Assembly (NCBI GenBank): GCA_009922595.1
Contig: RFVC01000009.1
Location: forward strand, 1 to 64,000
DNA from: Gammaproteobacteria bacterium
GTDB lineage: Bacteria; Pseudomonadota; Gammaproteobacteria; Pseudomonadales; Pseudohongiellaceae
DNA: 64,000 bases
Direction: 5' to 3'
In this document: in pieces, positions 1 to 64,000 of the stretch
Position numbering within the stretch: the stretch's first letter is position 1
How the letters are laid out: every line of letters starts with the position of its first letter
Notes under the pieces: generated by a model
Seen by the model: only the letters and a program-made list of their open reading frames with translations
What the model was told of the DNA's origin: nothing
The model's database searches: none
Translations under genes and position numbers: made by a program

Positions 1-48
1 GGATTGAAAATCCTCGTGTCGGTGGTTCGATTCCGCCCCTGGGCACCA
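1..48 (+). tRNA. tRNA-Phe(GAA), 3' part, cut by window start
   Basis: The window opens inside a tRNA. An anticodon loop TTGAAAA (anticodon GAA) is followed by a GGTGG/CCGCC T-stem around TTCGATT, the 3' acceptor strand CCTGGGC, discriminator A and an encoded CCA ending at 48. The loop and the GTGTC variable region match gammaproteobacterial tRNA-Phe as I remember it. The 5' half lies outside the window. Because the anticodon is on this side, this is presumably the functional copy, and the repeat at 7577-7621 is the displaced original 3' end. Confidence 0.9.
4..48 (+). repeat. Left attachment site (attL) in tRNA-Phe
   Basis: These 45 bases, from the anticodon loop through CCA, recur without mismatch at 7577-7621 in the same orientation. 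The identity stops right after the CCA on both sides (TCC here, CCA there). A direct repeat of a tRNA 3' end is the usual footprint of tyrosine-recombinase integration. The repeat is seen; the mechanism is inferred, and no integrase gene lies between the copies. Confidence 0.85.
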
Positions 49-101
49 TCCTTTCTCAATTGCTTCGATTTAGACTCCTCAATGACAGCGCTTCTCGCTG
101 C

Positions 102-115
102 AAAATCCTCGTGTC
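102..115 (+). repeat. Third, 14-bp copy of the att core
   Basis: AAAATCCTCGTGTC matches the tRNA-Phe att repeat (bases 7-20 of the window) exactly and is then followed by unrelated sequence. A chance 14-mer match this close to the attachment site is unlikely. It may be the remnant of an earlier integration or a minor crossover core. Confidence 0.55.
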
Positions 116-157
116 ATTCCGCAACAACCCACAGGTTTCGAAAGGCTTTTCTTGGAA

Positions 158-254
158 AAATCAAGGGGTCAGAGTCATTGATTCCTATACTTCTTAATAG
201 AATCGCCTCCAGTACCACTTTTATGGAATTTCAAGAACTCTGATCCCTTGATTT
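158..254. mobile_element. 97-bp MITE-like element, copy 1
   Basis: The element starts AAATCAAGGGGTCAGAGT and ends with the inverse (AAATCAAGGGATCAGAGT on the other strand), giving 18-bp terminal inverted repeats with one mismatch. A second copy of identical length lies at 7376-7472 in the same orientation, differing at about 7 of 97 positions. It has no coding capacity. Ends of this kind resemble non-autonomous or REP-type elements mobilised in trans, but no matching transposase is in the window. Confidence 0.7.
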
Positions 255-292
255 CTTAGGAATTGTTATTTTATGAGCGCCCCAACTTAATA

Positions 293-306
293 GTTGTATT
301 TACATA
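293..306. promoter_or_regulatory. Candidate MarR-type operator upstream of the methyltransferase
   Basis: GTTGTATTTACATA matches 12 of 14 positions of the palindrome GTTGTA-TT-TACAAC found, in the opposite sense, at 3977-3990. It lies about 75 bases before the methyltransferase start. Similar half-sites occur before the other island transcription units, next to a MarR-family gene in the same island. The assignment is inference. Confidence 0.4.
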
Positions 307-380
307 TATTTCATGTACTCTCCCTTTGGCATTATTACATTTATCTTTTCACACAAATTCATAAATTAAAGAGAAGAATT

Positions 381-1394
381 ATGAACCCTGCATTACCTGC
401 TATTGATGACACGCCAGTATGGGATGTCATGTTGAGTGTTTTCAAATCCCAGGCAATTACCATAGCACTGGAACTCGATGTTTTTGAAGGTCTGAAAGAT
501 CCTGCCAGCCTAGATGAGCTTTCAGAAAAACTAGCTTACTCACCACGTGGAATGAAAGCCTTATTGCCAATGCTTAAAATGCAGGGGTTTCTGGATAAGC
601 ATAAAGGGGTTTACCACCTTAATAATCTGTCTCGCGCGTATATGCTCAAGGAAAGCCCATATTACTGGGGACCATTTTTTAGCCGACGAGCAGAAACACT
701 GCCGAATTACAAAATGATTCTGGAAAACATCAGAGATGGCGAAACAGTTGAGGCCAGAGGGTCTGCTGATGGCTGGGAGTCCGGACAGATGGATCCGGAA
801 CTTGCAAAAACAGTGACCGACTTTATGCACTCCCATTCCATTACCTCAGCAGTAGGCCTTACTCATACCTGCGACTTTTCCGGTGTTGAAAAGCTGCTTG
901 ATGTAGGTGGTGGTTCAGGCTGCTATGCCTCAGCACTGGCAAATCACTATCCTGATATGCAGTGTACAATTATGGATCTAGCGCAGGTATGTGATGTAGC
1001 AAAAGACTATATAGAGAAAGCCGGCGTTTCTGACCGTGTAAATACCAAAGCCGTAGATATGTTCAGGGAAGCTTGGCCCGAAGGCTATAACGCTCATTTT
1101 TACTCCAATATTTTTCATGACTGGAGTATAGAAACCTGCGAAGAGCTGGCGCAAAAAAGTTATGACGCCCTTGCACCAGGTGGCCGGATTTGCCTCCAGG
1201 AAATACTTTTCGAGGAAGACGGCGACGGCCCTTTTCCCGCAGCGGCTTTTTCCTTTTTCATGACGCAGGGAACCAAGGGACAGCAATATACACTGAATGA
1301 ATTGGAATCCATTTTGTCAAAAGCAGGGTTTAAAAATATTAGCGCACAACGATCCTACGGCTATTATTCGCTCGTTACTGCTTACAAAATATAA
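381..1394 (+). CDS. SAM-dependent O-methyltransferase (methyltransf_2 / acetylserotonin-methyltransferase type)
   Basis: A 337-residue protein. The first ~95 residues resemble the winged-helix dimerisation domain of plant and bacterial small-molecule O-methyltransferases. The SAM-binding motif LLDVGGGSG is at 172-180, and the catalytic-type HDW triplet at 246-248 lies in an N-x-x-HDW context. Such enzymes methylate a hydroxyl on an aromatic or polyketide-like substrate; this substrate is unknown. The ATG at 381 is preceded by AGAGAAG; the longer upstream reading frame has no ribosome site and crosses the putative operator. It is the first gene of the tRNA-Phe island and is followed by a hairpin terminator. 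Confidence 0.85.
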   Translation: MNPALPAIDDTPVWDVMLSVFKSQAITIALELDVFEGLKDPASLDELSEKLAYSPRGMKALLPMLKMQGFLDKHKGVYHLNNLSRAYMLKESPYYWGPFFSRRAETLPNYKMILENIRDGETVEARGSADGWESGQMDPELAKTVTDFMHSHSITSAVGLTHTCDFSGVEKLLDVGGGSGCYASALANHYPDMQCTIMDLAQVCDVAKDYIEKAGVSDRVNTKAVDMFREAWPEGYNAHFYSNIFHDWSIETCEELAQKSYDALAPGGRICLQEILFEEDGDGPFPAAAFSFFMTQGTKGQQYTLNELESILSKAGFKNISAQRSYGYYSLVTAYKI

Positions 1395-1457
1395 TCTGGC
1401 CTAATTCACTTCAACATATTTAAGCGATATTGGCATTACTGCAACACTTCTACATTC

Positions 1458-1497
1458 AAAGCGGCTTCTAATCATCCTGATTAAGGTCGCTTTTTTT
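1458..1497 (+). terminator. Rho-independent terminator after the methyltransferase
   Basis: AAAGCGGC (1458-1465) pairs with GTCGCTTT (1486-1493). An additional inner CTAATCA/TGATTA pairing extends the stem, and a run of T follows. It sits between two convergent genes. Confidence 0.7.
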
Positions 1498-1534
1498 CCA
1501 TTCTCTTATAAGCTTATCGACATAACGAAGGAAC

Positions 1535-2629
1535 TCAATTCTCATCAAATCTGATCTGTACGCTTCCATCAGCAGTGACTTCATATCGATTACCTTCATG
1601 ACAGGAATATTCCTGAATACTAAATCCCGCAGGTGCACGGGCATAATGTTTAATCGTTTCCCATGGCTCATAGAATGCGATTGGGTCATTCAATGTAACA
1701 GCCACTTCCAAATAATCCGGAGTCAGTTTTTCTATAGACATGGTAACTTCCAGCTGACTGCTATGTGGAACACCTGTTGTGTCTATCAAAGTATCTGCTT
1801 TCATCGATATTGTTCGTGTTTCCAGTACGTTACCGTTCCATTTACCCGTGGTATAGCCGTTATAACTCAGCTCAAGAGGTTCTGGTTGCGGACGCTCATC
1901 AAGGTAAATTCGAATCGTAGATTCATACCATTCAGCATACCAATTAATCTGATGCTCTGATTGGAGTATTTCGCCGGGATAAACCATGCCCAGAAAACGT
2001 GGAAAACCCGGGGGTATACACAACGCCGTTGGATCATTGGTAGATATTCCAGCCTCAGCATTCGCCAGTCGTTCTTCCCAGCGCGCCATGTATTCAGGCC
2101 GCAATGGAGGTGATTGTTCAGTTCGAGCCACAGTACTATCAAAATGAATACCACCATTAGCATTAACCCAAATACCGTTAAGGTTCCTGGCAATTTCGGA
2201 TGTCATTGGCACAGGATCCGGACGTGGGATATCAAAAATTGTAGTGGAGCGTTCTACTTCAATAGTATCTGAGTCAACGAACTTATAACTCATAAAACGC
2301 CCACCCGGTTTTCCATTCGTCAGCGGGTGAATTTCAACAGTAATTCGATCACCTGGTTTAAAAGAGTCAGCATTCCATCCTCTTCTGGAAAGCATGTTTT
2401 TAGGACCATGTTCAAGCTGCCAAATTGTCTTCACGCCATTCTCGTCAACAACTTCAAGGTCAACGAAAGTATGAGGATTGGTCCAATGGAATGCCGCCAC
2501 AGAACCAGTTATTGTTCGTGGGTTATTTGCATCAAACATGCTAAATGAATGATGTGCTTGTGCCAGTGGTGGTACCAGCAGTACAAACACGATTAAAAGG
2601 ATAAAATTATGTTCTTTAGAATTCTTCAT
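1535..2629 (-). CDS. Exported DUF6152 protein with C-terminal unknown domain (fused form)
   Basis: A 364-residue protein with a Sec signal peptide ending in AQA just before HHSFSMFD, the N-terminal signature of the DUF6152 family. DUF6152 spans about residues 25-125 (a WTNPH motif, then a GD and GGRF-type turn). The C-terminal ~200 residues carry a conserved core: C-x-P-P-G-F-P-R, a TxGKWxGxxLxxxT stretch and a late YSCHEGNRY. The same C-terminal domain occurs in the proteins at 2632, 12014 and, more divergently, 7830. Function is unknown; a periplasmic location is predicted. It lies 2 bases after the similar gene at 2632, so the two are very likely co-transcribed. Confidence 0.8.
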   Translation of the reverse strand: MKNSKEHNFILLIVFVLLVPPLAQAHHSFSMFDANNPRTITGSVAAFHWTNPHTFVDLEVVDENGVKTIWQLEHGPKNMLSRRGWNADSFKPGDRITVEIHPLTNGKPGGRFMSYKFVDSDTIEVERSTTIFDIPRPDPVPMTSEIARNLNGIWVNANGGIHFDSTVARTEQSPPLRPEYMARWEERLANAEAGISTNDPTALCIPPGFPRFLGMVYPGEILQSEHQINWYAEWYESTIRIYLDERPQPEPLELSYNGYTTGKWNGNVLETRTISMKADTLIDTTGVPHSSQLEVTMSIEKLTPDYLEVAVTLNDPIAFYEPWETIKHYARAPAGFSIQEYSCHEGNRYEVTADGSVQIRFDEN

Positions 2630-2631
2630 TT

Positions 2632-3852
2632 TCAGTCCATACCAGGTAATGACTGGTTATCTGTATAGATGCAATTTGCCTCTCGAACATCAGATCTCAA
2701 TACCCTGTCACGAAATTTTACGTGTTTCCATTCCCCTTCCCAGTGCTCAGGGTCAGTAAAAGTAAATTCTATTGCCAGTGTATTGCCATCATTGATCATC
2801 TGATAACGTTCAACAATTTTCAGTTGTGTTCCGGCCGGGACGCCTGCCTGAATCAAATGATTCTCACCAATAAAGCCAGTTGTTTCGACCACCAATTCAT
2901 CATCTTCCCAGTGCCCCAATGACTCGCCATGCCAGTTCCGATCAACAGCGTCATCTGGCAAACGTTCTCTGCCATCCAGAAAAATCACGCGATAATCATT
3001 GTTCAATCGAGAAACCATATATATGGCTGTTGGGAACTGGATCATCATCAATGAGCCGTACCGCGTCATAAAACGGGGCATACCCGGGGGATAGCATAAA
3101 GCGGTGGGGTCGCCGAAACGTTCGCCTTTTTCACTGGCTTCAATGTATTGATCTAGATAAGCCTGGGCCTTTGCTGTCAATTTAGGCTTTGGTTTGAATT
3201 CGAATGAGCCATAATTTGCGCGCCATTCATCCTCACCACGAAATTGCCAGACTCCGGTCAAATCAAAAGCCGCAGGTGGGCGTTCCTTAGCCAGATTATC
3301 AGGGTCAAGCGCTCCAGACATTAAGCCTGTAGCAGTACTGTCACCAGCAGCAAGGCCATTAGAAACTATAGGTAGATTCGCTGGCCGGGTTTTCTCTTCA
3401 CGCTCCTGCCAGGTTTCACCTTCCGGGGGCGGTGTCCACGCCAGCAAAGCCGGGTAAACAAGACGCTGGGTTTCAACGGGCGCCTCCATGTTATAGGCAA
3501 CGCCATCTGCCCCAATCATTCCTTCGATCAAGCCTCCCGGCCTGCCAGATCTCAAGGGGTACATCTTTACTGTAATAGTGTCGCCTACTGAAACAGAATT
3601 TCTGGTGAAGCCCATGGCTTGCATGCCAGCAATACTCTGTCCTTCTATATTCCACTCCTCAATTACCCCTCCCTCATTTTCAATATCCATAGTCAGGATC
3701 ATATGAGGGTTTCTCATTATAAACTGCGTTACGACCCCGGTTTTGGTAACAGTTGCTGAGTTATCAAAAACCACCGCGGAATGATGAGCCAAACCTAACT
3801 GACCAAATAATATGGTGATTCCAAGAATAAGAAATTTGATGGATTTATTCAT
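2632..3852 (-). CDS. Second exported DUF6152 protein, fused form
   Basis: A 406-residue paralogue of the neighbour at 1535. The signal peptide MNKSIKFLILGITILFG leads to AHHSAVVFD and a DUF6152 domain (NPHMIL, GDTITVKMYPL, GRPGG). A linker of ~90 residues precedes the C-terminal domain with ALCYPPGMPRFM, WHGESLGHWEDDELVVETTG and a late single Cys. The start is placed at 3852 because GAGGG precedes that ATG on the minus strand; the upstream in-frame ATG at 3927 would give an implausible long hydrophobic leader. It is divergent from the TonB receptor, and the intergenic space holds two operator-like palindromes. Biochemical role is unknown. Confidence 0.8.
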   Translation of the reverse strand: MNKSIKFLILGITILFGQLGLAHHSAVVFDNSATVTKTGVVTQFIMRNPHMILTMDIENEGGVIEEWNIEGQSIAGMQAMGFTRNSVSVGDTITVKMYPLRSGRPGGLIEGMIGADGVAYNMEAPVETQRLVYPALLAWTPPPEGETWQEREEKTRPANLPIVSNGLAAGDSTATGLMSGALDPDNLAKERPPAAFDLTGVWQFRGEDEWRANYGSFEFKPKPKLTAKAQAYLDQYIEASEKGERFGDPTALCYPPGMPRFMTRYGSLMMIQFPTAIYMVSRLNNDYRVIFLDGRERLPDDAVDRNWHGESLGHWEDDELVVETTGFIGENHLIQAGVPAGTQLKIVERYQMINDGNTLAIEFTFTDPEHWEGEWKHVKFRDRVLRSDVREANCIYTDNQSLPGMD

Positions 3853-3871
3853 GCCAGCCCTCATAATTATA

Positions 3872-3885
3872 TATGTATTTACAAC
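3872..3885. promoter_or_regulatory. Operator-like half of the island palindrome
   Basis: TATGTATTTACAAC matches GTTGTATTTACAAC at 12 of 14 positions. It lies just upstream of the DUF6152 gene start (3852, minus strand), where it could control that promoter. Confidence 0.35.
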
Positions 3886-3976
3886 TATTATGGCAAAAAG
3901 ATATAGTATATATACAAGATTGTCCATTCACTTGTAGCAAATCGTTGAAAATAGAGTTATGCTTGCCAAAATTGTA

Positions 3977-3990
3977 GTTGTAAATACAAC
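3977..3990. promoter_or_regulatory. Palindrome GTTGTA-AA-TACAAC before the TonB receptor
   Basis: A perfect 6+6 inverted repeat with a 2-base spacer, 40 bases upstream of the receptor ATG and inside the divergent promoter region. It is the best-conserved member of a set (293, 3872, 3977, 6804) that probably binds the island's MarR regulator. The palindrome is seen; the binding is inferred. Confidence 0.5.
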
Positions 3991-4029
3991 ATTTTATTAC
4001 AATAAAAATGAAGGGAGAGAGGATCAATT

Positions 4030-6582
4030 ATGAAAAAGCAATTCTATAAATCTGCATTGGCAGTATTTATAAGTGGCATATCAACCTCAACAGCATATGC
4101 GCAGTCCACACTTGAAGAAATAACTGTGACGGCACAACGCAGAGCTGAAGACCTTCAGTCGGTTCCTGTCGCTGTGACCACATTCAATCCGGAAGAACTT
4201 GACCGTCTGGGCGTAACAGATCCTCAGCAAATGGCGGATTTTATACCGAATGTAAGTATTGGTGATGGTACCGGGCGCGCCAATGTAGGAGCACAGTTTT
4301 CCATTCGCGGTGTCAATGAGGCCCGAATCTCACCGGTTCTCGATCCCGCAGTAGGTATTTATATTGATGAAGTCTATTACGGTCGGCCTATTACCAATTT
4401 CCTGCGTTTGCTTGATGTGCAGGCAGTGGAGGTTCTGCGCGGTCCCCAGGGTACCTTGTTCGGCAAAAACTCCACTGGTGGCGCAATTGTTTATGCAACC
4501 AACAAACCGGATGTCAACGCCGGCCTGAATGGTTATGTTAAAGGCGGTATTGGCGAATTCTCTCGCGGTAATTTAAGAACAGCCGTGAATATTCCTCTCT
4601 CCGATACTGTTGCTGCTCGCTTGTCTTATGCGCATATGGAACGTGATGGGTGGCTGGATAGAATTTCAGACGGGGTTGCATTGGGTGCCGATGACACAGA
4701 TTTTTTCTCTGCAAAGTTACGCATTCAGCCTAATGACAAACTGACAGTAGATGTTGGCTTTGATTACACAGAATCCAGTTCAAATGGAGGGGCCAGTAAA
4801 TTAATTGATTACTTCGGCAACAACGGTGGATTTGATGATCCATCCACTGCGGGCATAGAAGGGGATGTAACGCCACCGGTTTTTACTCCCGGTATTTCTA
4901 ATATTGCAGCTTATAACACTTTGTTCCCTGCGGGCACACCGGAGCATTATGCACCGACAATTCCGCTCGACCTTTATAAAATTACAGGTGCAGGCCCTAT
5001 AGGTGGCACCGATGCCGAAAGCACCGGTTTTACCATGGCCATTAGCTACGACATTTCAGATACCATGAATTTCAAATCGATTACCGGTTATCGGGATATG
5101 GAAACGCTGGAGAACAGGGAATCAGATGAAAGTCTTTTTGCACAGTCCTATTTTGACAGCAAAACACTGGATAACAGTGATTTTTGGTCCCAGGAATTTC
5201 AGCTTAATGGCACCGCTTTTGATGATCGTTTGAATTATGTTGTAGGCGCATATATCTCTGAGGAAGAACCTACATTAAGGCAGCTCACCAACAAGGACTA
5301 CCGTGGAACAGATCTGTTTGGCACCCTGGAATTCCGTGGTACCAGGGCGCAACTTACCAAGAGCAGCGGCATTTTTGCACAGGGGGACTGGATGTTAAGC
5401 GACACCCTGACTCTCACTCTCGGGGTTCGCTCGGTCAAAGACAGGAAAAGCTTCAGTACCTTTAATCAAGGTGTTTTTGATGAGGCACTGGACCAGCGTC
5501 TTTTCGAAATATGGGCTATTGACCCCAACGGTCCCGACGATAACAGTAATTATCCTGACCTCGATCCGCGACCTGGTCCTAATGTACTCTATCCAAATGG
5601 CGATCGAGATACATACGGGAATTGTACAGAAGCCAGTCCATGCTTCATGTCGGGACGCAGTATAGTAGGTACTGAAGCTGAAGCGACCGTAAGTGGAAGG
5701 GATACATTCACGACGGTTACGCCACGTATCGCACTGGAATGGCAGGCACGGGACAACATGATGTTTTATGCCTCGGCGACAAAAGGCTTTAAATCCGGCG
5801 GCACCAATGACACCGTTGCAGATATCAATACCCCTTTCCAACCTGAAGAACTCTGGAATTATGAGCTGGGGACACGTTTTCAGTCAGAAGACGGACGGAT
5901 CAGGGCTAACATTACTGTTTTTCAAATGGATTATTCAGATAAACAATTGACGGTGACAGCTGATGAACGTTGTAACCGTCGCTGCACCATCAATGTCGGT
6001 GACGCCACTATTTCAGGGATTGAAATAGAAGCTATAGCATTGTTGGCTGACAACCTCAGATTAAATCTGGGCTATGGCGGACTTGATGCAGAATGGGATT
6101 CATATAGTCAATTTGCAGGCGTGGAAAAAGATTCTCCTTTCAGTCGTGCACCAGAACATTCTTTTACTGCGGGACTGCGCCATAACTGGGATCTTGATAT
6201 GGGTGGCAGCCTTGTCAGTTCCGTTAATTATTCTTACAAGGATGATCAGCAAAGCAGTGGACAAGATTCAACAACCCTCACGATTCCTTCTTATCATCTT
6301 GTCACAGCTCGTATCGCTTATGTTTCTCCGGAGGGCAACTGGGAAGCCTCATTATTTTGCACCAACTGTACCGATGAAGAATACATTACAGGTGGTGCTG
6401 CATGGGGTGGTTCTACAGCAGGCAGCGGGTTTTCATACAAACCTGTTAATCATCCAGCTTATATCGATTCCGACCCCAACGTAGGCGACCAGAATCCAAG
6501 AAGCAACGCCCCCCCTGGAATTACGTTGGTCAATATTGGCGCGCCACGAATGATAGGCATGGATTTCAGTTATTCATTCTGA
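4030..6582 (+). CDS. TonB-dependent outer-membrane receptor
   Basis: An 850-residue protein. The signal peptide ends at AYA-Q, followed by a TonB-box-like EEITVTAQ near residues 29-36. The plug domain includes SIRGVNE, DEVYYGRP and VLRGPQGTLFGKNSTGGAI. A long beta-barrel ends in the aromatic terminus DFSYSF typical of outer-membrane insertion. It belongs to the large-ligand receptor class common in sphingomonads and marine gammaproteobacteria, not to an obvious siderophore group. Strong GGGAGAGG precedes the ATG. It is the only transporter in the island, so it presumably imports the compound handled by the DUF6152 and methyltransferase products; the ligand is unknown. Confidence 0.92.
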   Translation: MKKQFYKSALAVFISGISTSTAYAQSTLEEITVTAQRRAEDLQSVPVAVTTFNPEELDRLGVTDPQQMADFIPNVSIGDGTGRANVGAQFSIRGVNEARISPVLDPAVGIYIDEVYYGRPITNFLRLLDVQAVEVLRGPQGTLFGKNSTGGAIVYATNKPDVNAGLNGYVKGGIGEFSRGNLRTAVNIPLSDTVAARLSYAHMERDGWLDRISDGVALGADDTDFFSAKLRIQPNDKLTVDVGFDYTESSSNGGASKLIDYFGNNGGFDDPSTAGIEGDVTPPVFTPGISNIAAYNTLFPAGTPEHYAPTIPLDLYKITGAGPIGGTDAESTGFTMAISYDISDTMNFKSITGYRDMETLENRESDESLFAQSYFDSKTLDNSDFWSQEFQLNGTAFDDRLNYVVGAYISEEEPTLRQLTNKDYRGTDLFGTLEFRGTRAQLTKSSGIFAQGDWMLSDTLTLTLGVRSVKDRKSFSTFNQGVFDEALDQRLFEIWAIDPNGPDDNSNYPDLDPRPGPNVLYPNGDRDTYGNCTEASPCFMSGRSIVGTEAEATVSGRDTFTTVTPRIALEWQARDNMMFYASATKGFKSGGTNDTVADINTPFQPEELWNYELGTRFQSEDGRIRANITVFQMDYSDKQLTVTADERCNRRCTINVGDATISGIEIEAIALLADNLRLNLGYGGLDAEWDSYSQFAGVEKDSPFSRAPEHSFTAGLRHNWDLDMGGSLVSSVNYSYKDDQQSSGQDSTTLTIPSYHLVTARIAYVSPEGNWEASLFCTNCTDEEYITGGAAWGGSTAGSGFSYKPVNHPAYIDSDPNVGDQNPRSNAPPGITLVNIGAPRMIGMDFSYSF

Positions 6583-6600
6583 CCAATAATCAAAGAATCA

Positions 6601-6629
6601 AAAGGCCCGTCATCCGGCGGGCCTTTTTA
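6601..6629 (+). terminator. Rho-independent terminator of the TonB receptor
   Basis: AAAGGCCCG (6601-6609) pairs with CGGGCCTTT (6618-6626) and is followed by TTT. Confidence 0.85.
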
Positions 6630-6803
6630 TATTTGGAAAATAGTTCTCACCAAAGACTGAAGGATTTAGAGCTGCCTTTTTCCAATAGTTACGATTCTGT
6701 TAATGCAGGAAAATGCTACCATTAACACCACTATCAATACGTCATCATGGTTGCAGGAATGCCATTTTATAAGTATTTTTTAAACACCAAACTATTTATT
6801 ACA

Positions 6804-6813
6804 TTGTATACAA
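6804..6813. promoter_or_regulatory. Palindrome TTGTATACAA before marR
   Basis: A perfect 10-bp inverted repeat 46 bases upstream of the MarR start. The half-site TTGTA is the same as in the other island palindromes, but the 2-base spacer is absent. Autoregulation by the MarR protein is a reasonable inference. Confidence 0.45.
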
Positions 6814-6859
6814 GTAATGCTATTAGCCATTTTTATTCCAAATCAGGTAAGAATAATTT

Positions 6860-7312
6860 ATGTCTAAAAATCTTGAATTAAGAAAGCTTCTAACTTACCA
6901 GCTAGTGGCATTATCCCGTGAAATAAGTTATTTCAACCAGCGCTCCGTCAATCCAACAAAAGACCTGAATATTCCTGAAATGAGGATACTGGGTCTTCTG
7001 CATACATTAGGCCGAAGCAACCAAAAGGAATTCATAAAGAACTCTTTACGCGGTGATCCGGGAAATATAAGTCGCTATATAAAAGGCCTGGAAAAAAAAG
7101 GCTACTTGAAATCAGTAAAAGATAAAGTTGATAAGCGGATAAAATGGCTTAGCCCAACTGCAAAGGGAAGAAAGGCTGCTGAAAAATATATCCAACAGCG
7201 ATATTTTCATAACAATGAATTAACTGCCGAATTTACCAAAGCTGAATTAGTCCAATTTGAAAAATTTATCAAGAAAACAGCTTTATTTTATGAAAACAAA
7301 CAAGGCCGATAA
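6860..7312 (+). CDS. MarR-family winged-helix transcriptional regulator
   Basis: A 150-residue protein with a typical MarR layout: an N-terminal dimerisation helix, then the winged helix-turn-helix at about residues 40-110 (PEMRILGLLHTLG, then SLRGDPGNISRYIKGLEKKGYL as the recognition region, then the wing KVDKRIKWLSPTAKG) and a C-terminal helix. MarR proteins usually repress nearby genes until a small, often phenolic, ligand is bound. It is the last gene of the island, and the spacing of related palindromes at 293, 3872, 3977 and 6804 suggests it governs the whole cargo. No other regulator is present in the island. Confidence 0.88.
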   Translation: MSKNLELRKLLTYQLVALSREISYFNQRSVNPTKDLNIPEMRILGLLHTLGRSNQKEFIKNSLRGDPGNISRYIKGLEKKGYLKSVKDKVDKRIKWLSPTAKGRKAAEKYIQQRYFHNNELTAEFTKAELVQFEKFIKKTALFYENKQGR

Positions 7313-7375
7313 CACTTTTCCATAACTGCAAAGACACTTTATTACCCATGAAAAGCTAAAGAAACAGGGTCAGCG

Positions 7376-7472
7376 AAATCAAGGGGTCTGAGTCAATGAT
7401 TCCTATACTTCTTAATAGAATCATCTCCAGTACAACTTTTATGAGATTTCAAGAACTCTGATCCCTTGATTT
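7376..7472. mobile_element. 97-bp MITE-like element, copy 2
   Basis: Same length and orientation as the copy at 158-254, about 90 of 97 bases identical, with the same terminal inverted repeats (AAATCAAGGGG... and ...CCCTTGATTT). Together the two copies bracket the island cargo inside the att sites. Confidence 0.7.
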
Positions 7473-7576
7473 CATTTGATTCTAATTATTGCGAATTTAA
7501 TAACACACTTCTAAGCACAATCTGATTTCACAATTATAACGGACTGAATTAATTGTAGAATCAGCGAACACGTCAT

Positions 7577-7621
7577 TTGAAAATCCTCGTGTCGGTGGTT
7601 CGATTCCGCCCCTGGGCACCA
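7577..7621 (+). repeat. Right attachment site (attR), tRNA-Phe 3' fragment
   Basis: A perfect 45-bp duplicate of 4-48. It begins in the anticodon loop and ends with CCA; the upstream bases (CGTCA) do not continue the tRNA, so this is a displaced 3' end and not a gene. The tRNA terminator follows 10 bases later, marking the original chromosomal side. Confidence 0.85.
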
Positions 7622-7631
7622 CCAATAACAA

Positions 7632-7657
7632 AAGCCTCGCATTGCGAGGTTTTTTTT
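7632..7657 (+). terminator. tRNA-Phe terminator, now downstream of attR
   Basis: CCTCGC (7635-7640), loop ATT, GCGAGG (7644-7649), then eight T. Its place right after the displaced tRNA end shows which side was the ancestral tRNA locus. Confidence 0.85.
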
Positions 7658-7700
7658 GTGCGTCTGCATAAGGCGAGGATGAGAGCCAGCAATTGGTTCG

Positions 7701-7725
7701 CCAAACAGCCAGACAGGCTGTTTGG
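7701..7725. repeat. Perfect 10-bp inverted repeat
   Basis: CCAAACAGCC and GGCTGTTTGG flank AGACA. No T-run follows, so it is unlikely to be a simple terminator for the plus strand. It lies between the tRNA terminator and the 3' end of the exported-protein gene at 7830. The rest of 7473-7829 shows no gene. Confidence 0.5.
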
Positions 7726-7829
7726 ATGATTCCGCCCAAGAGCTTCATTTCCTGACGACGCAGTGGGTGAAAGAAAACTCGCCGTTTGCGATGCATAAGG
7801 ACTTTATTTACTTGTATGAATTGAAAACC

Positions 7830-9248
7830 TTATTCAAATGAAAATATATCCTCTTCCTCATCGGGTTTTTTCATTTCCTGTTCATGGAACCGCTTCCAGT
7901 TCTCAGCCCATGGCCGACCATAAATATCGGGAACAACAACATTAATCGTTTCCCCGGGAGCCGCAGGCGTAGGTTGCCCCTCTAGATTAAAAATCGATTG
8001 CACACATTCGATGAACTGGTAAGGCGCACCCTCTAACAGGCTGCTCTGTTTTTCAAGATTGCGCACTATCCTGATCGGTTCTACCAGGGCCTCCGGATCA
8101 TAGAAAACGGCTTCATGATTAAGGCCATAAATCTCGCCCTCTGGGTTTCTATTCGCTGTGTATATTTCTATAACCTGCAGCTTGCTTGAAAACTCCATGC
8201 CGCCATGAACCTTCCATCCCTGGATATTGGATGTCCAGGTGATGAGAACTTCCTCGTCCCAGAAACCAATCGTCTCCCCATACCACTGCGGCACATCAGC
8301 ACCGAGCCTGGGCACCAGGCCTTCCATATTGAATTCACGGCCAACATGAATATTGGTAATAAAGTTATTGGCATCACCGGCAAGGAGCTGCACCAGTTCC
8401 GGTGTAACCAGCACCTGGTGAGGTTGGTTGGTCACGCCATGGTAATGAAAACGGCGCATGAAACCCTCTGGCCAGCAAAACTGTGCTGGCCATTGCGCTA
8501 CGTTGGTATTGCCATGGTGATAGGCTTCCTGCACAAAGCGAGTCTGGTATTCCTCGGTCATTAAGGAAAGAACGGTAGGCACCTGGCTCCAGAAAAGTTC
8601 GGCATACCAGTTCTGGCCACGCGGCCACACGTAGCGGCCATTCCAGTCAGACGGTACCGTGGCATAGGTATGTTGAGTCGGACCACCACGGTATTTCGCT
8701 TCTTCCATGAGAACGTTGTAGTGATCCATGGCGTTAGCAAAAGAATAAGGGCTTACCATGGCCGCCCTTGGATAATCCCTGTCACAGTAACCCCAAGCAG
8801 CAGATGCTGGCGGATCGTCTCCAATCAGCAATCCAGACCACTGGGCCTGGATTGCTTCAGAACTGTTGCAACGAAAATATCGCGGGTCACTCCATAATTC
8901 CCGGTCAGCGTAGAAATCGTTTGAGGTAAAGAGGTCAACTGGTAATGGCTCAATTCCCTCAGGAACACTGCCATCCAGTGCGGTTGCATGAATCATACCC
9001 ATGCCGACACCACCGGCCCCCAATGTCCCGATTCTGAAGGGTCCCACCATCCAGTATTGCTCAGGATAGTTCTCCAGTTCCGCAGGAGGATAGGCTTCAA
9101 GTAACTCGGCAGGGGTTCTCTGGCTCCCCGGGATGGCGGGTACCAAAGGTGCGCCACGGCCATTGCTGGGAAAGCCTGGATCAGCAACCTGTTGAGCTGA
9201 GACATCCAGAATGTGCAGACATGCCAAGATGACAACGATGATTCTCAT
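7830..9248 (-). CDS. Exported protein of unknown function, divergent member of the DUF6152-associated C-terminal family
   Basis: A 472-residue protein. The start is set at 9248, where GGGGGG precedes ATG on the minus strand; this leaves a clean signal peptide MRIIVVILACLHILDVSA. The C-terminal half has the pattern seen in the proteins at 1535, 2632 and 12014: a FCWPEGFMRRF segment, WYGETIGFWDEEVLITWTS and a late Glu-Cys pair. The N-terminal half (GAGGVGMGMIHAT, CNSSEAI) is not recognised. It is a single gene divergent from the metallo-hydrolase at 9402, which suggests shared control. The acidic tail ends in SFE. Substrate and partners are unknown. Confidence 0.7.
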   Translation of the reverse strand: MRIIVVILACLHILDVSAQQVADPGFPSNGRGAPLVPAIPGSQRTPAELLEAYPPAELENYPEQYWMVGPFRIGTLGAGGVGMGMIHATALDGSVPEGIEPLPVDLFTSNDFYADRELWSDPRYFRCNSSEAIQAQWSGLLIGDDPPASAAWGYCDRDYPRAAMVSPYSFANAMDHYNVLMEEAKYRGGPTQHTYATVPSDWNGRYVWPRGQNWYAELFWSQVPTVLSLMTEEYQTRFVQEAYHHGNTNVAQWPAQFCWPEGFMRRFHYHGVTNQPHQVLVTPELVQLLAGDANNFITNIHVGREFNMEGLVPRLGADVPQWYGETIGFWDEEVLITWTSNIQGWKVHGGMEFSSKLQVIEIYTANRNPEGEIYGLNHEAVFYDPEALVEPIRIVRNLEKQSSLLEGAPYQFIECVQSIFNLEGQPTPAAPGETINVVVPDIYGRPWAENWKRFHEQEMKKPDEEEDIFSFE

Positions 9249-9269
9249 GCTTACCCCCCGGTAATATGT

Positions 9270-9288
9270 CATTGTCTAAACGACAATG
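9270..9288. promoter_or_regulatory. Inverted repeat CATTGTC-TAAAC-GACAATG in divergent promoter
   Basis: Perfect 7+7 arms with a 5-base spacer, 21 bases upstream of the exported-protein start at 9248 and inside the region shared with the gene at 9402. A regulator-binding site is plausible; the regulator is unknown. Confidence 0.4.
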
Positions 9289-9401
9289 AACATCTTCTAA
9301 AAGATCTAATGTAGTGTAATATCGTCCATCACCAACTCAAGATGTCGATCTGAGTATAAGTACAATAAAGAATAAAGCGAAGACCGAGGGGGGAGTTCAG
9401 C

Positions 9402-10862
9402 GTGTTTAAAAAACTGGTACTGGTAATATTTACAGCGGGCATTGTTAACCAGGTGTCCGCGCAAATCGTCGAGGATGTTATCGCTGATGCCATATCAGCA
9501 CTAGGCAATGCCCAATCGGTGCTGTTAACCGGCTCAGCAAAATATGTCGCCTTTCAGCAATGCGGCGCTAATGGCGCGGACAGAAGATGCGAAGGCACCC
9601 ATGATCCTATGCGGGTCATCACTGATTACGAAAGAGTTGTGGACCTTAACTCCCCTGCCATGCGGCACCAGGGCAACACCATGAACATAGGTCCAGGCGG
9701 CTCCACCACTATAAGCCCGGGCACATTTTTCCAGAGCATCACCAGTGATCAGGCAGACCTTTCATCATCATGGGGCGGGTCAATTGAGTTTTACATTACT
9801 CCCTGGGGCTTTCTGAAAGGCGCCTCTGTAAGTGAAACAACGTCGAATCGCCGAACCATCAACGGTAAAACCTATACCGTGTTGAGCTGGAGCCCTGACG
9901 TTACAGCTCCTTCAGGAGCAAACTATGTCGTCAATGGCTACATCAATGATGAAAACCTTCTTGAGCGTGTCGAGACATGGCTTGAAGACAACATCATGGG
10001 TGACATGCATATCGTTGCCAGCTATAGCGGCTGGCGTGACTTTGGAGGATTTATTGCACCCACCGCAATAGAGCAAACACGGGGCGGGTGGCCCTTTTTT
10101 GAGGTAGCTGTCGTAAATGCCCAGGCCAACATGAGCGATGTTGCCTCCCTGCTTCCAGCACCCGAATCCGGAGGTGGCGGTGGTTTCGGCGGTGGTCGTG
10201 ATTTCACTGTTGCAGTTGAAGATCTGGGCAACGACCTCTACCGCTTTAACACTGGTCCCGGCGGCTACGATTCACTGATATACGAATTTGAAGACCACAT
10301 CATGATGTTTGAAGCCGGTGCCAGTCATGAAGTAGTGGCGGCTTACCTAGAAGAAATTCATCGTATGTTTCCCGGCAAACCGATTCGCTACATCATGAAC
10401 ACCCATCCACATTCTGATCATACGGCAGGCCTGCCTGTGGTGGTTGCTGAAGGGGCCACTGTCATCACCCATGAAAACAATCGTGAGTTTTTTGAACGGG
10501 CACTTAACACACCCCGTACACTCCTGAATGATGCACTGGCGCGAAACCCACAGAAGGTCTGGGTTGAGGGTACAGGCACGAAGGCTGCTTATACTGACGG
10601 TGACCACACGGTGGAGCTCTACCATATTTACCCGGCACCGCATTCGAACGGTCTGCTGGTCGCTTTCTTCCCTGAAGAAAGAGTGCTGTTCCAGGGAGAC
10701 TTTTCTCTGCCTCAGCCTGGTGAGCGGGGTAACGACCATGTTCAGGCCCTGGTACCGGCACTGATCAAGCTGGGAGTCACCGAGTTCGATCGTTACATCA
10801 ATGTCCACGCCAGCGCAGAGCCGCAGACCAAAGACCAGCTGTGGGCTGCTGCAGGTCGTTAA
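9402..10862 (+). CDS. Exported metallo-beta-lactamase-fold hydrolase with N-terminal extension
   Basis: A 486-residue protein starting at GTG after GGGGGAG. Signal peptide MFKKLVLVIFTAGIVNQVSA. Residues ~25-255 form an N-terminal domain I do not recognise, joined by a Gly-rich linker near 257 to an MBL domain. All usual metal ligands are visible: HPHSDH at 335-340, a downstream APHS histidine, FQGD aspartate and a final VHAS histidine. The fold is hydrolytic; the substrate is unknown, and periplasmic or extracellular action is predicted. Neighbouring genes on both sides also encode exported proteins. Confidence 0.8.
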   Translation: MFKKLVLVIFTAGIVNQVSAQIVEDVIADAISALGNAQSVLLTGSAKYVAFQQCGANGADRRCEGTHDPMRVITDYERVVDLNSPAMRHQGNTMNIGPGGSTTISPGTFFQSITSDQADLSSSWGGSIEFYITPWGFLKGASVSETTSNRRTINGKTYTVLSWSPDVTAPSGANYVVNGYINDENLLERVETWLEDNIMGDMHIVASYSGWRDFGGFIAPTAIEQTRGGWPFFEVAVVNAQANMSDVASLLPAPESGGGGGFGGGRDFTVAVEDLGNDLYRFNTGPGGYDSLIYEFEDHIMMFEAGASHEVVAAYLEEIHRMFPGKPIRYIMNTHPHSDHTAGLPVVVAEGATVITHENNREFFERALNTPRTLLNDALARNPQKVWVEGTGTKAAYTDGDHTVELYHIYPAPHSNGLLVAFFPEERVLFQGDFSLPQPGERGNDHVQALVPALIKLGVTEFDRYINVHASAEPQTKDQLWAAAGR

Positions 10863-10879
10863 TAGGCCGGCACTTAAGG

Positions 10880-10917
10880 CTGAAGGTCAGTGAAATCAGA
10901 GAATCACTGGCCTTCAG
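10880..10917 (+). terminator. Strong hairpin after the MBL gene
   Basis: CTGAAGGTCAGTGA (10880-10893) pairs over 14 bases, with one G-T, with 10904-10917 around a 10-base loop. There is no immediate T-run (TAATCATTCTTTG follows), so it may be a 3' stabiliser or a weak terminator. Confidence 0.45.
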
Positions 10918-11005
10918 TAATCATTCTTTGACTTGTTTTTCCAATCTCTGTTTTGAATAGCTCTGGGCAGTGATGCCATCCTTACCACATCAAAGGACTC
11001 ACTAT

Positions 11006-11497
11006 ATGACAAGTCCCTACAGTTCCAAGTTAAAGTGCCTGTCACTGTTTTTTCTTGGCCTGTTTGCCTGCTACGTTAACGCCCAGAAACCCAACTGGAT
11101 ACCCGTTGCGGAGTTGCTGCTTGGCAGCATGGGTAGCGCAGACCCGGACAAGATGGCTGAAGTTATGAATCGCTGCACAGCCCTGAACATGACCTTGTCC
11201 GCGTTAACATCAAATGAATCAGCAGAGATTTCACAGGGCTATGAAAACCAGGCCCTGAGACTCATCCAGAACGGCATCATGATTGAAATGAACTCAGAAA
11301 AGGAACGAACAGGAATTGAGCCGAACCTTGAGCAGGTCTCAGACCTGGCTGTCAGTGATGTGAAGGAAATGCTCGGCACTTACAACACCTGGATGGACGA
11401 AAATTTTGCCGAGGACGGCTCATACTTCAGCAATGATCTCGAAATTGAGATGAAGAGTTGTGAGCTTGCCACCAAGATAGTCATGCACAGACCATAA
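11006..11497 (+). CDS. Small exported protein of unknown function
   Basis: A 163-residue protein. AAAGGA ahead of the ATG at 11006 decides the start; the upstream ATG at 10970 lacks a ribosome site. The signal peptide ends near CYVNAQ. The mature chain is largely helical and acidic, with Met-rich stretches (MAEVMNRCTALNMTLSAL) and two cysteines that could pair. No family recognised. It lies between the MBL hydrolase and the split DUF6152 pair. Confidence 0.7.
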   Translation: MTSPYSSKLKCLSLFFLGLFACYVNAQKPNWIPVAELLLGSMGSADPDKMAEVMNRCTALNMTLSALTSNESAEISQGYENQALRLIQNGIMIEMNSEKERTGIEPNLEQVSDLAVSDVKEMLGTYNTWMDENFAEDGSYFSNDLEIEMKSCELATKIVMHRP

Positions 11498-11532
11498 TTC
11501 TCCTCACGCATTTCCTCAAAAAATTTTTGGGC

Positions 11533-11547
11533 TGACCAGGCTGGTCA
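11533..11547. promoter_or_regulatory. 15-bp palindrome TGACCAG-G-CTGGTCA
   Basis: Perfect 7+7 arms around one base, 62 bases before the DUF6152 gene at 11610. GntR-type regulators favour TGGTC/GACCA half-sites, so an operator is possible. The regulator is unknown. Confidence 0.4.
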
Positions 11548-11609
11548 AATATATTTTTTCATGACATTCTTGAGGGCATTAATTACTCTGCCTGTATCAG
11601 GGGAAAATC

Positions 11610-11996
11610 ATGGCTAAAAAACTGCTAGGCACTGTCTTTCTATCGACTTTACTTTACCTATTTTCACTTGAAATTTTTGCGCATCATTCTGTGGCTATTT
11701 ACGACGCAGAAAACCCACTTCAACTTACGGGCAAAGTCGTGGAATGGCAGTTCACCAATCCTCATGTCTTTATTCTTTTATCCGTAGAGGATGACCAGGG
11801 CAAGGAGGTGACGTGGAATCTTGAAGGCTCCAATACGTCATTAATGCTTCGCAGAGGATGGCGCCCGGATACGTTAGTCCCCGGCGATGAAATCATTGTG
11901 CGTTTTAATCCACTGCATAGCGGTGCGCCCGGCGGCAACTTCAGGGAAGTATTCAACCCTGACGGCACAGCTTTTGATCCCTCCTCTAAACGCTAA
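11610..11996 (+). CDS. Stand-alone exported DUF6152 protein
   Basis: A 128-residue protein: signal peptide ending at IFA, then HHSVAIYD and a complete DUF6152 domain (WQFTNPHVFI, W-x-L-E-G, RRGW, GDEIIVRFNPL, GAPGG). Unlike the two island paralogues it has no C-terminal domain; that domain is encoded separately 17 bases downstream. AGGGGAAAA precedes the ATG. The pair is almost certainly one operon, and the fused homologues imply that the two products act together in the envelope. Confidence 0.85.
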   Translation: MAKKLLGTVFLSTLLYLFSLEIFAHHSVAIYDAENPLQLTGKVVEWQFTNPHVFILLSVEDDQGKEVTWNLEGSNTSLMLRRGWRPDTLVPGDEIIVRFNPLHSGAPGGNFREVFNPDGTAFDPSSKR

Positions 11997-12013
11997 TATT
12001 AAGAAACAAGAAT

Positions 12014-12850
12014 ATGAATATATTCAACAGGACGTTTTTTTTCTCAGTACTTGTTTTTCTCCAGACTGCCTGCACGCAGAGCAATGAAATAACTGGCCAA
12101 GAGACTGCCATTCAATATCCTGACTGGAGCGGACAATGGTCACGCATAGGCAGTCTTAACTGGGAGCCGGAAGGTTATGCCGTGGCCGGTCCGCCACCGC
12201 TGACGCCTGAGTACCAGGCCAGGAGAGAAGAATTCCAGAGTCAGAGAGACCAGGGCATGCTGGTAGGCGACCCGCCGGCAAACTGTTTGCCGCCGGGAAT
12301 GCCAAGAGTGATGACCATGTCATTTCCCTTTGAATTGGTTATTACTCCGAACACGACTTACATCCTCGCTGACTGGGAGAGTGCTGTCAGGAGAATCTTC
12401 ACTGATGGAAGAGACTGGCCGGATTACATGCTGCCTGAATTCAATGGCTACTCAATCGGGCAGTGGCACGATGAAAATGACGACGGAGTTTATGACATGC
12501 TTTCCGTAGAAACCCGCGCTATCAAGGGACCTCGTTCTTTTGATTCAACCGCCGTCGTTGCACATGACAACAACCAGACCGTTGTCTTAGAGGAATTCCG
12601 CCGCATTGATGAAGAAACGCTGGAAGACAAGATCACAACAATTGATGACGCCCTCACCGGACCATGGACCGTCCAGCGCCGTTACAGTCACACCCCTTTT
12701 TCTCAAGATATACTCTGGGTGGAATATGTCTGCGCCGAAGGCAACCGTCATTTAAACCTGGGAGAAGAGTGGTACTTCATTAACAAGGAAGAGGGAACAT
12801 TGGAACCCACCCGTGATGGGCAGCCCAGGATGGTGCCAGTTTACGACTGA
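12014..12850 (+). CDS. Lipoprotein carrying the DUF6152-partner domain
   Basis: A 278-residue protein with a type II signal and lipobox LQTAC (Cys at about residue 20). The mature part reproduces the C-terminal domain of the island fusions: a W-S-G-Q-W opening, CLPPGMPRVM, an RRIFTDGRDWP stretch, GYSIGQW, VETRA and a late VCAEGNRH. Lipidation suggests anchoring to the inner face of the outer membrane or to the inner membrane, which would place its DUF6152 partner (11610) in the periplasm beside it. Function unknown. Confidence 0.8.
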   Translation: MNIFNRTFFFSVLVFLQTACTQSNEITGQETAIQYPDWSGQWSRIGSLNWEPEGYAVAGPPPLTPEYQARREEFQSQRDQGMLVGDPPANCLPPGMPRVMTMSFPFELVITPNTTYILADWESAVRRIFTDGRDWPDYMLPEFNGYSIGQWHDENDDGVYDMLSVETRAIKGPRSFDSTAVVAHDNNQTVVLEEFRRIDEETLEDKITTIDDALTGPWTVQRRYSHTPFSQDILWVEYVCAEGNRHLNLGEEWYFINKEEGTLEPTRDGQPRMVPVYD

Positions 12851-12876
12851 CATTCAGGCAAAACGGCCAGCTGCAC

Positions 12877-13683
12877 CTAGATAGATTGCCAATCGAAGGC
12901 CCTATCCCCAATCGCGAAGAAAAACGGGTTGAGAATATCTTCCTTCTGGTTGTAACGGTATATATTGAAATCGGCATCTGTCAGAAGGCCGCCGGCAGCC
13001 TCCAGGATGGCCTGTGCAGCGCCAGTATCCCACTCTGAAGTCAGTGCCAGGCGCGGATAGATATCCGCCTTGCCCTCCGCCACCAGGCAAATTTTGAGGG
13101 AACTACCCATACTTAGAAGTTCCATTTGCGGAAATCTCTCTGCCGCTCTCTCGAGCCATGCTTCCAGATCCTCACCCTTGTGACTGCGGCTGGCGACAAC
13201 GGAGACCGTATGCTGGTCCTCCTGGATAGCAGCAGTCTGTATTGCTTCCCGCTTACCGTTCTCCTCTTTCCAGGCCCCTTCAGGGCTGCCTGTGTAACCG
13301 ATATCCAGTACGGGCACATAGACAACCCCCAGTACGGGTCTGCCATTGTCGATTAAGGCGATATTGACGGTGAATTCACCGTTCCGGTTGATAAATTCCT
13401 TGGTTCCATCAAGTGGGTCCACCAGCCAATAGGTTTGCCAGCTTTGTCGCTGCTCCCAGGAAATCGCCTTGGATTCCTCTGAGAGTATGGGAAGTGCGGG
13501 GGTCAGTTCCTGCAGTGCATCAACTATAATACGGTGCGCCGCAAGATCGGCTTCCGTTAGCGGAGAATCATTCTCCTTGGTCGTAACATCAAGCTTAGCT
13601 TCCCTGCCGTAGATCTCCAGGATGGCAGCACCTGCCTGCCTGGCAATTGCATTTACTTCAGTAAGCAGCGCCTGATAATTCAT
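12877..13683 (-). CDS. cysQ: 3'(2'),5'-bisphosphate nucleotidase CysQ
   Basis: A 268-residue inositol-monophosphatase-fold enzyme that removes the 3' phosphate from PAP formed in sulfate assimilation. Metal-binding motifs are visible: EES, then DPLDGTKEFI, and a late SEWDTGAAQAILEAAGG. The start at 13683 (MNYQALL) matches family length; the frame can extend to 13716 with a leucine-rich lead that looks untranslated. Divergent from yrfG and convergent with the DUF6152 pair. Confidence 0.92.
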   Translation of the reverse strand: MNYQALLTEVNAIARQAGAAILEIYGREAKLDVTTKENDSPLTEADLAAHRIIVDALQELTPALPILSEESKAISWEQRQSWQTYWLVDPLDGTKEFINRNGEFTVNIALIDNGRPVLGVVYVPVLDIGYTGSPEGAWKEENGKREAIQTAAIQEDQHTVSVVASRSHKGEDLEAWLERAAERFPQMELLSMGSSLKICLVAEGKADIYPRLALTSEWDTGAAQAILEAAGGLLTDADFNIYRYNQKEDILNPFFFAIGDRAFDWQSI

Positions 13684-13755
13684 AAAGTCTTGAAGTAATA
13701 AAAGGGTTAACTCCATTATAATGCAATTTCCCTGAACTACTTACCCGCACTAGAA

Positions 13756-14409
13756 ATGGTTAACTGGTCATCAATAGATACGGTTTTGCTCGACATGGAT
13801 GGCACCTTGCTTGACTTGAGCTTTGATAATTATTTCTGGCTTGAATACCTGCCACAGAAGGTAGCCGCACATCGGGACATTGAGATAACTGAAGCTTTTA
13901 ATATGGTTCGGACTCTGTCTAATGCCACCTATGGCAGCCTGCTCTGGTACTGCCTTGACCACTGGTCGGAGCAGTTAAGTCTGGATGTTGAAGCACTGAA
14001 AAGGGAAGTCAGCCATCTCATCAAAATGCGTCCTCACTGCGCTGAGTTCCTGGCTTACCTGAAAGGGATGGAAAAACGCGTCATGCTGGTAACAAACGCC
14101 CACCCAAAAGCGCTGGCTATAAAGCTGGAGGCCTCCGGCCTGCACCATTATCTGGACGAAACCATCAGCTCACATGAATTCGACCTCGCGAAGGAAAACG
14201 ATGGATTCTGGGAACGGCTGGTAGAACGTGAAGGAGTAGATTTAGCGAGATCCCTTTTCGTTGATGACAGCCTCCCGGTCCTGGAATGTGCCCATCGCAG
14301 CGGTATAGGAAAAACCATTCATGTTCTCCACCCTGACTCCGGAGAAGAACCCAAGGAGCCCGCACACTTTCCCGGCATCGTCCACCTGAATGAACTGATG
14401 GTTGCCTAA
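13756..14409 (+). CDS. yrfG: GMP/IMP nucleotidase YrfG (HAD family)
   Basis: A 217-residue HAD-like hydrolase with motif I LLDMDGTLLDL near residue 10, motif II VTNAHPKAL and motif III/IV FVDDSLPVLECA. YrfG-type proteins dephosphorylate purine nucleoside monophosphates. Its stop overlaps the hslR start by one base (TAATG), and a yrfG-hslR pairing is known from Enterobacteria. Confidence 0.88.
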   Translation: MVNWSSIDTVLLDMDGTLLDLSFDNYFWLEYLPQKVAAHRDIEITEAFNMVRTLSNATYGSLLWYCLDHWSEQLSLDVEALKREVSHLIKMRPHCAEFLAYLKGMEKRVMLVTNAHPKALAIKLEASGLHHYLDETISSHEFDLAKENDGFWERLVEREGVDLARSLFVDDSLPVLECAHRSGIGKTIHVLHPDSGEEPKEPAHFPGIVHLNELMVA

Positions 14410-14828
14410 TGCCTGCTCCCGATAACCAAGATGCTCAGGGGAAAGTCCGTCTGGACAAGTGGCTATGGGCTGCTCGGTTTTTTAAAACCCGTTCGATAGC
14501 CAAACAGGCGATAGAAGGTGGCAAGGTCCACTGCAATGGCAGTCGCAGCAAAAGCAGTCGAGAAATAGAAGTTGGTTATGAGCTGCAGATCCGTCAAGGC
14601 TGGGATGAACTTACCGTTGTCGTAAAAGCACTCTCAGATAAGCGCGGTAGTGCTCCCCAGGCCGCGCTGCTCTATGAGGAAACTCGCGAGAGTGCTGAAA
14701 AGCGAAAACTCGAGGCAAAAAAAAGAAAAAGTCTGCGCGCGGCAAACCCATTTTCAGAAGGCCGTCCAACCAAAAAAGACAGGCGCCAGATTCACCGCTT
14801 CAAGCGTAAAAGCGCCGAGGATAAGTAG
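14409..14828 (+). CDS. hslR: Ribosome-associated heat shock protein Hsp15 (S4 domain)
   Basis: A 139-residue protein. An S4 RNA-binding domain (VRLDKWLWAARFFKTRSIAKQAIEGG) covers residues ~12-70, followed by the highly basic tail usual for Hsp15. Hsp15 rescues 50S subunits carrying stalled peptidyl-tRNA. Translationally coupled to yrfG. Confidence 0.92.
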   Translation: MPAPDNQDAQGKVRLDKWLWAARFFKTRSIAKQAIEGGKVHCNGSRSKSSREIEVGYELQIRQGWDELTVVVKALSDKRGSAPQAALLYEETRESAEKRKLEAKKRKSLRAANPFSEGRPTKKDRRQIHRFKRKSAEDK

Positions 14829-14930
14829 CCGCAGCCTCTCCAAAATCAGCAGAGCTTACACAATTGTAATTATCCTGTTGCCTTCTTCTGTGGCATAATC
14901 CTCTGCCTCCGCTTTTCATGGGTGTTTTCT

Positions 14931-14989
14931 GCAGTAAATATCTAATATTATCAATAATTTACTGCTATTTTTGCCAGTCTAGAACTGGC
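14931..14989. promoter_or_regulatory. Two inverted repeats between hslR and gshA
   Basis: GCAGTAAAT (14931-14939) and ATTTACTGC (14957-14965) form perfect 9-bp arms with a 17-base AT-rich loop, followed by TATTTTT, so it could terminate hslR. A second repeat, GCCAGT/ACTGGC (14973-14989), follows at once. Either could also regulate gshA. Confidence 0.45.
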
Positions 14990-15032
14990 TAAACCATGCA
15001 TATAAAAATTAAAGATTTTCGGGAAACATGCT

Positions 15033-16601
15033 TTGTCGAAACAATTAAAGCAACGCCTGAGCCAACTCGCTGATTCTTCAGAAACAAACTGTCTCAAGAA
15101 GATCGGTCACGGCATAGAAAAGGAAAGCCTGCGCATAGACCCGGATGGACATATCGCACAGACGCCTCATCCATATGGACTGGGCTCACCTCTGACACAC
15201 CCAAGCATCACTACTGACTTTTCCGAGGCTCTACTGGAATTCATCACACCGGTTTTTCACTCACCTGAGGAAAGCCTGAGCTTTCTTTCTGACCTGCATA
15301 CCTTCATGTTTACCCAGTTGGACCGTGAAGAGCTTATCTGGACATCCAGCATGCCCTGCGTTCTGGATGATGATGACCTTATTCCACTGGCGCAGTATGG
15401 GACGTCCAACGTAGGAAAACTAAAAACGCTCTACAGGATGGGCCTCAGCTATCGTTATGGCAGGGCCATGCAAACAATTTCCGGCATACACTTTAATTTT
15501 TCACTGCCAGACAGCTTCTGGACGCTTTATAAAGATCTCGTCGGCACAGACATCAGCCTCAGGGACTTCAAGACGGAGCAGTATTTTAATCTCATTAGGA
15601 ATTTCCGCCGCTATTCCTGGCTGCTGCTGTACCTGTTTGGTGCCTCTCCTGCAGTCTGCAAAAGTTTTTTAAGGGACAGGCCCAATCACGGTCTCGAAGC
15701 CTATGACCAGGGAACACTCTACCAGCCCTACGGTACCTGCCTGCGAATGGGCGATCTTGGTTACACCAGCAACGCCCAGGCGGGCCTAACCATCAGCTAC
15801 AACAACCTTGATGAATATGCCCATGACCTGACCAGCGCCATCAAGACCCCCTACGCGCCCTACACAAAATTTGCCCCGGAAAACGGCGAATTCAAACAGC
15901 TCAACGACAGCATTCTGCAAATTGAAAACGAGTTTTACAGCACCATACGTCCCAAGCGTGAGGCTCCCTCCGGAAAACGACCGGTAAATGTGCTGAAGGA
16001 AGACGGCGTTGAATACATAGAAGTCAGGTGTCTCGACCTCAATCCATTCCTACCTGTCGGTATAGATGAGGAGCAGATCCAGTTTCTCAACAGTTTTCTT
16101 CTGTTCTGTCTGCTGCGCAGCAGTCCATCATCTGAAGAAGCTGAGTACAGGGAAATTGAGGGTAACCTGAAAACCGTGATCAACCGCGGCCGGGAGCCCG
16201 GCTTAGAGCTCGTCGAAAAAGGACGTTCAATTCCTCTGTTAGACTGGGCTACTGAAATACTCGAGGAAACACGCCAGATTGCAGGGCTGCTCGATGAGGT
16301 TCACCAGGATGATAGCCATTCCAGGGCAACCGATGCACAGCTGGAAAAGGTAAAAAACAGCGCGCTGACCCCCTCTGCTAGGGTAATCGAGCGCATGGAT
16401 GATCTCAAAACTCCCTATTTTACCTTTGCCATGAACCAGTCGCTGGCAAACAGCGATTACTTTAGGTCGCTGGACCTGGATGAAAAAGTTATGACAGCGA
16501 TGAAAGAAATGTCTGCAAAATCCAATCAAGACAGACAGGTCATAGAAAATGCCGAAGATATGGACTTTGAGTCTTACCTGGTAATAATGAATAACTCCTG
16601 A
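15033..16601 (+). CDS. gshA: Glutamate-cysteine ligase
   Basis: A 522-residue protein of the enterobacterial-type GshA family (first step of glutathione synthesis; joins L-glutamate and L-cysteine with ATP). The opening GIEKESLRI is the family signature, followed by TDFSEALLEFITP, GIHFNFSLP and RCLDLNPFLPVGI. The start is TTG with GGGA 8 bases upstream; the nearby ATG at 15028 is out of frame. The E. coli gene also uses TTG. gshB lies elsewhere at 40427. Confidence 0.95.
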   Translation: MSKQLKQRLSQLADSSETNCLKKIGHGIEKESLRIDPDGHIAQTPHPYGLGSPLTHPSITTDFSEALLEFITPVFHSPEESLSFLSDLHTFMFTQLDREELIWTSSMPCVLDDDDLIPLAQYGTSNVGKLKTLYRMGLSYRYGRAMQTISGIHFNFSLPDSFWTLYKDLVGTDISLRDFKTEQYFNLIRNFRRYSWLLLYLFGASPAVCKSFLRDRPNHGLEAYDQGTLYQPYGTCLRMGDLGYTSNAQAGLTISYNNLDEYAHDLTSAIKTPYAPYTKFAPENGEFKQLNDSILQIENEFYSTIRPKREAPSGKRPVNVLKEDGVEYIEVRCLDLNPFLPVGIDEEQIQFLNSFLLFCLLRSSPSSEEAEYREIEGNLKTVINRGREPGLELVEKGRSIPLLDWATEILEETRQIAGLLDEVHQDDSHSRATDAQLEKVKNSALTPSARVIERMDDLKTPYFTFAMNQSLANSDYFRSLDLDEKVMTAMKEMSAKSNQDRQVIENAEDMDFESYLVIMNNS

Positions 16602-16627
16602 ACCAAAGGAAACAGCAAAAAAAGAAG

Positions 16628-17137
16628 ATGAACCCGACAATCAATCAGTTACTGCGAACCCGCCTGATATACCTTTATATATTCCTGTTTTGTGTCTCAC
16701 TGCTGGGAATAGCAATGTACATGGAGCATGTCATGATGCTTGAGCCCTGCCCGCTCTGTATCATGCAGCGCGTGTTTTTCCTGGCAACCGGGATTGTCTC
16801 TCTTGTGGCCTTTATTCATAACCCGGTCGCCAGGGGCAAGGTTATCTATGGTGGGCTCACTGCCCTGCTGGCCGCCGGAGGCGGCGGTTTTGCCATTCGC
16901 CAGATTTACCTGCAGCACCTGCCCAAGGACGAGGTACCAGCCTGTGGACCCAGCGTAAGCTACATGATTGAAATGTTCCCGCTGAAAGATGTGCTGGCCG
17001 TGATGCTGACGGGAGACGGCAATTGCGCGGAAATTGCGTGGCAGGATCCGGTTATCGGCATGAGCATTCCCCAATGGAGCCTGGTCGGATTTGTGGGCCT
17101 GGCCGCGGTCTGTATCTACCAGGCGGTACGCAAGTAA
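16628..17137 (+). CDS. dsbB: Disulfide bond formation protein DsbB
   Basis: A 169-residue inner-membrane protein with four predicted membrane segments. The quinone-side redox pair is C41-P-L-C44 and the DsbA-facing pair is C106...C133, both in their expected periplasmic loops. It re-oxidises DsbA and passes electrons to quinone. Followed by the rsd/algQ frame, which overlaps its 3' end; dsbB next to algQ is also the Pseudomonas order. Confidence 0.93.
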   Translation: MNPTINQLLRTRLIYLYIFLFCVSLLGIAMYMEHVMMLEPCPLCIMQRVFFLATGIVSLVAFIHNPVARGKVIYGGLTALLAAGGGGFAIRQIYLQHLPKDEVPACGPSVSYMIEMFPLKDVLAVMLTGDGNCAEIAWQDPVIGMSIPQWSLVGFVGLAAVCIYQAVRK

Positions 17138-17570
17138 TTTCACTGCCGCCCGGCGCCAGGAAATTGAAGGCATCATCAGCCGCTGGAAGCAGAAGCGCAG
17201 TGCTCTTAACGACGACCTGGAAGAATCTCTTTACTCTGACCATGCCCTGCAGATCAAGGATCAGGATATTCCTATCGAGGAGTTTTGTGAATTCCTGATG
17301 TATTACATTTCAGCTGGGCACTTTGAAGTGTATGAAACACTACTGCATGAAAGTACTGAAGTGCTGGAAGCCAATCGCAAATTACTCGAAGAGATCTACC
17401 ATAGCATAGAGACCACAAGTAACCTTGCGCTTTCATTTAATGAAAAGTACGTGGATGAGCTTGTACACAGTTCAGAGGACGAAGCCTTGCCAAAGGATCT
17501 GGAAAAGCTGGATAACGCACTCGCCATTCGGTTTGCGCTGGAAGATCAGCTGCTTGAAATTGTGAATTAG
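17091..17570 (+). CDS. rsd: Rsd/AlgQ-type anti-sigma70 regulator
   Basis: The ISRWKQKR... and LMYYISAGHFEVYETLL segments and the terminal RFALEDQLLEIV are diagnostic of the Rsd/AlgQ family, which binds sigma70 region 4 to shift polymerase towards alternative sigma factors. The start is uncertain. The only standard initiator upstream of the conserved part is TTG at 17091, inside dsbB, which would give 159 residues (close to the usual length). The bases after the dsbB stop contain no ATG, GTG or TTG in frame. Translation may be coupled to dsbB. Confidence 0.85.
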   Translation: MWAWPRSVSTRRYASNFTAARRQEIEGIISRWKQKRSALNDDLEESLYSDHALQIKDQDIPIEEFCEFLMYYISAGHFEVYETLLHESTEVLEANRKLLEEIYHSIETTSNLALSFNEKYVDELVHSSEDEALPKDLEKLDNALAIRFALEDQLLEIVN

Positions 17571-17584
17571 GGTCTGGCCCACTT

Positions 17585-19720
17585 TTAGCTTCTCTTCCAG
17601 CGGTGAAACCGTTCCAGGTAGGAATTTAGCCACTGGGGCGCATGCTTTTTGCGCCATTCACCTGCGGCAAATTTGCCGCTTTCCGACAGCGTGGGATAGA
17701 TATGAATCGTTCCCATGATTTTTTTCAGTCCCAGATTGTGAGTCATCGCCAGGATGAACTCGTTGATCAGCTCGCCAGCGTGATAGCCAACGATCGTTGC
17801 ACCCAGGATCCTGTCTTTGCCGGGGACTGTTAACACCTTTACAAAGCCACGGGCTTCGCTGTCTGCAATTGCCCTGTCTAGATCATTAATGTCATAGTGA
17901 GTCACCTCGAAAGGAATATCCTTCAGTAAGGCTTCCTTTTCGTTCAAGCCAACCCTGCCGACTTCTGGATCGGTAAAAGTTGCCCAAGGGACTACGTTGT
18001 AATTGACGCGGAATTTCCTGAACGAACCAAAGAGGCCGTTAATGGCAGCAAACCATGCCTGGTGTGATGACATGTGCGTGAACTGGTAGGGCCCTGCCAC
18101 ATCACCACAGGCAAAAATATTCGGATAAGTGGCCTGGAGGAACTCGTTTACATGAATAGTGCCGCTGGGATTCAAGCGGATGCCGAGCGACTTCAGCCCC
18201 AGGTTTTCTGTATTGGCTTTTCTGCCCAGGGCAATCAGCACGTGGCTGAAAGACAATTTTGTTTCCCGGCCGTCATGGGTGGCAATGGCATGGTGTTCAC
18301 CATTTTCTGCATGGAATGATTTCAATTCATGCGTGGTGAGCACTTTAATATCTTCACGACGAAAGCTGGCCTCTACAAATTCTGACACTTCCTGGTCTTC
18401 ACGCGGCAGCAGGTGTGTAGCCTTCTGCACTATGGTGACACTGGAGCCCAGCCGCGAAAAGGCCTGCGCCAGTTCACAGCCGATAGGACCACCTCCTGCA
18501 ACCAGCAGTTTCTCGGGCAATTCCTCGAGCTCCCAGATTGAGTCCGAAGTCATGAATTGAATATCGTGAATTCCCGGTATATCAGGAACCAGTGGTCTCG
18601 CACCCGTCGCGATAACAATATTGCGCGTACTGATTTCGTTCCCGCTCACCTCCACTTTATAAGGGGAAACAATCCTAGCCTCCCCCTCGAGACAATCAAC
18701 ACCGAGTTGAGAATAACGTTCAACCGAATCATGAGGTTCTATAGCAGCAATGGCCTGCCTGACTCTGGCCATGACTTTTTTGAAATCTGTTTTTGCGCTT
18801 GCCTCCACCAGGCCAAATTCATCTGCCCGGGTAAACAGATGACTGACCGAGGCGCTGCGCAGCAGAGCCTTGCTGGGTACGCAGCCTGTATTCAGGCAGT
18901 CTCCTCCCATTTTCTGCTTCTCTACCAGCGTGACCCTGGCCTTGACCAGTGCAGCGATATAAGAAGTGACGAGCCCCGCTGAGCCTGCACCGATAACCAC
19001 CATGTTGGTGTCAAAACTAGCCGGTTTTTTCCACTTACTCATTACTTTTCGAAAGCGGAAATAGTTGACTGCCCAGCGAGCTATCCATGGAAATATGGCC
19101 AGGGCGACGACCGCACGGATCACGCCAACATTAAAGACATCGGGCAGTGAGGTAGCCGCACCCAGTTCAGCACCGACATTGACGTAAAGCACGGTGCCGA
19201 AAAGCATCCCCAGTTGACTGACAAAGTAGAAAGCTGCCGCCGAGATTGGCGTGAGTGCCATCACGACATTGACCAGGAAGAAAGGAAAGGCCGGGATCAT
19301 GCGCAGCGTGAAAAGATAATAAACGCCGTCCTTCTCAATTCCCTCGTTGATCACTCGCAGTGATCTGCCGAATTTTTTCTGCACCCAGTCACGCAGCAGG
19401 GTTCTTGAAATAAGAAAGGCAAGCGTGGCGCCAATGGTGCTGGCAAAGGAGACCATGATAAGCCCCCAAGCCAGACCGAATATGGCTCCACCGGCAATGG
19501 TCAAGATTGCTGCTGCCGGCAGAGACAGCGCTGCGACAAGCACATACAGGAAAAAGTAGGCCGCGCTGCTCTGCCAGAAATTCTCGTTCTTATAGGCAAG
19601 AATGGCGTCGCGCTGCTCCTGGAAATACTCGAGATTAAAAGATCTCTGAAGGTCCAGGGCAAAAAAAAGCACAATCAGCGAGGCAACGATTACCAGTAGA
19701 ATTATTTTCTTGATATTCAT
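17585..19720 (-). CDS. TVP38/TMEM64 (VTT) membrane domain fused to FAD-dependent dithiol oxidoreductase
   Basis: A 711-residue fusion. Residues ~1-225 are a VTT/SNARE-associated membrane domain (conserved FPFFLVN and GAxxG elements, several hydrophobic helices). From ~238 a complete class-I pyridine nucleotide-disulfide oxidoreductase follows: FAD motif GAGSAG at 244-249, redox cysteines C275 and C280 in GGDCLNTGCVPSK, NAD motif GGGPIG, ATG motif, and the dimer-interface HIYPTLSESG. The flavoprotein half resembles mercuric reductase or dihydrolipoamide dehydrogenase, without a metal-binding N-terminal domain. Fusions of this kind exist in other bacteria. A quinone- or thiol-linked reduction at the membrane is a guess. 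Convergent with rsd. Confidence 0.85.
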   Translation of the reverse strand: MNIKKIILLVIVASLIVLFFALDLQRSFNLEYFQEQRDAILAYKNENFWQSSAAYFFLYVLVAALSLPAAAILTIAGGAIFGLAWGLIMVSFASTIGATLAFLISRTLLRDWVQKKFGRSLRVINEGIEKDGVYYLFTLRMIPAFPFFLVNVVMALTPISAAAFYFVSQLGMLFGTVLYVNVGAELGAATSLPDVFNVGVIRAVVALAIFPWIARWAVNYFRFRKVMSKWKKPASFDTNMVVIGAGSAGLVTSYIAALVKARVTLVEKQKMGGDCLNTGCVPSKALLRSASVSHLFTRADEFGLVEASAKTDFKKVMARVRQAIAAIEPHDSVERYSQLGVDCLEGEARIVSPYKVEVSGNEISTRNIVIATGARPLVPDIPGIHDIQFMTSDSIWELEELPEKLLVAGGGPIGCELAQAFSRLGSSVTIVQKATHLLPREDQEVSEFVEASFRREDIKVLTTHELKSFHAENGEHHAIATHDGRETKLSFSHVLIALGRKANTENLGLKSLGIRLNPSGTIHVNEFLQATYPNIFACGDVAGPYQFTHMSSHQAWFAAINGLFGSFRKFRVNYNVVPWATFTDPEVGRVGLNEKEALLKDIPFEVTHYDINDLDRAIADSEARGFVKVLTVPGKDRILGATIVGYHAGELINEFILAMTHNLGLKKIMGTIHIYPTLSESGKFAAGEWRKKHAPQWLNSYLERFHRWKRS

Positions 19721-19863
19721 TTCAGGTCTGCAGGATCTCTATTGACGCAGATTAATCCCGCGGGTTTTTCTTTATAGGTCACGCTATTGACCGTTAAAGT
19801 CCTAAAAACTTGCCATTGCTGCCAATTGTAGAAACTACAGGTCAGACGCGAGATGTTATATAG

Positions 19864-20955
<1,092 letters not shown>

Positions 20956-21075
20956 CAGGGTCTTCTTTGCCGAGATTTTGAAACAGCAAGCTTGAATACT
21001 GACGATTTGCCCTTATCATTACTCCACTGAACTACACTGTTTTTTTAACTCCAGATCCATTCCAAGGAAAACCTA

Positions 21076-21402
21076 ATGAGCGAAAACCTCACCCATATAA
21101 CGGATGCAAATTTTGAAGAAGAAGTACTGAATGCTGGCGACCCGGTCCTGGTTGATTTCTGGGCAGAATGGTGTGGTCCCTGCAAAATGATCGCTCCAGT
21201 CCTTGATGAAATTGCTGAGGAATATGCCGGCAAACTTAAAGTATGCAAACTTGATGTGGATGCCAACCCGGACACGGCGCCTAAATACAACGTAAAAGGT
21301 ATTCCAACGCTGATCCTGTTCAAGAATGGAACAGCTGAAGCCAAAAAAGTTGGCGCACTTTCCAAGTCGCAACTCGCCGCATTTATTGACAGCACGATCT
21401 AA
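21076..21402 (+). CDS. trxA: Thioredoxin 1
   Basis: A 108-residue protein with the WCGPC active site (C33, C36), the cis-proline segment GIPTLILF and family-typical length. It is a general cytosolic disulfide reductase. Located upstream of rho, as in many gammaproteobacteria. Confidence 0.97.
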
Positions 21403-21783
21403 AACCCGTTTTGTCGAATCTGCTTAGGAGATATGCTCTCTGTTCATACAGGGAGCCTATCTGTCCCAAACCCTGTTTTCACCAGTCTTAGCAACAGCCT
21501 GAAAACCCTTATTTTTTCTGGACACTCCAAAAAAGGGGTGATAGATTACAGCTAATTGTCGCCATGACACCAATTCCAAGAGCAGTTTTCCAACTTTAAG
21601 ACTTAAACTTAAGATCATAATTAGAACTAAACCCACAGTACTAACTACAACTACAAGAAAATTTTGAATTCCCGAAACGCCAAGCGTTTCAACCAAAAAC
21701 CCTGAATCAAATAAAAAAATAAAATCCCAACGTGTCAGACAACTCCTGTCTGACTCTCAACTTTCAAACATCGTATTTTCAAC
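21403..21783 (+). promoter_or_regulatory. Long rho leader with hairpins
   Basis: 381 bases without a gene. GCTCTCTG/CAGGGAGC (21435-21456) may end trxA transcription. Further on, GAAACGC-CAA-GCGTTTC (21674-21690) and GTCAGACA-ACTCC-TGTCTGAC (21734-21754) are perfect hairpins in a C- and A-rich, G-poor stretch leading to rho. No Shine-Dalgarno is evident before the rho ATG. Rho is known to terminate its own leader in E. coli; this layout fits such autoregulation. Confidence 0.6.
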
Positions 21784-23043
21784 ATGAACCTTTCAGAACT
21801 TAAAACCAAACCTATATCCGAATTACTTGAAACCGCTCATGAAATGGGCCTCGATAATGTATCGAGAACCCGTAAGCAGGACGTTATCTTCCAGATGCTC
21901 AAGCGTCATGCCAAGAATGGTGAGGATATCTACGGCGATGGTGTTCTTGAAATTCTCCAGGATGGCTTTGGCTTTCTCAGATCAGCAGATTCTTCCTACC
22001 TGGCCGGTCCAGATGATATTTATGTATCTCCCAGCCAAATCAGGCGCTTTAGTTTAAGAACCGGTGACACTATCGCGGGCAAGATCAGGCCGCCCAAAGA
22101 AGGCGAGAGATATTTTGCCCTTCTGAAAGTAAACGAGATTAATTTTGCCAAACCTGAAAACGCCCGCCAGAAAATACTTTTTGAAAACCTGACGCCATTA
22201 TTTCCAGAAGAACGTCTCGTACTCGAGGCCGGTAATGGCAGCACAGAAGATCTCAGTGCAAGGATCATCGACCTGATCGCCCCTATAGGTAAAGGTCAGC
22301 GCGGTCTGATCGTGTCACCACCGAAGGCAGGTAAAACACTTATCCTACAGAATATTGCACAGTCTATTACCCGCAACTCACCCGAGTGTCGTCTCATCGT
22401 ACTGCTTATTGATGAGCGGCCCGAGGAAGTAACAGAAATGAAAAGGTCTGTCCGTGGAGAAGTCGTTGCCAGCACTTTCGATGAACCGCCTTCACGACAT
22501 GTGCAAGTTGCCGAGATGGTAATTGAGAAAGCCAAACGCCTTGTTGAGCATAAGGAAGACTGCGTCATCTTGCTCGACTCGATGACTCGCCTTGCCCGCG
22601 CCTACAACACCATTATCCCTTCATCAGGCAAGGTCCTGACCGGCGGTGTTGACGCCCATGCACTGGAAAGACCAAAGCGTTTCTTTGGTGCTGCGCGTAA
22701 CGTCGAGGAAGGCGGCAGCCTGACTATTATTTCCACCTGCCTTATTGAAACCGGCTCAAAGATGGACGAGGTGATCTACGAAGAATTCAAAGGTACGGGC
22801 AATATGGAGCTGCATCTTGACCGCAAGATGGCAGAAAAGCGCGTTTACCCCGCGATCAATGTTCGCCGCTCAGGTACCCGCCGCGAGGATCTGCTGATGT
22901 CGGAAGAAGAGCTGCAGCGAATCTGGATTCTGCGCAAGCTTCTGACTTCTATGGAAGATGTGCCAGCCACAGAATTCATTCTCGACAAGCTTAAGGACAC
23001 AAAAACCAACGAAGAATTCTTCAATGCAATGAAACGCAAGTAG
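21784..23043 (+). CDS. rho: Transcription termination factor Rho
   Basis: A 419-residue hexameric RNA helicase with the usual order: N-terminal helix bundle, cold-shock-like RNA-binding domain ([18 protein letters not shown]), Walker A SPPKAGKT, Walker [17 protein letters not shown], and the Q/R-loop region [22 protein letters not shown]. Length is standard. The leader upstream probably carries its autoregulation. Confidence 0.98.
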
Positions 23044-23082
23044 TCGTTCACTGCCTTGCTTGCCTGCACCAGAGACTGATCC

Positions 23083-24546
23083 ATGTTCAGTGATTTACGC
23101 GACTTCATCCAGGCCCTGGAAAAAGCCGGCGAACTGAAACGCATTTCTGCGGAGGTTGATCCCCATCTCGAACTCACCGAGATTTGTGACCGAACGCTTA
23201 AAAAAAAGGGGCCCGCCCTGCTCTTTGAAAATCCAAAGGGATATTCCATTCCCGTGCTCGGCAATCTTTTTGGGACACCTAAACGAGTAGCCATGGCAAT
23301 GGGACAGGAAGATGTTGAATCGCTTCGAGATGTGGGTAAGCTGCTGGCATTCCTAAAAGAACCCGAACCTCCTAACGGCTGGAAAGACCTGCTGGAAAAA
23401 GCACCCAAGTTCAAAAATGCCCTTTATCTTAACCCTAAGGAAGTCCGTAAACCGCCCTGCCAGGAAGTTGTCATTGAAGAAGATGGTGTTGACCTGAACA
23501 AACTGCCAATACAGACCTGCTGGCCAGGCGATGCCGGCCCACTGGTCACCTGGCCCCTCGTCATCACCAGGGGTCCCAATAAAGAACGTCAGAATCTCGG
23601 CATCTACAGGATGCAGTTACTGGGTAGAAACAAGCTCATCATGCGCTGGCTCGCCCATCGCGGCGGCGCGATTGATTTCAGGGAATGGAAAGAAACGCAT
23701 CCAGGTGACCCCTTTCCTATATCCATTGCGATTGGTGCAGACCCCGCGACGATACTGGCTACAGTTACCCCTGTGCCCGATACACTATCCGAGTATGCCT
23801 TTGCCGGACTGCTAAGATCCGGCAAAACCGAAGTCACCAGGTCGCTGACAAATGACTTACAGGTCCCTGCCTCGGCAGAGTTTGTCCTTGAAGGCGTCAT
23901 AGAACCGGATGAAATGGCCGAGGAAGGCCCTTTTGGCGATCACACCGGTTATTACAATGAAGTGGAAATGTTCCCGGTCTTCACGGTCAAAAAGATTACC
24001 CACCGTAAGGATCCGATCTACCACAGTACCTATACCGGCAGGCCGCCAGATGAACCTGCAATACTGGGTGTGGCACTCAACGAAGTATTTGTCCCGATAC
24101 TGCAAAAACAGTTTCCGGAGATCATCGATTTCTACCTGCCGCCAGAAGGCTGCTCTTATCGCGTTGCCGTGGTCAGCATGAAGAAACAGTATGCCGGTCA
24201 TGCCAAACGCGTCATGATGGGTATCTGGTCTTTCCTGCGCCAGTTTATGTATACGAAATTCATAATTGTTACTGACGGTGATGTGAATGTTCGTAACTGG
24301 GACGATGTGATCTGGGCGATGACAACACGAATGGATCCTGCCCGCGACTCGGTGATAGTTGAAAATACCCCTATCGACTATCTCGATTTTGCCTCACCGG
24401 TCTCCGGTCTCGGTTCAAAAATCGGCTTTGATGCCACCAATAAATTCCCTGCCGAAACCGACCGGGAATGGGGGACGCCTATTCAGATGTCGTCAGAGGT
24501 TGTACAAAAAATTGATGAGCTCTGGGGCGAACTCGGTATTGATTAG
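23083..24546 (+). CDS. ubiD: 4-hydroxy-3-polyprenylbenzoate decarboxylase UbiD
   Basis: A 487-residue prenylated-FMN-dependent decarboxylase of ubiquinone synthesis. Conserved elements include [15 protein letters not shown], the [12 protein letters not shown] segment, [13 protein letters not shown] with the catalytic acidic residues, and the C-terminal [12 protein letters not shown]. Forty bases after rho, same strand. Its stop codon lies in a short palindrome shared with hemY. Confidence 0.96.
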
Positions 24547-24559
24547 CCATCTGCTAATC
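24541..24559. terminator. Palindrome across the convergent ubiD/hemY stops
   Basis: GATTAGC-CATCT-GCTAATC: perfect 7-bp arms holding the TAG stop of ubiD and the stop of hemY on the opposite strand. No U-tract, so termination activity is uncertain. Confidence 0.4.
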
Positions 24560-25786
24560 AGGCATAGGTAATTCTGGCAATTTATGGTTCAGCTGCGCCA
24601 TCGCTTTACCATAAAGTGCAGCACTCTGGGCATGCTCGCCCATATGATCCAGCAGCCGCGCCAGCTCTGCATTAGCCTCAGCGGATACGGCCATACTCTT
24701 GGAAAAGCGTAAAGCACTTTTAAAATATTCCCTGGCCTTACCCCAGAGACGATTGCGCAAACAAGCGCGCCCGAGACTTAACATCAATGTACTGTTGTTG
24801 GGTCGGGACTTGAGCCACTTTTCAAAGTGCACCAGCTGCTGACCTGGATCAGACGGATCTATATAACCGGCCAGCAATACCAACTGGTCACTCCACCTGC
24901 TTTTAAGAAAACTGACAGCAACTGCCATTGCTTCATCATGCCGGGAGAACTCCAGCAATTTTTCAATATAGACCAGGGTGGCGGATTCACTGCCGCGAAT
25001 CTTTTTATCCGCATCATCCCATTTACGCATTAATACAGCCTGGCCTCCACTCTGCTCAGTAATTTTTTGCAGGGAGGAAGCAATAATTTTTTCTTTAAGA
25101 CGCGCCAGGTCTTCACTGGAAATCACTTTAGCTTTCTCCATCGCGGGCAGCATCGCTTCCAGTTTTTCCCAGTCCTCTACTGACTGGTAGATAGTATTCA
25201 GCAAGCCAAGAACATAAGGACTGCCCGGCATTTCCTTGTCGAGGGCGAGGAGTATGGCAAGACTCTGCTCCACTTTTCCTGAGCGGTATTCAAGCAAGGC
25301 CTTGAGTGTCTTGATGCCGGGACTTGGATTACGCGCCTTAATACCAGCCTGTTCCAGGCAGTAATTCCAGGAAGCATCATCGCCGCGCTGCCAGGCCGCC
25401 AGGCTGGCCGCAAGATAATTGAACACGGGATTGTCAACGCGGTCTGCATTTTCCACCAGCAGTTTGTAGGCATCCTGCCAGTGACCAAGCAGCAGTTTAT
25501 GCAAGCCGTTTTCACTGGCCATAGCGGCATTTTTACGAAGCCTGCCGCCTAACCAGGAATTTCCTCTGAACAGACCAACAGGGTTAATGAGCAGCAGAAA
25601 ACGATAGAGGCCATAGAAAAGAGCAAACACCATCAGGAGCAGCAGCACCATGGCAACGAGCGTAGTTTCGACGGTCCAGGTACCGAAGGATATTAGGACA
25701 AAACCGGGATCATCCCCAAGGAGGATATATAGTCCCGCTCCGATCCCTAAGGCAACAAGACTGTAAATAAATGCTCTAACCATCAC
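24554..25786 (-). CDS. hemY: HemY, TPR-containing inner-membrane protein
   Basis: A 410-residue protein with two N-terminal membrane segments (residues ~5-60), then TPR-like helical repeats (LNTIYQSVEDWEKLEAM..., LMLSLGRACLRNRLWGKAREYF). HemY sits in the hemCDXY operon and is linked to late porphyrin metabolism; its precise activity is not settled. It overlaps hemX by 11 bases. Confidence 0.9.
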   Translation of the reverse strand: MMVRAFIYSLVALGIGAGLYILLGDDPGFVLISFGTWTVETTLVAMVLLLLMVFALFYGLYRFLLLINPVGLFRGNSWLGGRLRKNAAMASENGLHKLLLGHWQDAYKLLVENADRVDNPVFNYLAASLAAWQRGDDASWNYCLEQAGIKARNPSPGIKTLKALLEYRSGKVEQSLAILLALDKEMPGSPYVLGLLNTIYQSVEDWEKLEAMLPAMEKAKVISSEDLARLKEKIIASSLQKITEQSGGQAVLMRKWDDADKKIRGSESATLVYIEKLLEFSRHDEAMAVAVSFLKSRWSDQLVLLAGYIDPSDPGQQLVHFEKWLKSRPNNSTLMLSLGRACLRNRLWGKAREYFKSALRFSKSMAVSAEANAELARLLDHMGEHAQSAALYGKAMAQLNHKLPELPMPD

Positions 25787-26879
25787 CGTCCTGGCTGCTA
25801 ACGGATAGAATCTGCTGGAGTGCCGCCCTGGTTCTATTCAGTGGAGGCGGCTCAGACCTGATACGCTGCTGGCTTAAACTGTCGAGCGTCATCATGACAG
25901 CTGATTTTACAGAGGGATCACCAGAGAGATTGGCTTCTACGTTTTCACGTGCCTGGTTCAGGCTATCGGTGAAAATTTCCTGCTCACCGCCAATTAGCGC
26001 TGTCCTGGCCTGCTCGATCTGCAGCTGAATTGTTTGCATTACTGCGGCTTCCTGGCCCGGCGTCATCAGTGCCTGTAAAGGAGCATCCCTCCTCCTGACC
26101 ACCAGGTAATTGTCGAGCGTATCGCCAACGCTCGACGTGAAACGTGAAAGCCAGCCCGGCTCTGCGTCAGGCTGACCAGACAGGCTAAGTGTTTCACCCG
26201 CCTGGATTTCTGTCTGTAGGTCATTGCTCACCTGGAGTGACGCCGCCTGCTCCGCTGCCGCCCCTAGGCGCAGATAGATTTCCCGTATATCTACCTCCGG
26301 CAGAAATCTTAAAGCAGCAAGCTCTCCTGCGAGGATTTCCCTGATGGAAAAAATTGAAGGGTCATCTATCTGCTCCAGTACATCATCTGCAGTGATAAAA
26401 AGTGCCTGGGCAGTCCGGATGTTATTTGAAACAACAAGATGCTGTTCTGCGAGTCTTAGCAGTGATGATGCCTCAGCAAGCAGCCATACCTGGCTTGCCC
26501 CGGGATTATTGTCATTGATTCTCAGACGGGTGCTGACCAGTTCGTTTTGCAATTGGTCCAGCTGTGCTGACTGCTCCTGCAGAAGTGCAGCACTTTCCTC
26601 TCTCGCAGTAACCAGCTGTGACTCCAGAGCCGATACTGTTTCCTGCAGTTGATTGATCTGCTGTGCCGCATTATTTTGTTCACTGGAGAAGGTGTTCTGT
26701 TGCTCAAACAAAACGTTTACTGCCTTGTTCTGCTCATAAACCATGTACCCAACGTATCCAACACAGGCCACGATGACGAGATTGAAGAGCAGGTCAGCAA
26801 GCATCCGCATGCGATTGCCTCCTTGTCCCTGCTTTTCAGCAGTGGTTGATTCTTTTTGTGTCTCTGTATCTTTAGCCAT
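25776..26879 (-). CDS. hemX: HemX-like protein (uroporphyrinogen-III C-methyltransferase annotation)
   Basis: A 367-residue protein: short cytosolic Lys/Gln-rich N-terminus, one membrane span (~residues 27-48), a coiled coil (~55-120, rich in Q, E and L) and a periplasmic helical domain with the family segment ASQVWLLAEASSLLRLAEQ. It lacks SAM-binding motifs, so the common methyltransferase label should not be taken literally. Between hemD and hemY. Confidence 0.88.
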   Translation of the reverse strand: MAKDTETQKESTTAEKQGQGGNRMRMLADLLFNLVIVACVGYVGYMVYEQNKAVNVLFEQQNTFSSEQNNAAQQINQLQETVSALESQLVTAREESAALLQEQSAQLDQLQNELVSTRLRINDNNPGASQVWLLAEASSLLRLAEQHLVVSNNIRTAQALFITADDVLEQIDDPSIFSIREILAGELAALRFLPEVDIREIYLRLGAAAEQAASLQVSNDLQTEIQAGETLSLSGQPDAEPGWLSRFTSSVGDTLDNYLVVRRRDAPLQALMTPGQEAAVMQTIQLQIEQARTALIGGEQEIFTDSLNQARENVEANLSGDPSVKSAVMMTLDSLSQQRIRSEPPPLNRTRAALQQILSVSSQDGDG

Positions 26880-26902
26880 TGCTCTTGAGATGCTTTCGAC
26901 GT

Positions 26903-27655
26903 TCAGAAGTTTTGTTCAAGACCCTGGATAATGCTGTCGTCATCAGCGCCTGTCATGGTAACAGTATTTTCAAATCCGGACTGAGCCGCGAGCGCGGCGA
27001 TTCTTTCTGAGGAAACAAATAACGGAATGTCAGCCAGAGCGCAACTATCTCTTTCCAGCAAGCTCCCCAGGTTCTCAAGGGCTTCAGCGCTGGTCACAAT
27101 AACGCCATCGGGGTTCTGCCTGGATAAAATAGCCTTAACTTCACCAGGCTCATAAGCCGGGCACTCCCGCCGGTAAATTTCCAGGTACTGAACATCAGCG
27201 TCTCGCTTAATGAGATCTGCAGCAAGCAGCTCGCGGCCTCCCACGCCCCGAATGATCAGCGCCTTTTTTCCCTCTATATTCTGCAGGGATTCCAGTGCCA
27301 GCATAGCCTCACTGCTCATTCTCTCTCGTGGATACTCTGCATTCAGACCAAAATCCTCCAGCACACCGGCGGTGGTTGGACCAACCGCATAAAGACTTAT
27401 CTGTACTGGAAATTGAGGCCAGTAGTCATTTATCAGCGCCATGCCAAGTTTTGCCGCATTGGTACTGACAAAAAACAACAGGTCAAAATGGTCGAGGTTA
27501 AGTACCCTATCCTTAATCGTGGCATCCGGTTCCAGTGGCTCTATTGCCAGCATGGGAAGCGAGACCCCGATGGCGCCCCTGTCCTGGAGACTGGCTTGCA
27601 GTGATTCAAACTGTCCCTCGGGACGGGTCAGCCAGAATGTTTTACCTTCAAGCAT
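26903..27655 (-). CDS. hemD: Uroporphyrinogen-III synthase
   Basis: A 250-residue two-lobed enzyme that cyclises hydroxymethylbilane with inversion of ring D. The family is poorly conserved; visible elements are FFVSTNAAKLGM, YAVGPTTAGVLEDFG, LIIRGVGGRELL and DGVIVTSAEALENL. Position directly after hemC supports the call. Confidence 0.93.
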   Translation of the reverse strand: MLEGKTFWLTRPEGQFESLQASLQDRGAIGVSLPMLAIEPLEPDATIKDRVLNLDHFDLLFFVSTNAAKLGMALINDYWPQFPVQISLYAVGPTTAGVLEDFGLNAEYPRERMSSEAMLALESLQNIEGKKALIIRGVGGRELLAADLIKRDADVQYLEIYRRECPAYEPGEVKAILSRQNPDGVIVTSAEALENLGSLLERDSCALADIPLFVSSERIAALAAQSGFENTVTMTGADDDSIIQGLEQNF

Positions 27656-27669
27656 GCACCGGCACCCTG

Positions 27670-28605
27670 TTACTCATCAGCCAGTGCTGAAAGGATTTCA
27701 TCGGCTCCCTGTGCAAGAAGTTCCTCCGCAGCCGCCTCTCCGAGTGCAACGGCTTCACTCGAGGGACCGCTGACTTCAGTACGAAGCAGCCTTGAACCAT
27801 CAGCTTCGCCCACCAGGCCCCTGATCTGCAGACCTTCTCCGTCACTTTGCAGCTGGGCAAGGCAGGCTATAGGCACCTGGCAGCCGCCGTTCAGGCGGGT
27901 GTTCATACCTCTTTCTGCATTCACACAACATCTGGTTTCGCTGTGTTCAAGCGGCTGCAGCAAAGCGAGGATGTCACTGTCGTTTTGCCTGCATTCAATA
28001 CCCACTGCACCCTGTCCCCCAGCCGGCAGACATTGATCAACCGGGATAGTCGAAGTTATGCGATCCTTCATGTCGAGCCGGATAAGTCCTGCGGCAGCAA
28101 GTATGATGGCGTCATATTCACCCTCCTGAAGCTTTCTCAGGCGTGTGTTCACATTTCCTCTCAGGTTTTTAATCTTCAGGTCAGGACGAATTGCCCTGAT
28201 CTGACACTGCCGCCTTAAACTGGAACTGCCAACGCAGGCGCCTTCCGGCAGATCTTCAAGCGATGAATAATTGTCGGATACAAAAGCATCCCTGAAGTCT
28301 TCCCTTTCACAAATGACCCCAAGCTGCAGCCCATCAGGGAACTCCATTGGGACATCCTTCATGGAATGCACGGCAATATCCGCTTTACCTTCCAGTATGG
28401 CGACTTCAAGTTCTTTCATAAAAAGCCCCTTGCCGCCAATTTTAGCCAGGGGGGCATCAAGGATTTGATCACCCCTGGTAGTCATGGGTAACAGCTCGAC
28501 GGTAAGTTCGGGATGAAATTTCTGTAACTGGCGCTTTACAAATTCTGCCTGCCACATGGCCAGAGGGCTTTCACGAGTGGCGATTCGGACAAGATTTTTA
28601 TTCAT
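27670..28605 (-). CDS. hemC: Hydroxymethylbilane synthase (porphobilinogen deaminase)
   Basis: A 311-residue enzyme assembling four porphobilinogens. N-terminal [13 protein letters not shown], the catalytic-Asp region [20 protein letters not shown] and the cofactor-cysteine loop [11 protein letters not shown] are all present. First gene of hemC-hemD-hemX-hemY, divergent from argH as in Pseudomonas. Confidence 0.96.
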
Positions 28606-28796
28606 ATTGCCTGGTTTTGCGACGACCCCTCTCTGCGATAGTTCAGGAGGCGCCTGGATATTCGGATTGGACGCTGCACGTCATTTACAGCACTCCAGTC
28701 TATTTTACGCTTTATCAATGCCGGCGCTACCCCATACAAGGCGCTGGTTGCTATAATCGCTGCTTCTTTTATCTCGTAACCTCTTGATTTAGCAAC

Positions 28797-30188
28797 ATGA
28801 GCCAGGACAAGACTCAAGACAAGCTCTGGGGCGGGCGGTTTTCTGAACCCACGGATACCTTTGTGGAGAGGTTCACTGCGTCTGTCACTTTTGACCAGAG
28901 GCTTTACCTGGCAGACATCCAGGGTTCCATCGCTCATGCCACCATGCTGGCAAAATCGGGCATTCTCACAGATCAGGAGTGCAGGCAAATCACCAAGGGC
29001 CTCGAAGCCATCAAGGCAGATATTGATGCCGGCAATTTCAACTGGTCGGTCAGTCTTGAAGATGTCCACATGAATATTGAAGCAGCCCTGACTGAAAAAA
29101 TAGGTGGCACCGGCAAGAAACTACACACTGGCCGGTCCAGGAACGACCAGGTTGCGACCGATATCCGTCTCTACCTGCGCCAGGAAATTGATGACGTCTG
29201 TGCAGCGATCAGGGCGGTGCAGAAAGGCATTGTGAGCCTCGCAGAAAATGAAACAAATACAGTCATGCCAGGTTTCACTCACCTGCAAACTGCACAGCCC
29301 ATCAGTTTTGCCCATCACCTGATGGCGTGGTTTGAGATGTTTCAGCGTGATCATGAAAGAATGCAGGACTGCCGCAAGAGGGTAAACGTGTCGCCCCTGG
29401 GCGCGGCTGCACTGGCAGGGACATCATTTCCTATTGACCGGGAAATGACTGCTGAGCTGCTTGGCTTTGACAAACCCGCCGCCAATTCGCTAGATGCCGT
29501 CAGTGATCGAGACTTCGCCATAGAGTTTTGTGCCGCTTCCAGCTTGCTGATGACGCATATGTCCCGTATTTCCGAAGAACTGGTCATCTGGACTTCTGCA
29601 CAGTTCGATTTCATTGATTTGCCTGACCGGTTCTGCACCGGCTCATCCATCATGCCCCAGAAGAAAAATCCGGACGTTCCTGAACTGGTCCGTGGAAAAT
29701 CAGGCAGGGTCGTTGGACATCTTATGTCACTGCTCACCCTGATGAAGTCCCAGCCGCTTGCCTATAACAAGGACAACCAGGAAGACAAGGAGCCCCTCTT
29801 TGACACCCTGGATACTGTAAAGGACAGCCTGAAAGCCTTCGCTGACATGATTCCTGCTATCAAGGCGAATCCTGGTAACATGCGCTCTGCCGCACTGAAG
29901 GGCTACTCTACTGCAACCGATCTGGCTGATTACCTAGTAAGAAGGGGAACCGCCTTCCGCGACGCCCACGAGGTCGTAGGCAAAGCAGTGGCTTACGGCA
30001 TTGAGCAGGGCAAGGATCTGAGCGAACTCAGCCTTGAGGAATTGAGGAATTTTTCCCCTGATATCGAAAATGATGTTTTTGATATTCTGACGCTGGAAGG
30101 TTCACTGAACGCCAGGAACCATATCGGCGGCACTGCACCTGAACAGGTAAAAAAAGCCATCACGAAAGCCAAATCTCTGCTTTCATAA
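28797..30188 (+). CDS. argH: Argininosuccinate lyase
   Basis: A 463-residue enzyme of the fumarase/aspartase superfamily releasing arginine and fumarate. [13 protein letters not shown] (substrate site), [10 protein letters not shown] and the signature [15 protein letters not shown] are intact. Family-typical length. The mscS gene follows 27 bases later. Confidence 0.97.
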
Positions 30189-30215
30189 AAAATTTATATA
30201 TAAAAGAAGACTCCC

Positions 30216-31031
30216 GTGAATCTTGATCCAGCCTACATTCAAGCCTTGATAATCCCCTGGAGTATCAAAATTATTACAGCCCTAGCCATTTTCATCATTG
30301 GCCGGATGATCGCCAAGTGGCTGACCCGCATGATCAGGAAGCTGATAGGCAAGTCAGGCCTGGATGAAGCCCTGGTCAAGTTCCTCGGCAGTATTATCTA
30401 TACCGTTCTCCTGGTCGCTGTGATTCTAGCAGCGATAGACACGCTTGGTGTAAATGTGACTTCCTTGTTGGCAATTCTAGGCGCCGCCGGCCTGGCCGTT
30501 AGCCTGGCGCTGAAAGATTCGCTGTCCAACTTTGCAGCAGGAGTCATGATCATGATTTTCCGTCCCTTTAAGATCGGTGACTTTGTGACCGTGGGAGGTG
30601 TTTCAGGGGTGGTTGATGAAATTGGCTTATTCTGTGTGCTGATGCATACCGGCGACAACCAGCGCATTATTATCCCAAACTCCTCTGTCTATGGCGGCAC
30701 CATTACGAACACCAGCGCTTTACCGACCCGCCGCATTGATCTCGTCATCGGAATTAGTTATGACGACAACATTGGCAATGCCAAACAGATTATCCAAGAT
30801 GTCATTTACGCTGATGGCCGTATCCTTGATGACCCTGAACCCAAAATTGCCGTTTTGGAACTTGCCGACAGCAGCGTCAACCTTGCAATCAGGCCTTGGG
30901 TGAAAACCGAAGACTACTCGGCCGTTCGCTTTGATCTGACCGAAAATCTGAAGGTCAAGCTTGAAGAAGGCGGAATATCCATTCCCTTCCCACAAAGGAG
31001 CTTGCATATTTATAACGAGGACAAAGTCTAA
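30216..31031 (+). CDS. mscS: Small-conductance mechanosensitive channel MscS
   Basis: A 271-residue protein. Three N-terminal membrane helices; the pore helix shows the Gly/Ala pattern GAAGLAVSLALKDSLSNFAAGVMIM, followed by the beta domain FRPFKIGDFVTVGGVSGVVDEI and the cytosolic alpha/beta cage. It releases osmolytes on hypo-osmotic shock. Length as in E. coli MscS. Confidence 0.94.
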   Translation: MNLDPAYIQALIIPWSIKIITALAIFIIGRMIAKWLTRMIRKLIGKSGLDEALVKFLGSIIYTVLLVAVILAAIDTLGVNVTSLLAILGAAGLAVSLALKDSLSNFAAGVMIMIFRPFKIGDFVTVGGVSGVVDEIGLFCVLMHTGDNQRIIIPNSSVYGGTITNTSALPTRRIDLVIGISYDDNIGNAKQIIQDVIYADGRILDDPEPKIAVLELADSSVNLAIRPWVKTEDYSAVRFDLTENLKVKLEEGGISIPFPQRSLHIYNEDKV

Positions 31032-31039
31032 ATAGAGTC

Positions 31040-32080
31040 GTGGAAAATTTTCTTTCAAGGCTACTTGGATCTAGAAGGCCATCACTTTATCTTCATATTG
31101 GCCTGCCTAAAACAGGCACCAGTGCGATCCAGGGGCTTCTGTTTGACAACACAGAAGCCCTTGACTCAAGTGGGTATATCTATCCACGAGGAACAATCGG
31201 CGGGGATTCCGATTTTGCCTACGCCCATCACAATCTTGCACGAGCGGCATTCGAGAAAGATGCGCAGACCTGGGACAATTTCCAGGCAGAAATAAACTCC
31301 CTGAGGAAAAAAAAGATTCTGGTGTCTTCAGAAACATTTTCCAACTGCCGCCACATTGACCAGCTCGAGTTTATCGCCCAGTACCTGGAACCGTATAACA
31401 CCAAAATTGTGGTCTACCTGCGCCGCCAGGATGACTTTCTACAGGCGCTCTACCAGACCATTATTGTATACGGTGATAAAACGATGCCCTTCGATGAGTT
31501 TTTCCAGGCCAAGCTCGAGGAACATGATTCCTTTAGGGCGATGGATTATTACTTCCTGGTAAATGATCTTTTTGCTAGCGTTTTCGGCAAGGATAGAATA
31601 ATCCTGAAAGTTTATGAAAAATCCCAGTTACACCAGCGTAACCTCCTCAAAGATTTTTTGAAGACCGTGGGCTTTTCCACTACTCAGGATTTTGTCCTCG
31701 ATGTTAAGAACACCAATCTTAGTTTTGATGCCCGCAGGCTCGACACTTATCGTCGGCTAAAAAAGGTGTTTCACGGGGAAGCCGAGTTCCTAAAGACAGC
31801 AAGACGCATCATCAGGGATAACAACAAGCGCCAGGAATTTCTTCCCAACAATATTATTTCCGCAGAGCAATCCGCGCTCATCATGGAAAGAGTCCGTGAA
31901 TCTAACGAGAAACTCGCCAGGGAATATCTAGGCCGCTCAGATGGCGAACTGTTTAGCGAAAGCTTTGATTCGGCAATGGCCCCTGCCAACACTGCCAGTG
32001 ATGAAGAAATTGCCGGCCACCTGGAGGACCTTGATCCCGCCAGGGCTGAACGCTACCGGGCAGCAACCCGGGCTGACTGA
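31040..32080 (+). CDS. Sulfotransferase-like protein
   Basis: A 346-residue protein. LYLHIGLPKTGTSAIQ near residues 16-31 is the PAPS 5'-phosphosulfate-binding loop typical of sulfotransferases in surface-glycan loci, and LVSSETFS provides the usual 3'-phosphate Ser. The C-terminal 100 residues are charged and unrecognised. GTG start 8 bases after mscS. A 3'-phosphate product (PAP) would be cleared by CysQ, encoded at 12877. The acceptor is unknown; a polysaccharide is the usual one. Confidence 0.75.
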   Translation: MENFLSRLLGSRRPSLYLHIGLPKTGTSAIQGLLFDNTEALDSSGYIYPRGTIGGDSDFAYAHHNLARAAFEKDAQTWDNFQAEINSLRKKKILVSSETFSNCRHIDQLEFIAQYLEPYNTKIVVYLRRQDDFLQALYQTIIVYGDKTMPFDEFFQAKLEEHDSFRAMDYYFLVNDLFASVFGKDRIILKVYEKSQLHQRNLLKDFLKTVGFSTTQDFVLDVKNTNLSFDARRLDTYRRLKKVFHGEAEFLKTARRIIRDNNKRQEFLPNNIISAEQSALIMERVRESNEKLAREYLGRSDGELFSESFDSAMAPANTASDEEIAGHLEDLDPARAERYRAATRAD

Positions 32081-32084
32081 GATA

Positions 32085-33128
32085 TCAGTCCGGCTGTCGA
32101 ATACAGAACTCGGGGGTCAGTCGTGGATCGAGCAGGGTTCTTTCTACGGAGGTATTGCGCAGGACGGCCAACATCTGGGTCGGCTTGATTTCACCTGAGA
32201 GCATCGCTTCTTCATCCCTGGCGTGTACTCGATCTATAAAATCCCTGTCCCACTCACCCTCGGCATTAAAGTTGTGCCCGAACGGCCTGTCTATGAATAC
32301 GGTCACCAGGTTGGCAAACGGCAGGAATAACTCAAAGTGAAAATTTTTAACCAGCAGTGGAAGAATATCCTGGGCCCTGATGCCCTCGAAACTGAACTCA
32401 GAACAGTCATGGTTGATGTATTTTTCTTCATGACGTTTCAGCAACTGGTTATAGCGGTATTCCTGTGGTAGTTCCTCCCAGAATTCTTCCACTAGTGCGA
32501 GCGCCTCGGGCCAGCGCTGGTGGCCATTGCGGCCAATCATATCCGAGGTGAGGAAGTACCCTTCTTTCGACAGCGCGCTGTAAATGGTTTCAAAGAGGTG
32601 TTCAAGTTCTACAACATGATGAAGGCACTGATTGGCCAGGACGATGTCGTAAATCTTGTCTGGTTGCCAGCTATTGAAATCTCCATAAAGAGGAAAAATG
32701 TATCCCCCCACTCCAAGTTCGTGCGCATGTTCTTTGCCGCGTTCAAGCATTGTTGCATTAATATCAATACACTCGATTCTGAAATCAGTGATGCCTTCGT
32801 CAACCATGCGTCTTGCCAGTCGCGCTTCCATGTCGCAGTTGCCACTGCCAATACTGACCAGCTTTATACTCTTGTCCGGAAACCGCTCATGAAACTTGGC
32901 GGTATAAATGAAGAAAAACTGCTCCGGATCCGTAATGCCGAACTGATGAAACTTCGGCGGTGCAAGATGCTTGTTGGACCAGTAATGAAATATGTCAGGC
33001 AGTTCATGCACGTTGGTGCAATCATCGAAATTAGAAAGCTCGTTTGCCACACGCTGCTGGTAATCCGGGACATGCGTCGCTGAACCCGGCCTGGATCGTG
33101 AAAACCAACTACGGATTTTGCCCAACAC
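32085..33128 (-). CDS. Class I SAM-dependent methyltransferase
   Basis: A 347-residue protein with motif I LVSIGSGNCDMEARLA near residue 91, an acidic ECIDIN at the end of beta-2, and DIVLANQCLHHV at beta-4. This is the Rossmann-fold methyltransferase layout. The ~75-residue N-terminal part and ~130-residue C-terminal part are not recognised. The GTG start overlaps the cyaY stop (TAGTG on the minus strand), indicating coupled translation. Substrate unknown; a sugar or lipid is suggested by the nearby sulfotransferase-like and glycosyltransferase genes. Confidence 0.8.
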   Translation of the reverse strand: MLGKIRSWFSRSRPGSATHVPDYQQRVANELSNFDDCTNVHELPDIFHYWSNKHLAPPKFHQFGITDPEQFFFIYTAKFHERFPDKSIKLVSIGSGNCDMEARLARRMVDEGITDFRIECIDINATMLERGKEHAHELGVGGYIFPLYGDFNSWQPDKIYDIVLANQCLHHVVELEHLFETIYSALSKEGYFLTSDMIGRNGHQRWPEALALVEEFWEELPQEYRYNQLLKRHEEKYINHDCSEFSFEGIRAQDILPLLVKNFHFELFLPFANLVTVFIDRPFGHNFNAEGEWDRDFIDRVHARDEEAMLSGEIKPTQMLAVLRNTSVERTLLDPRLTPEFCIRQPD

Positions 33129-33469
33129 TAGGCAATTCCCTTGTCACTGAAATCAATGTCCACGCCACCCTGTGAGCGACATATACCGGATAATTTAATG
33201 CCTAGGGACTCCTGGTCTGAATCACAAAGCCACTGTCCGTCGACAAGGTCAAAGTGGAATCCGCCCGACCTGGCGGCCACCCACAGCTGGCTGGTGGCAG
33301 ACTGGCGCGTAATGATGATGGACGTACCATCTTCACAAGTCAGGGTGAGAATGTCGTTGATAGTCTCAAAGTCGAGTTCGGTTTCGCTGGATTCTATCGC
33401 CTCTTCAACTGCTTCCTCAATGGCCAGCAGTGTCTCATCGTATCGTGTGTTGAAATCGAGACTGCTCAT
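33128..33469 (-). CDS. cyaY: Frataxin homologue CyaY
   Basis: A 113-residue protein with an acidic first helix (IEEAVEEAIESSETELDFE, the iron-binding ridge), then QSATSQLWVAARSGGFHFD and the C-terminal helix. It modulates Fe-S cluster assembly with IscS. Divergent from lptM-lysA, the classic gammaproteobacterial arrangement. Coupled to the methyltransferase downstream. Confidence 0.94.
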   Translation of the reverse strand: MSSLDFNTRYDETLLAIEEAVEEAIESSETELDFETINDILTLTCEDGTSIIITRQSATSQLWVAARSGGFHFDLVDGQWLCDSDQESLGIKLSGICRSQGGVDIDFSDKGIA

Positions 33470-33547
33470 GGTGATATCCGTAATTATGAGGGTGCTTAGT
33501 ATAAAGGCACTGGAGGGGCTTACAATGCAAGATTTCAGTGAAATCAG

Positions 33548-33553
33548 TATAAT
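33548..33553 (+). promoter_or_regulatory. -10 box TATAAT before lptM
   Basis: Consensus TATAAT lies 34 bases before the lptM ATG in the cyaY/lptM divergent region. No good -35 element is seen at the right spacing, so this is tentative. Confidence 0.4.
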
Positions 33554-33586
33554 CCCGGCTTTATTTTTACCTGGGCCGTCCGGAAT

Positions 33587-33691
33587 ATGAAAAAGCTGCT
33601 GCCATTGCTGATAATCAGTCTATGCATGGTTGCCGGTTGCGGGCAAAAAGGACCCCTGGTGCCTCCACCTGCTGCGGCAACAAGCCAGTAA
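33587..33691 (+). CDS. lptM: LptM (YifL) small lipoprotein
   Basis: A 34-residue peptide: signal MKKLLPLLIISLCM, lipobox VAGC with Cys18, then the invariant GQKGPL motif and a proline/alanine tail. LptM helps mature the LptD-LptE lipopolysaccharide translocon. It is too short for most gene callers, but the GCGQKGPL signature and the position between cyaY and lysA make it secure. Confidence 0.92.
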   Translation: MKKLLPLLIISLCMVAGCGQKGPLVPPPAAATSQ

Positions 33692-33715
33692 TTCCACCCG
33701 CGTCAACGCTAAACA

Positions 33716-34963
33716 ATGAACCATTTTGAAACCAGAAATAATCAGCTTTATGCTGAAGAGGTACCCCTCACCCAAATTGCTGAGCAATTCGGCACGCCCT
33801 GCTTTGTCTATTCAAAGGCTGCATTGCAAGCGCATTACCAGGCCTATGAGCAGGCGCTTCAGGGATGTGACCACCTGGTTTGCTATGCCGTTAAGTCCAA
33901 CTCGAACCTGGCAGTACTCAGTGTACTCGCCAGACTTGGCAGCGGTTTCGATATAGTGTCCGGCGGAGAGCTTGCACGCGTGATTGCTGCAGGTGGTGAC
34001 CCTGCAAAGGTTATATTTTCCGGCGTAGGCAAAAGCCTTGACGAAATCAGGGCCGCTCTTAATGCAGGTATTGGCTGCTTCAATGTCGAATCAGCCCTTG
34101 AGCTTGAACAGATTAACGGCATTGCAACAGAGGCTGGTATCAAAGCACCGGTTTCATTACGCGTTAATCCTGATGTTGACGCTAAAACCCATCCCTATAT
34201 TTCTACCGGGCTGCGGGAAAACAAGTTCGGCATTTCGATGGAAGACGCCCGCACGCTGTACAGGAAGGCTGCGGGCATGTCCGGTATTGAAATTATCGGT
34301 GTGGATTGTCATATCGGCTCACAGCTAACCAGCATCGATCCTTTTCTCGCAGCACTAGAAAGAGTTCTTTTACTAGTGGATGAACTGGGCGACGAGGGTA
34401 TTGAGATTAGCCACTTGGATATCGGCGGCGGTCTTGGCGTGACCTACAAGGATGAGGAGCCGCCGGCTGCCGGCGAGCTTGTCGGACAAGTGCGCTCTCT
34501 CATGGGCCATCGTGCCATGACCCTGGTGCTTGAGCCGGGCCGTTCAATTTCAGCCAATGCCGGTATTCTGCTTACCCGGGTTAACAACATCAAGAGTAAT
34601 GGGGAGCATCACTTTGCTATTGTTGATGCTGCGATGAACGACCTCATACGCCCTGCCCTTTACCAGGCCTGGATGGACGTTCAGCCGGTAGTACCTAACG
34701 CGGAAAATATAGCGCGCCAGTATGATCTGGTCGGTCCGGTCTGCGAGTCAGGCGACTTTATTGCTCGCAACAGGGAGCTGGCAATCAGCAATGGCGACCT
34801 CCTTGCAGTCATGTCGGCCGGCGCTTATTGTTTTGCCATGAGCTCAAATTACAATACTCGAAATCGGGCAGCAGAAATTCTGGTGGACGGCACCGAGATG
34901 CACATGGCGCGCAGGCGTGAAACCTACCAGGACCAGCTGGCACTGGAATCTCCGCTGCCCTGA
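33716..34963 (+). CDS. lysA: Diaminopimelate decarboxylase
   Basis: A 415-residue PLP enzyme making lysine from meso-DAP. PLP lysine in CYAVKSNSN, DIVSGGEL, HIGSQL, LDIGGGLGV and EPGRSI are all conserved; C-terminal GPVCESGDF with the catalytic Cys. Operon lptM-lysA-dapF-DUF484. Confidence 0.97.
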   Translation: MNHFETRNNQLYAEEVPLTQIAEQFGTPCFVYSKAALQAHYQAYEQALQGCDHLVCYAVKSNSNLAVLSVLARLGSGFDIVSGGELARVIAAGGDPAKVIFSGVGKSLDEIRAALNAGIGCFNVESALELEQINGIATEAGIKAPVSLRVNPDVDAKTHPYISTGLRENKFGISMEDARTLYRKAAGMSGIEIIGVDCHIGSQLTSIDPFLAALERVLLLVDELGDEGIEISHLDIGGGLGVTYKDEEPPAAGELVGQVRSLMGHRAMTLVLEPGRSISANAGILLTRVNNIKSNGEHHFAIVDAAMNDLIRPALYQAWMDVQPVVPNAENIARQYDLVGPVCESGDFIARNRELAISNGDLLAVMSAGAYCFAMSSNYNTRNRAAEILVDGTEMHMARRRETYQDQLALESPLP

Positions 34964-34983
34964 CAAGCCTTGCGAGCCGGATC

Positions 34984-35817
34984 ATGAATCTTCAATTTAC
35001 TAAAATGCATGGCCTGGGCAATGACTTCATTGTGCTTGATGGTGTCAGCCAGGTTATCGACCTGAATCCGGAACAGATACGCACCCTTGGCAGTCGTCAC
35101 ACCGGCATTGGTTTTGACCAGATGCTTGTGGTGGCCCCGGCAACGCAGGCCGGCTTCGATTTTTCCTACCTGGTGTTCAACCCCGATGGCAGCCAGGCTG
35201 AGAATTGTGGCAACGGTGCCCGCTGTCTCGTTAGCTTCATCAGGTCCCGCGGTCTCAGCGACAAGGATGAATTCGCCCTGCAGCTGGTCAATGGCAGCTT
35301 GCATTGCAAGGCCGCTGTTGATGGACGTGTTACTGTTAACATGGGCGCGCCCGTATTCAGCCCTTCAGAAATTCCATTCATCGCCGGCAGCGAAGCGCAG
35401 ACATACTCCCTGGCCCTTGCCAACGGGGTAACCCTTGAAGTCTCTGTTCTGTCCATGGGCAACCCGCATGCCGTGGCCATTGTGGAGAGCGTAGACACCA
35501 CTCCGGTGCCCGAATTAGGGCCACTGCTGGAAAGTCATGAATTGTTTCCAAACAGGGTGAATGCCGGTTTCATGGAGATAGTTAATACGGGTACAATCAG
35601 GCTCAGGGTATTTGAGCGCGGCGCCGGAGAGACCCTGGCCTGCGGAACAGGCGCCTGTGCTGCTGTAGTAGCCGGAATAAGTCAGGGCCTGCTGGATGAT
35701 ACTGTTACCGTGCAGCTTCCCTGCGGAGAACTGCAGATCCACTGGCAGGGCGGGCAGTCGCCGGTATTTAAAACTGGCCCGGCTGTCACTGTATTTGAAG
35801 GAACTATCACTGTATGA
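34984..35817 (+). CDS. dapF: Diaminopimelate epimerase
   Basis: A 277-residue enzyme converting LL-DAP to meso-DAP. Both catalytic cysteines are in place: NPDGSQAENCGNGARC and ETLACGTGACAAV. Overlaps the DUF484 gene by 4 bases. Confidence 0.97.
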   Translation: MNLQFTKMHGLGNDFIVLDGVSQVIDLNPEQIRTLGSRHTGIGFDQMLVVAPATQAGFDFSYLVFNPDGSQAENCGNGARCLVSFIRSRGLSDKDEFALQLVNGSLHCKAAVDGRVTVNMGAPVFSPSEIPFIAGSEAQTYSLALANGVTLEVSVLSMGNPHAVAIVESVDTTPVPELGPLLESHELFPNRVNAGFMEIVNTGTIRLRVFERGAGETLACGTGACAAVVAGISQGLLDDTVTVQLPCGELQIHWQGGQSPVFKTGPAVTVFEGTITV

Positions 35818-36557
35818 AGCCAAATCCCACCAACGAAAACTCCCTGAAAGCTAACCTGGATGACGAGTCGGTCAGCCAGTACCTGCAGGACAACCCGGAG
35901 TTCTTCAATCGCAAAGCTGAACTACTGCTGGATCTCTCCATTCCGCATGAAAGCGGCGGCGCTATTTCTCTTCTTGAACGCCAGGTGGCGATGTTTCGGG
36001 ACCGCAACCGGGAGCTTCAGAATAAGATCAATGATTTTATTTTTAATGCAGAAGAAAATGACGCTCTCTTTGAAAAAACACGCCTTATCATTCTCGAGCT
36101 GTTAAAAACAGGCTCGCTGCCTAAACTTTCTGACACTGTTGAAGACACTCTTAAATCTGAATTTGCCGCCCACGCTAGCCGCCTGTTTTTTATTGCGGAC
36201 AAACCCGATGACATACTCCAAAATCTGGATATTGAAAGTGACAGCATCAGGACACTCGAGACAACTCATGCTCGAGACACTCTTGGAAAACTGTTCGACA
36301 AGAAAAGAACGTTTTGCTGTGAACTGGCGCCGGAGCAGGCCAAACTGCTTTTTCCTGATACGGTCAAGGAAATCCTTTCTGCCGCGGTCATTCCCGTCCA
36401 TGTCAGCGAATCCCTGCGTGAGAGCAAAGGCATCAATATGCCAATCCTGGTTATTGGCAGCGAAAAGCATAATCACTTCAACTCCAGCCTGGATACATTG
36501 TTCCTGGATTTTATTGGCGAAATTCTGGCTGTTCATATCACTCGCCTGACAATTTGA
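35814..36557 (+). CDS. DUF484 family protein (YigA-like)
   Basis: A 247-residue protein with the DUF484 pattern: an N-terminal helix (VSQYLQDNPEFFNRKAELLLDLSIPHESGGAISLLERQ), a short coiled coil and a GAF-like C-terminal domain. It is usually encoded between dapF and xerC and is of unknown function; here dapF is upstream, but xerC is not downstream. Confidence 0.9.
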   Translation: MKPNPTNENSLKANLDDESVSQYLQDNPEFFNRKAELLLDLSIPHESGGAISLLERQVAMFRDRNRELQNKINDFIFNAEENDALFEKTRLIILELLKTGSLPKLSDTVEDTLKSEFAAHASRLFFIADKPDDILQNLDIESDSIRTLETTHARDTLGKLFDKKRTFCCELAPEQAKLLFPDTVKEILSAAVIPVHVSESLRESKGINMPILVIGSEKHNHFNSSLDTLFLDFIGEILAVHITRLTI

Positions 36558-36603
36558 TTGCCGCGCTATCCGGCGCCACATCTGATAACAACAAAAATTC
36601 ACT

Positions 36604-39600
36604 ATGACTGACCAAGCCCTCGTTTCAGTCCTTATCCGAACTAAGGACAGAAAAGCTCTTTTGCAGGAAACTCTGCAGTCAGTCATTAATCAGGATTATC
36701 CAGATTTCGAAATCATCATTATTAATGACGGTGGCGAAGATTTTTCTGCGGAAATCTCCGGGATAGATAAACGCATACGCTGGATCGAGAACGAGGACGC
36801 ACAGGGCCGTTCACATGCTGCCAACCTGGCACTGGAAAAAGCCGCGGGTGATCTCTGCCTCTTCCTGGATGATGATGACACGATAGATCCGGGGCATCTC
36901 ACTTCGCTCACTGAAGCACTCAGTAAAAATCCTGAATTCAGTATCGCCTACTCTGCAGTAAGAACAATGACTGACGGGAAAGCTGAGCAAAGTCCCTCAT
37001 TTGCCCATCCCTTTGATTCGATTCGGCTGATGATAGAAAACATACTGCCTATTCACGCCGTGCTGTTTAAGCAATCGCTGATCGATAAAAATATTCGCTT
37101 TGATCCGGCCTTTGATCGCTATGAGGACTGGGATTTCTGGTTACAGCTTGCTGAGCAGCATAACTTTCTCTTTGTCGACAAATGCACGGCAACTTACCGG
37201 ATAGACTCACAGAGCGGCTTTGGCGCCAAGGAAGACAAAGAAAATAATGATGGATACCGCGCAGCGATTTATCGCAAGTGGCTTAGCCGATGGCCTGAGC
37301 AAAAAATAATTGCCTTGGTGGACAGAAGCCGAGAGTTTCCCAGGATCAATGTTCTTAACATTGCTCTGGAAGAACATAAATCGCTACTTGCGGATCGGGA
37401 AGCCTTCATAAATGATTTGAATAAGTGGGTTAAAGAGAAAGACGGGATTATTCTCAATAAGCAGGAAAAACTGGCAGAGACCGAAAACGCCCTGCATAAC
37501 ATTCGCCATGATCTTACGAAAGCCGAAAAGGGTATCAAAAATCTGAAGTCTCAAAACAAAACTCTGGAGTCTCAAAACAGGCAATGCAAACAAGAACTTG
37601 AGGTTATTTATAGTAGCAAGAGCTGGAAACTGACCAAACCCCTGCGTGTCTTTACCAAGATACAGTGGTACATCAGAAAAGAAGGGCTCTGCGGACTGTT
37701 CAAAAGAATTCTTATCAAGCTAAATGCAAAAAGAAATTCCCCAAAAAAAATAAACCCGGAATTCAAAGTATCGAAAAAAACTTACCCACTATCTTTTCCT
37801 GAGTTAAGAGAGCCAGAAATCAGCATCATTATTCCGGTCTTCAATAAATATGAATTTACCTCTCACTGCCTGAAAAGCATTCTCGATAACACTGTAGGAA
37901 TGTCATACGAAGTTATCGTTGTAGATGACAAGTCTACGGATTCAACTGCTGGACTCCTCAAGTCAATGCAAGGCATTAAGGTAATAACAAACGAGGAAAA
38001 CTCAGGCTTTATAAAATCCTGCAATGCAGGGGCAAGTGAAGCGAAAGGTAATTACATTGTTTTACTAAACAATGATACCGAGGTGCGGAAGGGCTGGCTT
38101 ACGGCCTTGCGGCAAACCTTCAGTGACTTTCCGGATGCGGGACTGGTAGGCGCAAGACTTGTTTTCGCTGATGGCAAACTCCAGGAAGCGGGCGGAATAG
38201 TCTGGCGCGACGGCTCTGCCTGGAATTTAGGCCGCGGTGAAGATCCCAATATCCCTGAATATTCATACTGCCGCCAGGCTGACTACTGCTCAGGCGCCTG
38301 CCTGATGCTTAAAAGAGATGACTACCTTGGATTTGGCGGATTTGATTCTCACTACTCCCCCGCTTATTACGAAGATACCGACCTTGCTTTCAAAGTACGC
38401 AAAGCTGGAAAGCAAGTATATTACCAGCCTGCCTGCACCATCATTCATTTTGAAGGGGTAACCTCCGGGACAGATCCAAACAGCGGCGCAAAAAAATACC
38501 AGCAGATTAACCATGAAAAATTCTACTCACGCTGGAAGGATACCCTAGAAGGGCATCGGCCCAACGGACACATGCCCCATCTTGAAAAGGAGCGGCATAT
38601 TGAGAAACGCATCCTTGTGGTAGATGCCCGCGTATTGATGCCAGATCATGATTCGGGGTCACTGCGTATGTTCAATATACTGAAGATACTGCAGAAGCTT
38701 GAATACAAGGTCACATTCCTGCCGGCTAACCTCCAGTATCATGAAAAATACACACCAATGCTCCAAAAAATTGGTATCGAGTGCCAGTACTCCCCTTATG
38801 TGGCCAGCGCTGACAAGTACATTGAGAATTATGGACATCAGTTTGATGCCGTTATTCTTAGCCGCGCTGATTACGCTGAAAAGTTCATGGACACGGTTCT
38901 CGCTGCATGCCCGGATGCGAGGATACTGTTTGATACGGTTGACCTGCATTTCCTTCGCGAGCAGAGGGAAGCTGAGCTCTCAAAGGACCAGGCGATGATG
39001 GAAAGCGCCGTTCTGCGAAAAAACCAGGAGCTTACCCTTGCCCGCAAAGCCCATACCACGCTGGTTGTCAGCCCAGTTGAGATTGATCTTTTCAAAGAAG
39101 AGGCGCCGGACGTTAAGGTTCATTTACTTAGCAACGTGCACCAACTGCATGACAGAGGCAAAAATTTTGAGGAACGGACTGGTATTCTCTTCATCGGCAA
39201 TTTTGAACATCCGCCCAACACTGATGCCATGGAGTTTTTTCTTGACGAGATTTTTCCAAATGTACAACAGGGCAATCCTGACATGCGCATTAAAATTGTG
39301 GGGGGCCATGTGCCCGGCCATTTGAAATCACGGGCAGGGGCAAATGTTGAATTCACTGGTTTTGTTTCAGACATCGCGCCTCTATTTCATAACATCCGTC
39401 TTTCGATAGCGCCGCTGCGCTACGGTGCCGGGGTCAAAGGGAAAATTAATTCCAGCATGGCCTATGGTGTGCCTGCAGTAGTTTCTACCATGGCGGCTGA
39501 AGGCATGAATCTTGTTCATGGAGAAGACATCCTTATTGCAGATGACCCGCAGGATTTTGCCCTTGAAATTCTCAGGCTTTATGAAGACAAGGGCTTATGG

Positions 39601-39690
39601 GAGTCGCTGTCCGATGCAGGAAGGAAAAACATTGAAAACCATTTTTCCTTTGCTGTTGCTGAAAACCAGCTTAAGAAAGTACTTGAGTAA
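36604..39690 (+). CDS. Three-domain glycosyltransferase (GT2-coiled coil-GT2-GT4)
   Basis: A 1028-residue protein. GT2 domain 1 (residues ~6-210) has VSVLIRTKDR and a DDDD metal-binding motif. A Lys/Glu/Gln-rich coiled coil (~255-345) links to GT2 domain 2 (from ~406: ISIIIPVFNK, VVDDKSTD, NNDTE, EDTDLAFKVRKAG). The last ~360 residues are a GT-B (GT4-like) domain with ILFIGNFEHPPNTDAMEFF and APLRYGAGVKGKI. Three transferases in one chain suggest assembly of a repeating surface glycan. There is no membrane segment, so it is presumably cytosolic. It occupies the site where xerC normally follows DUF484. Confidence 0.88.
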   Translation: MTDQALVSVLIRTKDRKALLQETLQSVINQDYPDFEIIIINDGGEDFSAEISGIDKRIRWIENEDAQGRSHAANLALEKAAGDLCLFLDDDDTIDPGHLTSLTEALSKNPEFSIAYSAVRTMTDGKAEQSPSFAHPFDSIRLMIENILPIHAVLFKQSLIDKNIRFDPAFDRYEDWDFWLQLAEQHNFLFVDKCTATYRIDSQSGFGAKEDKENNDGYRAAIYRKWLSRWPEQKIIALVDRSREFPRINVLNIALEEHKSLLADREAFINDLNKWVKEKDGIILNKQEKLAETENALHNIRHDLTKAEKGIKNLKSQNKTLESQNRQCKQELEVIYSSKSWKLTKPLRVFTKIQWYIRKEGLCGLFKRILIKLNAKRNSPKKINPEFKVSKKTYPLSFPELREPEISIIIPVFNKYEFTSHCLKSILDNTVGMSYEVIVVDDKSTDSTAGLLKSMQGIKVITNEENSGFIKSCNAGASEAKGNYIVLLNNDTEVRKGWLTALRQTFSDFPDAGLVGARLVFADGKLQEAGGIVWRDGSAWNLGRGEDPNIPEYSYCRQADYCSGACLMLKRDDYLGFGGFDSHYSPAYYEDTDLAFKVRKAGKQVYYQPACTIIHFEGVTSGTDPNSGAKKYQQINHEKFYSRWKDTLEGHRPNGHMPHLEKERHIEKRILVVDARVLMPDHDSGSLRMFNILKILQKLEYKVTFLPANLQYHEKYTPMLQKIGIECQYSPYVASADKYIENYGHQFDAVILSRADYAEKFMDTVLAACPDARILFDTVDLHFLREQREAELSKDQAMMESAVLRKNQELTLARKAHTTLVVSPVEIDLFKEEAPDVKVHLLSNVHQLHDRGKNFEERTGILFIGNFEHPPNTDAMEFFLDEIFPNVQQGNPDMRIKIVGGHVPGHLKSRAGANVEFTGFVSDIAPLFHNIRLSIAPLRYGAGVKGKINSSMAYGVPAVVSTMAAEGMNLVHGEDILIADDPQDFALEILRLYEDKGLWESLSDAGRKNIENHFSFAVAENQLKKVLE

Positions 39691-39697
39691 AAGACTG

Positions 39698-40345
39698 CTA
39701 ACCGGCCTGCTCAGCCCTGGCATCCTGCGTATTATCCTGAGCCTCACCACGGGCCTCAGAAGCGGCCTTTTCAGGTAGATCCAGGGGTATCGGGTGCGCC
39801 CATTCATCTTTCTCGGCACTGATCCAGAAAAATATCAGCGACAGGATACCCAGTGAAAGACCGGTAACGACTCCTGCATCCACGATTCCTCTCCATGGCT
39901 GCGGCATCAGTCTGAGCAACAGCACGAGACCGACGATTACCATAGTCAGAACCCAGGAAACTATTATTCTTTTGCGTGTGGCATAGATATAGCCCATGCA
40001 GAACATGGGCGCCAAAAGGGTCAGATAGGGGCGCTTTTCTCCTCGAAGGTAGACAGCCCTCGCAATTACCCGCGGGGCAAATGCCTTGTGAAAGCCCTTG
40101 TAACCCTCAGTCCATGCCATCCATGGCACGAAGATAAGAAGACTGATCCAGTGAACCGGATTCAGCGCATAATCAGACATTTCCAGCATGCGCGGCGTAA
40201 GCCTGTAAATAGCAAACAGCAGAAACAGGATGACCCCGACTATGCCCCAGTAAAATCCCAGAACGCGCAAATGAATAGCCCTGACAATGAAAGAAAAAAC
40301 GAGGGCGCGATTGTAGCAAAGATTCCCAAAATACCCATTTGCCAA
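39698..40345 (-). CDS. Multi-spanning membrane protein of unknown function
   Basis: About 215 residues with roughly five hydrophobic segments and a charged, Glu/Ala-rich C-terminal tail (EKAASEARGEAQDNTQDARAEQAG). The first ~15 residues may not be translated; an internal start is possible. No family recognised. It lies tail-to-tail with the glycosyltransferase and divergent from gshB. Confidence 0.6.
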   Translation of the reverse strand: MANGYFGNLCYNRALVFSFIVRAIHLRVLGFYWGIVGVILFLLFAIYRLTPRMLEMSDYALNPVHWISLLIFVPWMAWTEGYKGFHKAFAPRVIARAVYLRGEKRPYLTLLAPMFCMGYIYATRKRIIVSWVLTMVIVGLVLLLRLMPQPWRGIVDAGVVTGLSLGILSLIFFWISAEKDEWAHPIPLDLPEKAASEARGEAQDNTQDARAEQAG

Positions 40346-40426
40346 ATAACTAAAAAGTTCTACCCTGCCCTTTTTGTTATACTTTAAGTACTTATTTACT
40401 GAATTTACAGTGCGCCGGGGTTAACC

Positions 40427-41377
40427 ATGACAATCAAGCTTGCCGTAGTGATGGACCCAATCCAGGCCATCAATTTCAAGAAAGACACCACACTTGCCAT
40501 GCTCAAAGCAGCCCAGCAGCGCGGCTGGTCGCTTTCCTATATAGAGCAGCGCGGCCTCTATCTGGATGACGGTAAGGCCATGGCGTTGATTCATGATCTT
40601 GCAGTCAAAATGGACCCGAATGACTGGTACGAAATGGGGCCACAGCAGCGCCGCTCTCTGGCCGATGTTGATGTAATACTGATGCGTAAGGATCCCCCTT
40701 TTAACAGGGAATTTATCTATAGCACCTACATTCTAGAGCAGGCCGAACGCGAAGGTGTGCTTGTCGTCAACAAGCCACAGGCATTAAGAGACTTCAACGA
40801 AAAGGTCAGTGCAAGCCTGTTTCCCCAGTGCTGCACACCAGGGTTGGTTTCACGGGACAAGGACCTGCTAATGGATTTTTACAAAACCCATGAGGATGTC
40901 ATTTTCAAACCCCTCGACGGTATGGGCGGAACCGGCATCTTCAGAGTCAAGCCAGGAGACCCCAATGTTACCGTAATAATAGAAACACTAACCGAATACG
41001 GCGGTCGGCAAATCATGGCCCAGACCTTTATTCCCGAGATCACCGAGGGGGATAAACGCATCCTCATGATTGACGGCGAATCTGTAGGTTATGCGCTGGC
41101 CAGGATTCCTTCAGCGAATGAAACCCGCGGAAACCTTGCAGCGGGCGGCACCGCCAAGGGGGTTGAACTATCAGACCGGGATCGCTGGATTTGTGAACAG
41201 GTTGGCCCAACCCTGCGTGAAAATGGATTAATGTTTGTCGGCATTGATGTGATTGGTGATTACCTTACGGAAGTTAACGTCACCAGCCCAACCTGTGTGA
41301 GGGAGCTGGACGAGGCATTTGACCTAGATATTGCCGGCCAGTTAATGGACTGCATCGAAAAGAAACTGTCTGCCTGA
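40427..41377 (+). CDS. gshB: Glutathione synthetase
   Basis: A 316-residue ATP-grasp enzyme joining gamma-glutamylcysteine and glycine. KLAVVMDPIQAINFKKDTT at the N-terminus, MRKDPPFNREFIYSTYILE, KPLDGMGGTGIF and VGIDVIGDYLTEVNVTSPT are diagnostic. First of gshB-tonB-algH-ruvX. Confidence 0.97.
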   Translation: MTIKLAVVMDPIQAINFKKDTTLAMLKAAQQRGWSLSYIEQRGLYLDDGKAMALIHDLAVKMDPNDWYEMGPQQRRSLADVDVILMRKDPPFNREFIYSTYILEQAEREGVLVVNKPQALRDFNEKVSASLFPQCCTPGLVSRDKDLLMDFYKTHEDVIFKPLDGMGGTGIFRVKPGDPNVTVIIETLTEYGGRQIMAQTFIPEITEGDKRILMIDGESVGYALARIPSANETRGNLAAGGTAKGVELSDRDRWICEQVGPTLRENGLMFVGIDVIGDYLTEVNVTSPTCVRELDEAFDLDIAGQLMDCIEKKLSA

Positions 41378-41400
41378 AAAGGCGCCTTTTACAGAAGCTA

Positions 41401-42285
41401 ATGGTTACATCCGTTACAACTAAAGCCAAGTCTATGGCAAATGAACGGTTTGGCTTCACCATGTTTGTCTCTATTTGCCTGCACGTAGTTCTGATCCTCG
41501 GAGTGGGATTCGGTATTTATGAGAAGGCCAACTCTTCCAGCTCTATGGAAATTACCCTGGCCCAGTATCGCAGTAACGAGACACCTCAAGAAGCCGATTT
41601 CCTGGCGCAGGAAAACCAGCTGGGCAGCGGCAGCCAGGAAGAAAAAGCGTCGCCAAGTACGCCTGTACAATCACGTTTCAGTGATGACCTCATCCAGGAC
41701 GTAGCCGAGTTTGACCAGCAGCGTACAGTTGAACATCAGCAGGAAAGCCAGTTCATCACAACCACCGCTGACGCCCTTACAGAGCTTGAACAGGAAAGTA
41801 GTGAGCATTCCGAACACCAAAACAGCGACCAGCCGCTGGAAAATCTCACTGAATCTGACCTCAATGAGCGCTTGGCCAGTCTGCAAGCCCAGCTGGATAT
41901 CCGGCGCCAGGCCTATGCAAAACGCCCACGTCGTTACACGATCTCTTCAGCTAGCACACAGAAAGCCCGTGATGCGCTGTATCTGGATAACTGGCGGAAA
42001 AAAGTTGAGGCTGTAGGCAACCTGAATTACCCACCCCAGGCGACTGCCCAGGGTATCTATGGCAACCTGCGGCTGTTGGTCTCACTCCGTTCAGATGGAA
42101 GCATTGCCGAGGTACGCATTCTTAGCTCCTCAGGCCATCAGATCCTGGACGAATCGGCCATACGCATCGTCCACCTGGCTGCACCGTTTGCGCCTTTCCC
42201 GGAAGACCTGAGGCAGGTAGCAGATATACTAGATATCATTCGCACCTGGCAATTCAGTCGAAATAATTCCTTCGCCAGCTTTTGA
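41401..42285 (+). CDS. tonB: TonB-family energy transducer
   Basis: A 294-residue protein with one N-terminal membrane anchor (FTMFVSICLHVVLILGVGFGIY), a Gln/Glu/Ser-rich periplasmic spacer in place of the usual Pro-rich one, and a C-terminal TonB domain (YPPQATAQGIYGNLRLLVSLRSDGSIAEVRILSSSGH). In Pseudomonas the tonB3 gene lies at the same place. No exbB/exbD is nearby. It could energise receptors such as the island's at 4030. Confidence 0.88.
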   Translation: MVTSVTTKAKSMANERFGFTMFVSICLHVVLILGVGFGIYEKANSSSSMEITLAQYRSNETPQEADFLAQENQLGSGSQEEKASPSTPVQSRFSDDLIQDVAEFDQQRTVEHQQESQFITTTADALTELEQESSEHSEHQNSDQPLENLTESDLNERLASLQAQLDIRRQAYAKRPRRYTISSASTQKARDALYLDNWRKKVEAVGNLNYPPQATAQGIYGNLRLLVSLRSDGSIAEVRILSSSGHQILDESAIRIVHLAAPFAPFPEDLRQVADILDIIRTWQFSRNNSFASF

Positions 42286-42357
42286 AGGTTGAGCATTGAA
42301 AGCGAATATTATTGACCTAATATTGGAAAGTAAGGCAATACACTCGATAAAAATATC

Positions 42358-42924
42358 ATGAACGACGAAAAGCTAAATCTTACAGATCACTTCCTAATTG
42401 CCATGCCTCAGTTGAGCGGCTCTTATTTTGGCAAGACTGTCGTCTACATGTGGCAACATGGTGATGATGGTGCGCTGGGCATCGTTGTAAACCTACCTCT
42501 TGAGCTGAAACTGAAAGAAATTTTCAGCCAATTGGATATCGCTGTTCAGCGCCCAGAAAGTGGTGAGCTGACCGTGCTCTCCGGCGGTCCGGTTGAAACA
42601 GATAAGGGCTTTATCCTGCATGATGATCAGCGTGACTGGTCATCAACGCTTCACGTGACAGACAACATTAGCATTACTACATCTAAGGACATCCTAGACG
42701 ACATAAGCCGCGGCGAAGGTCCTGACAATTATCTTGTGGCCCTAGGCTGTGCAGGCTGGAGTCCTGGTCAGCTTGAGCAGGAAATTGCAGACAATACCTG
42801 GATCACTTGCCCTGCTAGCAAGGACATTATTTTTTCCAGGGATTTTGACCGTAAACCTGACATGGCTGCTGAAACTCTCGGATTCAATATGGCTCAGATC
42901 ACCACTGACGTCGGTCACAGTTAA
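42358..42924 (+). CDS. algH: UPF0301/AlgH (YqgE) family protein
   Basis: A 188-residue protein with the family opening LTDHFLIAMPQLSGSYFGKTVVYMWQH, GALGIVVN, SGGPVETDKGFILH and GCAGWSPGQLEQEI. Biochemical role is not established. The stop (TAA at 42922-42924) sits within the ribosome-binding stretch of ruvX. Confidence 0.93.
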   Translation: MNDEKLNLTDHFLIAMPQLSGSYFGKTVVYMWQHGDDGALGIVVNLPLELKLKEIFSQLDIAVQRPESGELTVLSGGPVETDKGFILHDDQRDWSSTLHVTDNISITTSKDILDDISRGEGPDNYLVALGCAGWSPGQLEQEIADNTWITCPASKDIIFSRDFDRKPDMAAETLGFNMAQITTDVGHS

Positions 42925-42934
42925 GGCGATTACC

Positions 42935-43363
42935 CTGACTGCACTTACCCTGATTTGTTTTGATTACGGCACACAAAAAATTGGTGTCGCCGTTGGGCAG
43001 ACCATAACAGCTACTGCCTCACCGCTGCCGGTCATTAAGTGCAAAAATGGCGACCAGTACTGGGAGGCCATTGATGAAGTTCTGAAGCAATGGAAACCTG
43101 GCGCCCTAGTAGTAGGCATGCCTTACAATATGGATGGCTCAGAAAATGAAATGACGGTGAAGGCCAGGCAGTTCATGAAAAAACTGGAAGAAAAGTATGC
43201 GCTCCAGGTGCATAGTGTGGACGAAAGGTTGAGTACTCGGGAGGCTCGTAATTTCAGCCGCGAAAATGCCGAAGTTTCTGGCAAAAAGTTTGACGAAAAA
43301 GAAGCCGTAGACAGTATTGCTGCCCAGCTGATTCTTGAGTCTTGGCTTGAGCATAATACCTGA
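42935..43363 (+). CDS. ruvX: RuvX/YqgF RNase-H-fold resolvase, non-AUG start
   Basis: About 142 residues: CFDYGTQKIGVAVGQ, LVVGMPYNMDGSENEMT, VDERLSTREA and KEAVDSIAAQLILES identify the YqgF family, involved in 16S rRNA 5'-end processing and proposed as a Holliday-junction resolvase. Between the algH stop and the conserved core there is no in-frame ATG, GTG or TTG; candidates are ATT 42929, CTG 42935 and CTG 42950. AAGG at 42923-42926 is best spaced for CTG 42935, used here. A TTG further upstream inside algH would add a non-conserved extension. Confidence 0.85.
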   Translation: MTALTLICFDYGTQKIGVAVGQTITATASPLPVIKCKNGDQYWEAIDEVLKQWKPGALVVGMPYNMDGSENEMTVKARQFMKKLEEKYALQVHSVDERLSTREARNFSRENAEVSGKKFDEKEAVDSIAAQLILESWLEHNT

Positions 43364-43862
43364 ACGCTGAAATCCTGATCAGGTGAATTGCTTGATCACT
43401 TCGACAGTCTAAACCACTACATTGCTGCGCCATAGTATCCTGCCTTTCTCCTAGGTAGCGCGATGCTCAGGGTTATTTTCCATGCCTTGATGTGACCCAT
43501 GGATTCCCACCAGGAAATCGCGATTTTCTCGGCTTCCTTGGTAAAAGACATGAAATCCACACAGTGGTATTCAGGCAGCGCAAGTAACCGGAGTTTTTTC
43601 TGCAGCCGCCAAATTTTTATAGTAAGGCTGGTTGATGGTGGCCAAAAAACTTACGGCATGCAAAAAATAAAAATCCTGGCCTGATATTTATCAGTGCCAG
43701 CGTTCTTCTTTTTAAAGTTTTCTAATCAGAGCTGGTCTGCATTTTTAGCCTTGGAAGCGGCTTACTGGCAATTCATAAGTCCCTGCTGAACACTGGAATT
43801 AAGAAATTCCTGAATATTCACTATCTACCTCCTATAATTAGAGTATTGGTGAGGAATAAAGC
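43364..43862. other. 499-bp non-coding stretch between ruvX and yggS
   Basis: No convincing gene was found. A 61-codon frame at 43499-43684 shows no family resemblance and no clear ribosome site. In Pseudomonas, pyrR, pyrB, pyrC and pilU-pilT lie between ruvX and yggS; none is recognisable here, so the stretch may be a deletion scar. The last 50 bases hold the yggS promoter. Confidence 0.6.
43810..43838 (+). promoter_or_regulatory. Putative sigma70 promoter of yggS
   Basis: CTGAAT (43810-43815), a 17-base spacer and TATAAT (43833-43838), followed by GTGAGG as ribosome site 8 bases before the yggS ATG. The -10 box is consensus; the -35 is weak. Confidence 0.5.
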
Positions 43863-44555
43863 ATGTCGCCGAGCGTACCAGAAAATCTTGAAAAAGTTCT
43901 CCGTCAGGTTTCACGGTTTGAAAAAAAATGTGGTCGCCCGAAACGGTCGGTTCAATTGATTGCTGTCAGCAAAACACATCCGCCGGAAAAAATTAGGGAA
44001 GCCTACCAAGCCGGACAACGGCACTTTGGTGAAAATTACCTTCAGGAAGCCTTGGACAAAATCCATGCACTTTCCGACCTAGATATTACCTGGCATTACG
44101 TTGGGCCAATCCAGTCCAACAAAACGCGCCTGATAGCTGAAAATTTTCACTGGGTCCACAGTGTCGATCGCGAAAAAATTGCGGCGCGGCTCAGTGATCA
44201 GCGCCCCTCTGCCCTACCACCTCTGCGCATTCTGCTGCAAGCAAATATCAGTGAAGAATCCACCAAGGCTGGAGTGAGCCTGCGGGAACTGCCAGAACTC
44301 GCCACATCTTGCCGAGGCAAAAAAGGCATAGTCCTTTCAGGACTAATGGCTATCCCGGCACCAAACAAATATTTCGAACAACAGTCAAAAGCCTTTCGCA
44401 GGCTAAAACTCGCAAGGGATCAACTTCAGGAACAGGGATTTGAACATTGCCGCGAACTTTCAATGGGTATGAGCAGTGATTATGAGGCCGCCGTAGCCGA
44501 GGGTGCCACCATGATTCGAATAGGCACCGACATATTTGGCCCAAGAAATTCCTGA
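43863..44555 (+). CDS. yggS: PLP homeostasis protein YggS
   Basis: A 230-residue single-domain TIM-barrel PLP-binding protein. PLP lysine in LIAVSKTHP, HFGENYLQEA, WHYVGPIQSNK, and LSMGMSSDYEAAVAEGATMIRIGTDIFG. It buffers PLP and affects amino-acid pools. Leads yggS-proC-yggT. Confidence 0.96.
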   Translation: MSPSVPENLEKVLRQVSRFEKKCGRPKRSVQLIAVSKTHPPEKIREAYQAGQRHFGENYLQEALDKIHALSDLDITWHYVGPIQSNKTRLIAENFHWVHSVDREKIAARLSDQRPSALPPLRILLQANISEESTKAGVSLRELPELATSCRGKKGIVLSGLMAIPAPNKYFEQQSKAFRRLKLARDQLQEQGFEHCRELSMGMSSDYEAAVAEGATMIRIGTDIFGPRNS

Positions 44556-44601
44556 GCAACAGTAACAGCCGTATGATGCGGCTTTAAGGTACAATTGCCC
44601 G

Positions 44602-45444
44602 ATGTCTGAGAACAGAAAAAAAAATAACAGCATCGCTTTCATAGGTGCCGGCAACATGGCTTCCGCCCTAATCGATGGCCTACTCGCTGATGGTTGGAAG
44701 GCCGATCAAATCCGGACCTCGGATACCGACCAAGCCAGGCTCGACCTGCTTGGTCAAAAAAGAGTTATCACTTCCAGCGACAACAGTGCTGTCGTCTCTG
44801 GTGCAGATGCAATCATCCTGGCCGTGAAGCCACAGGTAATGCAGGATGTCCTGAAGCCCCTGAAAGAGTCTCTGGAATCCTCTTCCTGTTTACTGATATC
44901 CATTGCCGCCGGCATCACGATGGACAATCTCCAGTCCTGGACACACCCTGAACAGGCCATCGTGCGCTGCATGCCTAATACACCAGCACTGGTTCAGTTA
45001 GGTGCGAGTGCGCTTTTTGCCAATGCCCAGTGCTCAGATGAACAGAGACAACTTGCCAACAACTTGTTAAAGGCTGTAGGCGTTGTGAGCTGGCTTAAAC
45101 AAGAAAGCGATATGGCTGCCGTCACTGCACTTTCAGGGTCAGGCCCAGCCTATTTCTTCCTGCTTATCGAAGCCATGCAGGAAGCCGCCATAGAACTCGG
45201 GCTTGATAAGAAAACAGCCGAACTGCTTTGCCAGCAAACAGCCCTAGGAGCTGCCAGACTCGCCCAGAACAGCAATGTTGATGTCAGTGAGCTGCGTCGG
45301 CGCGTAACATCTCCAGGTGGCACTACTGAAGCTGCCCTCAGGCAGTTTGAATCCGATGATTTCAATGCTATGGTTGCTCGCGCACTGGCCAAAGCCGCGC
45401 AGCGCTCGCGGGAACTAGCTGAACCTGCCAGTGACACTGAATAA
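44602..45444 (+). CDS. proC: Pyrroline-5-carboxylate reductase
   Basis: A 280-residue NAD(P)H enzyme for the last step of proline synthesis. N-terminal IAFIGAGNMASALI, then VRCMPNTPALV, ALSGSGPAYFFLLIEAM and the C-terminal RRRVTSPGGTTEAAL signature. Confidence 0.97.
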   Translation: MSENRKKNNSIAFIGAGNMASALIDGLLADGWKADQIRTSDTDQARLDLLGQKRVITSSDNSAVVSGADAIILAVKPQVMQDVLKPLKESLESSSCLLISIAAGITMDNLQSWTHPEQAIVRCMPNTPALVQLGASALFANAQCSDEQRQLANNLLKAVGVVSWLKQESDMAAVTALSGSGPAYFFLLIEAMQEAAIELGLDKKTAELLCQQTALGAARLAQNSNVDVSELRRRVTSPGGTTEAALRQFESDDFNAMVARALAKAAQRSRELAEPASDTE

Positions 45445-45499
45445 TCAAACAAAAGTTAAAATATAGATAATAATAACAAGCCTCAGATAGCAAGCAGGA

Positions 45500-46108
45500 A
45501 TGGGCATGGGTAATTCAATAGGGCAAGTAGTCGTTCTGGTCGTGAATACACTGGGCGGACTGCTTGTGCTTGCCCTACTCTCACGTTTTTTACTGCAAGC
45601 CAGTCATGCGGATTTTTACAATCCTGTTTCACAGGCCCTGGCAAAACTCACCGCGCCAATCCTTAACCCGTTTCGAAAAATTATTCCAGCCTGGCGCAAC
45701 TTTAATATTGCCGCGCTCATTGTTTCGCTGGTGATCAGCACACTAGCATCAGCCATCATGATCTACTCCGCAGGATATGCTCTGCCTAGCTTAGGCGACC
45801 TGATTAGCTGGTCAGTCCTCGGCCTCATCTCGCTTACCCTGAATATTTACTTCTGGGGACTGCTCATTTCCATCGTTGCCAGCTGGGTTGCTCCATACAG
45901 CGGCAATCCTGCTCTCTTCCTTATTCAGCAGTTACTGGAACCAATCCAGTCCCGTTTACGCAAGATTATTCCGCCCATGGGAGGCCTGGACTTTTCACCA
46001 ATCTTTATTTTCCTGGCAATTCAGGTACTAGAGATTATGGTGGTAGGGACGCTGCGCCAGGGACTCGGGCTGGGCGAGCAGGCTGCCATGTTCGTCATCG
46101 GCATTTAA
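45500..46108 (+). CDS. yggT: YggT family membrane protein
   Basis: A 202-residue protein with two tandem YggT repeats (each ~90 residues: hydrophobic helix, DFYNPVSQALAKLTAPILNPFRKIIP in the first, QQLLEPIQSRLRKIIPPMGGLDFSPIFIFLAIQ in the second). Linked in other bacteria to osmotic or cell-envelope function; mechanism unknown. Downstream of proC as usual. Confidence 0.92.
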   Translation: MGMGNSIGQVVVLVVNTLGGLLVLALLSRFLLQASHADFYNPVSQALAKLTAPILNPFRKIIPAWRNFNIAALIVSLVISTLASAIMIYSAGYALPSLGDLISWSVLGLISLTLNIYFWGLLISIVASWVAPYSGNPALFLIQQLLEPIQSRLRKIIPPMGGLDFSPIFIFLAIQVLEIMVVGTLRQGLGLGEQAAMFVIGI

Positions 46109-46144
46109 AACTTATGCATAATCAGCGTTAGCTGCGATAAAACC

Positions 46145-47344
46145 ATGGCCAAAACCATATCATCAGACTCAGTCGGAATCGTCACGCCGCAGCTCATTCA
46201 TTTTGATGAGCGGCTGGAGCTGCGCAGTGGACGCATAATTGAACAATACGACCTGATGGTGGAAACCTATGGCGAACTCAATGCAGATAAAAGCAATGCC
46301 ATTTTGATCTGCCATGCCTTGAGCGGCGACCATCATGCTGCCGGTTATCACGATGCAGACAATCAAAGGGAAAAGCCCGGCTGGTGGGATTGCTGTATTG
46401 GCCCGAGCAAACCCTTTGACACCAAAAAATTTTTTATAGTTTGCCTGAATAACCTTGGCGGCTGTGCCGGCAGTACTGGCCCATCATCCATTGATCCAAA
46501 AACCGGAAAACCCTTTGGTCCAGACTTTCCGATTATCACCGTACGTGACTGGGTAAAGAGCCAGGCTCGCCTTGCTGACAAACTTGGCATAGACAAATGG
46601 GCAGCTGTTATTGGCGGCAGTCTTGGTGGCATGCAGGTTATGCGCTGGGCAATTTCCTATCCGAATCGCCTGCGCCATGCTGTGATCATAGCGGCAGCCC
46701 CAAAACTGTCTGCCCAGAACATTGCATTCAACGAGGTCGCAAGACAGTCCATTACCAGCGACCCGGATTTTCATGAAGGTCGTTACTACGATTTTGATAC
46801 CTATCCAAAGCGCGGGCTTATGCTGGCCAGGATGGTTGGCCATATCAACTACCTTTCAGACCGAGCCATGCGGGACAAGTTCGGCAAAGATGCCATTGAA
46901 GGCAGCTTTGGCCGTGACCTGCGTTCGGGGAAACTGAATTTCAGTTACGACGTCGACTTTCAGGTCGAAAGCTACCTGAAGTACAAAGGAGAAACTTTTT
47001 CGAGCCAGTTTGATGCCAACACCTACCTACTTATTACCAAGACGCTGGACTACTTTGATCCTTCAGTGGACTACGACTTTGATCTCAGCAAAGCCTTTGT
47101 AGAAAGCCAGTGTAAATACCTGGTCATTTCCTTTAGCACTGATTGGCGCTTCCCGCCGGAACGCTCAAGGGAAATTGTCAATAACCTGCTCAAGGCAGAA
47201 AAGCAGGTGAGCTACCTCGAGATCGAGGCAGACCAAGGGCATGACGCCTTTCTGCTACCAATACCCCGCTACATTGAAGCGCTGAGATCTTATATGGACT
47301 GCGTGGCCGAGGAACTGGCTCCAGGAGCGGCTAATGCGAGCTGA
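46145..47344 (+). CDS. metX: Homoserine O-acyltransferase MetX
   Basis: A 399-residue alpha/beta hydrolase activating homoserine for methionine synthesis. Nucleophile Ser in [12 protein letters not shown], the [17 protein letters not shown] loop, and DQGHDAFL with the catalytic His. Whether the acyl donor is acetyl- or succinyl-CoA cannot be fixed from this reading. metW overlaps its 3' end by 11 bases. Confidence 0.95.
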
Positions 47345-47924
47345 CCTAGAGATCATTCAGCAGTGGATAGAGCCTGGCAGCCGAGTGCTTGACCTCGGCT
47401 GCGGAGACGGAGCTTTCCTTGCGCACCTGAAAAAAGAAAAACAGGTACTGGACTGTGGTCTTGAGATTGATACCGAAAATATCAATCGCTGCCTGAGGGC
47501 GGGTGTCAATGTTGTTGAGCAGGACCTGAACAAGGGACTCTCAAACTTTGAATCGAACAGTTTTGATACCGTGCTACTCGCGCAGACCCTGCAGACAGTG
47601 GAAAGACCCGATATACTTGTTGAAGAAATGCTGCGAATCAGCAGAAACTGCATCATAACCTTTCCTAATTTTGCCCACTGGCGTCATCGCCTGAAGCTGC
47701 TGTCTATAGGCAATATGCCGCAATCAAGCTCATTGCCGTTTGAGTGGTATGACACGCCCAACATTCATCACTGTACTATCCGGGATTTTGACAACCTGTG
47801 CCGGGACAGGAAAATAAAGATTCTGCATCGCACCGTTGTCGATTTTAACCATCGTTCCAGCTTCTTAATGAACCTGCACCCGAACCTGTTTGGTATAAAT
47901 GCCATTTACCATTTCACGCGATAG
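47334..47924 (+). CDS. metW: Methionine biosynthesis protein MetW
   Basis: A 196-residue methyltransferase-fold protein: [46 protein letters not shown]. MetW is required with MetX for homoserine acylation in related bacteria. Overlapping start indicates coupling. Confidence 0.95.
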
Positions 47925-47928
47925 CAAC

Positions 47929-48366
47929 ATGCCAGTGAATAAACAATTCCTTGTGTTCTCAATTGTTGTCTTTTTCATGGTATCAGCCCAGGCAGCTTCC
48001 GAGTCATTCGATGACTACATGGTGTATTATCAGGCAGTGAATAGTACTTTCCTGGATGCTGATATAGCCGAACAATACGGTATCATTCGCAGCGATCGCA
48101 GGGCTTTTCTTAACATCAGTATCGTCAAGCAAGACCAGGATGGCAGCGAGCCGGTGACAGCTGTTATCAGCGGCGGCAAACGTAATCTGCTTGGGCAGAC
48201 TAGCAATATCGAATTCAGGGAAATACAGGAAGGAAACGCTATCTACTACATTGGAGAGTTTGAATTTTCCAATGCCGAACGCGTTCGTTTTAACATCACA
48301 GTGCGGCCAGAAATGGCAGGCCCTTCCCATAAGATTTCCTGGGAAACCCAGATGTACAACAATTAA
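47929..48366 (+). CDS. DUF4426 exported protein
   Basis: A 145-residue protein with signal peptide MPVNKQFLVFSIVVFFMVSAQA and a DUF4426 beta-domain (VYYQAVNSTFLDADIAEQYGIIRSDRRAFLNISI). Start at 47929, five bases after metW; an upstream in-frame ATG inside metW is less likely. Commonly found next to metW-rdgB; function unknown. Confidence 0.88.
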   Translation: MPVNKQFLVFSIVVFFMVSAQAASESFDDYMVYYQAVNSTFLDADIAEQYGIIRSDRRAFLNISIVKQDQDGSEPVTAVISGGKRNLLGQTSNIEFREIQEGNAIYYIGEFEFSNAERVRFNITVRPEMAGPSHKISWETQMYNN

Positions 48367-48376
48367 AAGACAGCCT

Positions 48377-48988
48377 ATGAACGACCTGACCGAGATAGTC
48401 CTGGCCAGCAGCAACGAAGGCAAGCTGAGAGAGCTCCAGGATATCCTGGCCAGCCGTCAGATTACCCTCATCCCGCAAACAGAATTTGATGTTCCTGATG
48501 CTAAGGAAAACGGTAAAACCTTTGTCGAAAATGCTATAAAGAAAGCCCGGCATGCGAGCAAGCTGACAGGACTGCCTGCGTTGGCTGATGATTCGGGTCT
48601 CGTGGTAGATGCCCTTGATGGAGAGCCGGGTATATATTCCGCGCGCTACTCCGGTGAAAGCGGCGACAGGGATGAAGTTGATGCAGCCAACAATGCACTT
48701 CTGCTAGAGAACCTGGAGCAGGTGCCTGAAGCAGAGCGCACGGCCAGGTTCGTTTGCTGCATTGCCCTTTTCCGCTTCCCGAAAGATCCGATGCCGCTGA
48801 TCTGCCAGGGCAGCTGGGAAGGCCGAATTTTATTTTCTGAGTCAGGTGCAAATGGCTTTGGCTATGACCCGCTGTTTTATGTACCAGAATTTGACTGCGC
48901 TTCTGCTGAACTCGACCCGGACACCAAGAACAGTGTCAGCCACCGATCCCAGGCCCTCAAGCATTTATTGGCCAGCCTGCCCGAATGA
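48377..48988 (+). CDS. rdgB: XTP/dITP diphosphatase RdgB
   Basis: A 203-residue HAM1-family house-cleaning pyrophosphatase removing dITP/XTP. IVLASSNEGKLRELQ, ENAIKKARHASKLTGLPALADDSGLVVDAL, GANGFGYDPLFY and SHRSQAL are all present. The start follows the DUF4426 stop by 10 bases; the frame runs further upstream, but only within the neighbouring gene. Confidence 0.96.
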   Translation: MNDLTEIVLASSNEGKLRELQDILASRQITLIPQTEFDVPDAKENGKTFVENAIKKARHASKLTGLPALADDSGLVVDALDGEPGIYSARYSGESGDRDEVDAANNALLLENLEQVPEAERTARFVCCIALFRFPKDPMPLICQGSWEGRILFSESGANGFGYDPLFYVPEFDCASAELDPDTKNSVSHRSQALKHLLASLPE

Positions 48989-50235
48989 GCGAGCTGGTCC
49001 TGCCGCCGCTGGGACTCTATATCCATATTCCCTGGTGCCTGAAAAAGTGCCCCTACTGCGACTTCAATTCACATGCCTTCAAAGGTGAACTGCCGGAACA
49101 CGATTATTGCGACCAGCTGATTGAAGACCTCAAGCAGGATCTAAAGTACGTCCAGGGACGGAAGCTTTCTTCGATCTTTATAGGCGGGGGCACTCCAAGC
49201 CTTTTCAGGCCTGACAGCATAGGCAAGATCCTTCACAACATTAACAGCGAGATTCCTTTTGACCGCCAGGTTGAAATTACGCTGGAAGCCAATCCGGGTA
49301 CGTTTGAAACCAGAAAGTTTTCCTGCTTTCGTGAAGTAGGCGTTAATAGGTTATCTATTGGCATCCAGAGTTTTAATCCACGATTCCTGTCGGCCTTAGG
49401 CAGAGTCCATGGCGAAAAAGAAGCCCGCGATGCCGCAGCAAATGCGGTTAACGCTGGATTTGATAATTTCAACCTGGACCTGATGTTTGGTTTACCAGGG
49501 CAATCGCAGGAGCAGGCCATGAACGATCTGGAAACGGCCCTGGCTTCTAATCCTCCTCATATTTCCTGGTACCAGCTTACTGTTGAGCCCAACACTGTTT
49601 TTTATAGTAAACCGCCAGTCTTACCCGAAGATGATGCGATAGCCGACATACAGGAAGCTGGAATAGCATTGCTGAATTCTCATGGGATTGAGCGTTACGA
49701 AGTGTCGGCCTACAGTAAGACCGGTCAACATTCCTCACATAATTTGAATTACTGGCAGTTTGGTGACTACCTTGGTATCGGCGCGGGCGCCCATGGCAAA
49801 ATAACGCTGCCTGAAGAAAATACTATTATGCGAACACGCAAAACTAGGCAACCCTCGGCTTACCTTGCTACACAGAACAGCTTCACCGTCAAAAATTCTC
49901 CTATCAGACAAGACGACCTCCCCCTTGAGTTTCTCATGAATGCTTTGCGCCTGATCAACGGCTGCAAGGAAGCACTTTTTGAGGCGCGTACGGGAATTCC
50001 TGTTCAAAGGGTGGAGAAGCAGCTTGCCGAGTTAAGACAGCGTAGTTTGTTGCAAAAGGATAAGCTGGCAGCCACTCCCAAGGGCTTTCTTTTCCTGGAC
50101 AGCATTCTAGAACGTTTTCTCTCTCGAAGTAGAGAGAAGCCAGGTCGAATTGCTGTACACGCAGATTTATGCTCGCAGCAAATCTGCGAGAGCATTGAAT
50201 CCGTCAAGACGCTTTTTGATTCCCACTCAGGCTAG
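48985..50235 (+). CDS. hemW: Heme chaperone HemW (radical SAM)
   Basis: A 416-residue protein. HIPWCLKKCPYCDFNSH holds the CxxxCxxC 4Fe-4S cluster motif with the extra downstream context that distinguishes HemW from true coproporphyrinogen oxidase HemN. GGGTPS, RLSIGIQSF and FGLPGQS follow. It delivers heme rather than making it. ATGA overlap with rdgB. Confidence 0.95.
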   Translation: MSELVLPPLGLYIHIPWCLKKCPYCDFNSHAFKGELPEHDYCDQLIEDLKQDLKYVQGRKLSSIFIGGGTPSLFRPDSIGKILHNINSEIPFDRQVEITLEANPGTFETRKFSCFREVGVNRLSIGIQSFNPRFLSALGRVHGEKEARDAAANAVNAGFDNFNLDLMFGLPGQSQEQAMNDLETALASNPPHISWYQLTVEPNTVFYSKPPVLPEDDAIADIQEAGIALLNSHGIERYEVSAYSKTGQHSSHNLNYWQFGDYLGIGAGAHGKITLPEENTIMRTRKTRQPSAYLATQNSFTVKNSPIRQDDLPLEFLMNALRLINGCKEALFEARTGIPVQRVEKQLAELRQRSLLQKDKLAATPKGFLFLDSILERFLSRSREKPGRIAVHADLCSQQICESIESVKTLFDSHSG

Positions 50236-50342
50236 GATGCTGGAAACAGCCTAGCTGCTGTCAGCGGTTCTTGTAGCGGACATTTCTTTACGGGAAGTTT
50301 GGTTTGTGTTGTGCCCAGGCATGCCAGATAATCCCTGCCACC

Positions 50343-51155
50343 ATGCAGAACACACTATTCTTTTTCGCTTCCAAGATTATATGGGCACTTATTTCTCCAG
50401 GGTCATTACTGTTCCTGATTCTATTGTCTGGCATTGTACTGTTATTCCTGGGCAAACTGAGTGCGGCGAAGATAATTCTGGGTGTCGGAGGAATAATGAT
50501 GGCCCTGGTGGCCTTCCTTCCTCTTGGTACGTGGCTAGTGACGCCCCTGGAAACCCGCTTCCCCACCAACCCCGAATTACCCTCACGTATTCACGGCATT
50601 ATTCTGCTTGGCGGCACTGTTGATCCGGTCACCTCCTATATCTGGGACCAGCCGCAATTCGGAAGCTCGGCTGAGCGTTATCATGCCTTTATACAACTCG
50701 CACGAGAGCACCGTCGCGCAAAACTAGTCTTTACCGGCGGAGCAGGCAGTCTACTGGACCAGGAATACAAAGAAGCAGATATTGCCCGTTATTTCCTCCA
50801 CAATATGGGCATAAGCGAAAACCGCCTGGAGTTCGAGAGAGATTCCCGCAACACCTATGAAAATGCCGTCAACAGCAAGGCTCTCGTTGCGCCGCAGCCC
50901 GATGAAAACTGGATTCTTATCACCTCGGCTGGCCATATGCCGCGCTCCGTGGGTATTTTCTGCCAGCTGGGCTGGCCAGTTATACCCTGGCCTGTTGATC
51001 ATCAATCTGAACCTGGATTCCAGACCAGGTTAACGTTTGAACTAGCCGGAAACCTGTCCTCCCTTAATCAACATTCACGTGAGTGGATTGGCCTGTTTGC
51101 TTACTTTATTACGGGGAAAACGGGATCTCTGCTGCCCGGTGGCTGCAGGTCGTAA
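50343..51155 (+). CDS. DUF218 (ElyC/SanA/YdcF-like) membrane protein
   Basis: About 270 residues: two N-terminal membrane helices, then a DUF218 domain (IILLGGTVDP, FTGGAGSLLDQEYKEADIA, DSRNTYENAVNSK, WILITSAGHMPRSVGIF). Homologues act in envelope glycan metabolism. ATG 50343 gives the usual N-terminus. A TTG at 50304 with GGGAAG upstream would add 13 residues and cannot be excluded. Confidence 0.85.
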   Translation: MQNTLFFFASKIIWALISPGSLLFLILLSGIVLLFLGKLSAAKIILGVGGIMMALVAFLPLGTWLVTPLETRFPTNPELPSRIHGIILLGGTVDPVTSYIWDQPQFGSSAERYHAFIQLAREHRRAKLVFTGGAGSLLDQEYKEADIARYFLHNMGISENRLEFERDSRNTYENAVNSKALVAPQPDENWILITSAGHMPRSVGIFCQLGWPVIPWPVDHQSEPGFQTRLTFELAGNLSSLNQHSREWIGLFAYFITGKTGSLLPGGCRS

Positions 51156-51167
51156 CTGGAGGCGCCC

Positions 51168-51605
51168 TTGTCTATCTGGAAAAAACCCATTTCAGTCGAA
51201 ATTCTCAATGGCCTTATGAAAGACACCCTGTGTGAACACGTGGGTTTGGAGATAACAGCACTAGGCGACGATTTTCTTGAAGGTACCCTGCCGGTCGATA
51301 CCAGAACGCAGCAGCACATGGGCATTATTCATGGCGGCGCTTCTGTAGTGCTGGCAGAAACGCTTGGCAGCGCAGCGGCTAATTTTTGCAGCGAACCGGG
51401 CACACATATTGTCGGCCTGGATATCAATGCCAATCATGTCAGGCCGGGCAAGCCGCCACTGGTCACCGGTGTTGCCAGGCCTGTACATATAGGCAAGAGC
51501 ACAGTAGTAGTGGAAATCAATATAACCGATTCAGATAACAAGCTGGTTTGTGTCTCAAGGCTCACTGCGGCCGTACTGCAAGACAGTTTGAACGATAGGG
51601 ATTAA
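51168..51605 (+). CDS. Hotdog-fold thioesterase (PaaI/EntH-like)
   Basis: A 145-residue protein with the acyl-CoA thioesterase core QQHMGIIHGGASVVLAETLGSAAAN (Glu as catalytic base) and HVRPGKPPLVTGVARPVHIGKSTVV. TTG start with GGAGG upstream. Likely hydrolyses aryl- or acyl-CoA. Two bases before the phhB start. Confidence 0.88.
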   Translation: MSIWKKPISVEILNGLMKDTLCEHVGLEITALGDDFLEGTLPVDTRTQQHMGIIHGGASVVLAETLGSAAANFCSEPGTHIVGLDINANHVRPGKPPLVTGVARPVHIGKSTVVVEINITDSDNKLVCVSRLTAAVLQDSLNDRD

Positions 51606-51607
51606 TT

Positions 51608-51958
51608 ATGCATACCTTGGCCGATGAAAAAGTCATCCTGAGCAAAAAGGGTGGCCCTGCCATTTCGAAAGAAGAAATAGAGTCGTTGCTATCGCAAATC
51701 AGGGGCTGGACCCTTCTCAATGAAGACTGCGACAAACTGACCAAGGCCTACTCACTGCCTGACTATGAAACGGCAGTGGCATTGACTAGGAAAATTGCTG
51801 CCATTGCCCAACAGGTCAATCATCATCCCGTCATTGTCCTGGAATGGGGGAAAGTGACCGTGACATGGTGGACCCATGTCATAGGCGGTCTGCACAAGAA
51901 TGATTTCATTCTTGCTGCCAAGTGCGATCGCGTGGCAATGCTGGTCACGGCACCCTAG
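51608..51958 (+). CDS. phhB: Pterin-4a-carbinolamine dehydratase
   Basis: A 116-residue protein with the diagnostic QVNHHPVIVLEWGKVTVTWWTHVIGGLHKNDFILAAKCD stretch in outline (His pair plus later His). It recycles the pterin cofactor of aromatic amino-acid hydroxylases; no phenylalanine hydroxylase gene is nearby. Confidence 0.92.
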   Translation: MHTLADEKVILSKKGGPAISKEEIESLLSQIRGWTLLNEDCDKLTKAYSLPDYETAVALTRKIAAIAQQVNHHPVIVLEWGKVTVTWWTHVIGGLHKNDFILAAKCDRVAMLVTAP

Positions 51959-52100
51959 CCACAAGATTATGATGTTATGAGCAGACTGAGTGGCAGGTTT
52001 TCTTTTGTGCGAGCTTTGGCATTTTTAGACTAAACCCTTTTATCTTTGATTTTTTATCCTTAATCTTGATTTAAGATTTCTATAATCCGACATCAACTCC

Positions 52101-53240
52101 ATGTCTTTAAAGTTTAATGACCTTTTTAATCATCTCCTGAGCCAGCATTCTGTCAGCTCCACCAACTCCCTTATTGACCAGAGCAACATGGGGGTAATCA
52201 ATCTGCTGGCCGACACATTCTCAAGACTGGGCTTTAGTTGCGAGATCGTGCCTGTCGCCGGCGCACATGAAAAAGCCAATCTCATCGCGACTATCGGCCG
52301 TGGCCCAGGGGGGCTCGTGCTGAGCGGCCATACTGACACTGTCCCGTTTGATGAATCACTCTGGAATACAAACCCTCTGGGGATGACAGAAAAAGACAAT
52401 CGCTTGTACGGCCTGGGTGCAACAGACATGAAGGGTTTCTTTGCCGTCGTCCACGAAGCCGTTCAGGATTTTCTTGATGCTGACTTTAGACAGCCACTAA
52501 TTATCCTGGCTACCGCTGACGAGGAAAGTTCGATGTCAGGTGCGCGCACCCTGGCAAATCTCGGCAAACCGAAAGCCAGGGCAGCGGTCATTGGTGAGCC
52601 CACCAGTCTGCGACCAATTCACATGCACAAGGGCATCATGATGGAATCCATACATGTGCAGGGTCAGAGTGGCCACTCTTCGAATCCTACGCTTGGCAAG
52701 AATGCATTGGAGGCGATGCATGATGTGATCGGTGCACTGATGCGCTTTCGTCAGGAACTGCAGTTGGAATATCAGAACCCTCACTTCATTATTGATGTTC
52801 CAACTATCAATCTTGGAGTCATACATGGCGGTGACAATCCCAACCGTATCTGCGGCCACTGTGACCTTGAATTTGATGTGAGGCTACTGCCCGGCATGGC
52901 AGGTGATGCCGTGCGCGAAAGTATAGAGGCGCTGATTGCACCCATTGCCAGCAAGCACCATACTGACATTAAGCTGACACGGCTGATCGAGGGTGTAGAG
53001 CCATTTGATAACCGTGATACCGAGTTGGTGAAAATGGCAGAATTGCTTACCGGTCACAGCCCGGAGAGCGCAGCCTTCGGTACCGAGGGTCCTTTCCTGC
53101 AGCAGCTAGGTATGGACACCATCATCCTGGGACCAGGATGTATTGACCAGGCCCACCAGCCAGATGAATACATGGAGCTCTCGCAGGTGAAACCCTGTAT
53201 CAATATCCTGCAACAACTGATCAGAAACTACTGTTTATAA
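52101..53240 (+). CDS. argE: Acetylornithine deacetylase
   Basis: A 379-residue M20 metallohydrolase making ornithine. LSGHTDTVPFD, GLGATDMKGFFA, TADEESSMSGA and GPGCIDQAHQPDEYM carry the metal-binding and catalytic residues. Followed by argA. Confidence 0.95.
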   Translation: MSLKFNDLFNHLLSQHSVSSTNSLIDQSNMGVINLLADTFSRLGFSCEIVPVAGAHEKANLIATIGRGPGGLVLSGHTDTVPFDESLWNTNPLGMTEKDNRLYGLGATDMKGFFAVVHEAVQDFLDADFRQPLIILATADEESSMSGARTLANLGKPKARAAVIGEPTSLRPIHMHKGIMMESIHVQGQSGHSSNPTLGKNALEAMHDVIGALMRFRQELQLEYQNPHFIIDVPTINLGVIHGGDNPNRICGHCDLEFDVRLLPGMAGDAVRESIEALIAPIASKHHTDIKLTRLIEGVEPFDNRDTELVKMAELLTGHSPESAAFGTEGPFLQQLGMDTIILGPGCIDQAHQPDEYMELSQVKPCINILQQLIRNYCL

Positions 53241-53274
53241 AGCCGGTGTTGCAGACACCAAAAGTCACAAGATC

Positions 53275-53294
53275 GAAAATTCCTTAGAATTTTC
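53275..53294. promoter_or_regulatory. Inverted repeat upstream of argA
   Basis: GAAAATTC-CTTA-GAATTTTC, perfect 8-bp arms about 50 bases before the argA ATG. It resembles, but does not match, an ArgR box. A -10-like TACAAT follows nearby. Confidence 0.4.
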
Positions 53295-53345
53295 AGTCAT
53301 TTCCGTTACAATACCCGCCCTTTTTGCCCACCTGGGCCAATAATT

Positions 53346-54689
53346 ATGATCAGCAATGCCAAGGATACTGTTAAGCTATTTCGGCAGGCTTTACCATATA
53401 TCAACGCCTACCGCGGCAAGATGTTCGTCATCCTGTTGCCTGGTGAAGCAATTGCCCATGAGAATTTTCCGAACATTGCGCATGACATTACCCTGCTGAA
53501 CAGTCTTGGGGTCAAGCTGGTGCTTGTGCATGGTGCGCGCCCACAGATTGATGCCGCTTTAAAATCTGCGGGGCTGAAGGATGAGAAACATGCTGACATG
53601 CAGGGCGATCTGCATCATCAGTTACGCGTCACCGATACCGACAGCCTGGAAGAAATCAAGAAAGTCGTGGGCAACCTCCGCATCAATATCGAGGCCAAGT
53701 TCTCCGCCGGTCTGCCCAACTCTCCCATGCATGGTGCGGACATCAGCACGGTAAGCGGCAACTACATCATTGCCAAGCCGTATGGAGTTCACAACGGGGT
53801 CGACTATTGCCATACGGGCGAAGTCAGGAAAGTCGACCACGTGGAAATCGCGCGTCAGCTGGACGCGGGTAAAACCGTACTGCTATCCAACCTGGGCTAT
53901 TCTTCAACAGGGGAAATCTTCAACCTCACAGTCGAGGACGTTGCCATTAGCAGCGCTATTGCCCTGACCGCCGACAAGCTGCTAATTTATTCCGCCGAGT
54001 CGGGCATCCTTGATGATGATGGTTCGCCCATCAGCCAGCTCAATGCCGAGGAAGCGAAAGCCTTAATCCAAAAAAAAATCGAAAACAATGGCAAGGACAT
54101 GCAGCTGCTCAACCTGGAGCTGGCCACCAAGACCTGCCAGGCAGGAGTGAAAAGAGCACAGGTCATTTCTTACCAGGAAGACGGCGCCCTGCTTACTGAG
54201 CTCTTCACTCGAGACGGCACCGGTACTCTTATTACACAGGAAGAATATGAGAGTGTGCGTCTAGCCTGCTTTGAAGATGTCAGGGGTATACTGGAATTAA
54301 TTCAACCGCTGGAAGAAGAAGGTGCCCTAGTGGCTAGATCCCGTGAGTTGATCGAGAATGAAATTGAGCGTTTCATGGTTATAGAACGTGAAGGCATGAT
54401 CATCGCCTGCGCAGCATTGTATCCCCAGGAGGACGGCAGCGCAGAATTAGCCTGTGTTGCCACCCATCCGGATTACCGTAAACAGAATCGCGGTGGCCTG
54501 ATCCTAGATTTTGTTGAAAAGCATGCCAGGAAGTCCGGCCTATCTTCCCTGTTTGTTCTTACTACGAAGACGCCGCACTGGTTTCTTGAAAGGGGCTTCG
54601 GGGAAAGCGATTTAGCCTCACTGCCAGAATCCAAACAGTCACTCTATAACTACCAGCGTAATTCAAAGATTTTCAGTAAAACACTATAA
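53346..54689 (+). CDS. argA: N-acetylglutamate synthase
   Basis: A 447-residue protein: N-terminal amino-acid-kinase-like domain (FVILLPGEAIAHENF, LVLVHGARPQID) and C-terminal GNAT domain (AELACVATHPDYRKQNRGG). First, feedback-controlled step of arginine synthesis. The classical two-domain ArgA. Confidence 0.96.
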   Translation: MISNAKDTVKLFRQALPYINAYRGKMFVILLPGEAIAHENFPNIAHDITLLNSLGVKLVLVHGARPQIDAALKSAGLKDEKHADMQGDLHHQLRVTDTDSLEEIKKVVGNLRINIEAKFSAGLPNSPMHGADISTVSGNYIIAKPYGVHNGVDYCHTGEVRKVDHVEIARQLDAGKTVLLSNLGYSSTGEIFNLTVEDVAISSAIALTADKLLIYSAESGILDDDGSPISQLNAEEAKALIQKKIENNGKDMQLLNLELATKTCQAGVKRAQVISYQEDGALLTELFTRDGTGTLITQEEYESVRLACFEDVRGILELIQPLEEEGALVARSRELIENEIERFMVIEREGMIIACAALYPQEDGSAELACVATHPDYRKQNRGGLILDFVEKHARKSGLSSLFVLTTKTPHWFLERGFGESDLASLPESKQSLYNYQRNSKIFSKTL

Positions 54690-54719
54690 GAAAATTTTAG
54701 AAAACCAACAGGGTCCAAC

Positions 54720-56508
54720 ATGCCACAGTACAGATCCCATACTTCGACGAAAGGCCGCAACATGGCAGGTGCCCGCGCGCTCTGGCGCGCCACCGGCATG
54801 AAGAACGATGATTTCAGCAAGCCCATCATTGCCGTCTCAAATTCCTTTACCCAGTTCGTTCCCGGGCACGTGCACCTGAAGGACCTAGGTCAACTGGTAG
54901 CGCGAGAAATTGAAAACTATGGGTCACGACGGCATGCTCTATTCCCTGCCGTCTCGTGAAATCATTGCCGACTCGGTGGAGTACATGGTCAACGCCCACT
55001 GTGCCGATGCGCTGGTTTGCATCTCCAACTGTGACAAGATCACCCCAGGTATGCTCATGGCCGCAATGCGCCTAAACATTCCTACCATCTTTGTGTCTGG
55101 TGGCCCCATGGAAGCCGGCAAAACCAAACTGGCCGACCAAGTCATCAAGCTTGACCTCGTGGATGCCATGGTCGCAGCCGCCGATGACTCTAAGACCGAC
55201 GAAGAAGTAGACGAATATGAACGTTCCGCCTGTCCGACCTGTGGTTCATGCTCTGGCATGTTCACAGCCAACTCCATGAACTGCCTGACTGAGGCGCTGG
55301 GGCTGTCTCTGCCCGGTAACGGCTCCACCCTAGCCACTCATGCCGACAGGAAAAACCTCTTCCTCGAAGCCGGCCGCCGAATCGTTGACCTAGCCAAGCG
55401 TTACTATGAAAACGAAGACGACTCGGTTCTGCCGCGCAGCATTGCCAACTTCAAGGCTTTTGAAAATGCCATGACTCTCGACATTGCCATGGGCGGTTCC
55501 ACCAACACCATACTACACCTGCTCGCTGCTGCTCTGGAGGGCGAAGTAAATTTCGACCTCAAGGACATCGACCGCCTGTCAAGAAAAGTACCGCATCTGT
55601 GCAAAGTTGCGCCAAGCACCCCGCAATACCACATGGAAGATGTCCACCGTGCCGGTGGCATCATGGGTATCCTGGGCTCACTGGACCGCGCCGGGCTGAT
55701 TCACTCAGACCTGCCCATGGTGCACAGTGCGAGCGTCAGTGAGGCACTGGAAAAATATGACATCAAGCGCAATGTCTCCGACGAGGTAAAACAGTTTTAC
55801 AAGGCCGGTCCTGCAGGCATACCAACGCAAACCGCGTTTAGCCAGGACACCCGGTGGGAAAGCCTAGACGATGACCGCGAAAACGGCTGTATCCGGAATA
55901 TTGAAAATGCCTATTCAAAGGAAGGGGGCCTTGCCGTGTTGTTTGGCAATATTGCTGAGAATGGCGCAATTGTAAAAACCGCAGGCGTGGATGAAAGCAT
56001 CTGGACCTTCTCCGGTCCGGCCCGCGTTTTTGAAAGCCAGGACAGTGCCGTGAAAGCCATTCTTGCCGATGAAATAAACGAAGGCGACGTCGTGGTCATT
56101 CGCTACGAGGGCCCCCGCGGCGGGCCCGGCATGCAGGAAATGCTATACCCAACCAGCTACCTGAAATCAAAAGGGCTCGGTAAGGCCTGCGCCCTGCTTA
56201 CCGATGGTCGTTTTTCCGGCGGCACTTCCGGCCTTTCCATCGGCCATGTCTCTCCGGAAGCCGCAGAAGGCGGCGCCATCGCGCTGATCGAAGAAGGTGA
56301 CACCATCGAGATCGACATCCCGAACCGCAACATAAACCTGGCTATCAGTCATGAAGATCTTCAGGCGCGTCGCGATGTCATGGATGCCAAAGGTAATGAT
56401 GCCTGGAGGCCTGTTGAGGTCCGTGCCCGCAAGGTCAGCACGGCACTAAAAGCCTACGCCAAACTGACTACCAGCGCGGACAAGGGTGCGATAAGGAAGG
56501 TGGACTGA
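54720..56508 (+). pseudogene. ilvD: Dihydroxy-acid dehydratase, interrupted by a short deletion
   Basis: The N-terminal part (79 codons, first ~68 in register) reads as IlvD to VAREIEN; the rest resumes in another frame at [19 protein letters not shown]. Compared with E. coli IlvD from memory, about 53 bases are missing between them, removing the GGVAKEFNTIAVDDGIA segment, including the Mg-binding DDG. The remaining ~530 residues are otherwise intact (SNCDKITPG and [11 protein letters not shown] Fe-S cysteines, [17 protein letters not shown]). With the segment restored it would be ~613 residues, the family norm. Either a recent inactivating deletion or an assembly error. Confidence 0.85.
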
Positions 56509-56547
56509 TGCAGGTCTCTCAGAGAAGTCTTTTTCTATTAAAAAAAA

Positions 56548-56574
56548 AGAGCATGCCAAGCATGCTCTTTTTTT
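56548..56574. terminator. Bidirectional terminator between ilvD and the PQQ gene
   Basis: AGAGCATG (56548-56555), loop CCAAG, CATGCTCT (56561-56568), flanked by A-run on the left and T-run on the right. It can stop transcription from both convergent genes. Confidence 0.88.
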
Positions 56575-56590
56575 GTGTAGAAGAAATATC

Positions 56591-58765
56591 CTACTTATGT
56601 GGCTCACCCGTCTCTTCAGGCTCCTCTTCCTTTGGCTCGGGTGCCGGAGGTGGACCAAAGGCTGGCGGCGGATTTTCCTTAAGTTCATTGGCCAGACTGA
56701 CAACATAGGCACGAATCTCTTCGGCGTCCTCCTCGTTAAGAAATTCACTGAATGACACCATGCCATTGTTTTGCAGGGCACCATCTATGACGATGGCATT
56801 GAACAGGGCGCTGGTATTCAGGGCCGCTGCATAACGTAGGTCGGGGAACAGACTGCTGACCCGGCCATTATTGCCATGACAGCTGGCGCAGTGTTCGTTG
56901 TAATGGGTTTCACCCGCGGCCAACAATTGTTCATCGCCAAAGTTGGCAGGTGGATTCAGTTCCGGTGGCGTATAGGTAATCATCTCCGGCAATTCCTGAT
57001 CACCGCCCAGCCTGTAGACCAGCAACCTTGCATAATTGGGCGCCCAGTAGCCGCTCCTGAAGTTGCTCTGGCCACCTACTACAGCGATGTACTGTTCGCC
57101 CTCTATTTCGTAGCTGACTGCGCCACCGACGATGCCTGCCTGGGTCTCCGTGGACCAGACTTGCTCGCCATCATCAGCACGATAAGCAGAAAAAGTGGCA
57201 CCTGAAGCTTGAAATACAAGGTTGCCCGCGGTTGTCATTACACCTGCGCGGGCGCTACCCATACGTTGCTGCCATACCGGCTCCTTCGCTACCGGGTCCC
57301 AAGCCAGCAGATACGAACCGCTGCCTTCAAGCTCTGGAGCAGGCATCTGTGGACGCTTGCCCACATTAATAGAGAGAAGCTGGTTGCCCATCTTGGCTCC
57401 TGCCTCGGCAACCAGGGGGAAACTGCCGTAATTGGTCGGTACATACATCAGCCCGGTATCTGGATTGAATGCCATCGGGTGCCAGCTATGGGCACCACCC
57501 GCAGAAGGTACGACATGGAAGCCGCGGTCACCAAAGGCACCGTAGTTGGCTTCGGGATTAATCACCGGGCGAAAATTTTCATCAAAGCCCAACATCCAGT
57601 TTGCCGTCGGTACGTAAAGGTCAGCCGATAGCACTTCACCAGTGATCGTATCAATGACATAAAATACGCCATTCTTTGGGGCCTGCATCACAACATGGCG
57701 TTCCACGCCATCGATAACCAGGTCCGCAGTTACCAGTGACTGGGTGTTATCAAAATCCCAACTGTCCATTGGCGTGGCCTGGTAATGCCAGCGGTATTCA
57801 CCGGTATTGGCATCAAGAGCGACGATGGACGCTGTAAAGAGGTTGTCGCCCCCACCAGGGGAACGAATCTCGGCTGGCCAAGGAGCGCCGTTGCCGGTAC
57901 CGATAATGACGTGATCGCTGACCGGATCATAGATGATGGCATCCCACGGCGTACCGCCGCCACCAGTTTTCCACCACTCACCGTTCCAGGTGTCTGCGGC
58001 CCATTCCAGTTCCGGCTGTTCAAAACCCAGTTCCGGATTGCCAGGCACTGCCCACCAGCGCCACAGCTCTTTTCCATTTTCCGCATCGTAAGCGGCCAGG
58101 TAGCCACGCATGTGGAACTCCGACCCTGCCTCGCCGATGAAAATGCGACCGTTGGCGATGCGCGGTGCTCCGGTTATAGAAAGCTGCTTCTCACGATCAG
58201 TCGCCTGCACTTCCCAGATCAACTCACCATTGACCGCATCAACCGCTACCAGGCGACCATCAAGGGTGCCCCAGATTACCTTGTCTTTCCAGAGTGCAAC
58301 GCCGCGATTAACGATGCCACAGCAAAGATTCACCGCCCATTCGCCTGGGACCTTTGGGTCATATTTCCAGAGAGTTTCGCCACTGGCAGCATCAAAGGCA
58401 TAGACCTTGCTCCAGGGGGCAGATACGTAAATCCGACCATCAGCGACAACAGGTGTGGTTTCATAACTACCACCACGTTCAGCAAGGTCGGCATACCAGG
58501 CCAGGCCAAGCTCGCCAATATTTTCTGCATTGACCTGATCAAGCGGACTATAGCGCTGCTCACTGTAATCACGCCCATAGGAAGCCCATTCACCGGCAGT
58601 TACATTGGCCGGGTCTACATCGGCAGAGGGCTCTGAAGCCACTAGATACGAATCGGCCTGGGTGACAACCGCACTGTCACCAGTAGTAGTCTCATCGCAG
58701 CCAGCTATAAATGCTAAAAAAACAAAGAAGAACATTCTGCCTACAAATAAAAATTCAAAGCGCAT
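56591..58765 (-). CDS. PQQ-dependent quinohemoprotein dehydrogenase, predicted lipoprotein
   Basis: A 724-residue protein. Lipobox FIAGC with Cys23, then an eight-bladed PQQ propeller with vicinal cysteines in NLCCGIV, repeated W-type motifs (GEYRWHYQATPMDSWDFD) and AVDAVNGELIWE. A C-terminal cytochrome c domain carries the heme site C626-A-S-C629-H630. The tail is Pro/Glu-rich. It resembles type II alcohol dehydrogenases, which oxidise alcohols in the periplasm and pass electrons through heme. Substrate unknown. No PQQ synthesis genes are in the window. Confidence 0.88.
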   Translation of the reverse strand: MRFEFLFVGRMFFFVFLAFIAGCDETTTGDSAVVTQADSYLVASEPSADVDPANVTAGEWASYGRDYSEQRYSPLDQVNAENIGELGLAWYADLAERGGSYETTPVVADGRIYVSAPWSKVYAFDAASGETLWKYDPKVPGEWAVNLCCGIVNRGVALWKDKVIWGTLDGRLVAVDAVNGELIWEVQATDREKQLSITGAPRIANGRIFIGEAGSEFHMRGYLAAYDAENGKELWRWWAVPGNPELGFEQPELEWAADTWNGEWWKTGGGGTPWDAIIYDPVSDHVIIGTGNGAPWPAEIRSPGGGDNLFTASIVALDANTGEYRWHYQATPMDSWDFDNTQSLVTADLVIDGVERHVVMQAPKNGVFYVIDTITGEVLSADLYVPTANWMLGFDENFRPVINPEANYGAFGDRGFHVVPSAGGAHSWHPMAFNPDTGLMYVPTNYGSFPLVAEAGAKMGNQLLSINVGKRPQMPAPELEGSGSYLLAWDPVAKEPVWQQRMGSARAGVMTTAGNLVFQASGATFSAYRADDGEQVWSTETQAGIVGGAVSYEIEGEQYIAVVGGQSNFRSGYWAPNYARLLVYRLGGDQELPEMITYTPPELNPPANFGDEQLLAAGETHYNEHCASCHGNNGRVSSLFPDLRYAAALNTSALFNAIVIDGALQNNGMVSFSEFLNEEDAEEIRAYVVSLANELKENPPPAFGPPPAPEPKEEEPEETGEPHK

Positions 58766-59173
58766 TATTGTTTCCCAAGAAAAAATTTAAGCTGCATCAC
58801 GGATGTTAGCATTAGTTTTAGTGTGTGACTTATTTTTAAAACGATAAAGCTTAAAGATATGACTCAATCCCTTTACCGTGGCCGGCAAGATAGCGGTGTC
58901 TGCAGTCTTTAGCGGACTTTTATTACTGGCAGGCGATGTTATTCTTAACGCCCTGGTGTTTAATGACAACATCATAAAAAGCCAAGATTACAGGCGTTAG
59001 CCGACAAGGGTCGCCGGCGCCGTTAATTCAAATATCTTTGGCCTAGTCATTTATTTTTTGAGTTTCTCTAGCCTAGGGAATTCTTGATTAAAGCGCAGCA
59101 ACTTAAAAATAATTAAATCTGCTTGTAACAACTTTTCATAAAATCTTAAATAACAACTGTAGGGAGATTCTTA
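58766..59173. other. 408-bp intergenic region, divergent promoters
   Basis: Separates the PQQ gene (minus) and the exported protein at 59174 (plus). AT-rich towards the right. GGGAG lies before the 59174 ATG. A 62-codon minus frame (58787-58975) directly upstream of the PQQ gene is basic and unlike any family I know; not called. No clear promoter hexamers. Confidence 0.5.
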
Positions 59174-60028
59174 ATGAAGATACCATTTATCAACATGCTC
59201 GCATTTGTCAGTGCGATCATGACACCTGTCTTGGCGATGGCTCAAAACAACCTTGATGACATCAGCTGCACCCGGGGCGGCCTGCAAAACGCAGTGGATC
59301 TTTATGTCGCGGCACAAGCCAGTGGCGATATATCAAATATGCCACTACCTTCTGGTATGGGGTACTGGGAAAACGAGCAGCGAATTGATATCAATTCTGG
59401 CCTGATCAACAAACCCATGCAGATTGACCACCATATGAGCCTGCTTGACCAGGATTCGTGCCAGACCTTTACTGAGGTTATAGTGAATGATGCCGAGGAA
59501 CCATACGTGCTAGGCACACGTATGCGGGTTAATCATGACAAGATCGCTGAAATTGAAATTGTGTGGACTACCACCGATTATTGGCTGTTTGATGCCGAGG
59601 CTTACCTGAATTATTCCTCCTCAGAAAACTGGGGTCCAATCCGCGCAGCAGAAAGAGCGTCGCGTGGTGAACTGGTATCAGCCGCTAATGCTTACCTGGA
59701 TGCATTCCTTGAAGGAAAGATTGACCTCGTGCCTTGGGGCTTTCCCTGTGTGCGTGTTGAAGGTGGCGCCTACACAGGCCGCGGTTCCCCCGATGACAGC
59801 TGTGAAGTGGGCGTGCCTGCGGGTGTAAATATCGCGAATCGCCGTTTTGTCGTGGACGAAGTAATTGGTTCAGTAGTGGTGTACTGCACCTTCGGTGCTG
59901 GCGGCCCCAACGGCGGAAGCGGCTCTGCCGATACGCACCTGTTCCGTGTTGAAAATGGAAGGCTGCGCTATGTGCATACACTGACCCACCTGTTGATGTC
60001 TGACTTCCAAGGCGGGGGTGCCGACTAG
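59174..60028 (+). CDS. Exported protein, possible DUF8021/NTF2-like
   Basis: A 284-residue protein with signal peptide ending at AMA-Q. Two halves: the first has DISCTRGGLQNAVDLYV, the second a SnoaL/NTF2-like segment (ANAYLDAFLEGKIDLVPWGFPCVRVEGG, then VVDEVIGSVVVYCTFGAG, then FRVENGRLRYVHTLTHLL) recalling DUF8021 proteins. Several cysteines could form disulfides. Function unknown; the family match is by eye only. Confidence 0.65.
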   Translation: MKIPFINMLAFVSAIMTPVLAMAQNNLDDISCTRGGLQNAVDLYVAAQASGDISNMPLPSGMGYWENEQRIDINSGLINKPMQIDHHMSLLDQDSCQTFTEVIVNDAEEPYVLGTRMRVNHDKIAEIEIVWTTTDYWLFDAEAYLNYSSSENWGPIRAAERASRGELVSAANAYLDAFLEGKIDLVPWGFPCVRVEGGAYTGRGSPDDSCEVGVPAGVNIANRRFVVDEVIGSVVVYCTFGAGGPNGGSGSADTHLFRVENGRLRYVHTLTHLLMSDFQGGGAD

Positions 60029-60054
60029 ACATCCGAGGCGGGTAACAAGACTGC

Positions 60055-60426
60055 ATGATTTTCATAATATACTTTTTCGCACTGTTACTGCTTCTCGCCG
60101 GCATAGTCATCCTTGCGAACCCTGACATCGTCATTAACCTGATCCAGAAAAATACCGAGAGCCCTGGTCTTTATGCCGGAGCGATCCTGGCCAGGCTTGG
60201 TCTCGGCATTATCCTAGTCATGATGGCCGGATTTTCACGATTTCCCCTGGCTGTGACGGTAATTGGCTGGCTCGCCATTGCTGCTGCCGCTGTATTCCTT
60301 TTTTTGGGCAAACGGCGCTTCCAGGCCATGATAAAAACCATCCTGGTGAAACTGAAACCCTGGGGGCGGGTTGGCGGTATCGCCTCCCTTGGCTTTGGCG
60401 GCTTCCTGCTGTATGCCTTTGTCTGA
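60055..60426 (+). CDS. Small membrane protein
   Basis: A 123-residue protein of about three to four hydrophobic helices separated by short basic loops (GKRRFQAMIKTILVKLKPWGR). No recognised family. Between the exported protein and a GNAT gene on the same strand, with short gaps, so co-transcription is possible. Confidence 0.6.
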   Translation: MIFIIYFFALLLLLAGIVILANPDIVINLIQKNTESPGLYAGAILARLGLGIILVMMAGFSRFPLAVTVIGWLAIAAAAVFLFLGKRRFQAMIKTILVKLKPWGRVGGIASLGFGGFLLYAFV

Positions 60427-60447
60427 GATTTTTGGTATGCGAAACCC

Positions 60448-60873
60448 ATGTTAGAAATCCAACTTGTTGATTACACGAAAGCCCGGGGCACCATCCACGA
60501 AATTCGCCACCAGGTTTTTACTCTGGAACAACATGTGGACTCGGAGCTGGATTTTGACGGGCAGGATGAAAATGCGTTCCAGGTAATCGCCTATGCTAAT
60601 AACAAACCGGCAGGTACCGGGCGTATGCTCAGTGACGGTCATATCGGACGAATAGCAGTTCTGGGCGGGTTCAGAAAGCTGGGGGCAGGCACGCTAATAG
60701 TGAATACCCTTATAGAACTGGCCCGCGAAAGAAAATTTTCGCGGGTATTCCTTGGCGCACAGGTCTTGGCCATGCCCTTTTACGAAAAGCTAGGATTCAC
60801 TGCCTACGGTGAAACCTACATGGAAGCCGGCATACTGCATATGCCAATGGAAATCGACCTAGAAACCCCTTAA
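60448..60873 (+). CDS. GNAT N-acetyltransferase (ElaA/YjcF type)
   Basis: A 141-residue protein: EIRHQVFTLEQHVDSELDFDGQDENA is the N-terminal hallmark of the YjcF/ElaA branch, then IGRIAVLGGFRKLGAGTLIV (acetyl-CoA loop) and AMPFYEKLGFTAYG. Acceptor unknown. Confidence 0.85.
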   Translation: MLEIQLVDYTKARGTIHEIRHQVFTLEQHVDSELDFDGQDENAFQVIAYANNKPAGTGRMLSDGHIGRIAVLGGFRKLGAGTLIVNTLIELARERKFSRVFLGAQVLAMPFYEKLGFTAYGETYMEAGILHMPMEIDLETP

Positions 60874-61194
60874 TTGCTAAACTTTTTGAATTTAATGATG
60901 ACCTGTTTTTACAGCCAGTTTACTTCTTCAGCTCAGACCGTAATACCCATTTGAAACTTTCACGGCACGAATTATCAGCTGGCAATAGTCTTCGATGAAG
61001 GTAAGGTGGTATCTGGGACGGGCTTTATCTTTAAGGCCTTGTCACTTATGAAAAATCTCAGTCGAAAGGCGCAGGTAAGGCCATGACCAGCCTCCTAAAA
61101 ACTTTCTATCCTACCGCTTACCACTTCGGTATTCCTGACGTATAAGGTTGAAGCTGCGGTATACTGCCGCCTCTATTTTTATGCTGGCCAATCT
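60874..61194. other. 321-bp intergenic region before the kinase gene
   Basis: No gene seen. TATACT at 61160-61165, 30 bases before the kinase ATG, is a possible -10 box, with a weak CTGACG element 19 bases upstream. Confidence 0.4.
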
Positions 61195-61698
61195 ATGTAT
61201 GAACATGACAAGAATCTTGTACTAATCGGGATGCCTGGTTCTGGCAAAAGCACCGTTGGCGTGCTTCTGGCCAAGTTAACGTCTCGAGACTTTGTTGATA
61301 CAGACGTAGTTATACAAGGCCACGAGCATCGATCGCTGCAGGATATCATCGATAATGACGGCTACCTAATGCTCCGCGACATAGAAGAGAAGTGGGTTTC
61401 AACACTAAATCTTGAAAACACCGTTATCTCTACTGGCGGCAGTGTTGTTTACAGCGAGAAAAGTATGACCAATCTCAGTAGCAATGGTCTCAATATTTTT
61501 CTTGATGTTAGCCTTGACACCCTCATGCAGCGCATTAATGACTACGATCAGCGTGGTATTGCCCGTCGCCCGAATCAGAGCTTTGAAGAATTATTTGAGG
61601 AACGATCAGCGCTCTATGAAAAGTATGCCGATATCACCATTGATGCAGACCAGTTAAGCCAGGATGAGGTATGTCATGAAATTCTCAAAAGGCTTTGA
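61195..61698 (+). CDS. Shikimate-kinase-like P-loop kinase
   Basis: A 167-residue protein with Walker A GMPGSGKST, FVDTDVVIQ (shikimate-binding Asp position), LRDIE, a modified second glycine loop STGGS (GGG in canonical AroK), and ERSALYEKYAD. The usual lid motif RPLL reads RRPNQ. Overall shikimate-kinase fold, but the altered loop and lid leave the substrate in doubt. It stands alone, not beside aroB. Confidence 0.75.
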   Translation: MYEHDKNLVLIGMPGSGKSTVGVLLAKLTSRDFVDTDVVIQGHEHRSLQDIIDNDGYLMLRDIEEKWVSTLNLENTVISTGGSVVYSEKSMTNLSSNGLNIFLDVSLDTLMQRINDYDQRGIARRPNQSFEELFEERSALYEKYADITIDADQLSQDEVCHEILKRL

Positions 61699-61826
61699 CC
61701 GAACTGCATTGCGCATGACTTGAAGAGAATCAATCCTCTATGAATTTTGTCTATATTTTAAGAACTAGCTGATTGTATTCATCGTATCTACGGGCCTGAA
61801 TCTACCTATTTTCACCGGAGCAAACC

Positions 61827-63287
61827 ATGGCACATTTCCCCGATACACGAGCTTTCACAGGCATTCTTAACATGCTGCGTTTCGAGGGCGATATCCTAGA
61901 TTGCGAGGTGGAGGGTGAGATTCCTTCTCAGCTGAGCGGCACATTTCATCGCGTTCACCCCGATCAACAGTTCCCACCAATTTTAGATGATGACCAGTTT
62001 TTTAACGGCGACGGGATGATTTCGCTCTTTCGTTTTCGCAACGGCAAGGTGGATTTCAAGCAACGCTATGCACAGACTGACAAGTGGAAGCTGGAGCGCG
62101 AAGCAGGCAAGGCCCTTTTTGGCGCTTACCGCAATCCACTTACGGATGATCCCTCCGTAAAGGGCCAGATTCGCGGCACTGCTAACACCACACCAATGGT
62201 TCATGCCGGTAAACTCTTTGCAATGAAGGAAGACAGTCCACCCCTGCTTATGGACCCGTTAACGCTTGAAACCTTCGGCTTTACTGATTTTGACGGAAAG
62301 ATGAAAAGTGAAACCTTCTGCGCCCACCCCAAAATCGATCCCATAACCGGAAACATGATTGCATTCAGCTACGGCGCCAGAGGACTTTGCACCAAGGAGT
62401 GCACATACATGGAAGTGAGTCCAACCGGCGAGCTCCTGAAGGAAGTCTGGTTTGACGTACCCTATACCTGCATGCTGCATGACTTTGGTGCTACCGAGGA
62501 TTACGTGGTGTTTCATATCATTCCCATTATCTGCAACTGGGAAAGGGTCGAGAAGCGTATGCCTTATTTTGGCTTTGACACTACGCTGCCAATTTATCTT
62601 GGCGTGCTACCAAGAGATGGCGAGGGCAAAGATATGAAATGGTTTAAAGGCCCAAACCTTTTCTGTTCGCACGTCATGAACGCATTCAACGAAGGTTCAA
62701 AAATCTTTTTCGATGTCCCTGTCGCCAAAAACAACATGTTTCCTTTCTTTCCCGACGTGCACGGGGCTGCATACAAGCCTGAAGAGGCACAGTCCCGTAT
62801 GACAAGATGGACTGTTGATTACAATAGCAAGGACGAAGACTTTGAGAGCATGCAGAAAATGACCGATATGGTCGGTGAGTTTCCACGCATTGATGACCGC
62901 TATGTCACACAACAGCATGACTATGGCTGGCTTCTTGTCACGGATCCAACACTTCAGTTCAATGGACCTGGAGGTCGCGCCTCCGGCCTGATGATTAACA
63001 AGCTCGGCTATATGGATTTTCTAACCGGCAAACAATCAGAATGGTGGGCCGGCCCGGACTGCGTCATACAGGAACCCTGTTTTATACCAAGGTCTCCTGA
63101 TGCGCCGCAGGGTGATGGCTACCTGATCGCGCTGGTAGACGACATCATCAACAACTATTCAAAACTCGCTATCTTTGAAGCCCAGGCAATTGAGGAAGGG
63201 CCTATTGGTTCGGTAAATCTCCCCTTCCGCCTCAGGCAGGGTCTTCATGGAAACTGGGCGGATGAGCGTAAACTCAGTATTCCCTGA
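61827..63287 (+). CDS. Carotenoid cleavage oxygenase (RPE65/lignostilbene dioxygenase family)
   Basis: A 486-residue seven-bladed propeller enzyme. The four iron-ligand histidines are in expected contexts: H167 (FCAHPKID), H218 (CMLHDFG), H282 (FCSHVMNAF) and H474 (GLHGNWAD). It cleaves a C=C bond of a carotenoid or stilbene with O2. No signal peptide. Two bases before the GNAT gene, so one operon. Substrate unknown. Confidence 0.92.
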
Positions 63288-63289
63288 TC

Positions 63290-63862
63290 ATGGCTTCAGA
63301 AGAAGTGACATACCGGCCGGCAGAAAAACAGGATGCCCGCCGGATTGCTGAACTCTATTCCATCGCCTCTGATGGTATTTCAGACTATATCTGGTCCAAA
63401 ATGGCCGAGCCCGGTGACAACTTACTGGATATCGGGCAGCAGCGGCATGAAAGAAAGAACACTGCCTTCAGCTATGAAAATTGTACAGTGGCTGAAGCTA
63501 ACAACACGGTGGTTGCCGTTCTACTGGCCTATGAAATGCTTGAGGACGATTACATCGAGGAAGACCCTGTCCTGAAACCGTTCTGGCTGCTCGAGGAAAC
63601 TAATAGCTTTTACATCGCCGGCATTGCCGTGGATGAAGCATGGCGCCAAAAAGGTATCGCGCGAGCTCTGATGGATCAGGCTGAGGACCGGTGCCGTCAA
63701 TCAGGATTCGACAAACTTTCGCTGATCGTTTTCGAAGCTAACAAGGTGGCCCATGATTTTTACCTGCGACTAGGTTACGTGGAGATAATGCGCAAGACGA
63801 TTGTTGATCACCCTAAGATTTACTATACAGGCGATGCCCTGCTGCTGGTGAAATCCCTCTAG
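63290..63862 (+). CDS. GNAT N-acetyltransferase
   Basis: A 190-residue protein. TYRPAEKQDARRIAELY, the acetyl-CoA segment FYIAGIAVDEAWRQKGIARALM and VFEANKVAHDFYLRLGYVE are classic GNAT motifs. Coupled to the carotenoid oxygenase. Acceptor unknown. Confidence 0.88.
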   Translation: MASEEVTYRPAEKQDARRIAELYSIASDGISDYIWSKMAEPGDNLLDIGQQRHERKNTAFSYENCTVAEANNTVVAVLLAYEMLEDDYIEEDPVLKPFWLLEETNSFYIAGIAVDEAWRQKGIARALMDQAEDRCRQSGFDKLSLIVFEANKVAHDFYLRLGYVEIMRKTIVDHPKIYYTGDALLLVKSL

Positions 63863-63967
63863 GGGCATTCCTGGCCCAACACGCTTGTTTTCTGATTTGT
63901 CTGGGTTCATAGTTTAAACCCTGCCGCTTAACATCACTGCCAAATCGGCGAAACGAGAGAGAGCCTT

Positions 63968-64000
63968 ATGAGCAGACCCAAGCCACCGCTATTACTAGCA
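63968..64000 (+). CDS. Start of a gene cut by the window end
   Basis: ATG at 63968 after GAGAGAG; eleven codons (MSRPKPPLLLA) remain open to the end. The ribosome site is good, but too little is present to identify it. Confidence 0.4.
   Translation, partial: MSRPKPPLLLA

Follow-up and report, generated by a model that had tools for sequence, protein, structure and literature searches.

The closest described counterpart of the locus analyzed here is DdvT/DdvR of Sphingobium sp. SYK-6, in which a TonB receptor for a lignin-derived aromatic is reported to be under a MarR-type repressor (PMC6874591). A second point of comparison is offered by the islands and islets that occupy the 3′ ends of tRNA genes, with which our locus shares a duplicated tRNA 3′ end, lower G+C and cargo that varies among relatives, and from which it differs in being very small and without an internal integrase. 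The locus comes from an uncultured marine bacterium with a genome of 2.64 Mb and lies at the start of the window, by which we mean the whole stretch of 64,000 nucleotides analyzed. The 3′ end of a tRNA-Phe gene is present twice (1-48 and 7577-7621), with five genes and no others in between, and Pfam profile matches confirm both the positions and the families that a preliminary description had assigned to these genes. The features of the region are as follows:

1-48, + strand: final 48 nt of a tRNA-Phe(GAA) gene, matching nt 29-76 of the tRNA-Phe of genome G005 at 98% identity
158-255, strand not assigned: 98-nt element with inverted ends, left copy, 93% identical to 7376-7473
293-306, - strand: operator-like site upstream of OMT, two mismatches to GTTGTAAATACAAC
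381-1394, + strand: OMT, SAM-dependent methyltransferase of the Methyltransf_2 type (PF00891, 2.4e-37; PF08100, 4.6e-12)
1535-2629, - strand: D1, DUF6152 fused to an unnamed, barrel-predicted domain (PF19649, 9.7e-29; C-terminal domain by our own profile)
2632-3864, - strand: D2, DUF6152 fused to an unnamed, barrel-predicted domain (PF19649, 1.7e-20; start revised from 3927)
3872-3885, - strand: operator-like site in the shared promoter region, toward D2, two mismatches to GTTGTAAATACAAC
3977-3990, + strand: operator-like palindrome preceding the receptor gene, exact match of GTTGTAAATACAAC
4030-6582, + strand: TonB-dependent outer-membrane receptor (PF00593, 2.8e-38; PF07715, 8.2e-17)
6600-6627, + strand: likely terminator 3′ of the receptor gene, a G+C-rich hairpin followed by a T run
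6860-7312, + strand: MarR-type regulator (PF01047, 7e-10)
7376-7473, strand not assigned: 98-nt element with inverted ends, right copy, 93% identical to 158-255
7577-7621, + strand: att-like right border of the islet, 45/45 nt exact repeat of tRNA-Phe nt 32-76

We interpret the region as a genomic islet of 7.5 kb that has a tRNA-Phe 3′ end as its insertion site and whose cargo would be a MarR-controlled module for the uptake and handling of an aromatic, probably phenolic, compound; taken jointly, these two statements strike us as about evenly balanced between right and wrong. The two DUF6152 proteins score 99.8 and 73.4 bits against PF19649 (cut-off 27), each carries a second, unnamed C-terminal domain, and both are apparently exported, judging from a signal peptide read by eye. 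For D2, a start near 3864 or 3849 is more likely, since an in-frame stop precedes this point in the closest orthologue. The islet holds no inner-membrane transporter, and no ring-cleavage gene was found among the nine proteins scanned in the first 12 kb of the window.

The earlier view of the region as an island containing these genes and nothing else is borne out by the tRNA-Phe repeats and by base composition, the G+C content being 0.435 in the islet vs 0.500 in the remaining window. Since the contig begins at window base 1, inside the tRNA-Phe gene, all that is visible of the left border is the final 48 nt of that tRNA; the reference for it was the intact tRNA-Phe of G005, found by ARAGORN. 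The 25-nt end of the tRNA repeat had no match in 100 shuffles, and the only other match to 158-255 in the genome at E<=1e-5 is 7376-7473. In relatives, the site formed by mutY, tRNA-Phe and cysQ is without any of the islet cargo in G022 and holds different cargo in G012 and G028, and the tRNA-Phe site of G005 contains OMT plus other genes. In the congener G004, tRNA-Phe is directly followed by a gene whose product has the N-terminal domain of phage integrases (PF13102, 28.2 bits, cut-off 22.3); there is no integrase among the islet genes, and no relative of the G004 gene was found in the window's genome. On a small contig of the same assembly (C15), the repeat of tRNA nt 32-76 surrounds another gene, which lends the borders weak support because the G+C of its flank, 0.615, marks it as a possible contaminant. 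Contig C215 of G003, considered as a clean empty site, was set aside: its tRNA-Phe is complete and has relatives of the window genes 7830-9272 and 9402-10862 behind it, but the contig extends only 68 bp on the upstream side. A second tRNA-Phe of G003 adjoins mutY, on a contig that ends 53 bp past the tRNA.

The palindrome GTTGTAAATACAAC, allowing up to two mismatches, occurs within the 64 kb only at the promoters of OMT, D2 and the receptor. Upstream of D2 relatives it was found within one mismatch in 2 of 32 cases (loci L100 and L101), both with a MarR orthologue, and in the remaining 30 it is absent even within two mismatches; this survey took 32 of the 34 D2 loci, L125 and L130 having been dropped by a length or identity filter. 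Random windows of the same length (n=2000) gave no site within one mismatch and two within two mismatches. A site with one mismatch stands immediately before D2 in G005 and on the receptor side in G004, where a weaker copy lies on the D2 side. The OMT promoter of both genomes bears a different palindrome, and the operator-like OMT site is known in the window only. Orthologues of the regulator share 63% identity in G004 and 54% in G005. The proposal that the genes obey a single ligand-responsive repressor agrees with these results, as GTTGTAAATACAAC stands at three promoters and tracks the MarR orthologue: by sequence, the five genes look like one regulon, and we infer repression by MarR through the predicted sites.

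Conserved co-occurrence of the whole set, for which the preliminary description proposed a search, did not materialize. The set is found together in only 2 of the 95 genomes searched, own included, namely the window's genome and G004, and we therefore reject the five genes as a conserved system. G004 keeps the order OMT-D2-receptor-MarR at 85, 90, 89 and 63% identity, with no D1 orthologue at the locus. Elsewhere the genes are dispersed: OMT orthologues of G001 and G002 lie on contigs without receptor or D2, the receptor, D2 and OMT orthologues of G002 occupy three contigs, and G005 has D2 and MarR on a different contig from OMT, no receptor orthologue having been found in that genome. Of 34 loci, 6 have a same-clade receptor (43-89% identity) in the vicinity of D2, and such receptors occur at E<=1e-100 in only 6 of the 95 genomes; on these sequence comparisons, receptor and D2 make up a core more durable than the full set. 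In these counts, L102 and L103 are one assembly, and L100, L101, L105, L108, L110, L111 and L116 are genomes also counted under G handles.

The neighborhoods of these orthologues give the link to aromatic compounds. In G082, a receptor orthologue (64%) sits within a protocatechuate 4,5-cleavage cluster, whose LigB, LigK and 4-oxalomesaconate tautomerase exceed their NCBIfam cut-offs, and a D2 relative (61%) lies 13.6 kb from it on the same contig. The OMT orthologues of G001 and G002 (78%) adjoin LigA and LigB. A LigB- or MhpB-type dioxygenase is present in 12 of the 34 D2-family loci, against a background of 42 LigB-family genes (PF02900) in about 57 Mb from 18 genomes; these 12 loci and the 6 receptor loci are not mutually independent, and several of the 12 are close relatives (L119, L122, L124 and L131; L126, L127 and L129). 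Neighbor labels are best BLASTP matches to our own reference set; the references behind the ring-cleavage counts were profile-checked, the labels ALDH1, GST, MarR_hpaR? and Fah/MhpD? rest on BLASTP, and the MhpB- and PcaQ-like references score under their NCBIfam cut-offs. The gene at L081:7574-9463 encodes a thiamine-pyrophosphate enzyme. In some genomes other than the window's, ring-cleavage genes surround an orthologue of OMT, of the receptor or of D2, which makes it plausible from sequence that a phenolic compound is taken up. The suggestion of phenolic capture thus stands in part: uptake fits the surroundings of these orthologues, which represent three of the five genes, but the set that was to perform it is not conserved.

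DUF6152 is far from specific to the islet. This 2.64-Mb genome contains 46 matches to the family, a third member lies within the window itself (11610-11996), and six genomes of the window's genus have 45-71 matches each; across two genera of one bacterial family the count is 37-71 per genome of 2.6-3.4 Mb. Most matches in the genome are fused to, or adjoin, the unnamed barrel-predicted domain. Nine separate DUF6152 genes have no same-strand partner within 200 bp, among which L035 was split from its neighbor in L025 by the choice of stretch, one is at a contig start, one is on a 3.4-kb contig and two have a partner on the opposite strand. Neighbors in the genome are diverse: of 160 neighbor genes, 94 were scanned, and these hold 184 Pfam families. 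In the same genome, 1 of 19 TonB receptors (the window's) is within 3 kb of a DUF6152 gene vs 1.7 expected, and a general bond between the two families was accordingly discarded; within 6 kb the figures are 6 of 19 vs 3.0 expected (P 0.07). LigB-family genes gave no significant association in this genome, 2 of 4 being within 6 kb (P 0.12). The family therefore does not serve as a marker of the system, given its 46 matches and the lack of an excess of TonB receptors nearby.

The Pfam entry for DUF6152 (PF19649) names no function, and no mention of the family was found in the literature searched; that it is fused to or adjoins the barrel domain, and that its His-His is constant, is described here. 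The His-His follows the apparent signal peptide, by eye, in 42 of 42 DUF6152 proteins examined, and His-His and Pro-His are invariant in 56 D1/D2 relatives. Alignment A2 comprises 54 of 65 fused relatives plus the two window proteins, and alignment A4 comprises 56 trimmed rows, the window protein at 12014-12850 and 10 of 14 separate barrel proteins. The barrel domain has two conserved cysteines and extra helices, and its sequence has no PDB match at E<=1. Its AlphaFold2 model (pLDDT 86, pTM 0.86; residues 24-29 of the D2 model are below pLDDT 50) retrieves retinoid- and fatty-acid-binding proteins as top Foldseek and VIA-align matches. The match is moderate, with a Foldseek E of 1.7e-4 and a best Z of 8.5 (rmsd 3.3, 121 aligned) against a Z of 7.8 at rank 50. 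On this model, the C-terminal domain of D1 and D2 is predicted to be a fatty-acid-binding-protein-like barrel, the predicted calycin fold being the common ground with the retinoid- and fatty-acid-binding proteins; unlike them, it is bacterial and apparently exported and has the extra helices and two cysteines, and no sequence relation to them was found at that E threshold.

In the mechanism that we propose, which builds on gene families, borders, common sites and orthologue neighborhoods, the MarR protein would occupy the GTTGTAAATACAAC sites that precede OMT, D2-D1 and the receptor gene, silencing these genes until the ligand arrives. The TonB receptor would then pull the ligand across the outer membrane, and D1 and D2, presumably periplasmic, may hold it in their barrel, either for hand-over or for catalysis in the periplasm, with the OB-like DUF6152 domain and its His-His as a second, possibly metal-binding, site. 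A cytoplasmic OMT would finally modify the compound or a breakdown product, one of which we infer to be the methyl acceptor. A broader reading, which we consider possible but less likely than not, is that DUF6152 and barrel are the two parts of a so far undescribed system that handles hydrophobic or aromatic molecules in the periplasm, multiplied in two genera, in which His-His at the mature N-terminus of the OB-like domain would form a metal site with Pro-His and the barrel would hold the ligand; there might be one version per compound, and versions might move on tRNA islets with receptors and regulators.

Several alternatives have to be weighed against the aromatic uptake module. The cargo may be an unrelated assemblage at an insertion hot spot, in which D2-D1, receptor and MarR alone are a unit and OMT is a bystander. 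The separation of OMT orthologues from receptor and D2 in G001, G002 and G005, its position among other genes at the G005 tRNA-Phe site, the different palindrome at its promoter in G004 and G005, and the missing D1 orthologue at the G004 locus all speak for this possibility, but the OMT promoter of the window has an operator-like sequence as do those of D2 and the receptor, and the gene order is kept in G004; we regard it as possible but doubtful. An islet for siderophore, haem or other metal uptake, with D1 and D2 handling the metal through their N-terminal His-His, is less probable still. It agrees with the invariant His-His and Pro-His, with the receptor's best NCBIfam model (TonB-siderophor, 178 bits, below the cut-off of 223.5) and with the pesticin receptor as the receptor's best solved relative by sequence; nevertheless, siderophore synthesis, ferric reductase and inner-membrane metal transporter are absent from the five genes, and in some genomes the orthologues have genes of aromatic catabolism around them.

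Phenolic toxins often trigger MarR-type regulators, and OMT keeps an N-x-x-H-D-W stretch that aligns with a similar one of O-methyltransferase 5i2h, as would suit a protection islet in which the receptor is incidental and OMT neutralizes a phenol toxin or an antibiotic that MarR detects. A toxin-defense set would not, however, be expected to have its own importer, and no efflux gene is among the five, which makes this explanation quite improbable. The structures nearest to OMT are S-methyltransferases: its best solved relatives are the MTHB methyltransferase and DSYB entries, with near-identical alignments (E ~9e-36), and both S- and C-methyltransferases are among its relatives. OMT could accordingly be a DsyB-like S-methyltransferase and the islet one for organosulfur (DMSP) metabolism, but the similarity is remote, the His-Asp-Trp stretch is missing at the aligned place from that enzyme, and two OMT orthologues adjoin LigA/LigB. 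A DsyB role was thus set aside as unlikely (PMC10989797), and an organosulfur islet would surprise us greatly.

If the aromatic uptake module is real, TonB-dependent uptake of lignin-like aromatics would extend to a group of uncultured gammaproteobacteria, such uptake could travel as a tRNA islet, and DUF6152 would gain its first testable role. In the literature searched, we found no tRNA-Phe islands with receptors for aromatics. The preliminary description went too far in knowing of no described system, since DdvT/DdvR is a TonB receptor under a MarR-type repressor (PMC6874591). The likeness drawn here is one of gene types, a TonB receptor with a linked MarR-type regulator, and the TonB-powered outer-membrane step that we propose for the islet is, by analogy, that of DdvT (PMC6874591). 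The DdvT/DdvR genes adjoin catabolic enzymes and an inner-membrane MFS transporter, whereas the islet has neither; the islet has a methyltransferase, a term absent from the text of that paper (PMC6874591). By this analogy, the best reading of the locus, which we hold with middling confidence, is a DdvT/DdvR-like, MarR-controlled aromatic uptake module carried on a tRNA islet.

The islet is made up of five genes, which profile matches placed at the positions and in the families named in the preliminary description:

381-1394, + strand, Methyltransf_2-type methyltransferase (OMT)
1535-2629, - strand, D1, DUF6152 (PF19649) domain fused to an unnamed C-terminal barrel domain
2632-3864, - strand, D2, same architecture as D1
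4030-6582, + strand, TonB receptor
6860-7312, + strand, MarR-type regulator

The start of D2 is better placed at about 3864 or at 3849. D2 and D1 run in the same direction with a 2 bp gap, while the receptor gene diverges from D2 across a common intergenic region and is followed at its 3' end by a strong terminator-like hairpin. The island first proposed proved to be real, with borders at both ends formed by the tRNA-Phe 3' end and its repeat. The first base of contig C286 (assembly of 2.64 Mb, 307 contigs) is window base 1, and positions 1-48 are identified as the end of a tRNA-Phe gene because an intact tRNA-Phe(GAA) lies directly 5' of the OMT orthologue in the congener G005. Nucleotides 32-76 of the tRNA are repeated at 7577-7621 (45/45 identical to the left copy), and each border is accompanied on its inner side by a 98-nt element that has no further copy in the genome at E≤1e-5. 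The G+C content is 0.435 in the islet and 0.500 in the remainder of the window. Among related genomes, the interval from mutY-tRNA-Phe to cysQ-HAD-hsp15 is without islet cargo in G022, holds other genes in G012 and G028, and holds the OMT orthologue plus other genes in G005; in the congener G004 an integrase-type gene directly follows tRNA-Phe. No integrase was found inside the islet, nor any relative of the G004 enzyme in the window's genome. The tRNA repeat, the 98-nt elements, the low G+C and the variable site in relatives therefore indicate, with high confidence, that the region is a small genomic islet occupying an insertion site.

Some neighbouring features were also recorded. Outside the islet, between tRNA-Phe and cysQ, lie a 480-aa barrel-domain protein (7830-9272) and separate DUF6152 (11610-11996) and barrel-domain (12014-12850) genes. 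Contig C15 of the same genome (L134, 306-2780) carries a further tRNA-Phe and, at a distance of 2.4 kb, the same 45-nt repeat, with a single FG-GAP-repeat gene in between; its flank has a G+C of 0.615, and it is possibly a contaminant. The G004 contig that ends just 5' of OMT (L007, 15900-16291) has at that end what looks by eye like the first part of an insertion-sequence transposase gene.

The islet genes probably form one regulon under a shared operator-like site. The palindrome GTTGTAAATACAAC lies upstream of the receptor gene, with near copies upstream of D2 and OMT, and at ≤2 mismatches no site was found in the 64 kb beyond these three promoters. For 32 related D2 genes we scanned the 350 bp upstream and the first 60 bp of the gene. 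The best match, with one mismatch, occurred in the G004 and G005 loci (L100 and L101), both of which have a MarR orthologue (63% and 54%, respectively); the other 30 had at least three mismatches. Among 2000 random control windows, none had ≤1 mismatch and two had 2. In G004 the good site is the one on the receptor side of the D2/receptor intergenic region. The OMT promoters of G004 and G005 bear a different palindrome, so the case for OMT control by a GTTGTAAATACAAC-type site is confined to the window.

The full system as initially proposed is not conserved across 95 genomes, the window's own included. The receptor of the window's clade (E≤1e-100) was present in 6, D2 (E≤1e-60) in 9 and OMT (E≤1e-30) in 15, five of these at ≥77%; the window and G004 were the only places with all three together. 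The G004 locus showed no D1 orthologue, but a different fused DUF6152 protein lies nearby. Among 34 D2 loci from named records, a same-clade receptor (43-89%) lies near D2 in six (L100, L102, L103, L104, L105 and L120, with L102 and L103 from one assembly), and a second fused DUF6152 protein is often beside D2, so the recurring core is the receptor with paired DUF6152 proteins. In genome G082 the distance between the receptor and a D2 relative (61%) is 13.6 kb, and a more similar D2 relative (70%) is on another contig. Regulators vary between loci (MarR; TetR-type in G028), and the methyltransferase is a local addition to the core.

We lean slightly towards an aromatic ligand for the module. 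The G082 receptor orthologue (64%) belongs to a cluster that also holds LigB, LigA, LigK and 4-oxalomesaconate tautomerase, together with a PcaQ-like regulator and an MhpB-like dioxygenase, both below their models' cut-offs, and OMT orthologues (78%) adjoin LigA and LigB in G001 and G002. A LigB- or MhpB-type dioxygenase accompanies the D2 relative within stretches of 12-21 kb or less in 12 of the 34 loci, which cannot be counted as independent; two more (L128, L130) have other homoprotocatechuate-type genes only. Since 18 genomes, together about 57 Mb, hold 42 LigB-family (PF02900) genes, about one or fewer would be expected in the 34 loci (about 0.56 Mb). In the window's genome, one LigB-type dioxygenase gene lies between a DUF6152-barrel gene and another DUF6152 gene, with a lignostilbene-dioxygenase-like gene (499 bits; model cut-off 800) adjacent. 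Two of its four LigB genes lie within 6 kb of DUF6152 genes, which is not significant, and a profile scan found no ring-cleavage gene in the window's first 12 kb.

Other recurrent neighbours of D2 relatives are a thiamine-pyrophosphate enzyme with, by eye, a twin-arginine-like start (L081:7574-9463) and its paired cytochrome c gene (L081:7111-7563). A family without Pfam match, starting ...AQDCDRxC (L080:7213-8148, L082:3832-4761, L085:3255-4202), separates LigB from the methyltransferase in G001 and G002; in the window's genome it is found close to a methyltransferase paralogue. Locus L116, with a D2 relative and aromatic genes, is the same contig as G022:C5, from the window's family; its record title (Klebsiella pneumoniae metagenome-assembled genome) looks wrong.

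O-methylation of a phenol by OMT is plausible from its sequence. Its best solved relatives, remote but full-length matches, are entries named MTHB methyltransferase and DSYB, which are S-methyltransferases of DMSP synthesis (PMC10989797). An Asn-x-x-His-Asp-Trp stretch aligns with the O-methyltransferase 5i2h and is absent from the DsyB entries.

DUF6152 matches number 46 in the window's genome, 45-71 in five congeners, 18-57 in two other genera of the family and 1-3 in its remaining genera; one of 21 genomes from other families has any. No paper naming DUF6152 or PF19649 was found in the literature searched. The fetched stretches contain 42 DUF6152 genes, 13 of them fused to the unnamed C-terminal domain. 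Of the 29 unfused genes, 20 have a barrel-domain gene no more than 200 bp away in the same orientation, and for 2 others such a gene is on the opposite strand; for 3 of the remaining 7, the edge of a stretch or contig accounts for the lack of a partner or makes it doubtful. The window has both arrangements (D1 and D2; the neighbours at 11610 and 12014). Because the domains are fused or adjacent in most cases, gene order points to a working pair. Metallo-beta-lactamase-fold genes are also commoner near DUF6152 genes in this genome (8/21 within 3 kb, 1.9 expected; P ~3e-4, simple binomial), for example at 9402-10862.

All 42 DUF6152 proteins have His-His, nearly always directly after the putative signal-peptide cleavage site, and 41 have Pro-His; across 56 fused proteins both motifs are invariant, as are two cysteines in the second domain. 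One idea is that the N-terminal histidines bind metal. In the D2 model (pLDDT 79) the first domain is OB-like (PriB 4apv, Z 9.3, 81 aligned, rmsd 2.4). The second, modelled alone (pLDDT 86), matches retinoid- and fatty-acid-binding proteins (Foldseek E 1.7e-4; structural comparison Z up to 8.5, 121 aligned, rmsd 3.3); these scores are moderate, yet one fold family tops both lists. This predicted fold would most naturally suggest a carrier of hydrophobic ligands, although the domain may instead be an enzyme, with the luciferase NanoLuc among the structural matches. That D1 and D2 are periplasmic ligand carriers is a tentative proposal, somewhat less probable than its contrary.

What makes the region interesting is the multiplied DUF6152-barrel family and the tRNA-borne uptake module, more than the full system first described. 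In Sphingobium SYK-6, DdvT imports a lignin-derived biphenyl compound under repression by DdvR, a MarR-type regulator (PMC6874591). On paper, the window's module would work alike. It differs from DdvT/DdvR in having DUF6152-barrel proteins, in carrying neither catabolic genes nor an inner-membrane transporter alongside, and in sitting on a tRNA islet.
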